Positions 1 through 64,000 of a DNA stretch of 64,000 nt are shown here, piece after piece. How positions within the stretch are numbered: the first letter of the stretch is position 1; the number at the start of each line of letters is the position of its first letter. The notes beneath the pieces are model-generated. The model ran no database searches and was not told where the DNA came from. It saw nothing but the letters and a program-made list of their open reading frames with translations. The stretch comes from Antennarius striatus (lineage: Eukaryota > Chordata > Actinopteri > Lophiiformes > Antennariidae): positions 685,001 to 749,000 of the forward strand of contig NC_090783.1 in NCBI RefSeq assembly GCF_040054535.1. The letters are read 5' to 3'. A program made the position numbers and the translations under genes.

Positions 1-2190
1 CCCATTCAGCCATATATGGAAGAGGATTTTTTTTCTCTGAAAACCGTTCGTTCCGCTGCAGCAGGCTGCTCGCTAGCGACGCCTTGTGGCCACAAGGGGA
101 ACTGCACGGGTTTGTTTGATCTGTTTTTGTTTGGACTCAATGTCCCGTGACGTGTAAAAAAAATCACTCGATAAATCCTTGAAACATTAGTAAAAAGTGC
201 CCCATAGTAATCTCTAATCCTCTCAAGAGGCATATTTTCAAAATAAAAGAAAACAAACCCTCCAGGAACATAATGGATCAGACTCATATTATTATAAGGA
301 ACTCTATCTGCCTTTAAAAAATAATGTAAAAACTTGACTTGAAGGTTACAGTTCTGACTATTATGTCTTATTAAACTACATGTGTTTGCCTGTGAAAAAC
401 ATCTCTGTGACCTTAAGATAACAACTGACACGATAGTTAGAATAGAAGTCAATACACACAACGTGTTGTGACTACTCTGACACGGGAAAGGAAAGGTTTA
501 TATCACACGGAATGGACTATTAAAGATCATTAACAAAATTTGAGGTCACTCCAGGAACCAATGAAGACGTGTGCAAACACGCACGTTTATTGGGACTGAA
601 TGCACGGTTCAGAACAGAAATGTACCTAAATAAAATAATTTCAATGTGACATTTAATGTCACCTTAAATGTTTGTAATGAGAGAGATGCTGTTGATTCTG
701 GGGACGGGAATCTAACAAGACAAATGGCTTCTACCCGTCAGGCCTTTCTTTTTTTTCTTTTTCGGATGTTATTGACGATGAAAAAGTGATGAAGGTGAAG
801 TCTGCTGTAATAACATGTCCAGAAAGAGAAAAAATTAAACTAAATTATATTAAATAAAGTAAAAAGAAATAAAGAAAGGAAATTGTGGAAAACTCCTGGA
901 AGGTTTTAATAATCCCGCCAATCCCCCTCTATCCTCACCCCCCAGACAAAGGAACCAGGAAGAACCTCACTGAACAAGAACCATTCATCATCGTCATGAT
1001 CTTCTACTTCTTGATTATTGGTTATTAATGGATGATCAATGTTGTCTTTCAAACCTAACCTATGAAGGGTCGTTTTGTACCACGTGTTGCTGTAACAGTC
1101 GGGTGTCCATAGACTTTTGTCCTTTCTGATGACGGTAGGGGGAGGTGCTGATCCTCCAATCACAGCGGAGGGTGTCCGTGACGTCATTACTCCTCAGCCT
1201 ATCAGGAACGGGGGCTGTCATGTTGGCTCTGCCGTTCTGTGCGGGGCTAAAACGGGAGCTGACCGCGGTGCTGATAATCTGCAGCAGAAACTGCGTCAAA
1301 GCTGAAGCGCGACCGGCATAACTGGAAGTTCAACAGTGGGGGCTTCAAATTAAAAGCACGGGCACTGCAACCTTCTAACAATAATCAAACCTTTTTATTA
1401 CATCACACAGAAACTAACTTTCTCACAACTTTTGTAGTTGTGAGAAAAATGTTTTTAAAAATATTTGAAACATGATCGTAAAATGTAATTCAATTGATCA
1501 CCTCCTCCCCCAGGATGAATCAGCTGTTTAGATTATTTTATACAGGCCAAAGAATGGAAGGCTAGTCATACTGAACACAGAGAAAGGAAGTATTACGGTA
1601 TGCCATGCTTTCGTCCTACATTGCATATTTAGAATTTGATAAAATTTTGTTATTAAATTAACTTAAGTTTTAAATCATTATCATGATATGAAGATTAAAA
1701 AACCTTTTGGCAATGCTTTAATTTAAAAAAACCCTCCATCTTAGGCTCCTTGTGTCATAAACACACTGAATGTTAGTAACTGATCATTTGATTCATGTGA
1801 TTTATTTATATCTTAACCCTAAAGATTATAAATGATGAATACATTAATAAACGGACGGTCTGCTGCGCGCAGTGCTTTTATTTTGAAGACACCACCGGAT
1901 GCGGAAGCGTCTACGCCGTACAGCTTCACTGATTGGCTCAACAAACTCGCCGACTGGAACCGACTGGATGAATTAATGATGGCGGGAGGGGCGCCCCCTG
2001 CTGGACGTGTTTTCACGTTCCCGTCGGACTTTTTTCACACCTGACGTCAATAAAAACACGAATAAACGGATAAACGTCGGTCGGACCGCCGCCGGTCACC
2101 GCGACCCGCCGCTAACGGCCGCCGGTGCTGCGTTCAGGGCCGCCCGGTCAGCTCGGACCCCCCCGCGGCGGCTCCGGCTATCACACTTAC
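1..2190. other. Non-coding stretch, left edge
   Basis: I see no convincing gene. Open frames here (for example minus strand 6-461 and 906-1187) have no recognisable domain, and several sit in AT-rich sequence. It could include intron or downstream exons of the gene whose possible first exon is at 2191-2244, but I could not find a supported second exon. Confidence 0.5.
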
Positions 2191-2400
2191 CTGAGAGGAA
2201 ACCGCCTGCACCAGCAAATAGACGGAGGTCAGCAGAGTCAGCATGGTGCCGGTCCGGTTCGGTCCGGCTCGGTGACGTCCTCTGAAGCGGAGAAGGCTCG
2301 TGACGGACCGGAAACAGAGGCGCTGCGGCTCGAGCCTCACCTCCCGACGCACCCCCCGCACCTGAACGCACCGCGGCTCTAGTCCGGTAATCAGATTCTG
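2060..2400 (-). promoter_or_regulatory. GC/CpG-rich promoter-like patch
   Basis: CpG-dense sequence in an otherwise AT-rich neighbourhood. It surrounds a minus-strand ATG in good context (GGCACC before ATG) followed 54 bases later by a consensus splice donor. This is the expected look of a housekeeping-type promoter with a short first coding exon. Transcription direction is inferred from that exon only. Confidence 0.4.
2191..2244 (-). CDS. Possible first coding exon, signal-peptide-like, gene unidentified
   Basis: On the minus strand an ATG at 2244 opens 18 codons reading MLTLLTSVYLLVQAVSSQ. They end exactly at CAG followed by the donor GTAAGT (2190-2185). The segment is hydrophobic and resembles a signal peptide or the start of a membrane segment. 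The exon ends in phase 0. I do not recognise the gene and found no second exon downstream (towards position 1), so the rest may lie outside the window. A chance ORF in a CpG-rich patch cannot be excluded, but the start context, hydrophobicity and perfect donor together argue for a real exon. Confidence 0.35.
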
Positions 2401-2553
2401 AGGCCGGAAATAGAAGCTGATTGGACCGATCACCGAGTTTATTAATAGTCTGACACCTTTATGTGGGTTTTACCGTATATGGTCATATCGAAGTAATGAC
2501 GTCACTGCAGAGGACAGAGGATTTAGGGTCACGTGAGGACAGCACCTTGTTCC

Positions 2554-2555
<2 letters not shown>

Positions 2556-2649
<94 letters not shown>
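2556..2649. repeat. (GT)n microsatellite
   Basis: Uninterrupted GT dinucleotide tract of about 94 bases. It generates spurious Cys-Val and Thr-His reading frames on the two strands. Confidence 0.98.
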
Positions 2650-2652
<3 letters not shown>

Positions 2653-5600
2653 TTGTGTCATTACTGCCCGGCATCACTGAGGACACCAAAATACAGGCAG
2701 GATGCTGGATGGCGGTGGGGGCGGAGCTCTGGGGCGCTCTGTCGGCGCCAGCTGATCCAACCCGGGTTCAGGGCCCCGCAGGCCCCTGAGGGTCCCCCAG
2801 GGCCAAGACGTCAGGGTGGGGGGACCTGGAACTGTCGTTTGATTGGTCGGATGACAGGATGAGAATCCAACCATCAGTAACCAGCTGACAGAACCAGCTG
2901 ACAGAGACGCCAGGGAGAATGATGTCATCTTGATGACGCCATCGTGATGGTGTCACCATGATGACGTCACGATGTCATCATGATGTTATCTGATAAAAAT
3001 ACAGACCGACAGAAGAAGAAGAATCTGACCAAGTCACGGGATTTTAGCGGAAACGCTGCTGGTGGAGGGTGTCATACCGTCACCTGCCGGTAGGAGGAGC
3101 CTCACGCACGAGGGATCTGGGTTCAGTCCCGGCTGCTCAGACTCACCTCTGATTGGTGATCGATCTGCTGCTCTATCGATCCCTTCCGTGTGTGATCACC
3201 GGATCGATCGGCCGCGGCTGTTCAGACCGGAATGACGTCAGAGCTTTGTTTTCTAAAACTGTAAAGACCATCAGTTTTTTCCTTTGAATGTAGGTAACAG
3301 CTGCTTAATGACGTCATCGTAAAGCTGTGACGTGTTAGTTATTGTGTAAACATCATTCATGCTGTGTGGATTTAAATCCAGAGGAAAAATGAAAGTATTT
3401 CGTATTTTGAAAAATGCAAATAATAATTATTAAATGACAGGTTCTCCTGTTTCAGGAAGCAGCGCCCTTTAAGCTCCGCCCACATGACGGGGGGCGTGGC
3501 TTTCCCTGTAGTTGTGGGGGAGGGTTTCGGTAGTGACGTCACCAACATTATCATTAGCAGGGGAGGGGTTAGCGGCAGCTGTTAACTTTAGCGCTGATGG
3601 GGGCGTGTCCAGGGCCACAAGGGTGTGGCCCTGTGTTGGGACTCCGCCCCCTGCTGATCACATGACTTGGTCAGTGGATTGGTAGGCGTGTCACCAGCCA
3701 GCGTTTCACAGGTAAACAAAGACACCGCGGTCAGGAAGTGACACTTACACTGGGGGCGTGGCCGCCCCGCCCACTAACGCTCATCCAATCCCCTGTGTGT
3801 GTGTGGGCAGTAAGTGCAACAAACATGAGTGTGAATCACATGGACAATACACATACTAAGCCACGCCCCTGCAGCGTCTCGCCGGGGGCGGGGCTTAGTG
3901 GGTCTGCAGGCCGCATCAGGAGATCTGTCAGCGCCACCGGCGCTGCATTCCAGCGGGGATTAGCCTCCTGGGGCGCGACCCTGGATTAGAACCTGTCCTG
4001 ACACCCCCCCCTCCCTTCCTGCTCGATGGCCCCGCCCCCACACGCTCACCCCGATCCCACAACAAACGTCTCCCACGAGCCTCCAGCCGCCGCTTGGCTC
4101 GGAGCGTCGGGCGCCACGCCAGCCAACCCTGTGGGGTGGTTAAGCCACACCCCCCCACCGTAATGCTAACCAGGCGGGTCTGGCGCCCCCTGCTGGGGTG
4201 CCGACCCCCCCACCAGAAACAGGATCTGGGACTGGAACCCATTCTTCTGCCTGCAGGAAACGTCTCACTTTTCTGCCCCCTATTGTTTGCCTGCCCCCTC
4301 CCTCACAGGCCCCGCCTCCCATCCTGTCTACATGTCAGGCCGCGCCCACCTTCCCCCTCCCCGAGATTGTCACCCCTTCACCTCTGCCGACCCTCGCCCC
4401 CCATCCTTCTGGGACAGGCCTGGACGTCTTTTCCCTTTGTAGCGTCTTGCAGGCGCGCCACCCCGCGCACATTTGAAGAAGTCATGTGACCAGGAACGTC
4501 AGCAGGGGGTGGAGCCGAGGGGGGAGGAGCTTAGAACAAAACAGAAAACAAAACAAAACACAAAACAACAAATAAAAAACACAAAAATGAAAGAAAGCAA
4601 ATTAAAACAAAAGAAAACAAACATCAATACAAAATGAAACTAAACAAAGGAAAACAAACAAACAAACAAACAAACAAACAAACAAACCCGACATTTAGTT
4701 CAGATTCCTAAATCAAAACAAAGAGTTTTTACTACATATAAATATTAGAAAAATAAAATAACATAAATTGAGAAAAAAAACAACAAAACAAAAACCCCCC
4801 AAACAATAATAAAAACAGTTGGCCATCCAAAAAAAAAATCAATATCTTGGATGCTAAATCATTAATCGTCGAGTTTCTGGGTTCTAAAAATTTGAGAAAT
4901 AAATAAATAAAAATCTAGAAGAAAAAAAAAAAGTAAAAACTTTTTTTTAAAAACATTTTGATGAAAGAAATAAGAAGCCAATCAAAGCGGAGTCCAATGA
5001 TTGTTCTGTAAACATCAGCTGTGTGGTTGTGGATCAGGGGAAGACTGGGCGGGGCCTGGGCGGGGCTGGGGTGGCCACACCCATCGGCGGCGGTTCACCT
5101 TTCCTTCTGTTCCAAAACAAACAGCCTCCAGACCGACGCTTCCCGTCGCGTTTTGGGGTCAACGCCCGTCGTCCAGAACAACAAATAGCAGGAGGCAGTG
5201 GGCGTGTGTTAACACTGTCAACACGCATGCTAGCGCGCTAAAGGTTAGCAACGCCCAATGACAACAAATACACCGCGTATCTGCTGCTAGCATCTGGTGA
5301 ATGCAGGCGGTGGCGGCGGCCTGTGAACCCGACACGGATCCGTTCCCCTCAGATCTGTGGGCGTCGCCCAGCAGGGCTTTGGCTCCGCCTCCCGACACGC
5401 CTCCGAGCTCTCGACCAGACGATCGTCAGCCGTTTGCTGCTAGCTAACTCCATTAGCGGCTGACAGGTCACATGTCCTAGCGCCACCCCTCCACACCCAC
5501 CAGATACACCCCCCCTAGGCCCCAAAGCTCCTTTATGTCACCTTTTCTCCTCCCCACGAGACGAGTTGAGAGGGGGGGGGGGTAATTTAAAACTTGGAAT

Positions 5601-5863
5601 TAGTGGGACACAAATTGGGGGAGGGTGACATCACTGCTCAGGTCACGTGACCCCTGTCACATGACCCAATTTCCAGCCAATAATCACCAGTCATATTAAT
5701 CTGTTATCACAGTCTGATCAGGAGCAGCCCCCCCATCAGCTGATCTGTGATCAGCGATCGATTATTTATCAGATTGTTTCCATCAATAAATCAATGTGTG
5801 GATTATTGATCTGATCAGAACCGATTGGAAAATATTAGTAAACACTTTATTTATTTATTCCTA

Positions 5864-5899
<36 letters not shown>

Positions 5900-6345
5900 C
5901 AATTATTATTATTATCATACAACTATTATTAACAATCTCATTAATAATAATAATAATAATTCTTCCGGTTGAGGTCATCTGATCTGGGGAGGGACACAAA
6001 GGAGAAAGAAAGACAGATAATAAGTGTGTGTTGTCCCCCCCCCCCCAGGGGGACAGCAACGTTTTCCCTGTGGGGGGGCGACTGCTGAGCAGCAGATTGT
6101 CAAGGAGGAGTCGGGGCCGCGGAGCATGAAAGAGGATAGAAGATGACAACAGGAGGGGGGGGCAGAGACAAGACGAGGTGTGGGGCAGAACCAAGAGGGG
6201 GGGGCGGCCTTCAAACGACCCCCTCCTCCCCATCACTTAAGAGACATTTGAAGGGGTCAAATTAATAACACTCCTCCGGCCACTTTAAAGACCACAAAGG
6301 ATGGGGGGCACCGAGACCCCTCCATTCAGCCTCTGCTTTAATTAG

Positions 6346-6346
<1 letters not shown>
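2650..6346. other. Non-coding stretch downstream of otx1
   Basis: No gene recognised. It contains a cluster of CRE/ATF-like sites (2920-2990), GC-rich sequence with Sp1-type boxes around 3480-4500, A-rich and AAAC-rich low-complexity sequence (4535-4960, including a short (AAAC)n run near 4645-4686) and an ATT/TAT run near 5865-5960. Homopolymer G or C runs recur. Open frames lack codon structure or domains. Confidence 0.6.

Positions 6347-6419
<73 letters not shown>
6347..6419. repeat. (CA)n microsatellite
   Basis: Pure CA tract of about 73 bases. Confidence 0.97.
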
Positions 6420-6420
<1 letters not shown>

Positions 6421-7680
6421 ACCGATCGATCAACTATTGATCAGAGGAAACCGACACACGTTCACTTCCTGTTCCTCCCTGGCACCTGGCATTGACGTGT
6501 TGCTATGGTTACCAGATGACCTTTCACCCTTCATTCCTTCCAGTGTTTGCAGAAAACGAACCAAACGAACCGCCTCGCCGTTCTCCCGCTCTCACACCGG
6601 CGACCTAGCACGTGGTAACGATGGAGGGGGGCGGGGCTAGAAGGGGAGTGGGCGGCAGCTTCGATGTTGCGTCGCCGTTACGCCCGGATGTCGCCGCCCC
6701 GCTCGCCTGAATTGATTCCGTTTAACGGAGATCTCATCTGGATTCAGGACGTCATTCTCTGATATTTTGCTGTTAATCAGCCGCCGCCGCCACCCGGATT
6801 ACGCTAAAGCTAACGCTTAAGCCTCATGCCAATCCGTTAGCCTCATGCTAACTCGTTTGGAATGTTCGGAAAGTTTGGTCCCCCCCCCTCGGAGCCAAAT
6901 CGCTGACTCAGCGTTTGTTTCCGCGCCGCCGACTTTAATCCAGGGGAGTGGTGGGGAGGAGCTTCTCGGGTTGCACGTGCCTGTCAATCACGATGGAGCC
7001 CCCCCCTGAAGGCCCCAGGGAGCAGCCGGCGCCTCAGACACGTGCTCCGACTCGTCGTGGCGAGCAAAGAGGAAGCGTTTCCGGTGCGAAATGCGATTGG
7101 GCGCCGCTCCGGAGGAGCTCGACGACGAACACGTTTAGGAGTTCACGTTTATCGACGTGACAGGGGCGGAGTCAGCGGCGGAGGCGGGACTCATCTGGGG
7201 TGTGATGCTGACGGATCCAGGAATCGAATCCCAACACCGGAACGCCATCGACCCGAGAGGCCGAGCCTCAAACGCAGGAACCCGAAGGACGGACGGCGTC
7301 CAGGACTGAGGCGCCACCACTTCCTCCTCAGACAGGAAGTGAGTCCAGAGACGTTCCTGATTCTTCACACAAAACCCTCCAGAGGTGAATTTAACGGGAC
7401 CTGACGATGTGTTCAAGTATAACAGGAAAAATCAGTCCTGAGGCAGATAAAAGAGATAAAAACAGGAGCCCACGTTCATTAGTTTAAAAAAAAGCCCCAC
7501 AAATTAATTTAATTAAGTATAAAAATTAACAAAAATCTAATACAAGAATATATAAAAATATAATAAAAACTTAATTAAGATAATTTCATTATTATTATTA
7601 TTATTATTATTGAATGATAAAAATATTATGTAGCCTGAGGTCCAATCAGACTCCGCCCCTCTCATCAGGTAACACACGGG

Positions 7681-9470
<1,790 letters not shown>

Positions 9471-9482
9471 TTTGAACACAAT

Positions 9483-9488
9483 TTTATT
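9483..9488 (-). terminator. Candidate otx1 polyadenylation signal
   Basis: AATAAA on the minus strand, about 350 bases past the otx1 stop codon. It is the first canonical hexamer I found downstream of the coding region. Use of this site is inferred. Confidence 0.45.
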
Positions 9489-9838
9489 GTAAAGACACAA
9501 CGTACATGTCTGACAGCCAATCAGAACACAGCTTGCATCTGATTGGTCCATTTCTGTCCTCGGTCAAAACACAAACCATCAGAATGAGCTGCGAGTCTGT
9601 GAAGCGGGGGCAGGATCCAGGAACGACCTGACCAGCGGAGCAGCATCATGCTAACCAAAGGACACACCTTCAAAGGTCAAGTGGGCGGAGTTTGGATGGT
9701 AATCCAATCAGAGCTCGTCCGGTGGGTTTCTCTCGAGTTCTGGAGTAGAAAAATAATTCCAGACATGAAAACGAAGTCATTTCCTTCAATAAAGTTTGAA
9801 AACCAACCCCCAAACCACAGAAGAAGAGAAACAGGAAG

Positions 9839-12037
<2,199 letters not shown>

Positions 12038-13319
12038 GCTCGAGGCGCGGCGTGTAGACCGGAGTCCGGACTGGCAGAAGGGTTCTCCCGGGATGGGAAG
12101 GGGGGGTTCGGCTCCTGCGAGATTAGCCTGAAAATCCAGAATTTAACCATCAAATGTTTGCGCGATCAGCAGGAATTAAAGTCCGTTTGCGCGTCAGGAA
12201 AGTGGCGCAAACTCCTCCAAAGGAATTAAATTTAACGCCAGAACAGTTGAGGTCTGAGGAAATGTTAAAAAAAACAAACACGTGAAATTATATTTCATAA
12301 TCTGTGTTCACAAATTTAATTCTATAATTTATGACAGAAAAATATAAAGATGTTGACGTTTGTCTGGTGGGATTCCGTTCGGATGAACTGGACCCTTGTA
12401 TTAAATAAAGACGGACAGGCCTGAACCCGAATCCGAACCCGGGATCCGGATTAAATAACATCTCTGCTCAGAAATAATTAACGGAAACGTGAGGGTGTGA
12501 CGCCGCTGCTGTCCCGTAGAGTTCCGTTTGAGTGGATCCGAACCGCCCCGGAGACTCAGGCCCAAACAGCGTTAGACTCGGACGTAAATATAGTTTACAT
12601 CTTTATGTAAGTTCCAACATTCAGGAAATTAATTTTCTTATTCTGGTTAAAACAAACCGACTTTATAATTTTATATTTAATTAGAAAAAATTTTTTTTTT
12701 CTCCTCAGTTATTTTTGCGTGGGAAAATAATTTAATTTCGATATTTAAATGAATCTAAAATTTCTAAAATTATATAGAATTAAATTAAAAAAATAACTCA
12801 CATGAGATTAATGACAATAATTTTGCGTTTTTAAAAAAATTGCAGAAAACTTTAATCAAGTGTTAATTATAAACTGTAAGCAAAAAAACCCATTTAGATT
12901 AGAATTTAAATTTCTGGACAGGAGGCCGCGGGGCCCGGGGGCCACGGGGGGCGCGGGGACCGCGAACGGATCCGTTTATGTTTGGATTTTTATTTTTTTA
13001 ACGGTTTAGACTAAAAGAGACAAAATAAAAGCTGAATAAAATCCGGGGGGCGTTTGATTTACCCACCGGGCTGCAGCGGCAGGAACGCTCAGGTCAGCCG
13101 GAAGCTGCCGCCTTAAACCTGACCTCAGGTCAGTTTGTAAACACAAACAGAGGGAAGCCTCGCTATTGGACGGATTTTAAAGGTAAACAACAACCAAAGA
13201 GTCTCACCTGTTTGACTTCCGGTCGAAACTTTTAAGCCCAAAGTGGGACAAAAACAAAAACATCCGCTGTGACCTCCCGAAAAAATGGGAACCTTTAAAA
13301 AAAATTTTTTTAAATCGCC

Positions 13320-13550
13320 GTGATCGTTCCGGGGCTCGCGCTCTCCCGCCGGTGTTGACGGATTGACGCTCGCGCCTGAGGCCCGAGCCTCTATGAGCCG
13401 GGGCAGCGGCGCCGCGCGAGCCAATCACGTGGCTTAACGGGAAAAGGGGACGACCAATCACGACGACGGGCTCCAATCCGAAAGGCCCGCCCAACGCCCC
13501 GCCCCCGTTGTTAGTGGGGAAGGAACGCGCGTCACGTGACCCGAATGGAA
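13320..13550 (-). promoter_or_regulatory. Candidate otx1 upstream promoter (CpG, CCAAT and GC boxes)
   Basis: CpG-rich patch about 1.3-1.5 kb upstream of the otx1 ATG. It contains two CCAATCAC motifs (about 13420 and 13454), a GC box (about 13496-13508) and a CACGTG. This suits a promoter feeding a 5' untranslated exon, but I could not fix a transcription start or that exon. A start nearer the ATG is equally possible. Confidence 0.35.
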
Positions 13551-13916
13551 CGCTCCGCGACGGAAAGTTGAAAAATCGTTAATTATAGAGTTTTAATTTA
13601 TTTTGATGTTTTATTTCAGCAGAGGAATGACGTCATAAATAAATGATGAGGATCCTGATGAGGCGGTTTGTCGGTTAGAAAATAAACGGACTTTTTAAAA
13701 GAAAATTATTTTTCCAGCAGGAACCGAAAAACTAAATGAAAGCAGAGACTTCAACTTTCTCTTGTTTTCACTCTAAATATGAGACGAACGACCAGAAACA
13801 GAAATTTTACACCAAGAACACAACATCCGAATTAAAGCTGAATGGAATTACCGAATTAAATCCGTGTGTGTGTGTGTGTGTGTATGTGTGTGTGTGTGTG
13901 ATGGATCAGAAATATA

Positions 13917-13921
<5 letters not shown>

Positions 13922-13970
<49 letters not shown>
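13922..13970. repeat. (TA)n microsatellite
   Basis: TA tract of about 49 bases. A short (GT)n run lies just before it at 13864-13899. Confidence 0.95.
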
Positions 13971-13976
<6 letters not shown>

Positions 13977-14365
13977 AAGTCAGAGAAGGTTTTCTTTGAA
14001 TGTCTCACAGAAATGAGCAAATCAATAATGTTTAAATATAATAAAATCAAATGTCAGTCGATGAAGTCATTGAGATGTGAACCCATCAATAATCCGGGTC
14101 GGTATTTTAATCCTATGAGGGGTGGAGAACTTAATCCCTCGGTTTTAATGTGATTAACGATCGTTTAAATATTTCCTCTGTGCGTCAGAAACTGTTTTGA
14201 AGCGAACAACAAACGATCAACTGATCAACAGAATCAGGAAATCAGCTGCACGGAGGGGGGGGGGGCGGGGGGGCGGGGTCAAATATCAATTACAGGAGAA
14301 TATCGTTTATATTGTTCATACTAAACCTGTCAATCCAAATAAGGGATCAGGCAGCTTGTGATGTG

Positions 14366-14366
<1 letters not shown>

Positions 14367-14444
<78 letters not shown>

Positions 14445-14913
14445 TGTGTGTGTGTTGTGTTTGTCTCTGTCTGTGTCTGTGTGTGTCTGTGTGTGTTTGT
14501 CTGTTTATGTGTGTGTGTGTGTGTGTGTGTGTCTGTGTGTGTGTGTCTGTGTGTGTGTGTGTGTGTTTGTCTGTTTATGTGTGTGTGTGTCTGTGTGTGT
14601 CTGTGTGTGTCTGTGTGTGTGTGTCTGTGTGTGTGTGTGTGTGTCTGTGTGTGTGTGTGTGTGTGTCTGTGTGTGTGTGTGTGTCTCTGTCTGTGTGCGT
14701 GTGTGTGTGTCTGTGTGTGTGTGTGTGTGTGTCTCTGTCTGTGTGCGTGTGTGTGTGTGTGTGTCTGTGTGTGTCTGTGTGTGTATGTGTGTTTGTGTGT
14801 CTGTGTATGTGTGTGTTTGTGTGTCTGTGTGTGTGTGTGTGTGTGTTTGTCTCTGTGTGTGTCTGTCTGTGTGTGTGTGTGTTTGTCTCTGTTTATGTGT
14901 GTGTGTGTGTGTG
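14367..14913. repeat. Long compound GT/CTGT microsatellite
   Basis: About 550 bases made almost wholly of GT steps with periodic CTGT, TTTGT and TATG interruptions. All long Cys-Val or Thr-His frames here, on both strands, are artefacts of this tract. Confidence 0.97.
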
Positions 14914-14983
14914 GTGAGGTTTGGCCTTTGCGTTGTTGATGCTTATTAAAAAGCGTGATGCGTAAATTCCCCGGTCGACAGGT

Positions 14984-14984
<1 letters not shown>

Positions 14985-15039
<55 letters not shown>
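14985..15039. repeat. (CA)n microsatellite
   Basis: Pure CA tract of about 55 bases. It lies 71 bases after the compound GT tract and in inverted orientation to it. Confidence 0.97.
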
Positions 15040-15042
<3 letters not shown>

Positions 15043-15104
15043 TTAAAATAATTCCCTACAGAAAGTTTTAGTTTAATTTCTCCCTCATGAAGTAAAGGGT
15101 TTTA

Positions 15105-15180
15105 CCTCAGAAGGTTTTGACCGTCAGAGAAGATGTTTGATTTAAACATCTTCTTCTCTGACGGTCAAAACCTTCTGAGG
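15105..15180. repeat. Near-perfect 34-bp inverted repeat (hairpin)
   Basis: Left arm 15105-15138 and right arm 15144-15180 are reverse complements except for one extra TTC (15151-15153) in the right arm. The loop is 5 nt. Arms begin CCTCAGAAGG and end CCTTCTGAGG. No ORF overlaps it. A transcript would fold into a long, almost perfect stem. Confidence 0.95.
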
Positions 15181-18100
15181 CCTGATGGGAAAAAAACAAC
15201 TTGATTTAAACTTTATTATATTAAAACATTAAGTTTGTTCAGGACATCCAAGGCTGCAGGGGGCGCTAGAGGCCCCTCATTCAAAAATCATTTTCAGATT
15301 TTATATAAAAAAGAACAAATTATCCGGCCATCAGTACATTTCTTTTAACTTCACTGCTTATGAAAGTCCTCTACTTTAGCATTAGCGTCGTTAGCGGCCC
15401 CTGCTAGCGTTGTTAGCAGCCCCTGCTAGCATGGAGGTCTCTGCTATTAAACAAAGCTGATCTGAAAAAAATAAAATAATAATAAAAATAAAAACATCAA
15501 AACAACTAATAACTATGAGAACAACAATGAGGTTAACTGCGCTCCAGTTAGCCGCTAGTAGTGGTTAGCACCTGATAGCAGGTAGCCGTTAAGGGGAGGC
15601 AGTGTGAGACCACCTTCTGATCTTAGCTAGCTTCACGTAGCATCACGCTATCTGAGGTCACGTACGGCAATGAGGACACACAGCTGTCAATCACAGCCCT
15701 GAGGCCCCGCCCCCCTCATTAAGGAGCCCAACAATGATGGGGGGGGGTCAGACACCAAAGCCACCAAACCAATGACCCCCCCACCACTACCCATCACCCC
15801 CTGTGTGTGTGTGTGTGTTGGGGGTAACTTCCAATCCTTTTAGGATTACCCCCCCCTCGCCGCCCCCCCAGCTCTGTTCTTGGGTCTTTCACTCGTCGGC
15901 CCTCCGGCGATCACGTTAAAACACGGCCAGCGCTCATTCACAAATCTCCCACAATGCACAGCAGCAGTAACCATGTGAACGGCGGCGAGGCCCGCAGGAA
16001 TGCACCGGTTTTGCCCTAACACCCCCCACCCCCTGCCCCCACCCCATACCGACAGGACTTAAATCTACAGAGGAGCTTCAAAGGAGCGTCGATCAAAAGG
16101 TGTGACCAGGAAATAAACAGGTGGCATTCCAGGTAAAAACCAGCGCCGCCTCGGGGACATCACAGTTTTAATCTGGATTAGTGGAGATTATGTCAACACC
16201 CAGGAACGTCCCCCACCCTCCTGATCATCAGGAGTCACCAAGGTCCCTCCAGGTGTCTGTGGAGATCAGACACCAACAGACAAACAGACAAACAGACAAA
16301 CACCGGGGGGGGGGCACCAGCTTCTCCATCGGGGCCACTCCTGTTAGAGTCACAGAGCTAGCATCTGAAGCTAACACCTGTTTTTTTGTCTAGCAGTAGC
16401 TAAAGAGTTAGCATCCTTCCTGCTCCGGTTGGACTCCGCCCACTGAGGTCCAGGTGCTGATGGGACGGACGTTAGCGACGTTTAGCTCGTTTGTTGACCC
16501 AACCAAAGACAGTCCTGGAACTCCTTCCTTCTCTTCACAACGGCGGTCCACAGACGGTGGTCATGGGTAATAACACAAACCCACGAGGGGAGGGGCTAAA
16601 CGATTCCATTATGAGAGATAAAGCAGTGCATCATCTGCGTAGCGGCGACGGGGATGGTTCTGATGGATCAGAACAAAGCCCTGAGAGACGCTACAGACGG
16701 TTAGACCAACGCTTAACCGACCGGTTTAACGCCACCGACAGGTTCACGTAGAGGTAGAAATAAACGTTTAATCCTTTAATTAGGTTTCATCTGGCAAATT
16801 CTCTGTTACATAAAACACAACGCAGAGAGCACAAAAAGGGGGAAGTGCTCATATAAAACATAAACAAACACAAAATGTAGAAATAAAAAAGGCATAAATA
16901 AGCATCAGTGGAGTATAAAGTGTTTATGCTGTCAGTTGTGTTGTGTCAGACAGTGTGACGCTAAACTGTTTTAACTATAATCATAAAGGTGAACCCGGTT
17001 TGTATAAACTTTATTAGCAGCGTTCTCGTAACGTCACACCAACGTTTGTTTCTTGATGATTCTGCTAGCTTGGGAGTTTCAGTTTAGCGCTAACGTGTTC
17101 TGCATTAGCGGCCGGAGCGGCCCCTTTAAGAAGGTAGTCATGTGACCGAGGCCGGAGCGGCCCCTTTAAGAAGGTAGTCACGTGACCGAGGCAAGCATCT
17201 CCACAGGCGTCAGCTGTGCAGGAGAGAATCCACACGTTTTAAAAGTTCCGGCCTCCAACCTAATCAGAATCGATTGATTATGGATCAGGTTCTTTATCAG
17301 GGGATGAACTCAACTGTCCCAAAGGAGACCCGCCCACATCATCACACCTGGACTCCACCCCCTCAAATATTAATCTTGAAGACCGGCGGCGGCGGTCCTC
17401 TTCCTCCTCTCTGGCGCTCATCAGACCCTCTCCAGCTCCTTCTCAGCCCCCCCGGCGACGCCCAAAACTTCATCAATATGTTAATGAGTTAATCTTTAAA
17501 CACTTACAGGACCATTAATAAACATTGATTTGAACGCTCGCCACCAGCGGCTCCCATAATCCACTGCAAACGGCTGCAACACAAACTGCCAGCGAGGGCG
17601 ATTTGAGGAGGATTACCGTTTGTCGACGGACGCGAGAGGCATTGATCAGGAGGGGGCGGGGGCTTTCTCAGGTTGTCATGGTGACAGTTAACTTCCTCCT
17701 CATTGGTTAAAATCGGACCTGCACACACTCCTGTTTGTGGAAGGAAATGTGGACACACACCTTCAGCGCTTGGTGAAGACAACCCGCGTCGTGACTTCCT
17801 GTGACGCCAGGAAGTGATGTCACGGCGGTGACGCCGTGCTCCAAACGGTGACAGGATTTTTATTGTGACTTCCTGGAAAAGTTGTGACGATGGCGTTCCA
17901 GTTTGTTCCTTTTTACATGCTACCTACTGCTAGCCGCTAACAGCTACAAGCAGCTAACTGCTACTTGTCTTTACACAGATGTGTTTCTGATGCTACTTCC
18001 TGTGCGTTACGCCCTTGATGACATCACAGCTGTCCGTCGGGGGGTCACCTTCAGACGTCACCTGTTCCTCTAACGTTCCACCCAGATAGCGAATGGAGAA

Positions 18101-18299
18101 TATGGAGAACAAAACAGCTAACCCCAACCCACTTAGCCCCAGATTTAGCCCGGCGGATCTGGGGCCGCTAAGCTCGGGCCCTTGAACCACAACCCCGAGG
18201 AACAAACCCAGGAGCCATCGGAGAAAACCAGGCCGGGGTTTTTGTCCCTGGATTAGTTCCCTGAAGGTCTTGGTGTTTGTCGGTGTGAACGGAGCCTCC
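15181..18299. other. Non-coding region upstream of otx1
   Basis: No gene recognised. It includes GCTAGC/TTAGC-rich sequence (15375-15430, 15540-15600), homopolymer G/C runs, a short ACAGACAA repeat near 16275-16302 and the 40-bp duplication described separately. Open frames are short and featureless. Confidence 0.5.
17110..17189. repeat. 40-bp tandem duplication
   Basis: Two adjacent 40-bp units starting GGCCGGAGCGGCCCCTTTAA differ at one base (CATGTGAC versus CACGTGAC). Each ends with an E-box-like core. Confidence 0.95.
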
Positions 18300-20270
18300 A
18301 TAACCAAATAAGATTAAGATCCCAATCTGAGGCGGCGCTACGCTAAAACGATAAGGCTAATGAGAGTGGCCGGCGCTAGCACTCACCTCCTGTCATCTAT
18401 TTCCCGCTCTGTTTTTCTTATCGCGATTTATCAGACGCCTTTTGCATTTTTGAGCAGCGACTTTACGACTTTAATGACGAAAAGCCGCATAATTAGAAAG
18501 ATTTAGAGCAATTATTAGCTTGATCCTCATGGAGGGTTCCCGTCCCGCTCAAATAAACGTCTGGGGATAACGCCGTCACAAAGCGCAAATCTCCCAGAAG
18601 CCCTTGGACACGGCTGTAAAGCCCTGTCGTCTTGTCGTCGGACGTTTTTCCTCCCTGTTTGCTTTAGATAACAAATCTGGATTGACCCCGAGGGTTAGGG
18701 GAGCATTACAAATTATTCCCAGTTTTAATAAGTCTGTCTTAAGCCTGGGATCACTCCTCAAAAAGAAAGAAAGAAGAAGGGGGGAGGGCGAGAAGAAAGG
18801 GATTGGGGAGGAAAAGAAATGTCTTAAAGCCTGTGATCACAGGCAGCTTTTCTTGTTTGTTATCCCTCCGTTTTACCTTTAATCCAATACTTGCTAATCC
18901 AATTTGTCCTTCAGGCTCCCGCCCTAACTTCTCCTCATCTCACGGAGCCGACGGACGCTCCTCATTTGTCCCTTTGGAACAAATGGAAGTATATAAAAAG
19001 AGGTTCTAAGACCCCCCCCCCAAAAAAAATTGGCGATGTTGGGTTCGTTGGCTGCCGATGATGCAGGAATAAGAAGTGTTCGGTACAAGGTTTGGGCAGC
19101 TCCAGGCTGAATATGCATGAATCCGATCCCGGGCCGCCGCCCGCTGAAGGGGAATATCAGCAGCACAAAGGGATTGATTTAATTACTTGGAGTGGGCCTT
19201 ACTTTGGAGTCGCCTTGTTAGCAGAGAGAGAAAGGGCCGGCCGTATCCTTGTGCTGTTTCGGTGAGGGGGTGGCGGTTGCAGATGGTGGGGGCACGGAGG
19301 TAGTGGAGCTTCTTAAGTCACCACAACTAATCCTCGGGGTATAATAAAGCTCTGCTGATTGAAAGGATCGCCATTGATTGGGGGAAAATGGACATTCCGC
19401 TTTGGACGTCGGCCCGACCGGTAAACCGTGACGACTCCCAACTCCTAAGACAATTTAAGAGGAAAAGATACGTTCGTAGAATCTGATTTATTGGCTATTT
19501 CCTGTTCTGGTTGAGCGTCTTCCTCTGGTGGTCAATCAAGAACATTTCGTGGAGACTTTTAGGGTTAACAAGAGTCTAGAATTCCTTTTACTGATCTATT
19601 TTACCTCTGATCAAGGGTCAACAACGATCAGCTCGCTCCATATTTTCGTTTTTGACGAACCTAGCCTAGCCTAGCCTATCTCATAACCCCGTAGGGTCGT
19701 TGGGACACCACAGACGACCTGTGGTTGTCATCATATGATGAGTCTTGGTAAATCTGAAGGACCGCCGTCGGTAAAGTTCATCTCTGCTGCCCTCGGCGGC
19801 GTTGGGCCTTTGTGCGACCGCCATGAAGGATTCAAGGGTCTTTAGAGGAAAACAAAGCACTCGAGGTATTCTGAAGGGGGGAGTCGACTCCAAAGCGGAG
19901 CTCACCTGATCCCTGAGAGGTGTTTTCATCAAAAGAGAGTCTTCCCACTGCGGAGACCAGACAATAAGCCCGGCCGAGTGGATTCTAGAGCCCTGTGCTC
20001 GACGGGCCCCGGTGACAACGGGGCCCTTAATCATCTCCCCACAAAAGCCAAAAGGCATCATCCTATTAAGCAGTGTCCCTGGCCTCTAATACCAGCGACT
20101 ACCCAGGACCCTTTCTGAGGGCGCCGCGCTATTAAAGCGCCTCAGAAGCGAGCAGCAGGAACCCGGCCGTCCAACCTTTCATCTGGGCGCCTGTTGTTTG
20201 GCCGCCATAGTCCAGCCCGGCTCAAGATGTTCGTGATCTCATTACGGCGGTTGTGAGAAATCTGAGCATC
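18300..20270. promoter_or_regulatory. Candidate conserved regulatory block upstream of otx1
   Basis: About 2 kb free of tandem repeats and recognisable transposons, with AT-rich blocks dense in homeodomain-type words: TAATCC twice at about 18880-18900, ATTAGC near 18515, an AATATGCATGAAT block near 19110 and TTTAATTA near 19178. This composition is typical of enhancers around vertebrate developmental genes such as OTX1. Conservation itself was not tested. Confidence 0.3.
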
Positions 20271-23200
20271 CCTGCCCCCCCCAACCCGCATATTCTTCCT
20301 GCGTCCCACCCCCCTCCCCAGCTGTAAATTGAGTATTACTTGGGGTTGGCAAATATACCCTTTTCCTGAAAAGTTTACTCGTCCACACCCCCTGCGGCAG
20401 ATTCCCTTTTCTTTACGGTGGGGGTGGGGGTTGGGGACGCTGAATGGGCGGCCAGGTTGAAAAGGGAAGAGCCCCCGAACCCCCCCCCCCCCCGCACGCC
20501 TCCGGCGTCACAAAAAAACGTTCAGATTTCTCATTTAGTTGTCTTTATGCCACGAGCGCCATGCGGTCCTTGAAGGTGTTGAAAACATGGGAAGCACTGA
20601 GGGAGGGGGGGTCAGAGCCGCCTCATTAGCATCGCTCACAACTGGAGTGGGGGGGGTGGCGGAGTGGCGGGCCGGGCCGGGCCCGAGACGGCCAACGCCG
20701 CCGCCGCCGCCGCCCTCTTTGTGCCTTTGTGTTCTTTCAAGATCTGTCGGGCTCCTCGGCGAGATGCAGCCAAGAGGATCATGGGAAAAGACGATTTTCG
20801 GAGAATAGTTTTTCGGAACAAAATTGAGAGCCATGCAATAAAAATCGACTCTCATCAAAATGAACCAATCCCGGCTGGTCACATGACCTCCACCCCAACT
20901 CCTGCTACGAGGAACCGGAACCGGTCGTCATGGCGTTCCATCGATAAACCGATTGGACAGAAATTCTACGAGTCAAACCTGGTGGTTTATGTTTGTTTGT
21001 TTGTTTGTTTGTGTATTTTATTGTGAAGTGTACCTCCTGTTCATTGGTGCGGTGGGGGTGGGTCCGCCGTGGCGCCGACGGGTTTCATGTCTTTGACTCC
21101 GACAGTGGAGGTCGCCTCGGCGCCTGCTTTCATCTCCATCCAGCCTCACACTGATGCGGTTACCCACGGCGACGCCTTGGACCCGCCCAAAACAACCGCT
21201 GCCTTCAAGGTCACCTCCATCCGATCCGGTTACCGGCGTAATCCCCCCCCCAGTACGGAAGATTTACTGGCAGCGTTCAGCAACGAGAGGTTAAATTTAC
21301 AACTTAAAAAGTCTCCTTGTTGTCGCGGCAACGGAGGGGGTGGCAGTCAGGAGTGATGTCACGAGATGTGGGAGGCGACCTCGCCATCAATCAAACAGAT
21401 CAGTTCCACGAGAGCCGTGTGTGTGTGTTTAGGAAGGGGAGGAGCTTATGAGCTGGTGGTGACGACGGCTGATGGACTGATTGATTCAGTTTAAGTTAAA
21501 GTTGCCGAGTCGTGATTGATGAAACATTTTAACACGTTTTCACCACGTTTTTCGATTTCGCTCCATTTTTCTCCTAAAGGAGGCGGAGCCTGAGATCGAC
21601 ACCACAGGAGGGGGAGCCCCCCAGCAACCAATCACTGAAATGATGATGGATGATTGAAGGATGTGAACCAATGACTCGGACCTGACACCAGCTCATCGGC
21701 ATAAAAATATGTTTGATCAGTAAATACATGTTTTAATAAAGATAACTGACACAATCAATCAAATCGATCGATAATCAATAACATCAGTTCAAATGGAGTC
21801 AAAGGAGGAGACAGTGTGAATCTGTGATCAATTCCAACTGATTAGCGAAAACTTCTAGTTGCCTTCCTGCTAGCTGTCACAGCAGTAGCTTAATGTTAGC
21901 ATTAGCATTAGCATTAGCACCCTGGACCAAGAATAAGAACATAACTGGCCGTGCCGCCGTCTTCCTGTTGGATTACGGACGATCGTTGAAGTGGACTGAG
22001 ATTAAAGTTGAAACCGTTTGATGACATCACTAACACGAGGCTCCGCCCACTTCTTTCGTCCTTACGTTCTATCGTTGCTTTTCTTTTCCTTTCTTTCTCG
22101 TTGCGTTCCGGCGGCGTTTGCGAGCAAAAATCCTGAAAACCCTCCAGAATCCATCATTAGCGCCGCGGCGGCGGCCGTTCTTCCATTAGCGGCGCGGTTA
22201 TCGACGCGCCCAGCCGTACGACGGCGGTTCACGCTCCCCCCCCTCTTTGAGCACAAAGACTCGACTTGTTCTACATTTACAGAATCATTTAACTTCTTTA
22301 ATTATTCTTTAAAATTACAATTGCTAATCGCGGCGCCGCGGCGCCGCGGCCGCCGCCATGCGTGGCCTGCGAAGGAGCAACACTTTTAATGATTACCTTC
22401 ACGTCGGACCGGACTAATCTCTGGGCGCGGGGCGAGTGGGGGGACCAGATGTTGCAGAACGAACCCCCAATCCGACTGGAAGTAGAGAAAGGGGGCCGGG
22501 CGGGGGGCGGGAATAAATTAATGTGTAATTTCTCAGTCTTTGATGGAATTAGCTCGCTGCTCTTTGGCGTTTGAATGTCCAGGCGTCCCCCCCCCCGCCC
22601 CTCCCTCGGTGACGGTTCAGGGCCACCCAGAGGAGACGAGCGATGCACAACCGACGCGTAATCCCTCTGTTTATCTGGGCGCCGCAGCGCGGCCCCCCAA
22701 CCTCCGCCTCCATTATCCCCCCCCTGGATTTAAGGCCAACTTTCATTTATGGGCCGGCCTACGCTCTCTGTCCCGGCGCTGAGCTCAGGGCGCCCCCCTC
22801 CCCGAGCCTCTGTCCCAGCGTTAGCCCATTAGCATAGAGCAACAATGCGTGTCGCTGGGGCGGCGGCGGGACGGGACGGGACCAGAAGAATGAGACCTTC
22901 AGGGGGGGGTGTCGGGGAGGGCAGCACCTGCGTAATGGCCACGCCCTCCACACACACCCCCTTTGCTGCTGCAGACATCTGGACTCAAACGGGACCGGAA
23001 GCACGTCAGCTGGTGGATTTAAAGATGGCCGCCGTCGTGACGGTCGGGGGGAAATTAAAATATTTGATTTCATGAACTCAAGTTTGTCAAAAAATTAATT
23101 TTCTTTAATTTTCTTTGTTTGAATTTGTCTTTGATTTGAGAGAAATTGAGGGAAATTCTGAACGGTTGCTTCATCGTTAATAAATAATCAATGGAATCTG

Positions 23201-24740
23201 AATCCTATTGTTTAACTTTAAATTCTGAGGATATGAAATTAATCAAATTTAAATTTATTATAAGAAAAAACCCCTAAAGACTCCTCTGGTGTCTCACTGC
23301 TCATCAAGACACACAAAAAAACGTGAAATAAAACATTTATGGTCACATGACTGACTGATTTTGTCCTAATATCTAATATAATAATAATAATATTAGATAT
23401 TATTATAACCCCCCCATTAGCTGGGCTCTGTTGGCCCCCCGGGGCCCCGTCAGAACACCGGGGGTGTCATATCGCCCAACAGGGTCACACATTAGTGAAA
23501 TGAATCAATCTGCTGCTGATGGCTCCACGCCATCGGGGGGGGGGGACTCCAGCTGGAGGCCGACACCCCCTGATCCACACCAGACCAACCAGCACACAGT
23601 GGGAGGAGCTCTTCCTCTTCATTAGAGACATAACGCACAGGTGATCAATTGTCGGTCAATGTGATTGGCTATCAGGACAGAGGTAGGATGATCAATAACA
23701 TGACGGTTTAGTCGTGGAACCAAACTGGATGTTCATTGGCTGCAAGTCATGTGATCAATACCTGATTAATAAAAGTTAAACTGAAAGAAAAAACTAGATT
23801 TGAGGCTCCAGAACCTGATCGATCACTGATCAGTGTTCACTGCTTCATCAATACCAGCAGACTGAGCTGATCAATAGTTCTGAACGTCAGGCGTTCACTT
23901 CCTGTCATCACATCAACTTCAGTTAGAACTATAAATCAATGCTGGTCGTCATGACGATATCAACAGGAGGGGGGGGTCATGAGGGGGTGATAAAGTTTAA
24001 AAACCAGCCTGAGGTCAACAAATCTACAGCCAATGAGAGACAAGGAGCTGCATTGACTCCGCCTCCATTTGCCTCTTTTATTCTGAAACTCCAAATGTCC
24101 ATCCAATAACACCACCTGCCCCCCCCGCCCCGCCCCCCACCAAATCAAAACCCAACCAATGCTTTTTCTCTGCAGATTGTCAGACAATGCCTGAGGATCC
24201 GTCGCCTAATCCCTCCCGACCCCCCTGACCCCCCCGACCCCCCCCCATTTATCCCACTGTTCAAGAATGTTTGAAAAGGCGACACCAAAACTAAAAAAAA
24301 AATGCTGTGGTTGGGGGGGGGTAACATCTGGGATCGGGGGGGAGGGGCGATAAAGAAACAAATGACATCACAGATTTGATTCTTTAAGGACCAAGATTTC
24401 AAAATGTGACGATTTATGAAAAAAAATTGTTTACATTTTTAAATTTTAGTTTTAGTCGGTTTGATTCTGCGTTTTTGATTAATAAGAATAAATTTGATTT
24501 TTAAAATTAAATTTTTTACACTTTTGCATCAATAACCTGCATTAAAGAAAAAACAACAACAAATCTGTGTCGATTTTAAAATGTTTAATCATTTCAAATA
24601 TTTATATTTTTAATTTACGTTGTTTTTCTATTTTATTTCAGAGCTACTAATTCTACAAAATCCAGGGACCAAAATTCCTTCACGATGACTCGGTTGAGAA
24701 TCCTCTTCAGAAAAAGAAAAAGAAAAAAAAAAGACCTTTT
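20271..24740. other. Non-coding region upstream of otx1
   Basis: No gene recognised. It is GC-rich in parts (20440-20720, 22120-22400, 22580-22920), with poly-C/poly-G runs and a TTTG run near 20992-21011. Positions 21897-21920 hold four tandem ATTAGC words. A small AT palindrome (AATATCTAATAT and its reverse complement) lies near 23369-23401. Open frames over (GCC)n sequence near 20697-20714 are composition artefacts. Confidence 0.5.
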
Positions 24741-25330
24741 CGGAAGTGGAGGCGTTGTTAGCGTTAGCGTTAGCAGGTATTACGCTTTAAAACACTTTAT
24801 TCGTCCCGTCGCTGTGAAAGATTAGACGAGTTATCCCATCAAAGTGGAGGAAAATCTCCATTCTTGTGTCTTTAATCCGGCGCTCGGAGGTCAAGATGAC
24901 GGCGGCGCCGCTCACACGGCTGGGCCGGCTGTAATCTGGCTGGAGTTACATTAATTAAATGCTAATCTGCTTTAGCGCCGCGTTGCTGAAGAAGCGGTCT
25001 GATATAATATACTTGAGGCGTTTGTTTCGAAGCCAGCAGACTCATCAAAAGGAAACAGATCGGGGTGCGTTTGATTTCCACACCAGGACGCGCAGAGACT
25101 GAATGACCAGAAGGTCCCACGCCGGGCGGTTCATTCAGGCTCCGATCCGGGCCTCCCCACGTCTCCATGGTAACGCATTCAGTTAAATCAACGACTGGAG
25201 GTCATTAATGTTGAATTGCGTCATTGAAACGACGTCTCGCCCACCTTTTGAGGTCATCGCTTTACAACGACGTGATTGGACGGACGATCAGAACCGCTCA
25301 GTAACGCCGACAGATGCATTTATGCTAATT
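24741..25330. promoter_or_regulatory. Second candidate regulatory block upstream of otx1
   Basis: Complex, repeat-poor sequence with an ATTAATTAAATGCTAATCTG cluster (about 24950-24970) next to CpG-rich sequence. This resembles a developmental enhancer core rather than decayed transposon. Inference from composition only. Confidence 0.25.
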
Positions 25331-26489
25331 ATTTGTTAACCGTAAACAATAAAAACAAAATGTGATTTTACACATCCATTCTATCTTTATCTTCTATAAA
25401 TATTTATTCTAAATTCTATATTTATGTAGATTTTATTTTTTATTTCACTGTTTTTGTGGGGAAAAAATCCTGAGATTTAAGAATGTGAGGAAAAAAAGAA
25501 GCAAATTTTAATGTAATAAAACCTCTGGGTTCCTGTTAAACTCAAATAATTTTTAATTTTAGGTTCTGTAAAGTTTCCGTAATGGAGCCACTGGAGCTGC
25601 AGAGATCCTCCACATTCTCTTCTGAAGTTTAAGCCCCGCCCCCGTTCCCCCCTCCCACCGCCCCCTCACAAATCAATTTCACACATGATCGCAACCCCGA
25701 CCCCCAGCCCCTCCCCTCCAATTAAGCATGTGCATTAGCACTAGCATTAGCATACACATGATATCTGTGAGCGGTGCAGGACAGCAGGAGGGCCGGACAC
25801 CGATTAACCCCCCCCCGGCCGCAGCACAGAGGCATGCTGGGAAACTCCCCGACCTCCAGCGAGGAGAGACTGCTGATGTCAGCCAGAAGGCTTCAGGCCA
25901 CCAGGACCACCGTGATTGGCTGAGAGACCAGTGATTAGGGTCATGTGACCTTTCAATCTTTCGTGTTTAATTTGGCTGCACGTGATTGGCTGGTTTCACT
26001 GCTGCTTCATTCATAGACTCACCTGCAGGCTGGGGGGGTGGGGGGTTCCTCACAGCTTCCTGAAGAGGCGGAGTCTGGACTGGGACCAGCAGGTTAACGC
26101 TGAAGCCAGCAGGCTGCTGATTGGCCGGTAGCTGCAGGAACAATCGGGTCTCCTTTGAAAATCAACACCACAGGAGGTAATAGATAACGGATAATTGATA
26201 ATTGATCGATGGATGACTGTTAAAGGTACCGCCCCTCCAGGCAGGCCAGACTCCGCCCTCCTCCAGACATCAAAGCCGCGGCTACGCTAAGGAGCTAATC
26301 AGGTGCTAATCCCAGACACACTCGTGTCTTATTGCTGCTCTCCAGACGGGGGCCTGGATCAGGTGGCGGCTGGGGGGCAGGAGGCGGGGCAGCCAGATAG
26401 GAAATAAACCTGTGGCGCCATCCTTTTCCTCTATGCCCCCCCATGAGTTAGAGGTCACAGGAATTACCCCGTGTCCAGCCGTGATCCTG

Positions 26490-26538
26490 TGGCGTAGCGG
26501 GCAGACAGGACGCTCGGCTCCGCCTGATGGTTCGATCC
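26490..26538 (+). repeat. tRNA-like pol III box pair, possible SINE head
   Basis: TGGCGTAGCGGG fits an A box and GGTTCGATCC a B box, about 27 bases apart. The surroundings do not fold convincingly as a functional tRNA, so a decayed tRNA-derived SINE is likelier. Confidence 0.35.
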
Positions 26539-26772
26539 GCCGCCAGGGGGGGCGGACCCCTCGGGTCCGTCCAATCGGCTGGACCGGAACACCAACTGAT
26601 GGGGCGGCACAGAAAACCCTGTCCATGCCCGGCCGGTGTGGCCCCCAGGTCCCCACAAAACTACATGGACTCATGGGGGGCAGATTCCACAACACGGGAG
26701 GGGGTGAGTGGGGGGGTCCTGCCTCTGATTTCATCAGCTGCCCCCCGCCGCTTGTGTATTTAGTCTGTTAGC

Positions 26773-28297
26773 TGCTGATGCTAACACCCTACATTAGACG
26801 CTGATGCTAACACCCTACATTAGATGCCGATGCTAACCTGATGCTAACACCCTGCATTAGATGCTGATGCTAACACCCTACATTAGATGCTGATGCTAAC
26901 CTGATGCTAACACCCTACATTAGACGCCGATGCTAACACCCTACATTAGACGCTGATGCTAACACCCTACATTAGATGCTGATGCTAACCTGATGCTAAC
27001 ACCCTACATTAGACGCCGATGCTAACACCCTACATTAGCTGCTGATGCTAACACCCTACATTAGACGCCGATGCTAACACCCTACATTAGACGCTGATGC
27101 TAACACCCTACATTACATGCTGATGCCAACACCCTACATTAGATGCTGATGCTAACACCCTGCATTAGATGATGATGCTAACAACCTACTTTAGATGCTG
27201 ATGCTAACACCCTACATTAGAGGCTGATGCTAACCTGATGCTAACATCCTGCATTAGATGCTGATGCTAACACCCTACATTAGATGCTGTTGCTAACACC
27301 CTGCATTAGATGCTGATGCTAACCTGATGCTAACACCCTATATTATATGCTGATGCTAACACCCTACATTCGACGCTGATGCTAACACCCTGTATTAGAT
27401 CCTGATTCTAACACCCTGCATTAGATGCTGATGCTAACCTGATGCTAACACCCTGTATTATATGCTGATGCTAACACCCTACATTCGACGCTGATGCTAA
27501 CACCCTGTATTAGATCCTGATGCTAACACCCTGCATTAGATGCTGATGCTAGCACCCTACATTAGACGCTCTTGCTAACACCCTACATTAGATGCTGATG
27601 TTAACACCCTACATTAGATGCTGATGCTAACCTGATGCCAACACCCTGCATTAGATGCTGATGCTAACACCCTGCATTAGATGCTGATGCTAACACCCTA
27701 CATTAGACGCTGTTGCTAACACCCTGCATTAGATGCTGATGCTAACCTGATGCTAACACCCTGTATTATATGCTGATGCTAACACCCTATATTCGACGCT
27801 GATGCTAACACCCTACATTAGATGCCGATGCTAACCTGATGCTAACACCCTGCATTAGATGCTGATGCTAGCACCCTACATTAGACGCTCTTGCTAACAC
27901 CCTGCATAAGATGCTGATGCTAACCTGATGCTAACACCCTGTATTAGATGCTAATGCTAACACCCTACATTAGATGCCTACGCTAACCTGATGCTAACAC
28001 CCTGCATTAGATGCTGATGCTAGCACCCTACATTAGACGCTCTTGCTAACACCCTGCATAAGATGCTGATGCTAACCTGATGCTAACACCCTATATTCGA
28101 CGATGATGCTAACACCCTGTATTAGATTATGATGCTAACACCCTACATTCGACGCTGATGCTAACACCCTACATTATATGCTGATGCTAACCTGATGCTA
28201 ACACCCTGCATTAGATGCTGATGAAAAACACCCCACATTAGCTGCTGTTGCTAACACCCTGCATTAGCTCCCGATGCTAACACCCTACATTAGATGC
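26773..28297. repeat. 26-bp minisatellite, about 1.5 kb
   Basis: Tandem copies of a unit like GATGCTAACACCCTACATTA plus GATGCT. Variants are truncated (TGATGCTAACC joined to the next unit) or carry TGCATTAG or TGTATTAG. Higher-order blocks recur, for example the series with TTCGACGCTGATG near 27365, 27485 and 27790. No open frame is maintained. Confidence 0.95.
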
Positions 28298-28869
28298 TAA
28301 GCTAGGTGTAGCCAGGTGGTGCTGGGATCAGGTGTCTCACCTGCTGGGTCTTTGGTCTCCATTGTGTCACGTCTAAAAGAGTCCCCCAGGAACCTGAGCC
28401 CACATTTAAAGGTTCTGGGTGATACCATGTGGTACTCAGTGTGGGGGTGTTGTCCTGCTGTTACCATGGTGATGATCTGTGATGTGTGCTCATTGTTGTG
28501 TTTGTGTCGTTCAAAGTGAAGGAAGTGAACACGCGTGTTGACAGGAGCACTCGGAACCCACCCATATGACGAACATGTGACCCCCCCCCAAACACACACC
28601 GTCCTGTGCAGGAACCCGATTGAAGCGCTGACACTTCAAACGGGTTCCTGAGCCGCTGGGAGGTCACCCCCAGGGCCCCCCGGCCTGAAGGGGGGGCGGG
28701 GGGTATCTGACATTGGTGAAAATCAAACAGATCCCAATTAAAGCAATTCTAACCAGCCAATAATCAGAGGAGGCTCAGCTGGAGCCCCGCCCCCCTGAGG
28801 AGCAGATGCTAACGGTTGCTAGCTAAACACTGACGGTCAGGAAGCTAACTGGTAACAACTGACCGGTAC

Positions 28870-28925
28870 CGGTCTGTGGGTCTGTGGGTCTGTGGGTCAG
28901 TCGGTCTGTGGGTCAGTCGGTTTGT
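28870..28925. repeat. Short tandem repeat, GTCTGTGG type
   Basis: About six imperfect 8-bp units reading GTCTGTGG or GTCAGTCG, immediately before the relic that begins near 28930. Confidence 0.8.
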
Positions 28926-28929
28926 CAAG

Positions 28930-29230
28930 TCAAGGCCCGGGGGCCGGATTCGGCCCTTGGCTGAGTTATCTCTGGCCCCCCAGATATTATATAATTACTG
29001 TTGGAGTTTGAGGTTTTACGACTCATTGATATTTCCTGCTAACTTGTTGATGCAGCTTCAGATCCTGATCCAACTCCCTTCAGTTAAAACGGTTGGGCGG
29101 TGGAACACATACCAGTTTTCAGGTTCTCATCGGGAACCGGTGCAGCCTGACCCTCCTGCCTGGATTTTGTCAAATCTTCACGTCAAACCCGTCCGTGGAG
29201 GAACATGGCATCCCATTGTCACCTCAAACA
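28930..29230. mobile_element. Possible DNA-transposon-derived relic
   Basis: Begins with an AAGGCCCGGGGGCCGG-type sequence that is common at the start of hAT-related dispersed repeats in vertebrate genomes. No transposase frame remains. The assignment rests on this motif only. Confidence 0.25.
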
Positions 29231-29639
29231 CGTGCTAAGCTCCCAGTTATGCGTTGTCCTGCAGCACCTGGCGCCGACTTCACACGCCGGTGGTTTGGAG
29301 CCGTGACACGGTCACGCCCGGCTGGAGCAGCGGCATGACGAGGGCGCGCCACATCAGAGAGCGCTGGCGCAGGAGGCCGCTCCAGGACAAGGGCTGCAAT
29401 TAGTACGCCACGCTAAGGGCGCGAGCGATGAGTCAGCCCAAGATAACCCCCGTTCGGTGGCGGATCGAGCTCCCGGTCGGACCACTGGACCCATACAGTA
29501 GAGTCTGATGCTACGTTAGCTTAGTTCAGTCTAGCTAAGCCCTCTTCCTTACTTCAGACTGCCTCCCCTCACCCCCCAGCTCTCACCACCATCACTGCCC
29601 CCTCCCTGCCTCACAGCAGACCAGGTGAGAGGAGAACTG

Positions 29640-30378
29640 AGGAACTTTTGGCCCCGAAAAGCATCTGGAACACACATCATACATGGTTCCAAAAAGAACC
29701 AGCCCAGCGTGCCCAACGACTTACATCTGATGAAGACTCTGGAGCGGCTCTTCCTCAGGCTCCTCAGGTGCAGCATGCTGAGGACTCTTTACAGTCTGCC
29801 TACCGGGGGGGTCGGCGTGCAGGACGCCATCCTCTACATCTAAAGAAGGCAAGCGGCACTGTGAAGATCCTCTTTCTGGATTCTTCAACACTACCAACCG
29901 GTCATTGACTTCGGGAGGGACCGACCCGGACCTAGACCAGTTCTGATTGGTTGTGCAGACCTATAAATGTCGTGGGCTGTGGCTTCGACAACAAGCTGGA
30001 CTGGACCAGCAACACGAGGCAGCTGGACCAGAACGCTCCCACAGGATGTATCTCCAGAGGAGGCTGAGGGCATCCAACGCCTGCAGGAAGCGCCTGTGGA
30101 TGTTCTACCAGCCTGTGGTCACCAGCATCCGACAGGACCCTGTGGTGCAACCTACCTACCTACAGTACCTACCCTACCTACCTACCCTATCTAACCACCT
30201 GCATACCTACCTACTTACCTTCCTACACCACTTGCATACCTATCCTACCTACCCACCTACCCATGCTCAGCTTCATTTAGCAAGACATTCAGGTGATCTG
30301 ATATATATAAAATTATATATATATATATATATAAAGATGATAGATACTTTAATAATCCCGGAGAAAGTTGCAGAATTC
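29640..30378 (+). mobile_element. Degenerate non-LTR (L2/Rex-like) retrotransposon 3' part
   Basis: Plus-strand reading shows remnants of the C-terminal part of a LINE polymerase (a block like RMYLQRRLRASNACRKRLWM, about 30040-30105, followed by MFYQPVV). It ends with the typical tail GATAGATACTTTAATAATCC (about 30338-30357) and a (CAGA)n tract. Frames are broken throughout. Confidence 0.6.
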
Positions 30379-30379
30379 A

Positions 30380-30438
<59 letters not shown>
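30379..30438. repeat. (CAGA)n microsatellite
   Basis: Tetranucleotide tract directly after the LINE tail; many LINE copies end in such simple repeats. Confidence 0.95.
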
Positions 30439-31804
<1,366 letters not shown>

Positions 31805-32071
31805 TCCAGGTGATGCTGAGGCCCCGCCCTGAATGGAAGGAGCCATAAATCAAGTCATCCTGAACTGGAGGTCAAAGGTCAGCGGCTGCTAATCGCTGTA
31901 ACCCTAGAATAATCCTCAGGGCTCCGCCCCCCCCCCCTTTGTTTTGGCTGTAAGCGATCTCCAATCGGTTGTTAGAAGGGAGGGGCGGGGCCTCGACCAC
32001 AGCTGGGCGTCACCCAGTGGCGACTGTTGCCGTGCTGATGTTTTATGGCGTGGGGTCCATCATCATGAACA

Positions 32072-32175
<104 letters not shown>

Positions 32176-32234
32176 CCTGCATTAATCCTCCCTGAATTTA
32201 TTCATGCAAAGGTCATCCGTGATTCCCATAATGG

Positions 32235-32236
<2 letters not shown>

Positions 32237-32285
<49 letters not shown>

Positions 32286-32306
32286 TGTGTGTGTGTGTGT
32301 GTGTGT

Positions 32307-32390
<84 letters not shown>
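32237..32390. repeat. (GT)n microsatellite, right arm of CA/GT pair
   Basis: GT tract of about 154 bases with three CTGT interruptions, in inverted orientation to 32073-32173. Confidence 0.97.
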
Positions 32391-32392
<2 letters not shown>

Positions 32393-32450
32393 CTCACATC
32401 ACAGGAACAGGAATCCAGACCAGACTGCCTTAAACAGCCTCTGGTTGCGG

Positions 32451-32760
32451 TATGACTTCCTTGAAGGCGGTATGTCTTCCTTTAAGGCGGTCTGGTTTCC
32501 TTTAAGGCGGTCTGACTTCCTTGAAGGCGGTCTGACTTCCTTGAAGGCGGTCTGACTTCCTTTAAGGCGGTCTGTCTTCCTTTAAGGAGGTCTGACTTCC
32601 TTTAAGGCGGTCCGTCTTCCTTTAAGGAGGTCTGACTTCCTTTAAGGCGGTCTGGTTTCCTTTAAGGCGGTATAACTTCCTTTAAGCCGGTATGACTTCC
32701 TTGAAGGCGGTATGACTTCCTTTAAGGCGGTCTGGTTTCCTTTAAGGCGGTCTGGTTTCC
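32451..32760. repeat. 20-bp minisatellite
   Basis: About 15 units of the form TCTGACTTCCTTTAAGGCGG with point variants (TATGACTTCC, TCTGGTTTCC, TTGAAGG, AAGGAGG). Confidence 0.95.
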
Positions 32761-33104
32761 TGTGTGGTGGCGGCGTTTCATTGGACGCCACACCTCAGAA
32801 GAACCTCCTTATCGCCCAATCACAGCGCCGGCGTCATCTCGGGTTCTGCGAGGGTGGGCTGGCGTCGCTCACGGGGGTCCGGCCTGCAGGAACACGCCCG
32901 GGGGAGGAAACCCTCACAGAAGAATCAAACAACCCCAGGCTGCTTTTTACCCAGCATGCATCTGTCCGTCAGGCTGCAGGACAGACGCTCTGATGACGGC
33001 GGGACCGGACTGTAAACGCTGCTCTATCTACACCTGAGGGGGGGTCAGGGTTAGAGGAGAAACACGGCCCCCCAGGACGAACCGGATACAGGAGCTGTGG
33101 CATC

Positions 33105-33167
33105 CTGCAGACCACGCCCCTGCAGACCACGCCCCTGCAGACCACGCCCCTGCAGACCACGCCCCTG
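33105..33167. repeat. 15-bp minisatellite, about four units
   Basis: Identical tandem copies of CTGCAGACCACGCCC. Confidence 0.95.
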
Positions 33168-33449
33168 TCTTTCAGCCCAGGATGAAACGACTTCGACTAA
33201 TGGAAAAATAAATCGCTGGGGGGTCGGATCAAACACGATGGAACTGGTTCCTGATGAAGCCATGACACTGATGGGATTACTGGGGGGGGGGTTATACTGG
33301 AAACACCAGGTCAGCGTTTCTGGGAGCCACCGGGACAAACGACACTTCATTTAAACTGAATGTGGAAACCCACTGGGGGTGTTTTTGTTTTGTTTTTCAG
33401 GGTGGGGGGGGGGTCACGTTGAGCTTTTTTTAATTCAAAACTGAAAATC

Positions 33450-33455
33450 TTTATT
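33450..33455 (-). terminator. Candidate polyadenylation signal of the CUB-domain gene
   Basis: AATAAA on the minus strand about 230 bases past the stop codon at 33680, in AT-rich sequence. Confidence 0.4.
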
Positions 33456-33679
33456 TTATCAATTCCAAATCAAATATATTTCCTGACTTTACAAATGACC
33501 CCCCACCCCCCCATCGACCTGAACCCGGACCGGGTCCACGTTCACGTCAGGTGGGGGGGGGAACTCAGACCAGGTGATGCTGTTTTTACCACTTTAACTG
33601 AACAACATTTAAACATTGAACTGACAGAACCAGGTCCACTTTAGGGAGGGGGGGGGTGTCCACCTCGGGGGGGTCCACC

Positions 33680-35620
33680 TCAGGTACAGGTCTTCAGCAG
33701 CGGGCTGAAGCGCAGCAGCGGCACGTCCACCACTGGGGGGCGCTCCTTCACCTGGGACCAGCCCCCCCCGAGGCCCCAGGCCGGTGGGGGTGGGGGCGGC
33801 AGGTCGGCGGGGTTGGAGTAGTTCTCATTACGACTTGGGGGGGCGATGCTGCCGTCGCCATGGCAGCGGACCAGGAACGCCCCCCGATGGTGGCGTTGGT
33901 AGAGCACGCCAGCCCCCCCCAGCAGCGTCAGGATGAGGGCGCTGAGCAGGAAGAACATCACGTAGACGCCTTTGGCCCCCCCCGACATGCCGTCGCAGCA
34001 ACCTGCAGGAAACAGGAAGTCAGGAGGAGGAGGAAGTGACATCATCAAATGGTATCCATTAACAGGAAACAGGAAGTAGTTTGGTCATGTGGGACCCTGA
34101 AGGCGTCGCCCCCCCAGAGCCGTTCTTCACTTTGACACCAAATGTTCAGTTGTCTCCATTTGTCTTTGACATGTTTTGAGTTTTGATCAGAGAAAATAAG
34201 ATTTCAGGAATGAATTTCAATCCCCTCCCCCTCATCTGGCCCTCATCCAATCAGCTGTCAGATCAGAACGTCATGGGACCAGAAGCAGACTCACGGTTCC
34301 CTCTGTGATCCGACGCCACCTCCATCCGGTCCTCAGCGTTCGTCAATCTCTCCGCCTCCATCCGACGTGGACCCGCCTCCTCCTGGTGCAGACCCGCCTC
34401 CTCCTGCTGCGGACCCGCCTCCTCCTGCTGCGGACCCGCCTCCTCCTGCTGCGGACCCGCCTCCTCCTGCTGCGGACCCGCCTCCTCCTGCTGCGGACCC
34501 GCCTCCTCCTGCTGCGGACCCGCCTCCTCCTGCTGCGGACCCGCCTCCTCCTGCTGCGGACCCGCCTCCTCCTGCTTCGGACCCGCCTCCTCCTGCTGCG
34601 GACCCGCCTCCTGATGGTGCAGGCCCGCCTCCTCCTGGTGCAGACCCGCCCCCTTTTGTTGTGGATCCGCCCCCTCCTGGTGCAGACCCTCCCCCATCTG
34701 GGTTGGATCTTCCTCCACATTTCTTCGTTTGGCCGTTGGGGGGCGGGTCCGGGCTCTGGGGGCGTGACGTAGCGGGGCGACGTCTGAGACCGGCGGTTCT
34801 GAAGGGGTCCCACCGGCACCTCCTCCTGCTGGAACCGTGGGCCCGGCTGTGAGGGCGTGGTCAACACCCACCTGTAGGAAGACGGAGGCGGGTCAAACAT
34901 GACTCAATAGCAGTATCGCGCTAATCGGGGCTGGACTCACCTCCACCGGCCCCTGTGGTCTCTCCGGGGGGGGCGAAGGTTCTTGGTAAAAATCCAACGT
35001 GGGGTCAGAAGGTTCCTCCACAAGTCCAGGTGACAGATCCAGGTCCTTGTTCCTTTCCGAGTCCCACTCTTGTGAGTCGTAGACCACCGGGGGTCCGAAG
35101 GCCTGGTAGCGGCCGTGGAAGCCCCTGTAGGGGGGGCTGGGCCGGCCCCCGATCAGCAGAACCACGTGCAGGGTGTCGGCGGAGGAGGTGTACGCCGCCT
35201 CACGCCAACACTTCTGCAGAATCCTGCGAGCCCTGAAGTGACCGGCAGGATCGTCCAGGTGGACCTGGTCCTGCTTGAGGTGGCAGTCATGGGGGGGGGT
35301 CAGGTCCTCCAGTTGGAGGTGGACCCTCTTCCCAGGATCCACCTGGATGGTCCAGTTGCACCAGAGGGGCGGGTTGGAGCAGAGGTAGTCCGGGGAGAAG
35401 AAGTCGCCGGCGTCGCCCCGGAGGAGCCGGTGGCAGCTCCGCAGGGCGAAGAAGGCCCCGGGGCCCCCATCTGAGGAAGACCCAGACCCCCACCCCCACC
35501 GAGAAACATCTGAACCCCCAAGAACCAGATCCAAACGCAACACGGTCCAGAGATGGTGTCATCCGACGGACCGCGATGCGTTCACTGACCGAAGACCGAC
35601 GCCTCCAGATTCATTCAAAT

Positions 35621-35705
<85 letters not shown>

Positions 35706-35908
35706 AACAAACAAACAAACAAACCACCCACCTGGGGGCTCTTCTTCTCTGGTCTCCTACAAACACACAAACAATCCGTTACCGGCTGCGGGTCTCCAGC
35801 TCAGCCCAACAGGAAGTGCCTCACCTGAACGCCGCCGCTGCCCCAGAACATCAGAACCAGCAGCAGAACCGGTTCAAACCGGAAGCTGAAGCTTCTCCAC
35901 ATCTTCAT
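33680..35908 (-). CDS. CUB-domain type I membrane protein with heptad repeats, 5 exons
   Basis: Exons are 35908-35825, 35756-35732 (only 25 nt), 35470-34941, 34871-34295 and 34002-33680. All junctions are GT-AG and phases join to an open 512-residue frame. Residues 1-28 are a signal peptide (VLLLVLMFW core). Residues about 46-160 form a CUB-like domain with paired cysteines (C-H-R-L-L..., SPDYLCSNPPLWCNW, HDC, KCW). Sixteen heptads, mostly GPQQEEA, occupy 275-386. CC precedes a transmembrane helix at about 417-440 (VMFFLLSALILTLL), and a Pro-rich cytoplasmic tail follows with NENYSNPADLPPPPPP. The architecture fits a cell-surface receptor or adhesion-type protein; the tyrosine/NP-containing tail could bind adaptors. 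I do not recognise an ortholog. The 25-nt exon rests on phase and splice sites only. It lies between otx1 and b3gnt2. Confidence 0.75.
34367..34702 (-). repeat. Coding 21-bp minisatellite
   Basis: Sixteen 21-bp units in exon 4 of the CUB gene, eight of them in a row encoding GPQQEEA. Plus-strand unit is close to GACCCGCCTCCTCCTGCTGC plus G. Outer units are diverged (GLHQEGA, DPQQKGA, GLHHQEA, GPRRMEA) and inner ones nearly identical, as in an actively homogenising tandem array. Confidence 0.95.
35623..35724. repeat. (CA)n then (AAAC)n microsatellite in CUB gene intron
   Basis: About 78 bases of CA followed by about six AAAC units, between the 25-nt exon 2 and exon 3. Confidence 0.97.
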
Positions 35909-36119
35909 ACCGACACTGCGTCTCACTGCTTCGACAGGTAAAGTCAGTTTGAGCCTCCGGGCTTCCGTTAAAAAACAGCTGAGAATCATCAGCTGATTGA
36001 CGCCTCAGTGACGTCATGTCGGGTGTGTCCACCAGGGGGCGGTGTCCGGCCGGATCCGCTCCTGACGTCATTCAGCAGAAACGTAACAATAATATAATAT
36101 GAAAGTAACAAAACAACAA

Positions 36120-36220
36120 CCACGACAATAACAATACTACTACTACTAATACTACTACTACTAATACTACTACTACTACTACTAATAATAATAATAATAC
36201 AAATAGTGATTTAAATAATA

Positions 36221-36269
<49 letters not shown>

Positions 36270-36300
36270 TAATAATAACAATAACAATAATAATAATAGT
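36120..36300. repeat. Trinucleotide-rich (ACT/AAT)n tract
   Basis: About 180 bases of ACT, AAT and AAC triplets. Minus-strand poly-Leu/Val frames over it are artefacts. Confidence 0.95.
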
Positions 36301-37315
36301 GTTTATTTCTCTACTTGTCTTTGACTCAATTAAAAAAATAAAATATTAAAATTTATCGTCTCACACGATGAATAAAAACGAACTAATTTCAGGATCTGAA
36401 CTTTAATTTTTTTTAAATTTTCTGTTCATCAGAAACTTTATTTACATGTTTGTGGTTTAATCATTTTAAAGTTGTTCTGTCCATTTTTTCTTCCTTCAAC
36501 ATTTGTTTTGTCCCAAAATAATCAATCAATCAATAACTTAAACAATAGCAGGGTCGTCTGGTCGTGATGGGGTCGATGTCTGTCTGGTTTCCATGGTTAC
36601 GTGTCTCTGAGTATTTCTGGGTTTGTTCAAAAAGGATTTGTGTTTATTTCTGTTTGTATTTTATCTCTGATGGAGTAAATTATGGATCGGCCGACGCCAA
36701 AGAATTAGAGAATAGATTTACTGGACAATAAAAACAAACAAACAAACAAACAAACAAACAAACAAACAAACAAACTGTCACTAGAAGGATTTATTTGTAG
36801 GAAAATAGATTTACTTTATAAACACCAATAAAAGCACAACACGTTTATTAACATGATAATCAATCACATCAGACCCCCCCCACCCCCAAATGTTGTTAAT
36901 GAACGTCATTAAACGGTCAGGCCAAATTAAACGATGGCAGATCAGCATCACTGATGGATGACGCTCCTGTTCACAGGACGACAGACAAAACAACGAACAA
37001 ACAAGAAACAAACAATCAACATGAGGACAGCAAATCCTTCCACAGGTGTGTTTAGCTCCGCCCCCTACAGACGATAGGATGATGCTGGTGCTTTGAGTTC
37101 TTGTTGACAAACAAACAAAAACAAACAAATAAGCACAAAATCATAAAAACAAACAAGCACACAAACAAAAACTACAAACAAACAAACAAGTAAACAAACA
37201 AACAACCTCCCTTCCAGAGGAGCAGAATCGTTCGACGTGACGTAAACCCTGGGGGGGGTCTCGGGATCTGACGGGACCAAGAGCCCCGGCGCCATCTTTG
37301 GCGGGGGGGGGGGGG
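36301..37315. other. b3gnt2 3' flank
   Basis: AT-rich, no coding feature. Contains (AAAC)n at about 36731-36775, further AAAC-rich sequence at 37100-37205 and an AATAAA on the minus strand at 36843-36848 that could end the b3gnt2 transcript. Confidence 0.5.
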
Positions 37316-38539
37316 TCACTGGCAGTCCAGCTCGGGGTCTCGGACCCAGGGCCAGATGGCCAGCATCTCCTGGGGGGTGCGGCTGTGCACCAGCATCAGG
37401 TTGCGGTAGATGCAGGGCCGGTCCCGGTCCCGGTCCTCGATGTCGAAGGTCCTGAAGCCCCGGTGGCCCTGGGGGGCCAGGCCCAGCTTCTGGAGACACA
37501 TCCCGGTGTAGACGTCATCGATGGGGTACAGCACCACCCGCCGGGACGCCTCGGACAGGCGCAGCGCCAGGTCCCCGGACAACAGGTACCCCCCGCCCCC
37601 GGCGTAGGGCGGGTACCGCCCCACGAAGACGCTCTCCGGGATGAAGTACTTGAGCTTCTTGTCCCGGTGGGGGGCGGCGTCGCTGATGACGTCACCGACG
37701 AACAGATCCTTGGTCCGGCTCTCCGACACGTTCTCCAGGAAGTCCAGGACGCGGGGGGTGTTGACCAACACGTCGTCGTCCCCCTTCAGGACGTAGCGGG
37801 CGTGGGGGCAGCGGCGGCCGAACCACTCCAGGAAGAGGACGTCCTTCAGGGTGAGGTTGAAGAAGGTGTCCCGGTACCTCCAGAGGAGGACGTCCTTGTG
37901 GATCCGGGCCTCCTGGCGCAGGAGCCCCCGCAAGTCGGGGAAGTGGTCGCCCCCAAAGGTGCTCCCCAGCAGGAAGACCACGGCCACCGTCCGGTTGGCC
38001 ACCACGCCGGCGCGCCCCCACGTCTCGCGGATGGCCTGGCGCCGGTCAAAGTGAGGCGTGAGCGACTTGACCGCCAGCAGGAGGAAGGGCGTGGCCTCGC
38101 ACACGCGGGGGGGGTCAATCAGCAGGGGGTACCTCCTGCAGCGCATGTGCAACAGGAAGTCCTGGAAGAGCCGCGGCAGGACGTTGTAGTCCAGGATCTG
38201 CGTGGGGACCCTGTAGTCCGGCTCGCAGGGGTCCGGCGGACCCGTGTCGTTCAGCCAATCGGGGAGCTCGCCGGGGGGCGTGGCGGCGAGCGCGGCGGCG
38301 AACACGGGGTTGTGGAGGAAGTCCAGGTGCTGCTGCTCCTTGTTCCAGAACGACTGGCTCGCCACGTCCGGACGCCAGAACCTCCGCGACGGGACCCGGA
38401 CCCGCTGGCGGCCGCTTTGGCTCCGCCTCACGTTCCACGCCAGGCCAATCAGGAGGAAGATGACCACGTTGAGCATCATCATCACGCAGAACGCGATGCC
38501 CTTCTTGCGGACCCCCGGCATGTGGCCTCCCCTCTGCAT
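37316..38539 (-). CDS. N-acetyllactosaminide beta-1,3-N-acetylglucosaminyltransferase 2
   Basis: Type II Golgi glycosyltransferase that adds GlcNAc in beta-1,3 linkage to galactose during poly-N-acetyllactosamine synthesis. The 407-residue product fits human B3GNT2 (about 397). A short cytoplasmic head (RKK) precedes a membrane anchor at about 14-35. The luminal GT31 domain shows TPFLLLAVKSLTPHFDRRQA (149-168), the metal-binding KGDDDVLVN (DDD 254-256), FVGDVISDAAPHRDKKLKY (280-298), PPYAGGGGYL and YPIDDVYTGMCL. N-glycosylation sequons NDT, NRT, NLT and NVS are present. The coding exon begins directly after a splice acceptor (TCTCTTGCAG), so the ATG at 38539 is its first codon. The Met at 38521 aligns better with the human start and is an alternative. 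The 5' untranslated exon is upstream. Confidence 0.95.
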   Translation of the reverse strand: MQRGGHMPGVRKKGIAFCVMMMLNVVIFLLIGLAWNVRRSQSGRQRVRVPSRRFWRPDVASQSFWNKEQQHLDFLHNPVFAAALAATPPGELPDWLNDTGPPDPCEPDYRVPTQILDYNVLPRLFQDFLLHMRCRRYPLLIDPPRVCEATPFLLLAVKSLTPHFDRRQAIRETWGRAGVVANRTVAVVFLLGSTFGGDHFPDLRGLLRQEARIHKDVLLWRYRDTFFNLTLKDVLFLEWFGRRCPHARYVLKGDDDVLVNTPRVLDFLENVSESRTKDLFVGDVISDAAPHRDKKLKYFIPESVFVGRYPPYAGGGGYLLSGDLALRLSEASRRVVLYPIDDVYTGMCLQKLGLAPQGHRGFRTFDIEDRDRDRPCIYRNLMLVHSRTPQEMLAIWPWVRDPELDCQ

Positions 38540-38867
38540 CTGCAAGAGACGACAGGGAGAGTGAGGAACGAGACCAGCGTCACCCTGGGGGGGGCGGGGG
38601 AGGTACGTACGGGGGGGCCCGGGTACAGCGGGGCGTTCGGGAACATCCTGAACGCGGGACGGTGGTCGGTTCCACGCCAGACGGGACGCGTGTCTGTCTG
38701 TAATCCTGTCAGGACGCCCCCCCCCAGCCCCTCCTCTTCCTCCCCCCTCCCTCGCTGACAGACAGGAGTCACACGCTTTCAATTGAGGCGTTCACATGAC
38801 GCCGGTTTGCTGCAGCGTTCTTGTTCACAGGAAATGCAGCAGCCAGCGGCGGCGAGGAGGAACCGTC

Positions 38868-38985
38868 CGGTTTGGGTCGATCCGGTTTGGGTCGATCCGG
38901 TTTGGGTCGATCCGGTTTGGGTCGATCCGGTTTGGGTCGAACCGGTTTGGGTCGATCCGGTTTGGGTCGATCCGGTTCGGTCCGG
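38868..38985. repeat. 15-bp minisatellite
   Basis: About eight units of CCGGTTTGGGTCGAT in the presumed 5' intron of b3gnt2; one unit has an A-for-T change (GTCGAAC). Confidence 0.95.
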
Positions 38986-39721
38986 GTCGTTAGTCACGTG
39001 TGAAAAAAACGAAGCAACAAGGAAACAAAACGATGAGGGTCAAACTTCATCACCCGCCTTCTCCTTTTGGCCCCGCCCCCTCCACTGGCATTGCCTGTGA
39101 TGCCTGTAAAGAGGGCGGGGCCAGAAGAAGGAGGCGTGTAAACGACATGATGGTTATGTGGAGCAACACTGATCTTAATCACGTGACCCTCACCATGTGA
39201 CCACTGATGAGGGTCATGTGACCTCCATCAAATAAATAACGTCCCTTCAGACAACCTGTCTGCGTCACAGGGTCGCTGTAGAGGTCAAAGGTCAGGAAGG
39301 CTATAGGAACTGATTGACCTCACGGTCACCCCGCCCCTTTGGGATGACGTCACACCGTAAACTTTACATTAATTCCTGACACCTGCACCGAGCTGAGGAC
39401 GATCAATCGCGCTGATCGATCCATCCACGTGAGACTGACAGGTGCGCACGAGATCAAATGGACCCTCCTGATCACCTGCAGAACCGATAATCGATTCGGC
39501 TGATCGCTTCCTGCGGACTCACCGTTAAACCGACGGCGGGTTCACCGGGACCGACGCGTCCTTCTCGGGAAGCTTTGACCCCCGTCCGAGTCCCGGTGAC
39601 GTCAGAGGGTCCGTCGGCAGGAGTCACGACCGCTCACCGGCAGGCGGAAGGTGACCCCGTCGCGCGTGATCCGCGCGTGCCGCCGCCGTGACTCCGCCCA
39701 CAGGTTGACTGCCGGACTTAC

Positions 39722-39800
39722 CTGAGCCGCCCGCTGATTGGCTGCCTGCGGGAATACGTCATCACTTCACCGATTCCCGATGAAGACCTGTGGGTCCAGA
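39722..39800 (-). other. Possible untranslated first exon of b3gnt2
   Basis: A minus-strand CAG followed by the donor GTAAGT ends at 39722, downstream of CpG-bearing sequence, about 1.2 kb upstream of the coding-exon acceptor. The 5' boundary given is approximate. Inferred from the donor and distance only. Confidence 0.25.
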
Positions 39801-39971
39801 CTGGATGGGGGGTCTGTCCCGCTCTGACGTCACAGCTGCCTTTGACCCTACAGACCCGCTGGTCCAGACGGGATGTGACGTCACGAGGGCGGAGTCTACT
39901 GCTGCAGGTCATCTCTTCTGTGGTGATGAAACTTTATTGCGACCAAAGTCTGTAGAAACTTTATTGTTCTG

Positions 39972-40031
39972 ATCAGGCCACGCCCCCTCAGAGCCAAACA
40001 CGTGCTCAACTCTGAGGGGGCGTGGCCTGAT
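39972..40031. repeat. Perfect 22-bp inverted repeat
   Basis: Arms 39972-39993 and 40010-40031 are exact reverse complements (core CCACGCCCCCTCAGAG) separated by 16 bases containing CACGTG. It lies between b3gnt2 and the 3' end of commd1. Confidence 0.95.
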
Positions 40032-40098
40032 GTGTGTGTTCACAGTAAATAGATGGAGTATTTAACACACACACACACACTATCATATTAAGCTCTTC

Positions 40099-40104
40099 TT
40101 TATT
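40099..40104 (-). terminator. Candidate commd1 polyadenylation signal
   Basis: AATAAA on the minus strand about 295 bases past the commd1 stop codon, next to a short (GT)n tract. Confidence 0.45.
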
Positions 40105-40398
40105 GTGTGTGTGTGTGTGGGGGGGCACAAACATCAACACACTCTTCGTCTACGCGTCGCGTCTTAACTCTTGCCGGTCACCTGCCGGTGACCTCTGACC
40201 CCGGGCTGATTAGTCTGTCTGAAGTAGGTAAAAGTGGGCGTGGCCTCAGACGGGCCACCGCCCCCCCCTGACTTGAGTCTGAATAAAGTTTTGTTTACGG
40301 CCTCGGTGGGCGGGGCCAGAGGCCGCTGTGGATCCATCCTGATCTCGCAGGATGAGGCGTCCCCGTCAAGGTCCCGCCTCTCTGCTGCTGTGGACCAA

Positions 40399-40683
40399 TC
40401 AGACGCCTTCGCTGCCGCGGGCGAGGCCGTCGATGCTGCGCCGCACGTCAGCCATCGTCCTCAGCGCCTGGTTGACCTGAGCTTCATCGAACTCCAGACA
40501 CACGAACTCCGAGTCCTGAGGGAGGGAGACCACATCAAGGGGGGGGTCAGGGGTCAGAGGTCGTCCACCTGCACAGCCGTGTGGGCGGGGTCTGAGGGGC
40601 CGCTTTGATTGTCGTGGTCATTCATCTGTTTAATACAAGATGAACTCCGCAGGACAGAATGATTGGAGCAGCTGACCTCTGAC

Positions 40684-40738
<55 letters not shown>

Positions 40739-41917
40739 AATCCATCGGGACGTCTAAACGTGGTTTTCTCTGATTGAGCATCAAGTGGATGGAAACGGAG
40801 GGACGTGATTGGATAAAACCAATCAACAATGACCCGACTCCAGATGGCCGCTGGACACGTTGGGTCAGCTGATCAGGATTAGAACAACAACAACAACAAC
40901 AACAACCATCCAATGGGACTGATGGGGCCAGAGTTAGTGGGCGGACCCACCTGTCCGGTTCTGCCCAGCTCCAGCTCCATGAGGGCCACAGGGCCCCTGG
41001 GGGCCGCGTCCCCCCGGCTGGCGGCTGTCTGGAGGTCCACCCTCCAGGTGAGGCCCCTGAGGCTCGGCTCCCAGCGGCTCCCGGCCAGCAGGCTCTCCCT
41101 GACCCGTCCCCGCTGGCTCTTCCAGAAACGGGTGAGGGCGGCGGCCTGGTCGGCAGAGACTCCGCCCCCGCCCTGCTTCCTGGTCTGGGCCGTGAGGAAC
41201 GCCTCCAGCTGGGCGTGGTCCATGTCGGCCGCTGCAATGGACTGGGGGGGCGGGGCAGGGGAGAATGAAGAGGATGAGCTGAGCTTCACAGATCACGTGA
41301 TCCCCCCACCCCCATACTTTTTATTAAAATGAGCTCGTCTGTGATTGGCTCGCTGCACCTGGACAAACAGATGTTAATATCCTGGTTAAGGGGCTTACAT
41401 AAAAATTTACAACTTTAAATTTTGTCTGTTTTCATTTTAAATAACTGCATTTGATTATAAATGAACATTTTGTTTCTCTGATTCCTCGTTGTTAATAAAG
41501 TTTAATCTGGCGCGGTGCTGCCCTCTGCTGGCGGCAGCTGGGACCGACAGGAAGGAACCCATCGATAGCTTTGATTGGTGATTCAACGACCATGACATTA
41601 AAGAAAATTAAGAAAGTAAGAAAATTAAGGGGAAGGGGAATAATAATGATATTAAAAATATTAACAATAACCCTACGGTTACAGTTTGTCCGGAGCAGAC
41701 GGACAGGTACGCGGCTAGCATTAGCATGTAGCTACGCGCTGACCTTCAGCAGGCCCCTCATCTTCTCGTGCAGAGCCCGGAACTCGTCCCGGGACACTTC
41801 CGGGTAGAACTCGCTCCTCAGCAGCTCCTCCGTGACGTCACCGCTCCCGTAGTAAACGCTCTGAGCGATGCCGTTCAGCAGGCCGCTCAGACACCTCGCT
41901 GCTTCTGCCTGCGCCAT
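40399..41917 (-). CDS. COMM domain-containing protein 1, 3 exons
   Basis: Exons are 41917-41744, 41241-40951 and 40515-40399, joined in phase 0 with GT-AG introns to give 193 residues (human COMMD1 190). Residues 1-58 (LSGLLNGIAQ, TEELLRSEFYPEV, KMRGLLK) and the QLEAFLTAQTRKQGG block form the helical N-terminal domain. SLRGLTWRVDLQ (about 118-129) begins the COMM domain, which ends in exon 3 with FVCLEFDEAQVNQALRTMAD. COMMD1 is part of the Commander/CCC complex that works with retromer-like machinery in endosomal recycling, copper handling and NF-kB control. A Gly-rich insertion (GGGG) and an Ala-rich loop are longer than in human. Next to b3gnt2 as in human 2p15. Confidence 0.96.
40690..40735. 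repeat. (CA)n microsatellite in commd1 intron 2
   Basis: About 46 bases of CA between commd1 exons 2 and 3. A short CAA run follows near 40885-40905. Confidence 0.96.
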
Positions 41918-41935
41918 GTTGGTCCGCGGGCGGGG

Positions 41936-41962
41936 TCACGTGAGGCCCCAGGAAATCACGTG
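41936..41962 (-). promoter_or_regulatory. Two CACGTG E-boxes in commd1 promoter
   Basis: TCACGTGA at 41936-41943 and TCACGTGT at 41956-41963, 20 to 45 bases upstream of the commd1 ATG. TCACGTGA is the USF/TFE3/TFEB-type palindrome. Function inferred. Confidence 0.45.
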
Positions 41963-41970
41963 TCCACTCG

Positions 41971-41989
41971 GCATTATGGGAGTTGTAGT
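41971..41989 (-). promoter_or_regulatory. ZNF143-type motif in commd1 promoter
   Basis: Minus strand reads ACTACAACTCCCATAATGC, one or two changes from the known ZNF143/THAP11 promoter motif ACTACAATTCCCAGAATGC. It lies about 54 bases upstream of the commd1 start codon, the usual position for this housekeeping-promoter element. Confidence 0.7.
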
Positions 41990-42000
41990 TTTTACGGCTC

Positions 42001-42814
42001 CATAAGCGTTTTGTTTTGTAAATAACGGTTTATAAGTGAGTTTAAGTCGTAACGATGTGAGGTTCAACAGTCAGACATCAATGTGAATAAAGGAAACAGA
42101 AAATAAATAACAATAAACAAGTCAATTTAAAAATAAATAAATAAATAAATTGTATATATAAAATTATATATTTGTGTGTGTGTGTGTATTCTCCCCATCT
42201 ATATATTTAAATAAACTCACTTGAAAACATCACGGTGTCACTTCCTGTCAATCAAGCGCCCAACCAATCACGGCACATCTGCCGTGAACACGTGAATCAC
42301 GTGAACAATGAGCTCCTGAGAGCGTCTGGAATTAAATAAACAGCTGTCACCACAAAAATACTCCATTTTCTGTTTAATATCCACTGACATAATGCAAACA
42401 AACTGAACACAAGAGAACAAACGTTTTCTTGTGTACAGCCGTGTAGTTAGAAATAGTAATAGTACCAGTAATATTATATTAGAATGAGTATTAGTACTAG
42501 TTCTAGGACTAGTCCTGGTCATGTTAGTAATGGTGTTGTGCATTTTAGGCCCAGACACAATGATACTATTATCATCATCATCATCATCATCAGTTCTATC
42601 AAAGCAAGGGGGCGGAGCCTGATGATGTCACGGTTGTCTTGTTGTCTTGCAGCTCTAATTATCGTTCAACCTTTGGACGGATCTTCATGTACTGATTAAT
42701 GTTTAATGGCACGAATCAAATCTCAGCGTTGGGGTCGGAGTTCACAGGCGTGTCCAGTGACCCCAGACCCGTCTTTGACGGGGATTTGTTGATGACGTGG
42801 AGGCTGCAGTGGAG
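42001..42814. other. Non-coding flank between commd1 and the zinc-finger cluster
   Basis: AT-rich, no gene recognised. Short (AAAT)n and (ATC)n runs occur (42125-42150, 42563-42591). Confidence 0.5.
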
Positions 42815-42925
42815 GGCAGCACGGCGGCGCAGTGAGTAGCACTGTCGCCGCACAACAAGGCGGTTCCGGGTTCGAATCCCGCTCTGTATAGAGTTTACGT
42901 GTTCTGGCGTCGCGCCCGGAGTGCA
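42815..42925 (+). mobile_element. tRNA-derived SINE, 5' fragment
   Basis: Head reads GGCAGCACGGCGGCGCAGTG, with an A-box-like GGCGCAGTGAG and a perfect B box (GGGTTCGAATCCC at 42868-42880). It continues into a TATAGAGTTTACGTGTTC block seen in common fish dispersed repeats, then stops. The lack of a full tRNA fold and the dispersed-repeat tail rule against a functional tRNA gene. Confidence 0.6.
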
Positions 42926-44093
42926 TGTTTTTATAATCACTTGATGAGTATAAGAGTGTATTTATTACTAATGTGTGTCATTAGTGTATAACCAGCAGTG
43001 TGTGTGTGTGTCCATGTTTCAGGAGGAGGCCTCTGAAGTTTTCTTCAACACTTGACCAGGTAAAAAAAAAAGTGATTTGTTTTAAAACAATATTCCAGAA
43101 TGATTGATTGTTATATGTCATTGACTGACCTCTGATTGGTCCAGATGAAGCCACGAGAGGACGACCCAAAACACGAGCTGCATAGGAGGGACAGATTTAC
43201 AGACGACTCCGGAGAGACAGGAAACGGAGGACACACCCCTGCTCTCTGATTGGATGACAGCTCCTGTCAGTCAGACGTATGGAGGCTGCAAAGAACTAAA
43301 CATTCAGTGCAGTTCCACCACCATCTAGAAACCAATCAATACTTTAATGTCTAATCAATCACTGAGGATTTGTTTTAGATTAGACGCAGATTTATTTATT
43401 GGAGAACTGAGTTTAAACGTCTGAGAATCTGCATTTTAAGATCTAAAACTGAGGAGGAAACTGTCGCTATATAGGGATAAAATAAATACAAATATTTGTG
43501 ATAGCTTTAAATATTAACTAATATTAAAAAACAGGTTAAAATAAATACATTTCATTATAAATTAATGATTCAAACACAATAATTTAAAGCCATTTAAGTC
43601 CAACTGGTGGTGAAAACTCAGGAAAGTCATCAAAAGGTTTCATGAGTTATTAAATTCCAATTAAAAGGGGAATATTTTCATTTTTTAAAAATGTTTCATT
43701 GTCTCTTTGAAAACATTTTGGTGGAAGCCTCCGAATCACCAAGGCAACAGCGACTCAAGTTTTAATTTAGGAACAAAAAGCGATTAAAAAAAAAATCCCT
43801 GAAAAAAGCAGAATCATTTCTTCGTTCATCTTCATGTGTCGACACCGAGGCAGCAGAACCTTCATCTTCAGGTTCCTGGGGTTAAACACGAAGGTTCTTC
43901 TGTGTGAACACTTCACCAGACAGAAAACCCGACACCTCCCACAAGACCAGCTCACGCTCCGTGGAACTGGTCTCCCTCCGGTCCCCAAGCCGAGTCCTGG
44001 TGGACGGAGCTACTGCTGACCAGAACTCCATCTGTTTCTGTTTCACATTAGATCAAATGAACAACCTGAGTAAAGCCTTGATTTTTTAACCCT
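42926..44093. other. Non-coding, 3' flank of the first zinc-finger exon
   Basis: AT-rich unique sequence without coding signals; probably includes the 3' untranslated region of the 44094-44887 exon. Confidence 0.5.
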
Positions 44094-44887
44094 TCAACTG
44101 ATGGGTTTGTCCTTGTGGGTCCTCATGTGCTGCCTAAGGTGTCCACCACGCCCGAACACTTTCCCACACAACGAACACCTGAAGGGTTTCTCTCCGGTGT
44201 GGATTTTCATGTGCAGCCAGAGATTTCCAGGCTGTCCAAACTCTTTACCGCACTGGGAACACTTGAAGGGTTTCTCTCCCGTGTGGGTTCTCATGTGTCT
44301 CACACAAGCCGATTTAAACTTAAAAGTCTTTTTACAAACTGAGCAGCTCAAACACTTGTCTTTTGGATGAAGTCTTTTGTGAGTTGTTTGGTAGGTCTTA
44401 TAACAAACTGAACAACCAAATGTCTGGACTCCACTGTGTTCCTGCAGGTGTTTCTTGTCACGAGAGCTGGAACCACCTTCAGGGGAGCAAACTAACAGAT
44501 TTCTAGGATGACATTCAGGCTCTGACTGGGGTCGACTGGTCTCCTGCGGGTCAGAACTGTTCCTGTCCTCTGGTTCACAGGAGTGCAGCACCAGCTCTTC
44601 AGTATCTGGTTGTGAATGTCCGTCTACAGTAAAGCGCTTGCCTGGTTGTGGTTCTCCACACTCTTCTCCATCAGTTTCTGTTTTTATCTGTTCAGTGTGG
44701 GGAAGCTTTGAGGACATCGGTTTCTCCTCGGAGACATCATCACTCGTCTGTTCATGATGCTCTCTGTTCTGGTTCAGCTCTTTCAGTTCCCCCTTAATAT
44801 GTGGAACCTCTGGTGGGTTGTTCTGGTCCAGCCTGGGCCTTGAATCCTGCTGCTCAGGGGGGACATCTTCCAGCAGCAGAAGGACAT
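44094..44887 (-). CDS. C2H2 zinc-finger protein, terminal exon only
   Basis: The exon starts after the acceptor TTGACCTCAG and is entered in phase 1 (G|AT = Asp), giving 263 further residues. A charged linker (PPEQQDSRPRLDQ, PHIKGELKEL) leads to four zinc-finger units. Fingers 2-4 are canonical (C-X2-C-X12-H-X3-H with TGEKPF linkers). Finger 1 (CSVCYKTYQTTHKRLH) has only 7 residues between the second Cys and first His instead of 12, so it probably does not fold. No matching first exon was found between this exon and 48.5 kb. It could be an alternative last exon of the gene starting at 52544, since phases match, or an orphaned duplicate. Likely nuclear DNA-binding protein; targets unknown. Confidence 0.7.
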
Positions 44888-45740
44888 CTGAGGTCAACAA
44901 AAAAGTACATTCATCACTATCCGGTTGTACGAGTATCAAGTATCAAATCATTTTGTCCCCGGATTCAATCGAAAACAAAATATTTTACTCAAACCAGATT
45001 CAATATCAGCTGAGAAGACATCTGGACTCACGACCAGGCAGAAAAGAATTACAACGCAATCAGCCTCACATTCGTTTCCCAGTATAATAACTGTAATGGC
45101 ACTTCATGAGATCTGAGTAAAGTGAGCATAGAAGGGGTATGACAACTGCCCGTGATTATCAGTAATTTTTATGATGCTAATTGAGGGTTTCTATGGAAAC
45201 ATTTGTGGCAAAGGCTCGTGAGATATCCTTGTTTAGAATTCTGACAAACCTACAAAAGAAAGTGGACCTTGAGTAGTAATACACCGCTTCAACTTACACA
45301 AAAATATCTGAACTATTTCAAAAACTTTAGAATACAACAGGAAATAATCATCTTACCTACAATCTATACCCTCATAGGTGAAATATTTGTGTAAGCCACG
45401 AGGTTGTGGTGTGGTGTGTCTGTGAGGATTGGTTAAGGCATGAACATCTGGTCCTACTCAACAGATCTGATCATCTGGTTATCAAGTGACTGTTGTGAAA
45501 GTGCACCTGGCAACAAGGTGACCGTAACAGGGCCACTGTGGGCTAGCTACCCGTGGCGGTGGGATCCAGCACAAGTTATGTATGGGTCCCACCCAAACTA
45601 AAGTTTGAAGAATAAAACACCCCCTGAGCCTGCGAGAGTGGGGGCGGAGATGACTCGTCGGCAGATAGCACAGTAATAAACACAAGAATGGAACAAACTA
45701 AAAGATTGATGATCAACAACCAGAGGATCTGATAGCTACA
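44888..45740. other. Non-coding stretch upstream of first zinc-finger exon
   Basis: No exon resembling the zinc-finger first exon at 52367-52544 was seen. Sequence is AT-rich and unrecognised. Confidence 0.5.
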
Positions 45741-48140
45741 GCGAGACACAACCTCCAGAATGGCATATGTGGTTGGACAAAAGTTACTTCCAACCCTGGT
45801 CTGAAGATACAACAGGGCAAAAAAGTCAGTCAGCAGAACACCACAGTCTGCAGGCCATCAACACCCCCGCCCCAGAGGAGATAGAACAAGGCACAGGAGA
45901 GAAACCTGAATCCACATGTCATGTACACCAGAAGGGAAGAAGATCCTGGAACAAAGGATCTTCCTCTCAGGCAGCTGAGAAGCAATGGAGGAAGGCCACA
46001 GAGGCAGAGAAGGAGGGAATGATCTGGAGCAGGTGTGCAACACTGAGAAGACCTGAAAGTCTCCTGAAGAAGCGCAGAAACAAGATCATACAAAGACCCC
46101 TTAAAATTTGTGAAAAGCCTCTTCACAACATCGTGTCAAGGCATGCACCATCTCCCTGCTGGCCTTCATCCCGGCCATGGAGGTCATCATACGGACCTCT
46201 CTCTGGACGAATGGCTGACAGTGATTAAGAACAGGGTTGAGACTGCTGCCGGTCAGAGCCGAAATGAATGACCTCACAACACTGACTACAACCCAGGCTT
46301 GCACAGAGCGGCTGCGAGGTAAGCTCCAGAAAAACATGGCTCGTATGAAGATCAAACATACTCCAGAAACATCTCCGTTGTCAAGGGGAAACTGTTAGAT
46401 CACCGCTTCCACATTGGTGAGGAACCCATTCCAGCAGTCTCTGGGAAGCCTGGGAATAGCCTAGGGCATTAACATGATGTGTCCCTCAAAGACAAAGAGC
46501 TAATGGAGCAGCTCAGGAAGGTGTTAGCCAGTAGACTGGAACGCATCAACAGAATCCTACTTCCAGGAAAGTTGAAGCTCTGGTGCCTGTAATATGAACT
46601 ACTTACACATCTCCTATGGAGACTAACCCTCTATGAGGTTCTGCTCTCAAAGGAGTGCATGCTGGAGACTGGTTAGCTCATATTCAGACTGCTCAAAAGT
46701 ATTGGGCCCTACGGCAAAGACATGTTACACCTGCCCATTTCCAGAATGGCAGAGGAGTACAAGTACACCAAAATCACACTGGAGTTGATGCAACTAGAGT
46801 CAAAGATCCACTTGTAGCCCGAGCAGCCCCCATCATGGCCACTGGAAGGAACTTGACCCCATTGGTTGTAACTGAGCAGGCACAGGCAACACACAGGGAC
46901 AGTGTGGGCGGAGTTCAGGAGGAGAGGAGTGGTCTTAGTCTCAAGGCCAGTACCCCCCGGCCTGGAACAAGTCCAATCCAGCTGAGAGACACAAGCTGGT
47001 GATCCGGAAGGTGCGGCGGAAAGAGGAAGCAGGAAGATGCGCATAAGCCGTGGCGCAGGCATAGCAAGGGCAGTCGATGGCATCGGAAGGAGTGGAGGAA
47101 GATCTCAGGGAATGCTTTACAATCAGGGCTGCCTATGGTTTGTTTACCTCTCCTGCAAATCTAAGCCAGTGGTATGGTGAAGACCCCACGTGCCCACTAT
47201 GTCCAAGTACAGCAACACTGAATTCAAAAAACTATTTGTCCCCAAGGGGCAATTGAACACATAAAGCAGGATTGGTGTAAAAGTGCAACACACAGTGTAA
47301 ACATAAACAGTGTAAACATAAACAATAAATAATAACATACATTGTTTATGTTAAACAATAATTCAAAGCCTACTTAGGTCAAAACCTAGTCGAATTTAAA
47401 CCCAGTTAGTTCAAAAAGCAAATATTTTCTGAATCTAAATCTGAATCCAATCTTATAGTAGGATGAACGACGGGCCTTAATTACACCTGATGGCACAACC
47501 AGCTGTTAAAGTGTTTTGATTCAGTGCTGGAAAGTCAACGAACAAGTGTGAGTCCCTTTCCTCCACCATGGTCCCATTGGCAGCCAACACCATTTGTCCA
47601 AGAGGGTCAAGCCAGCCTCACCACCATGAGAACCGACACTGGACAGCTGGGATGACCGTGGGACTGAAAGATGCTGGCACCCCCAGGCAAGAAACTCTGC
47701 TTCCCAATGGCGATCCCATCCACCAATCTGGGACCAGACTTTATTCTGTGGTCACCCTTAACTCAAGTTCATTTACATCATAGAGCTCATGGTGCCCTGG
47801 GAGCGGAGGGGCAGTGGAGGAAGTGTATGAGTGGAAGAAGGTGAGGTACACTGAACTTGTTGAAGACGCCAAACAAAAAGGCAGGAAAGCGTCAGTATGC
47901 CCAGTGGAAGTGGGCTGCAGAGGATCTGCTGCTGCTGAGAGGGGGGGCCAGTGGCTGTGGATGAAAAGGATCCAACTTCAAGTGAGCTGATGGCATCTAG
48001 GGAGTCAACCTGGGAAGCTGGGACTCACTTGTGAACCCTTTGAGGGTGTTGTGGGCTGATGAGAGAAACATTCATGAAAGAGGGCGTCTACTGGACAACC
48101 CAAGGGATGTCGTGACTCATTTGAACTCCACAGAGTCTCA
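45740..48140 (+). mobile_element. Degenerate non-LTR retrotransposon, R2/NeSL-type with C-terminal endonuclease
   Basis: Plus-strand reading recovers, in order and in broken frames, blocks of the polymerase C-terminal half: VARAAPIMATGRNLTPLV (about 46815-46870), a TEQAQA block, LSQWYGEDPTCPLC (about 47164-47205), then the Pro-Asp and VPWE region of the restriction-like endonuclease (about 47735-47805) and a PVEVGCRG block (about 47905-47925). Many stops and frameshifts show it is dead. The clade call is from remembered family features, not a search. A second repeat is nested inside at about 47221-47300. Confidence 0.65.
47221..47300 (-). mobile_element. Nested LINE 3'-tail-like repeat
   Basis: Minus strand reads a block containing TTGCACTTTTACAC, AATCCTGCTTTATGTG and TTGCCCCTTGGGG. 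The same blocks occur in the same order on the plus strand at 55145-55225. It interrupts the retrotransposon relic just after its WYGEDPTCPLC block. Confidence 0.6.
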
Positions 48141-48550
48141 TTGCTGCGGTAGGTGTTAATCTCTTGAGGTATAAGAACATTTAGTCCTACAAAAAATTTT
48201 TATAGGACAGCCTGAATTGGAGGGTTATTTAGATGTTATTGAGGGAAACAGGAGGGCAATGGGGGCACTTTATTGACCTGAAAAGAAATCCCAAAAATGG
48301 TCATGAATGATAAAACCACCAAGGAAATGAGTTGGTGAACAGGTGGGTTGCAAACGGTAAATCTGTTGTTTGCACGAGTCTGAAAGGGTAAAAAGGCTGT
48401 AGAACCCTGAATATTGATGGAGAACATGCTCCATGTGGCCTTACCTCGCAAAACCACAGCAGCAAAAATAAGTGAACGCCATAAAATGGATATTCCGGAG
48501 CTTTTATAACAAACATTTCAACTGATGGGCTTCTCTCATGTCTCATACAT

Positions 48551-50243
48551 TCAACACATCTCAACTCTTTTACCGCACAACGGACTGCAGGGCTCCTCCT
48601 TAGTGTGGATTCTCAAATGCTGGTTACGATGTTCGACACGTTGAAAGCCTTTACCACATGCTGAACACTCGAAGGGTTTCTCTCCTGTGTGGATCCTCAT
48701 GTGTCGTTTTAGGTGTCCACCACGTCCAAATCCTTTACCACACACTAAACAACTGAAGGGTTTCTCTCCTGAGTGGGTTTTCATGTGCAGCCAGAGATTT
48801 CCTTCGCGTCCAAACTCTTTACCGCAGACGGAACACCTGAAGGGTTTCTCTCCGGTGTGGGTTCTCACGTGCCTCTCGTAAGATGATTTGAATGGAAATG
48901 TCTTTTTACAAACGGAGCAGTTGAAACATTTGTCGTTCGAATGAAGTCTCATGTGAGCTCTTAAGGTGGGCTTGCGTTTGTATCTTTTGTCACAAACTGA
49001 ACAACTGAATGTTTTCTTTCCTGTCTGTACTCCACTGTAATTCTTTCCAGGATGAGATTTAGGTTCTTGGTTGTTCCTCAGCTGGTTGAAGTCTGACTGA
49101 GGTTCACTGGTCTCCTCCAGCTCTTCTGGTTCAGAGGAGCGTGACATCTGGTCTTCATCTGGTTGTAGATGTCCGTCTCTCTGAAAGTAACTGTTTGGTT
49201 CCAGTTCTGGCTGTCCGTCAGCCTCTGCTTTCATGTCTTCATCATGAAGCCGGGAGGACTGAGGTATCTCTTCATCATCTTCTTCACTCTTCACAGGGAC
49301 TGAAGATAATATTAACTCTGTGACATCCTCCTCCTCCTCCTCCTTCATCCCTTGCAGCTGCTCATCCTCTTGATTGGTCTGGACTTCCTCCGGTTCCTGT
49401 TTCATGTGTGGAGGTTCTGGTTGGACGTCCCGGTCCAGATTGGACCTTAAATCCTGCTGTTCAGGGTCAACTGCTTCTTCTGTCACCAACATCAGCTGGA
49501 CGTCTGAAAAACAAAAATCCAACAATTTAAAACATTTGGTAGTCATTGTTTAAATTGACCAATAATCAAATGTTCAAGCTGATGAATTTGTGTTTCAAAA
49601 ATTTTAAAAAATCTCATTTCTGTAAAGAATTTCAAAAAAGATTATCCTGAGTTTTGTTTTGCCAAAAACCGCAGATGTAAAACTTGGACGTTACCAAATT
49701 ATTGATGATATGGAACAAAAAAAAAAGTGTGGCAACAAAACAAAGCTGAATAAATTTACAAGATTAAACACAGAAATATTGATGAATGTCCCTTCACACC
49801 CCCTCCCCACTGTTAAGAAACCTCTGCGCCATCTGTGACCTCACCCTCTATTCCATCCACCCATCCGACAGATCACCAACACCTTTGTACCATTGTCCGC
49901 CTTTGTTCTATCCTCTCTCAACCCGCTGCTGAAACTGTAGTCTACGCACTTACTACTTTAGACTTCCTGCGACAGCTTCCTGTCTGCTCTTCCCTCCGGC
50001 ACCTCACCCACCCCCGCTCCAGAACCCACAGCACCCCGGTCCTCCACAGCTCTACTGGCTCCCCGTACAACGACACATCAAAAAAAAAAAAATCCAACAA
50101 AAAACATCAAAAAGCTTTCGACCAAACTTCTGCCATCAAATAGAAGCTTCAGAGTCCGCCAGGCTGGACCAGACCGGAGGAAGAACTCTCTAGTCCCTCA
50201 GTTCAACTGTTACATCAGTTTGGCTCTCAGTAGGCCTCAGGGC

Positions 50244-50282
<39 letters not shown>

Positions 50283-52544
50283 CCCAATCCAGCTGGATTG
50301 GGTTTAAATGTTCTGTTGCTAGTTTTGTGTGGAACTCTGGACGTCATGGGATGCAACTCTTCAGATCACGGACAAAGTCGATGTGATGGAACACGACCCA
50401 CCAGGAAATCAACACAGATAGGTCGGTGCTGTTAGTTCACAATCCAACAACTGTTGGTAGTTAATAATAATATTATTACCATTAAAGTCAGTAAACACTA
50501 TTTTTTTTTCTCTGTGGTCAATGTTTCAGGACCTGTGGTTCAACAAAAACAGTTAGCCTGATAAGTACCCTGATAGTAGTCTTGATAGTTATCCCGATAA
50601 TTAGCCTGATAGTTATCCTGACAGTAATCCTGACAGTTATCCTGACACTAATCCTGACACTAATCCCTACAGCAATCCCTACAGTAGTCCCTACAGCAAT
50701 CCCTACAGTAATCCCTACAGCAATCCCTACAGCAGTCCCTACAGCAGTCCCTACAGCAATCCCTACAGTAATCCCTACAGCAATCCCTACAGCAGTCCCT
50801 ACAGCAGTCCCTACAGTAATCCCTACAGTAATCCCTACAGTAGTCCCTACAGTAATCCCTACAGTAATCCCTACAGTAGTCCCTACAGTAGTCCCTACAG
50901 TAGTCCCTACAGTAATCCCTACAGCAATCCCTACAGCAATCCCTACAGCAGTCCCTACAGCAGTCCCTACAGTAATCCCTACAGTAATCCCTACAGTAGT
51001 CCCTACAGCAGTCCCTACAGTAATCCCTACAGTAATCCCTACAGCAGTCCCTACAGCAGTCCCTACAGCAATCCCTACAGTAATCCCTACAGCAATCCCT
51101 ACAGCAGTCCCTCCAGTAATCCCTACAGTAGTCCCTACAGTAATCCCTACAGTAGTCCCTACAGCAATCCCTACAGCAATCCCTACAGCAATCCCTACAG
51201 CAATCCCTACAGTAATCCCTACAGCAATCCCTACAGTAATCCCTACAGCAGTCCCTACAGCAATCCCTACAGCAGTCCCTACAGCAATCCCTACAGCAAT
51301 CCCTACAGCTATCCCTACAGTAATCCCTACAGTAATCCCTACAGTAGTCCCTACAGTAATCCCTACAGTAATCCCTACAGTAGTCCCTACAGTAATCCCT
51401 ACAGTAATCCCTACAGTAGTCCCTACAGTAATCCCTACAGTAATCCATACAGTAGTCCCTACAGTAGTCCCTACAGTAATCCCTACAGTAATCCCTACAG
51501 TAGTCCCTACAGTAATCCCTACAGTAACCCCTACAGTAGTCCCTACAGTAACCCCTACAGTAATCCCTACAGTAACCCCTACAGTAGTCCCTACAGTAAT
51601 CCCTACAGTAATCCCTACAGTAATCCCTACAGTAGTCCCTACAGTAATCCCTACAGTAATCCCTACAGTAGTCCCTACAGTAATCCCTACAGTAATCCCT
51701 ACAGTAGTCCCTACAGTAATCCCTACAGTAACCCCTACAGTAGTCCCTACAGTAATCCCTACAGTAATCCCTACAGTAATCCCTACAGTAATCCCTACAG
51801 TAGTCCCTACAGTAGTCCCTACAGTAATCCCTACAGTAATCCCTACAGTAGTCCCTACAGTAGTCCCTACAGTAATCCCTACAGTAATCCCTACAGTAGT
51901 CCCTACAGTAATCCCTACAGTAGTCCCTACAGTAATCCCTACAGTAATCCCTACAGTAGTCCCTACAGTAATCCCTACAGTAGTCCCTACAGTAATCCCT
52001 ACAGTAATCCCTACAGTAACCCCTACAGTAATCCCTACAGTAGTCCCTACAGTAATCCCTACAGTAATCCCTACAGTAATCCATACAGTAATCCCTACAG
52101 TAATCCCTACAGTAATCCCTACAGTAATCCCTACAGTAGTCCCTACAGTAATCCCTACAGTAATCCCTACAGTAATCCCTACAGTAGTCCCTACAGTAAT
52201 CCCTACAGTAATCCCTACAGTAGTCCCTACAGTAATCCCTACAGTAATCCCTACAGTAATCCCTACAGTAATCCCTACAGTAATCCCTACAGTAATCCCT
52301 ACAGTAATCCCTACAGTCAGTACCGCTGTGGGTTCCATCCCGCACACAGAACCAGACTGAACCCACCTGCTGTCTGGAGGTGGACCTGAGGACCGAAGAC
52401 ACCGTCCAGGAGCTTCTGTCGTCCACAAAGCTGCTCCTGGTTCTCGTGGTTTGCTAACGTTCTTTCAAACTGCTCCATGATGTCTTCAGCAGCAGCAGTT
52501 AGTCGCTGCAGGACAAAAGCTCTCAGCGTTTGGACGTCACACAT
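48551..52544 (-). CDS. C2H2 zinc-finger protein, 2 coding exons, minisatellite in intron
   Basis: Exon 1 (52544-52367) and exon 2 (49503-48551) join in phase 1 to give 376 residues. Exon 1 encodes MCDVQTLRAFVLQRLTAAAE and EQFERT, the N-terminal helical module typical of large fish zinc-finger families. Exon 2 begins DVQLMLV, has an acidic linker (PEPPHMKQEPEE; a run of five Glu), then five canonical C2H2 fingers, from CSVCDKRYKRKPTLRAHMRLH-type to a last one ending HLRIH, with TGEKPF linkers. A nuclear DNA-binding regulator is inferred. The 2.86-kb intron contains an L2-like LINE fragment, a (GT)n tract and the 12-bp minisatellite array. Exon 2 is a close paralog of 56912-57975. Confidence 0.85.
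49840..50120 (+). mobile_element. Degenerate L2-like LINE fragment
   Basis: The stretch with CTCTCTCAACCCGCTGCTGA and GACTTCCTGCGACAGC follows the reverse-transcriptase C-terminal region common in fish L2/CR1-type elements, but with indels. It lies in the zinc-finger gene intron. Family assignment from memory of the consensus style. Confidence 0.45.
50248..50279. repeat. (GT)n microsatellite
   Basis: About 32 bases of GT in the zinc-finger gene intron, followed by an AACCCAATCC palindrome-like pair. Confidence 0.9.
50560..52318. repeat. 12-bp minisatellite array 1 (TAATCC-rich)
   Basis: About 138 units of 12 bp, consensus TA(A/G)TCCCTACAG, inside intron 1 of the zinc-finger gene. The left edge (50560-50660) holds diverged units such as TAATCCTGACAG. 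From about 50660 to 51310 many units read CAATCC or CAGTCC; beyond that nearly all read TAATCC or TAGTCC, with a few TAACCC and two TAATCCATACAG. Because 12 is a multiple of 3, several frames stay open on both strands (Val-Gly-Ile-Thr, Cys-Arg-Asp-Tyr, Pro-Thr-Val-Ile), which is not coding evidence. Confidence 0.98.
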
Positions 52545-53480
52545 TTTGACTCGTTCACAGCACAACTTTTCCTCCAGACACGATCCTTTACAATCTGTTC
52601 GCTGATGTGCTCCGAGTCCACAAGATGGTTTCCGGCTAGCAGGCTAAGCTAGCTGCGTTAGCTCGTCGGGGCGGAAGCAGAAAGTTTCCTTGTTGAGCGT
52701 CTTCCGGTCCAGAGAACAGAACAGAGTCTCTTCTGACAGCTGTTCACACAGAAAGACGCCAGAAAGCCTCTTTGGGATTTCTCCAAGCTTCACCGGCTGG
52801 CGAGGCCTGACAACTTCTACCGCTGCTGGGGCTGTTAGCAATAGCCGAGCGCTGCTTCTTCTTCTCCGTTTTCCTGCTCGCTCTGCTTCCGGTTTGGCGC
52901 CACCGTCTGGACAGACACTGAATCACAACGACTTGGAGAACTGGAGGAGTTGTGGATTCCATCCTCTTTGACATGAACCATCATCTGAACATAAAGACAC
53001 CCTGATGGACTCGTCTACATTCATAAATATATCCGTCATCAGGATTCAGAACCTCCTCAGACCCACAATAGTTTCAGGGCTGTCAGTCTCTGCTAAATAA
53101 TTACTACTAATTTACTTTACTCTTCTAATTGTCAGGAAAATGTTTAAACCCTCTTTATATTATTCCTCTTATTTCTGTCTGATGGAACTTGATCATTAGA
53201 ACCCATGAACTTGTTCATCTTCTTGGACATCAGACGATAGTCTTCACGCGGTTTTCTATTCATTTACTTTATTTAGCTCCAATCCCGTGGGGGAGAAGAA
53301 CAGATGGACGCAGCTGAGGATGAAACATAAAAACTTTGTTCAAACAGACTTCTGCAGCATCTCATGGGGGTTCCTCCTCGTTTCATCCTGTCTGACATTT
53401 CACAGTAAATATTAAGCAGCTGTTTGAGAAAGAAGACAATTAAGACCAACAGACTTTTTCTCAGCCATAAAACAGGGCGT
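52545..53480. other. Zinc-finger gene promoter region and flank
   Basis: Immediately upstream of exon 1 the sequence is moderately GC-rich, with TTCCGG/CTTCCGGT ETS-like sites near 52630, 52700 and 52887, as expected of a broadly active promoter. Further out it is AT-rich and featureless. Confidence 0.4.
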
Positions 53481-55140
53481 GGCCCAGCACCTCTGCCTCA
53501 AACAGAGGGGTGGGCCTACATCAAAGTATAGGAAGGACATGACACAGGTAATGTCAGATGGCTCCGCCCAAAGGCACTTTGTTTCCTTAATTTCTTGTAC
53601 ATTTTAATTTTGAATTTTTAAAGGTACGTGTTTTTGGACAAAAATGACAACAAAAACAGCTCATAATAGTTTTCCGTGACAACTTTTTCAATTTTATTTT
53701 AAATCGAGTAAATCTGCATATGCATTACAAACAGTTCAAATGAAGAATATTCATTCTTATACATACACCTATATTACATAAGAACTCAAGAAATCAAGAG
53801 CTGACGTAGCTGTTTTCCATGGTTTCCTTGGTAATAGCCAACATTCCTTTGTTCTTCCACCAATAGCCGTGGTCTATTTTACCTAAAGAAAGTAGTGCAT
53901 CCCTGGGATGCACTCCAAAAGAAATATGTGCATCCCTACATGACGTTTACGCATCCCAAAAGTAACAACAGAATATACGGTAGAAGCGTATACAAGGATT
54001 GAGTTATGCCAATAGTACAATATGAAAATTAAAGAAACCGAATTTTAATTATTTTATTAACTACGTCATAACTGTTTAAAACAAAAAAAAGTAAAATTAC
54101 ATGTTATTTTTATCAAAATGTTAAAGACCAGTTGTCATTTAAAAAAAGTTTCAATAATAAAGATGTATTTTTTTTCACCTTTGCTTTTCAATCAAGTTTT
54201 CTTTGCCTTTACTTCATTTAGCGTCTTCTGTAGACGCTGCACCGAGCTGACAGAACCTTCACACACATTTCAGTAATATCTGTAGTAATATTTGTCTGGT
54301 TTTCTTCATTACCTTTTGATTGTTTTTTATTCAAGAACATTCTCATTGTCACTTGACTCTTCTCCAACTTTTGCATCTTTTTCGGAAGCATAGTGATAAT
54401 CAATCGACGTTTATTGGTATAGCGCTTAATCACGCCAGTAGATATTTCAAAGCGTTTTAACAGACAGACAAACCCAACAGTAAGCTTATGATTGTTCTGG
54501 AGGATCTGACCCTTTGCTCTCACTGCAGCGTGTACAACGAGCAGAAGTCGTGTTGTTTAGAGTCTACTGACACATCGCTCATCTGGGATGAAGTTTGAGG
54601 AAACAGTCTGCAGCCTCCACAGGGGGGGATCAGACAGGCCTATGGAGGTCATGTTTGTTCCTGATAGTTCTCTCCCCACTACTTAACATTCTGGTGGAAT
54701 ACTGTCACGACCCATCTGGGGGAAAGGGAAACAACATAAAATTATCCAGATCGATTAACGGGGAAAGTGATTTATTAAACATTAAGAATTTAAGAATTGA
54801 TTAACAGAGATTGATAAGAAAAAAGAATAAAGAAAAAGGGCCAGTGGGAGCTGGGAAACTCAAAGTAACCTAAAAAATGTGTCAGTATAAATTTAAATGT
54901 CTACACAAACAGACAATAGCTCACTAGGTTTTGAACTAAGTAGTTTTTGAACCATCCCACAATATTTTAAGCAAATAAGGCTCTAAACTAACTAGGTTTT
55001 AAACTACTTTTAGAACTAAGTAACTAACCCACTAGGTTTTGAACAAATTAGGTTCTAAACTAACTGGGTTTTGAACTAACTACGTTTTTGAATTATTACT
55101 TAACAACAACAGTGAATGATGTTATTTCATTATTGTTTAA
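53481..55140. other. Intergenic stretch with repeat relics
   Basis: No gene recognised. Positions 53875-53915 hold an inverted copy of a 40-bp repeat also at 59822-59864. A fragment near 54400-54455 (TTTATTGGTATAGCGCTT) resembles a common fish repeat tail. Imperfect tandem AACTAACTAGGTTTT-type words occupy about 54915-55095. Confidence 0.45.
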
Positions 55141-55235
55141 GTTGTGTTTGCACTTTTACACTAATCCTGCTTTATGTGCTTTCATTTGCCCCTTGGGGCC
55201 AAATAAAGTTTTTTTTAAAATTTGAATTGAATAGA
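55141..55235 (+). mobile_element. LINE 3'-tail-like repeat
   Basis: Plus-strand copy of the repeat nested at 47221-47300: TTGCACTTTTACAC, AATCCTGCTTTATGTG, then TTGCCCCTTGGGG and AATAAAG followed by T-rich sequence. Confidence 0.55.
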
Positions 55236-55589
55236 AACAAAGCTCTTCACGACACTTAACTTCAACAAAAGACACCACTTATGCACCCAATAAAACAGCA
55301 ATCAGTAACATGCATCAAAGGAACACACAAAAGCTGTACAAATAGTCTCTAAATCAGAAAAGCCAACCCAGAGGAGAGCTGCCACACATTTACAAGCCGC
55401 CCAGAAACTGACAAAGAGCGGAGGGACCCCTGACGCTCCAATCAGGCTAACTGGCTGCAGCATAGGAGGTGTGGTCTGGAGTCCAGCGAATGACCAATCG
55501 GAGCTGAGCAGCAGCAGGAGGATCAATGCCCACTGCAGACCAATAGTCAGATAGATGCTCAGTAAACCAGAGGCTCAGTTTGTGGAATC

Positions 55590-55800
55590 CTACGTGCAGC
55601 CGGGGGCCAGAAAAAGTCCAGTTTGGGACCAAAGGATTTCATCTCTGCTTTTTTGCGGATGATGTCCTGTTATTCTCATCAAGTCACTACCTTCAGTGTG
55701 TACTGGGTTGGTTTGTAGCTGTGTGACGTGAGTGTGATGAAGATCAGCACCTCCAATTCCAAGGCCATTGGATTTGAAGGTGCAGGACAATGTCTGATAA
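55590..55800 (+). mobile_element. Reverse-transcriptase fragment of a non-LTR element
   Basis: Plus strand 55652-55681 encodes FADDVLLFSS, the catalytic F-A-D-D box of LINE polymerases. It is preceded by a degenerate VQFGTKGFHLC block and followed by broken frames with ISTSNSK. Only a short piece survives. Confidence 0.6.
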
Positions 55801-56911
55801 TGTGAGTGATTCATAATTCCAAAAACTCTGAGTCACTTGACGGATCAGTTCACATTCATTACTCTTTTTCCCTCAGACGGACATACCCCAGAGTAACAAA
55901 CAACTTGTTCGCAATCCCTCGAAACACGATCCAGTTGGATACCAAAGCCATCAAATCTTTATTCCCCATCCATAACTGTCATCTGAAAACGTTTCCATGG
56001 TTGCCAAGATGCACGCATTCCTGAATATGTGACAGAGTTTGACCTGCGCCTGCAATACCTCAGCTTTGTTCCGGAGGGATCAGATATTAGACAAAAAGAT
56101 GTAGGGATGGGGTATACATGACAAGGGCCAATCCCTGACCTTCAAATTGTGTGGCCCCTGTCCTCCCTCTCTTCCTGGCTCCTCGGTTGTGCCGTGACCT
56201 TCTGTCAGAAACAGTCATGGGACTATGATAGTCTTAAAATAATCCAGATTTGGCGGGTTAAAATCTACCGGAGAATCGTAGGATTTCTCCAGATGGAGAA
56301 GGAACTTTTCTGTACTGGATCTTTGTGGGGAGGTCCAACGATGGGAGAAGTCCTCTATACTCCGGACCAGGTGGCCACAACAGTAGCAGAGTGACGAGAT
56401 CCATATCCAGTGAATCCAACTGAATAAAGCGTTCCTGTCTTTGTCACCACCTCTGGCACCTGGTTTGTTGTGGCAGCTTGTGCATCGACATACTTCAAAC
56501 ACGCTAACGTTTTGTTTGCAATTTGGGGATCGACGTTTACCCAGCTTTACTTTGGGGGAAGTCGTTGTTGCATCATGGACCAACTTGTTTGTGTGTCTTT
56601 GTGTGAAGCATGGATGAGCCACGCCCTAGGTAGGAACTCAGAGCCAGAGCAGAAGAGAGTCATTGTTCAGGAGAGGGACACACACACTGCGGAAAAAAAA
56701 CCAGTTTAATTCTGGAAAGTCCACAAATTTGCATTTATTTTTAGGGAGACTGGTGATCAGTTTGGCCTTCAATCCAGATGATTGATCAGGGAATCACATC
56801 TATGAACAGTTTACACTAAAACAAACAGACATCTTCATTTAAATCCATTTCTGTTGGTAACACATGTTTGCTCAAATGAACAACCAGAGTTAAGTTTTTA
56901 TTACAAACACT

Positions 56912-57975
56912 TTAACCAATGGGCGTCTCCCCACTGTGGGTTCTCATATGTGTCTTTAGAGTTCCACTCTGTCTATATCCTATACCGCACACTGAACAAA
57001 TAAAGGGTTTGTCTCCAGTGTGGATTACTGTGTGCTTCCTGAGACTACCACGATGTGTGAACCCTTTCCCACACACTGAGCAAATGAAGGGTTTCTCTCC
57101 TGTGTGGACTCTCCTGTGCTCTGTTAGGTCTGAGCCACGTCTAAACCCTTTATTGCACACTAAACACTTGAAGGGTTTCTGTCCTGTATGGATACTCATG
57201 TGTTCTCTTAGATGTTGAGCTTGCCTGAATTCTTTATTGCAGACTGAACAATTAAAGGGTTTCTCTCCTGTGTGGATTCTTGTGTGCACCCAGAGATCTC
57301 GACTTTCTCTAAATCCTTTGCCACAGAACGAACAGCTGAAGGGCTTCTCACCTGTGTGGAGCATCATGTGGCGCTGACGATCTGATCTGAATCGAAAGGT
57401 TAGTTCACAAAATGAACAACTGTATTTCTTTCCTGTCTGAACTCCACTTTGTTCCCGCAGAAGTTTCCCGTCACCAGAGCAGGAACCACCTTCAGAGAAG
57501 CTAACTGGTGGATTTCCAGGAGCACAATCAGCTTCTTGGTTGTGCCTAAACTGGTTGAAGTCTGACTGAGGCTCAATAGTCTCCGCTGGGTCACAATTGT
57601 CACCATCCTCTGGTTCAGAGGAGTGTGACATCTGGTCTTCATCTGGTTCTAGGCCTTCGTAGTCATAGTAATAAGCCTCTGTTTTCATTTTTTCACCATA
57701 AAGCCTTGAGGACTGAGGTATCTCTTCATCATCTTCTTCACTTTTCACAGGGACTGAAGAGAATATTAACTCTGGGACATCCTCCTCCTCCTCCTCCTCT
57801 TCCTCTTCCTCCTCCTCCTTCATCCCTTGCAGCTGATCAATCTGATTGGTCTGGAATTCCTCTGGTTCCTCTTTGATGTGTGGAGGTTCTGGAGGGACGT
57901 CCTGATCCAGATTGGACCTTAAATCCTGCTGCTCAGGGTCAACCTCTTGTTTTGTCACCAACATCAGTTGGACAT
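56912..57975 (-). CDS. C2H2 zinc-finger protein, terminal exon, six fingers
   Basis: The exon starts after the acceptor TTTTTCAG, is entered in phase 1 (G|AT) and gives 353 further residues: DVQLMLVTKQEVDPEQQD, an acidic linker with twelve consecutive Glu, then six canonical C2H2 fingers with TGEKPF-type linkers. The N-terminal 100 residues are nearly the same as those of the exon at 48551-49503 (SSVPVKSEEDDEEIPQSSRL shared exactly), so the two are recent paralogs. The fingers have diverged, which suggests different DNA targets. The first exon was not found up to 64000. By analogy with its paralog it should lie beyond the 12-bp array, outside the window. Confidence 0.85.
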
Positions 57976-58039
57976 CTGAAAAACAAAAAAAATTCATGTT
58001 CAGACAAATTTTTAATGGATAAATATTTTGAATTTAATT

Positions 58040-58600
58040 TCTGTAAAGAGTTTCAAAAAGATTGCGGCACACAACACCCAGACCAGACTAAGACCTGACA
58101 TCATCTTGGTGTCAGAGGCCACAAAACAACTCATCTTGTTGGAACCGACGGTTCCCTGGGAGGAGAGAAAGGATAAACCACAAGAAAGAAAGAGGGAGAA
58201 ATGTCAGGATCTGGTGGAGGATTGTCAGAGGAGCAATGGAGGACCAGGTTTACGCCAGTAGAGGTGGACAGTCAGGGATTTTCCAGCCACTCCCTGAGCA
58301 AAGCATACAGTACCCTGAGCATAAAGGGCGCCAATTGAAGACGAACCATAAGAAAAAGATGGAAGCAGCAGGAAAAGCCTCCAGATGGCTGTGGTTGAGG
58401 AGCAGTGGGATCAGTAGAAAGTCACTTGGACACAGGCCAGGAACTGATCAACCTCGGTCCAGTTGCCTGGAGGAGAACCCGAAACATAGCTGTTGCAAGA
58501 CCCGAAACACCCAATGATCCCAGGAAGCAACACTGACGTTGGGTCCAAGGTTGTGCTTTAGTAGATGTATTGTTAACTTAATTAGTTAATTGTTAATGAG
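58040..58600 (+). mobile_element. Non-LTR retrotransposon 3' end with endonuclease remnant
   Basis: Plus strand encodes PDIILVSEATKQLILLEPTV followed by PWEERK (about 58097-58170), the restriction-like endonuclease block of R2/NeSL-type elements. After a deletion comes AAGKASRWLWLRSSG (about 58364-58410) and a tail with CCCGAAACACCCAATGATCC. It interrupts the intron of the zinc-finger gene soon after a stretch still homologous to the paralogous intron. Confidence 0.65.
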
Positions 58601-59821
58601 GAGCAGACCACAAAGAGGGTGGTTGACATCTAGAAAGTCAGAGGACGATTGGAGAGACGGCAACCCAGGGTGGGGAGGGTTTACTGCCCAAACCAAAATC
58701 AGACAGACAACAAAATAAAAATACAAAGGCAACCCATAATGCCCAAAGTCTCCTAGTGTTGCCTACAACCACTGCCAACATCTCACATGCCCGATTAAGC
58801 CCCCGAAAGACAGCAACCCACGGAACATCCAAAGCCAGCAAGCTCCAGTCATAACAACTGGATGGGTGCCTTCGGCTCTAACGAGGATCCAGTGGCCACA
58901 ATGTGCAGAGAGCTGAATGGAGTCAGTTCGATGACGATGTAGACTATATCCTGAAAGTGACAGCATAAGGGGATGTGGACCATTGGTTGAAAAGAATGAT
59001 CACCCTCACAGTGAACATTGCAGCTGATCAATATGGATTTGGCCTTTGCTCCAAACCAAAGAGCATGGAAAATCAGGGTATCAAGAGCAGGGCTTCAGCT
59101 GCTCAACAGGCAGTACAAGAAAGCAGCAGATCTGGACTCTGTGTAGGGTAAAGTTCCACAGGAGAAGGCGGAATGAGAGTCAGGAAAAGGGTGTGTTTCT
59201 TGGCCAATTCTTGCAAGTTGATCAACCATTTTCTTGGTCAAAAGCAGACTGGCTGCCTCATATGCTCTAAACAGGATGTTAAAGGTTCCATATTATGCTT
59301 TTTTTAATTCACATCATTCAGCTCCCACATGTCCAACTACAGTAATCTTGCCCCAAACTGATCCGTGGTCCTTGATATCTTTGATTGAATGTTGATAAAA
59401 TCACTTCCCTCCCAAACACTCTGTTTAATGGGGCGTAGCTCTAAGCTCCCTATCTTCACACCCCTCTGAGCTGCCTCTATCAACACATGCATTAGCTTTG
59501 CTCTATGGTCTTACTCACACTGGCCTTCCCCCTCGTCTTTCTATCTTATCCGGTTCCTGAGTGTGCACAAGTTGAAATTTGACCTTGACCTAGTTTTCTA
59601 AAGGTCAAGCCCATCATCTCATTTTCATCCCCTTTGCTGCCTGAGTAACGTGCTTTTTGTTTCATCTATCTGCAACAGTTGCGAAGATATTAGGCCAGAG
59701 CACTAGCTTTGATCTTTGACCTAAGCAAGAAGGTCAGGGTAAAATTTTGAATTCAGGGGTGTCGCAGGATGTTGCAGTCCCTGACTGCATTGGTTCTTGT
59801 TACTTCTTGCACAATTTTTTT
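58601..59821. other. Probable retroelement debris
   Basis: No intact frame. Adjacent to two copies of the same 3' end, so probably more of that family, but I could not place specific domains. Confidence 0.35.
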
Positions 59822-59863
59822 GAAGCGCATCCCAGGGGTGCACTACTTTCTTGAGGTAAAATG

Positions 59864-59865
<2 letters not shown>

Positions 59866-59948
<83 letters not shown>
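59866..59948. repeat. (GATA)n microsatellite with LINE-type tail
   Basis: About 20 GATA units followed by CTTTAATAATCCCGG, the same tail as the LINE relic near 30338. The inverted repeat shared with 53875-53915 lies directly to its left. Confidence 0.95.
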
Positions 59949-59949
<1 letters not shown>

Positions 59950-60229
59950 CTTTAATAATCCCGGAGGAAATTGCATTGAACTCTGGCATTTATGTATTTA
60001 TTGTGAGCAGATGATATACGGAATTTTCCCCAGGGTTGATAAAGTATCTACCTATCCATCCATGTTGAAAACAGTGGAGTCTGGGCTCCCTGGAAGATCC
60101 TAGGCCTCCATCTACCAGCACGGAAGTCTTCCAAGTATCCTCTGGCTTCTGCTCATACATGAGGTCACCATGACCGTGGTGGAAGGCTTGGAGCAAAGGG
60201 TAAGCAGCTACCGACGCAGATGTTTGTGG

Positions 60230-60465
60230 TTACCACCCAGCCTCAGCAGCATTGGCCTGTGCAGGATGCCTCCAGATGGCTCTGGTTGAAAGGGAGGGGG
60301 GGCAGTGGGTGCAGTAGCAAGCCACCTGGACCCAGGCCAAGAACTGATCAGCCTCGTCACCTGAGGAAGGCGTCTGTGGCAAGACCCAAAACACCCTAAG
60401 ATCCGAGGAAGCAACGCTGATGGTGTGTCACAGGTTGTGCATCAGTGGATGTCTTGTTAACTTTC
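60230..60465 (+). mobile_element. Second copy of non-LTR 3' end
   Basis: Homologous to 58360-58570: GCCTCCAGATGGCT, CCAGGCCA(A)GAACTGATCA, CAAGACCCAAAACACCC, then GAGGAAGCAAC and a shared TTGTGC..AGT.GATGT tail. Shows two insertions, or one duplicated, in the same intron. Confidence 0.65.
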
Positions 60466-61390
60466 CTTTATTCATTGTGTTGATTCACCTTCAAGTAACT
60501 AAACAGAAACTACATGATGGTCAGTCCTTCTTTTTTACTGTTGTCTTGTTAACTATTAGCCCCCTAAACCGTAAACCTATTTACATCACAAAGAAAACTA
60601 AAACGTGATGGACACTAGTTTATGTTTCATAAACTGAAACGTTTGAACACTTCTGGGGCGCGACACGGCTGTGACACGATTCTGTCATCCTGTTTCTGTT
60701 TTGTTAGCTTGATTTGTGAAACGTTGGTTGTTTGTGGACCGTATGGACGCGTGGGAGACTGGTGTGTTGTTATATGGACTGGATGGACGTGTCTTTATTG
60801 TGTTCTACAGAAAGCTGGTTACGTCTTTGGTACCAGACAGACATCAGCTGATCTAGAGGCACCTAAATGAGGGATCTGCACCTAAATGATCGGTGGTGTC
60901 GTCAGAACACCGTGAACGGGGGGATCTGTTCCTGACTTTCAGACCCTTCTATTTGACCAGAAGGTTTGGATGCATCCTGGTTTTATTGTGTATCAGTGAC
61001 AAAGCGACGCCAGCTACTGAAGCAGACTGGGTTCACATCCCCCAGCTGTTGTTCTCCGAGACAGGAAACATTGGAAACTGGATCCAACAGCCGGGATTTA
61101 ATCAACTTGTTAAAGGACAAACAAGGAAGAGCAATCTGTGGAATTAACAGATTTGTTTAGGTCACGAACCCCAACAGCCAACTGAGATCATCATGTAGTT
61201 CATCTGGTAACAGCTTAATATATTAAAGATATGAGTTTGGTCATCTGACAGCAAAGAAAAAGTTAACTTTTTGTTCGGGCTGAGTGGGAGGAGTTTGTCA
61301 GGACTTCATTAAAGATCAACAGTAACAACAGAACACACAGACTAAGGAAATACAAACCCACCCAAACAATAAGACATACAAACAGGTATA
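60466..61390. other. Unassigned intronic or intergenic sequence
   Basis: AT-rich, no domain recognised in any frame; lies between the retroelement copies and the second minisatellite. Confidence 0.45.
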
Positions 61391-61399
61391 TAACTATCA

Positions 61400-64000
61400 G
61401 GTATCCTGAGAGTAATCCCGTTAGTAATCCTGATAGTTATCCTGATGGTAATCCTGACAGTAATCCCTACAATAGTCCCTACAGTAATCCCTACAGTAGT
61501 CCCTACAGTAATCCCTACAGTAATCCCGACAGTAATCCCTACAGTAATCCCTACAGTAACCCCTACAGTACTCCCTACAGTAGTCCCTACAGTAATCCCT
61601 ACAGTAGTCCCTACAGTAATCCCTACAGTAATCCCTACAGTAACCCCTACAGTAATCCCTACAGTAACCCCTACAGTAATCCCTACAGTAACCCCTACAG
61701 TAGTCCCTACAGTAGTCCCTACAGTAGTCCCTACAGTAATCCCTACAGTAATCCCTACAGTAACCCCTACAGTAGTCCCGACAGTAGTCCCTACAGTAGT
61801 CCCTACAGTAATCCCTACAGTAATCCCTACAGTAATCCCTACAGTAACCCCTACAGTAGTCCCTACAGTAATCCCTACAGTAATCCCTACAGTAGTCCCT
61901 ACAGTAGTCCCTACAGTAATCCCGACAGTAGTGCCGACAGTAGTCCCTACAGTAATCCCTACAGTAGTCCCTACAGTAATCCCTACAGTAATCCCTACAG
62001 TAGTCCCTACAGTAATCCATACAGTAGTCCCTACAGTAATCCATACAGTAATCCCTACAGTAGTCCATACAGTAATCCCTACAGTAATCCCTACAGTAGT
62101 CCCTACAGTAATTCATACAGTAGTCCCTACAGTAATCCCTACAGTAGTCCCTACAGTAATCCCTACAGTAGTCCCTACAGTAATCCATACAGTAGTCCCT
62201 ACAGTAATCCCTACAGTAGTCCCTACAGTAATCCCTACAGTAGTCCCTACAGTAGTCCCTACAGTAATCCATACAGTAGTCCCTACAGTAGTCCCTACAG
62301 TAATCCATACAGTAGTCCCTACAGTAATCCCTACAGTAACCCCTACAGTAATCCCTACAGTAATCCCTACAGTAACCCCTACAGTAGTCCCGACAGTAGT
62401 CCCTACAGTAGTCCCTACAGTAATCCCTACAGTAATCCCTACAGTAATCCCTACAGTAACCCCTACAGTAGTCCCGACAGTAGTCCCTACAGTAATCCCT
62501 ACAGTAATCCCTACAGTAGTCCCTACAGTAATCCCTACAGTAGTCCCTACAGTAACCCCTACAGTAATCCCTACAGTAATCCCTACAGTAGTCCCTACAG
62601 TAATCCCTACAGTAGTCCCTACAGTAGTCCCTACAGTAATCCATACAGTAGTCCCTACAGTAGTCCCTACAGTAATCCATACAGTAGTCCCTACAGTAAC
62701 CCCTACAGTAATCCCTACAGTAACCCCCTACAGTAATACCTACAGTAGTCCCTACAGTAATCCCTACAGTAGTCCCTACAGTAGTCCCTACAGTAATCCA
62801 TACAGTAGTCCCTACAGTAACCCCTACAGTAGTCCCTACAGTAACCCCTACAGTAATCCCTACAGTAATCCCTACAGTAGTCCCTACAGTAGTCCCTACA
62901 GTAGTCCCTACAGTAATCCATACAGTAGTCCCTACAGTAACCCCTACAGTAATCCATACAGTAACCCCTACAGTAATCCATACAGTAGTCCCTACAATAA
63001 TCCCTACAGTAATCCCTACAGTAATCCATACAGTAGTCCCTACAGTAGTCCCTACAGTAGTCCCTACAGTAATCCCTACAGTAACCCCTACAGTAATCCC
63101 TACAGTAATCCCTACAGTAACCCCTACAGTAGTCCCTACAGTAATCCCTACAGTAGTCCCTACAGTAATCCCTACAGTAGTCCCTACAGTAATCCCTACA
63201 GTAATCCCTACAATAATCCCTACAGTAATCCCTACAGTAATCCCTACAGTAATCCCTACAGTAGTCCCTACAGTAACCCCTACAGTAATCCCTACAGTAA
63301 TCCCTACAGTAATCCCTACAGTAATCCCTACAGTAGTCCCTACAGTAATCCCTACAGTAGCCCCTACAGTAGTCCCTACAGTAATCCATACAGTAGTCCC
63401 TACAGTAGTCCCTACAGTAATCCATACAGTAGTCCCTACAGTAACCCCTACAGTAATCCCTACAGTAACCCCTACAGTAATCCCTACAGTAGTCCCTACA
63501 GTAATCCCTACAGTAGTCCCTACAGTAGTCCCTACAGTAGTCCCTACAGTAATCCATACAGTAGTCCCTACAGTAACCCCTACAGTAGTCCCTACAGTAA
63601 CCCCTACAGTAATCCCTACAGTAATCCCTACAGTAGTCCCTACAGTAATCCCTACAGTAGTCCCTACAGTAGTCCCTACAGTAGTCCCTACAGTAGTCCC
63701 TACAGTAATCCCTACAGTAATCCCTACAGTAACCCCTACAGTAATCCATACAGTAGTCCCTACAATAATCCCTACAGTAATCCCTACAGTAATCCCTACA
63801 GTAATCCATACAGTAGTCCCTACAGTAATCCCTACAGTAGTCCCTACAGTAGTCCCTACAGTAATCCCTACAGTAACCCCTACAGTAATCCCTACAGTAA
63901 CCCCTACAGTAATCCCTACAGTAATCCCTACAGTAATCCCTACAGTAACCCCTACAGTAGTCCCTACAGTAATCCCTACAGTAGTCCCTACAGTAATCCC
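61400..64000. repeat. 12-bp minisatellite array 2, runs off window end
   Basis: At least 212 units with the same 12-bp consensus as array 1. The left edge again starts with diverged TAATCCTGATAG/TAATCCTGACAG units. Frequent variants are TAACCCCTACAG and TAATCCATACAG; CCCGACAG variants and rare AATAATCC units are specific to this array. An extra C near 62726 shifts phase. The CAATCC/CAGTCC variants of array 1 are essentially absent. Confidence 0.98.

Follow-up and report, generated by a model that had tools for sequence, protein, structure and literature searches.

A 12-bp minisatellite with a probably incidental TAATCC word in the first introns of six clustered zinc-finger genes of Antennarius striatus

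Do long arrays of a homeodomain-type binding word, lying in the same stretch of DNA as an exon of an OTX gene, represent a regulatory target of OTX-like proteins, or is the word simply a property of the repeat unit that carries it? This question is raised by a 64,000-nucleotide stretch of DNA from Antennarius striatus (hereafter the window), for which a preliminary description proposed that two minisatellite arrays rich in TAATCC could titrate OTX/PITX factors or act as homotypic enhancers of zinc-finger genes. The reading of the word itself is sound, given that TAATCC is the consensus of the K50-class homeodomain proteins Bicoid, OTX2, and CRX in three reports (PMC6177261, PMC6258689, PMC10645426). 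The window was also said to encode OTX1. It does contain the last exon of an OTX gene (9839..10558, minus strand; right-hand limit set by eye from the acceptor), with a partial homeodomain with K50 and a TF_Otx match (Pfam, E 8.6e-28), an assignment that holds at the level of OTX.

Taking a match of at least 8/12 to CAGTAATCCCTA as a unit, array 1 (50550..52313, minus strand) comprises 144 units and the part of array 2 within the window (61398..64000, minus strand) 216, and the total of 360 bears out the earlier figure of about 350. The region 50560..64000 previously assigned to the repeat does hold both arrays, but about 52320-61390 between them is array-free; one zinc-finger gene has its exon 1 there and the neighbouring one its finger exon. 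TRF places the arrays at 50621-52317 (141.4 copies) and 61403-64000 (216.4 copies), and both extend leftward beyond these limits as degenerate units; the right end of array 1 is sharp and its left end degenerate. The complete array 2 (C8:746398-751438) has 420 units and reaches 2.4 kb past the window end. Within the window, TAATCC is found in 73/144 units of array 1 and 101/216 of array 2, accompanied by TAGTCC (32 and 81 units, respectively), TAACCC (5 and 27), CAATCC (17 and 0), and CAGTCC (12 and 0). As described before, TAATCC is followed by C (TAATCCC, 69 and 83) or A (TAATCCA, 2 and 17). The arrays show few substitution types, which are not independent events. All 29 CAGC variants of array 1 fall between inner units 2 and 54 of 138 (numbering from 0), a clustering equally tight in 0 of 100,000 random placements and as expected from local copying. 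The 24- and 36-bp periods reported by TRF are unsupported as higher-order repeats, the top lags and longest repeated blocks of the window arrays not exceeding those of shuffles; in the complete array 2, duplicated blocks can be made out by eye. Three of the first 10 degenerate left-end units of array 1 and three of the first five of array 2 hold TAATCC, which lends a late origin of the word in the history of the arrays no clear support. Elsewhere in the window, the best candidate relic of the repeat (22/36) only equals one shuffled sequence, and a search of the whole window against Rfam at gathering scores gave no match.

Both arrays reside in the first introns of C2H2 zinc-finger genes. In gene B, exon 1 (52367..52544, minus strand) begins MCDVQTLRAFVLQRL and ends at the donor CAG/GTGGGT, 53 nt from array 1, which makes up 62% of the 2863-bp intron 1 (49504..52366, minus strand). 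Joining exon 1 to exon 2 (48551..49503, minus strand), which encodes five fingers, yields a CDS of 376 aa with a single terminal stop. Array 2 lies in intron 1 of gene C, whose exon 2 (56912..57975, minus strand) encodes six fingers and whose exon 1 is beyond the window at C8:751492-751669. For a third finger exon (gene A; 44094..44896, minus strand, right-hand limit approximate), neither an exon 1 of this type nor an array was found alongside.

We searched the 548-Mb genome for the exact 24-mer (TAATCCCTACAG)x2. All 267 reported matches (150 forward and 117 reverse) are in the first introns of six zinc-finger genes and are fully assigned to six arrays (32+63+4+51 and 56+61), spanning C8:583 kb to 932 kb in a cluster of about 350 kb on one contig; such counts may be lower bounds, and diverged arrays without the exact word would escape the search. 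The same 24-mer had no match in viral and prokaryote collections, which leaves a foreign origin of the repeat unsupported. Read in the sense of the gene, all six arrays are (CTGTAGGGATTA)n, the host gene being on the minus strand in four cases and on the plus strand in two. In every case the array directly adjoins the junction and donor of one and the same type of exon 1. Their lengths are 147 units in B (including low-match edge units; 144 under the rule above), 420 in C, 12 (144 bp) in D, 175 in E, 173 in G, and at least 146 in H, which was counted to the first large interruption and has further blocks reaching C8:622303. They are thus direct tandem repeats within the range of minisatellites (units of about 10-60 bp, array lengths of hundreds of bp or more), with a 12-bp unit in 146 to 420 copies, D being short. 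The exon 1 adjoining array D is a 179-bp fragment with a flank match of 176/179. In B, C, E, G, and H, the reading frame closes when exon 1 is joined to exon 2. Two further exon-1 copies, D4 and F5, carry no array; the frame of D4 closes only within a fused exon-1 fragment, and no finger exon was found for F5. Each of the five genes whose frame closes and whose flank is complete to the junction has an array, a near-definitional observation, as the junction is the array edge.

The arrays are one minisatellite family in intron 1 of C2H2 zinc-finger genes, near the exon-1 donor, in six places that each adjoin a copy of a shared exon-1 cassette. We consider it very probable that the two arrays of the window are explained as members of this family, with an incidental TAATCC. 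Given the identical junction and orientation, the minisatellite most likely arose once and was copied along with the cassette. Its length and variant make-up would shift by slippage, unequal exchange, or conversion, as suggested by arrays of 147, 175, and 420 units whose 621-bp flanks are identical, a comparison between genes of one assembly. TAATCC would be an incidental property of the unit, which K50 proteins, judging from their published specificity, probably bind in vitro; expression of the genes would make the arrays part of the intron RNA. Vertebrate intronic minisatellites (VNTRs) consist of head-to-tail units with few substitution types, one degenerate end, and variable copy length. 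The present arrays resemble them in their 12-bp head-to-tail units, few substitution types, degenerate end, and very unequal lengths, and differ in lying at an equal distance from the splice donor in six clustered genes, each time adjoining an exon 1 that is nearly identical. A narrow literature search found no published report of the array or the cassette.

The cassette itself (621 bp; 52314..52934, minus strand) comprises the junction, donor, exon 1, 5'UTR, and the upstream side, a putative promoter by its position. It is identical in B, C, and E, with one difference in G and four in H, the latter all in its outermost five bases, giving 0-5 differences per 621 bp in the 10 pairs of these five genes, against an exon-2 (finger) dS of 0.25-0.54 in the same pairs. 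Between B and C, dS is 0.535 over the whole exon 2 and 0.22 over the N-terminal part (2/27 fourfold sites different), so that divergence is greater in the finger part. Certain pairs have a low N-terminal value, such as B/E (0.056 over the first 100 codons). Further into the introns, no match longer than 140 bp was found in 14/15 pairs of the six genes, the exception being C/D, and in B, C, E, G, and H the cassette stops at the array. The array marks the edge of a homogenised exon-1 cassette. It might also be the joint at which recombination or conversion swaps cassettes while the finger exons stay different, a role that would be added to the arrays and is compatible with the preferred reading. 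The contrast between cassette and finger exon, the unmatched distal introns, and the common stopping point all speak for such a joint, which we regard as possible though rather unlikely. However, D4 (582/583 matching) and F5 (534/534) show the same homogeneity although they lack an array, so that an array is not needed, and the longest run of units shared by any two of arrays B, C, D, and E stays within the maximum of 200 shuffles, except in B/E (13 vs 12). Moreover, recent small segmental duplications with variable ends could have copied the cassette instead. In clustered gene families with homogenised segments, such as the protocadherins, one segment is likewise homogeneous and another divergent among neighbouring paralogues; here, by contrast, the homogeneous part is the first exon with its upstream side, the divergent part is the finger exon, and a minisatellite lies between. 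It is a speculative extension that the cluster combines a shared, continually homogenised promoter/exon-1 cassette with divergent finger exons, the kilobase minisatellite being the exchange joint that gives new finger exons the same promoter, N-terminus, and intronic array under one control. If the joint model is true, the K50 and UAGGGA words of the array come along to new finger exons.

The array could instead act in the intron RNA, where UAGGGA and a G triplet recur about every 12 nt after the 5' splice site and might recruit hnRNP A1/F/H, influencing the splicing of exon 1. All six arrays are in the sense orientation, with UAGGGA counts of 130 in B, beginning 53 nt from the donor, 315 in C, 10 in D, 161 in E, 159 in G, and 131 in H, and the part of the unit spanning UAGGG is among the least variable. 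UAGGGA/U is the hnRNP A1 SELEX motif and near the top iCLIP motif (PMC4932749), and in INSR intron 10 hnRNP F and A1 are reported to bind repeated AGGGA, with an effect on splicing (PMC3223206). In that element as in the present arrays, AGGGA recurs close to the 5' end of an intron; the INSR element is short and comes with splicing data, whereas these are kilobase arrays. Against such a function, the orientation is inherited with the cassette, so that the six arrays may be one event, and D4 and F5 share the donor without an array. Folding of the intron RNA is barely above shuffles (z -1.53), and no quadruplex appears in the predicted fold or with loops up to 7, leaving quadruplexes or strong RNA structure unsupported. 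We therefore judge a splicing role improbable. The GC skew of the sense strand is positive (0.51 and 0.47 in the window arrays), from which R-loop formation at the arrays is possible.

We regard it as more improbable still that the arrays serve the zinc-finger genes as homotypic K50 enhancers or titrate OTX/PITX as decoys. In vitro binding by OTX/PITX proteins is likely, considering the K50 consensus and a reporter of four tandem CTGGGATTACA copies, which has GGGATTAC in common with the window repeat and is activated by the K50 factor LEUTX (PMC6258689). TAATCCC sites on Alu repeats are also reported to act in reporters (PMC1513395, PMC6258689); Alu-borne T(G/T)TAATCCC is a listed OTX2 site, and PITX2 is reported to act through Alu sites (PMC1513395). 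Furthermore, consensus sites occur in 586 of the 1073 units counted in six arrays, and an enhancer could plausibly sit in intron 1, close behind the gene start. The chance of finding TAATCC on one strand or the other is 0.016 for a 12-mer shuffled at constant composition (0.006 for a uniform random 12-mer); since the unit holds the word once, its enrichment is uninformative on function. Repeat units frequently match one factor core or another: with a set of 61 such cores, 33% of shuffled units match at least one, as do 6/8 other window repeats, whose units of 15-40 bp are longer and so likelier to match. The 40-kb nearness of the OTX exon also means little, because the contig carries 4/6 arrays beyond the window. 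Outside the arrays, TAATCC occurs 45 times in 59,632 bases, both strands together; scaled from this window's background to 548 Mb, the genome is expected to hold about 414,000. The 586 counted array sites are about 0.14% of these, a small share relative to the genome that speaks against the proposed titration.

Nor is the word better preserved than its spacer. Among inner units, TAATCC is intact in 72/138 in B, 202/413 in C, 98/173 in E, 106/172 in G, and 95/144 in H, against 135/138, 372/413, 171/173, 170/172, and 139/144, respectively, for CCCTAC; in array D the two tie at 9/11. The mean non-consensus fractions of the six core and the other six positions are 0.094/0.006 (B), 0.086/0.020 (C), 0.073/0.005 (E), 0.064/0.017 (G), and 0.058/0.013 (H), and are reversed in D (0.030 vs 0.045; 11 inner units); the core is thus more variable in 5/6 arrays. 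TAATCC is not everywhere the least intact of the 12 six-letter words, four being less intact in C. Within-array variation is no clean test of selection under concerted evolution, and an array-level function could tolerate half the sites being weak. The OTX-type word in the repeat is genuine and without sign of preservation. The enhancer proposal thus retains a real K50 word and a position in intron 1, and is weakened by the variable core, by lengths from 12 to 420 units, and by the two array-free exon-1 copies, though neither D4 nor F5 is a clean array-free gene. The arrangement also argues against it: GGATTA is absent from both window arrays, no reverse-oriented TAATCC occurs in any of the six, and the steps between the uniformly oriented window sites are multiples of 12 bp with one exception of 49 bp. 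Like Bicoid or OTX/CRX enhancers and Alu-borne TAATCCC, the arrays offer many exact TAATCC/TAATCCC near gene starts; unlike those enhancers, they are periodic, of single orientation, and unpreserved in the core. An OTX function is not favoured.

That the open frames through the arrays encode a repetitive protein is almost certainly wrong: a plus-strand Tyr-Ser-Asn-Pro frame, traced by eye, runs open through array 1 for 594 aa, and third codon positions account for several of the variable sites, but a one-base insertion at about 62730 breaks the frame in array 2, on which ground coding was rejected, the most variable position would be non-synonymous, and the array lies between the splice sites of gene B, whose frame closes without it. 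A Pfam match of the array translation to PF22861 (E 1.6e-11) probably reflects low complexity.

In summary, a locus-specific minisatellite in six zinc-finger first introns very probably accounts for the arrays, indicating that what underlies the OTX-site reading is a word within an intron repeat and not a preserved regulatory array. The locus offers a clean natural case of paralogues with an all-but-identical first exon and upstream side, divergent fingers, and a boundary minisatellite of unequal length. This gene set would allow testing of minisatellite-guided gene conversion in zinc-finger clusters, as well as of the relation between intron-1 array length and expression.

Sequence analysis revealed that two arrays of a 12-bp repeat are located at 50621-52317 (array 1) and 61403-64000 (array 2), as delimited by Tandem Repeats Finder. 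A unit-by-unit walk yielded 144 and 216 units matching CAGTAATCCCTA at 8/12 or more positions, of which 73 and 101, respectively, contain TAATCC, the core site of K50 homeodomain proteins. The two arrays of about 350 units, many with TAATCC, noticed in the preliminary description are thus borne out. An OTX gene had also been reported within the window, and an exon harboring the K50 part of an OTX homeodomain was indeed found on the minus strand at 9839-10558 (Pfam TF_Otx, E 8.6e-28). It resembles OTX1 and may belong to either OTX1 or OTX2. The TAATCC sites of each array all point the same way and are spaced by multiples of 12 bp, with a single exception of 49 bp.

Exon structures were predicted from the DNA by splice sites and reading frames. 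The zinc-finger gene B, on the minus strand, has a short exon 1 (MCDVQTLRAFVLQRLTAAAEDIMEQFERTL..., 3' end CAG/GTGGGT) to the right of array 1 and a C2H2 finger exon at 48551-49503, which starts at the acceptor TTTTTCAG. The joined exons form a closed 376-aa frame, placing array 1 within intron 1; it occupies 62% of this intron and starts 53 nt from the donor. The 29 CAGC variant units of array 1 are all confined to its half distal to exon 1 (50670-51320). Similarly, array 2 is within intron 1 of the paralogous gene C and extends to C8:751438 (C8, contig NC_090783.1); the finger exon of this gene (56912-57975) and its exon 1 beyond the window (C8:751492-751669) also join in a closed frame. For a third finger exon, at 44094-44896, no exon 1 of the gene B type was found. 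The window further contains a minisatellite spanning 1.5 kb (26768-28298), whose 26-bp units show groupings of 37, 89 and 115 bp, many other simple arrays, and two dispersed repeat pairs, one inverted (47226-47416/55037-55214, 75% identical) and one at 58377-58579/60268-60463 (74% identical), both perhaps old mobile elements.

We searched the assembly (548,383,777 bp, 42 contigs) for the exact 24-mer (TAATCCCTACAG)x2, a search blind to diverged arrays without that word, and obtained at least 150 forward and at least 117 reverse matches. The stretches read were C8:685001-952000, which takes in the window (C8:685001-749000), and two 9.5-kb pieces (C8 578.5-588 kb and 615.5-625 kb), both located by a 36-mer search. 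Arrays B, C, D and E, named after their genes, account for all 150 listed forward matches (32, 63, 4 and 51), and the stretches of arrays G and H contain 56 and 61 copies, a sum that agrees with the 117 listed reverse matches. All six arrays adjoin the same CAGTCAGTACCGC junction and donor. Four genes are on the minus and two on the plus strand, and each array turns with its gene; therefore, the RNA always reads (CUGUAGGGAUUA)n. Genes B, C, E, G and H have closed frames with a full exon 1. At array D (C8:781033-782018 and 780886-781208), the finger exon of the preceding gene, D4, is joined in frame with a 179-bp exon-1 fragment (98.3%), on whose other side lie array D and then the gene D finger exon. 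The D4 frame is closed at 387 aa only within this fragment, and D4 is not a clean array-free gene; the arrangement might represent a fusion of two zinc-finger genes. Just outside array E, on its left side, an inverted repeat with arms around GCGTCATCATGGAAGGG was seen by eye (~C8:929740-929800).

Adjoining the array toward exon 1 is a 621-bp cassette (array junction, donor, exon 1, 5'UTR and upstream side), in which any two of B, C, E, G and H (ten pairs) have 0-5 differences; the four between H and B are all within its outermost five bases. For the same pairs, dS is 0.25-0.54 over the whole finger exon and lower in the N-terminal first 100 codons (e.g., B/E 0.056, B/C 0.213). Beyond the array, 14 of the 15 intron pairs of the six genes have no match or at most 140 bp, C/D alone aligning at length (99% over 1389 bp). 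Given the near-identical 621 bp and the divergent far introns, the array borders an exon-1 cassette that has been homogenised and inside which, by position, the promoter presumably lies. Cassette copies without an array, in D4 (582/583) and at F5 (534/534, with exon 1, C8:818386-818919), are equally homogeneous, and thus the array is dispensable for cassette homogeneity. The nearest finger run found for F5 (10 fingers, C8:817062-817818) has the reverse orientation. Upstream, the cassette copies end at different points, from ~573 bp in F5 through 616 in D4 and H and 621 in C and G to 862 common to B and E, which would fit conversion tracts or small duplications. Alternatively, the similar cassettes, read from the assembled sequence, may reflect an assembly fault, although flanks unlike on both sides disfavour simple duplicated haplotypes. 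A mobile element with fixed ends is an improbable source, given the unequal upstream ends. Arrays beside identical cassettes differ in size (147, 175 and 420 units) and variants, indicating that either array turnover is faster than flank mutation or copying ended at the array edge.

The preliminary description also proposed that the arrays act as homotypic enhancers of the zinc-finger genes or titrate OTX-type factors. Published work describes a preference of K50 proteins for TAATCC (PMC6177261, PMC6258689, PMC10645426) and activation by LEUTX of a TAATCC reporter of four tandem CTGGGATTACA (PMC6258689). If individual TAATCC sites were important, the six positions of the word would be expected to be the least variable. 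As a group they are the most variable in five of the six arrays, with mean non-consensus at core/other positions of 0.094/0.006 (B), 0.086/0.020 (C), 0.073/0.005 (E), 0.064/0.017 (G) and 0.058/0.013 (H); array D (12 units) is reversed (0.030/0.045). Scoring all 12 six-letter words of the unit in inner units only, CCCTAC is intact in 135/138 (B), 372/413 (C), 171/173 (E), 170/172 (G) and 139/144 (H), and TAATCC in 72/138, 202/413, 98/173, 106/172 and 95/144, respectively; in array D each is intact in 9/11. TAATCC is not the least intact word in every array, since in array C, for example, ATCCCT (170) and AATCCC (172) fall below it. This variability speaks against the enhancer proposal; binding of K50 proteins to the arrays would be compatible with all of these results. 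The degenerate left-end units, perhaps older than the rest, carry TAATCC in three of the first ten units of array 1 and three of the first five of array 2, and do not indicate a recent origin of the word.

Titration is not supported by the site numbers. The 59,632 bases of the window that are not array contain 45 TAATCC/GGATTA words, which scales by hand to an expected genome total of ~414,000; the at least 586 TAATCC counted in the six arrays, a lower bound because array H was walked in part, amount to ~0.14% of it. A shuffled unit contains TAATCC on either strand with a probability of 0.016, and the relevant chance figure is higher because any of many factor cores would attract notice. Against a set of 61 factor cores, about one-third of the shuffled units have one or more matches, as do six of the eight other repeats of the window, whose units are longer.

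In summary, the arrays are best read as a minisatellite of the ordinary intronic kind, belonging to a single zinc-finger family, in which both the K50 word and, on the array RNA, the UAGGGA word, reported as an hnRNP A1 motif (PMC4932749), are incidental. It is the cassette with the array at its border, rather than the OTX sites, that merits further attention.
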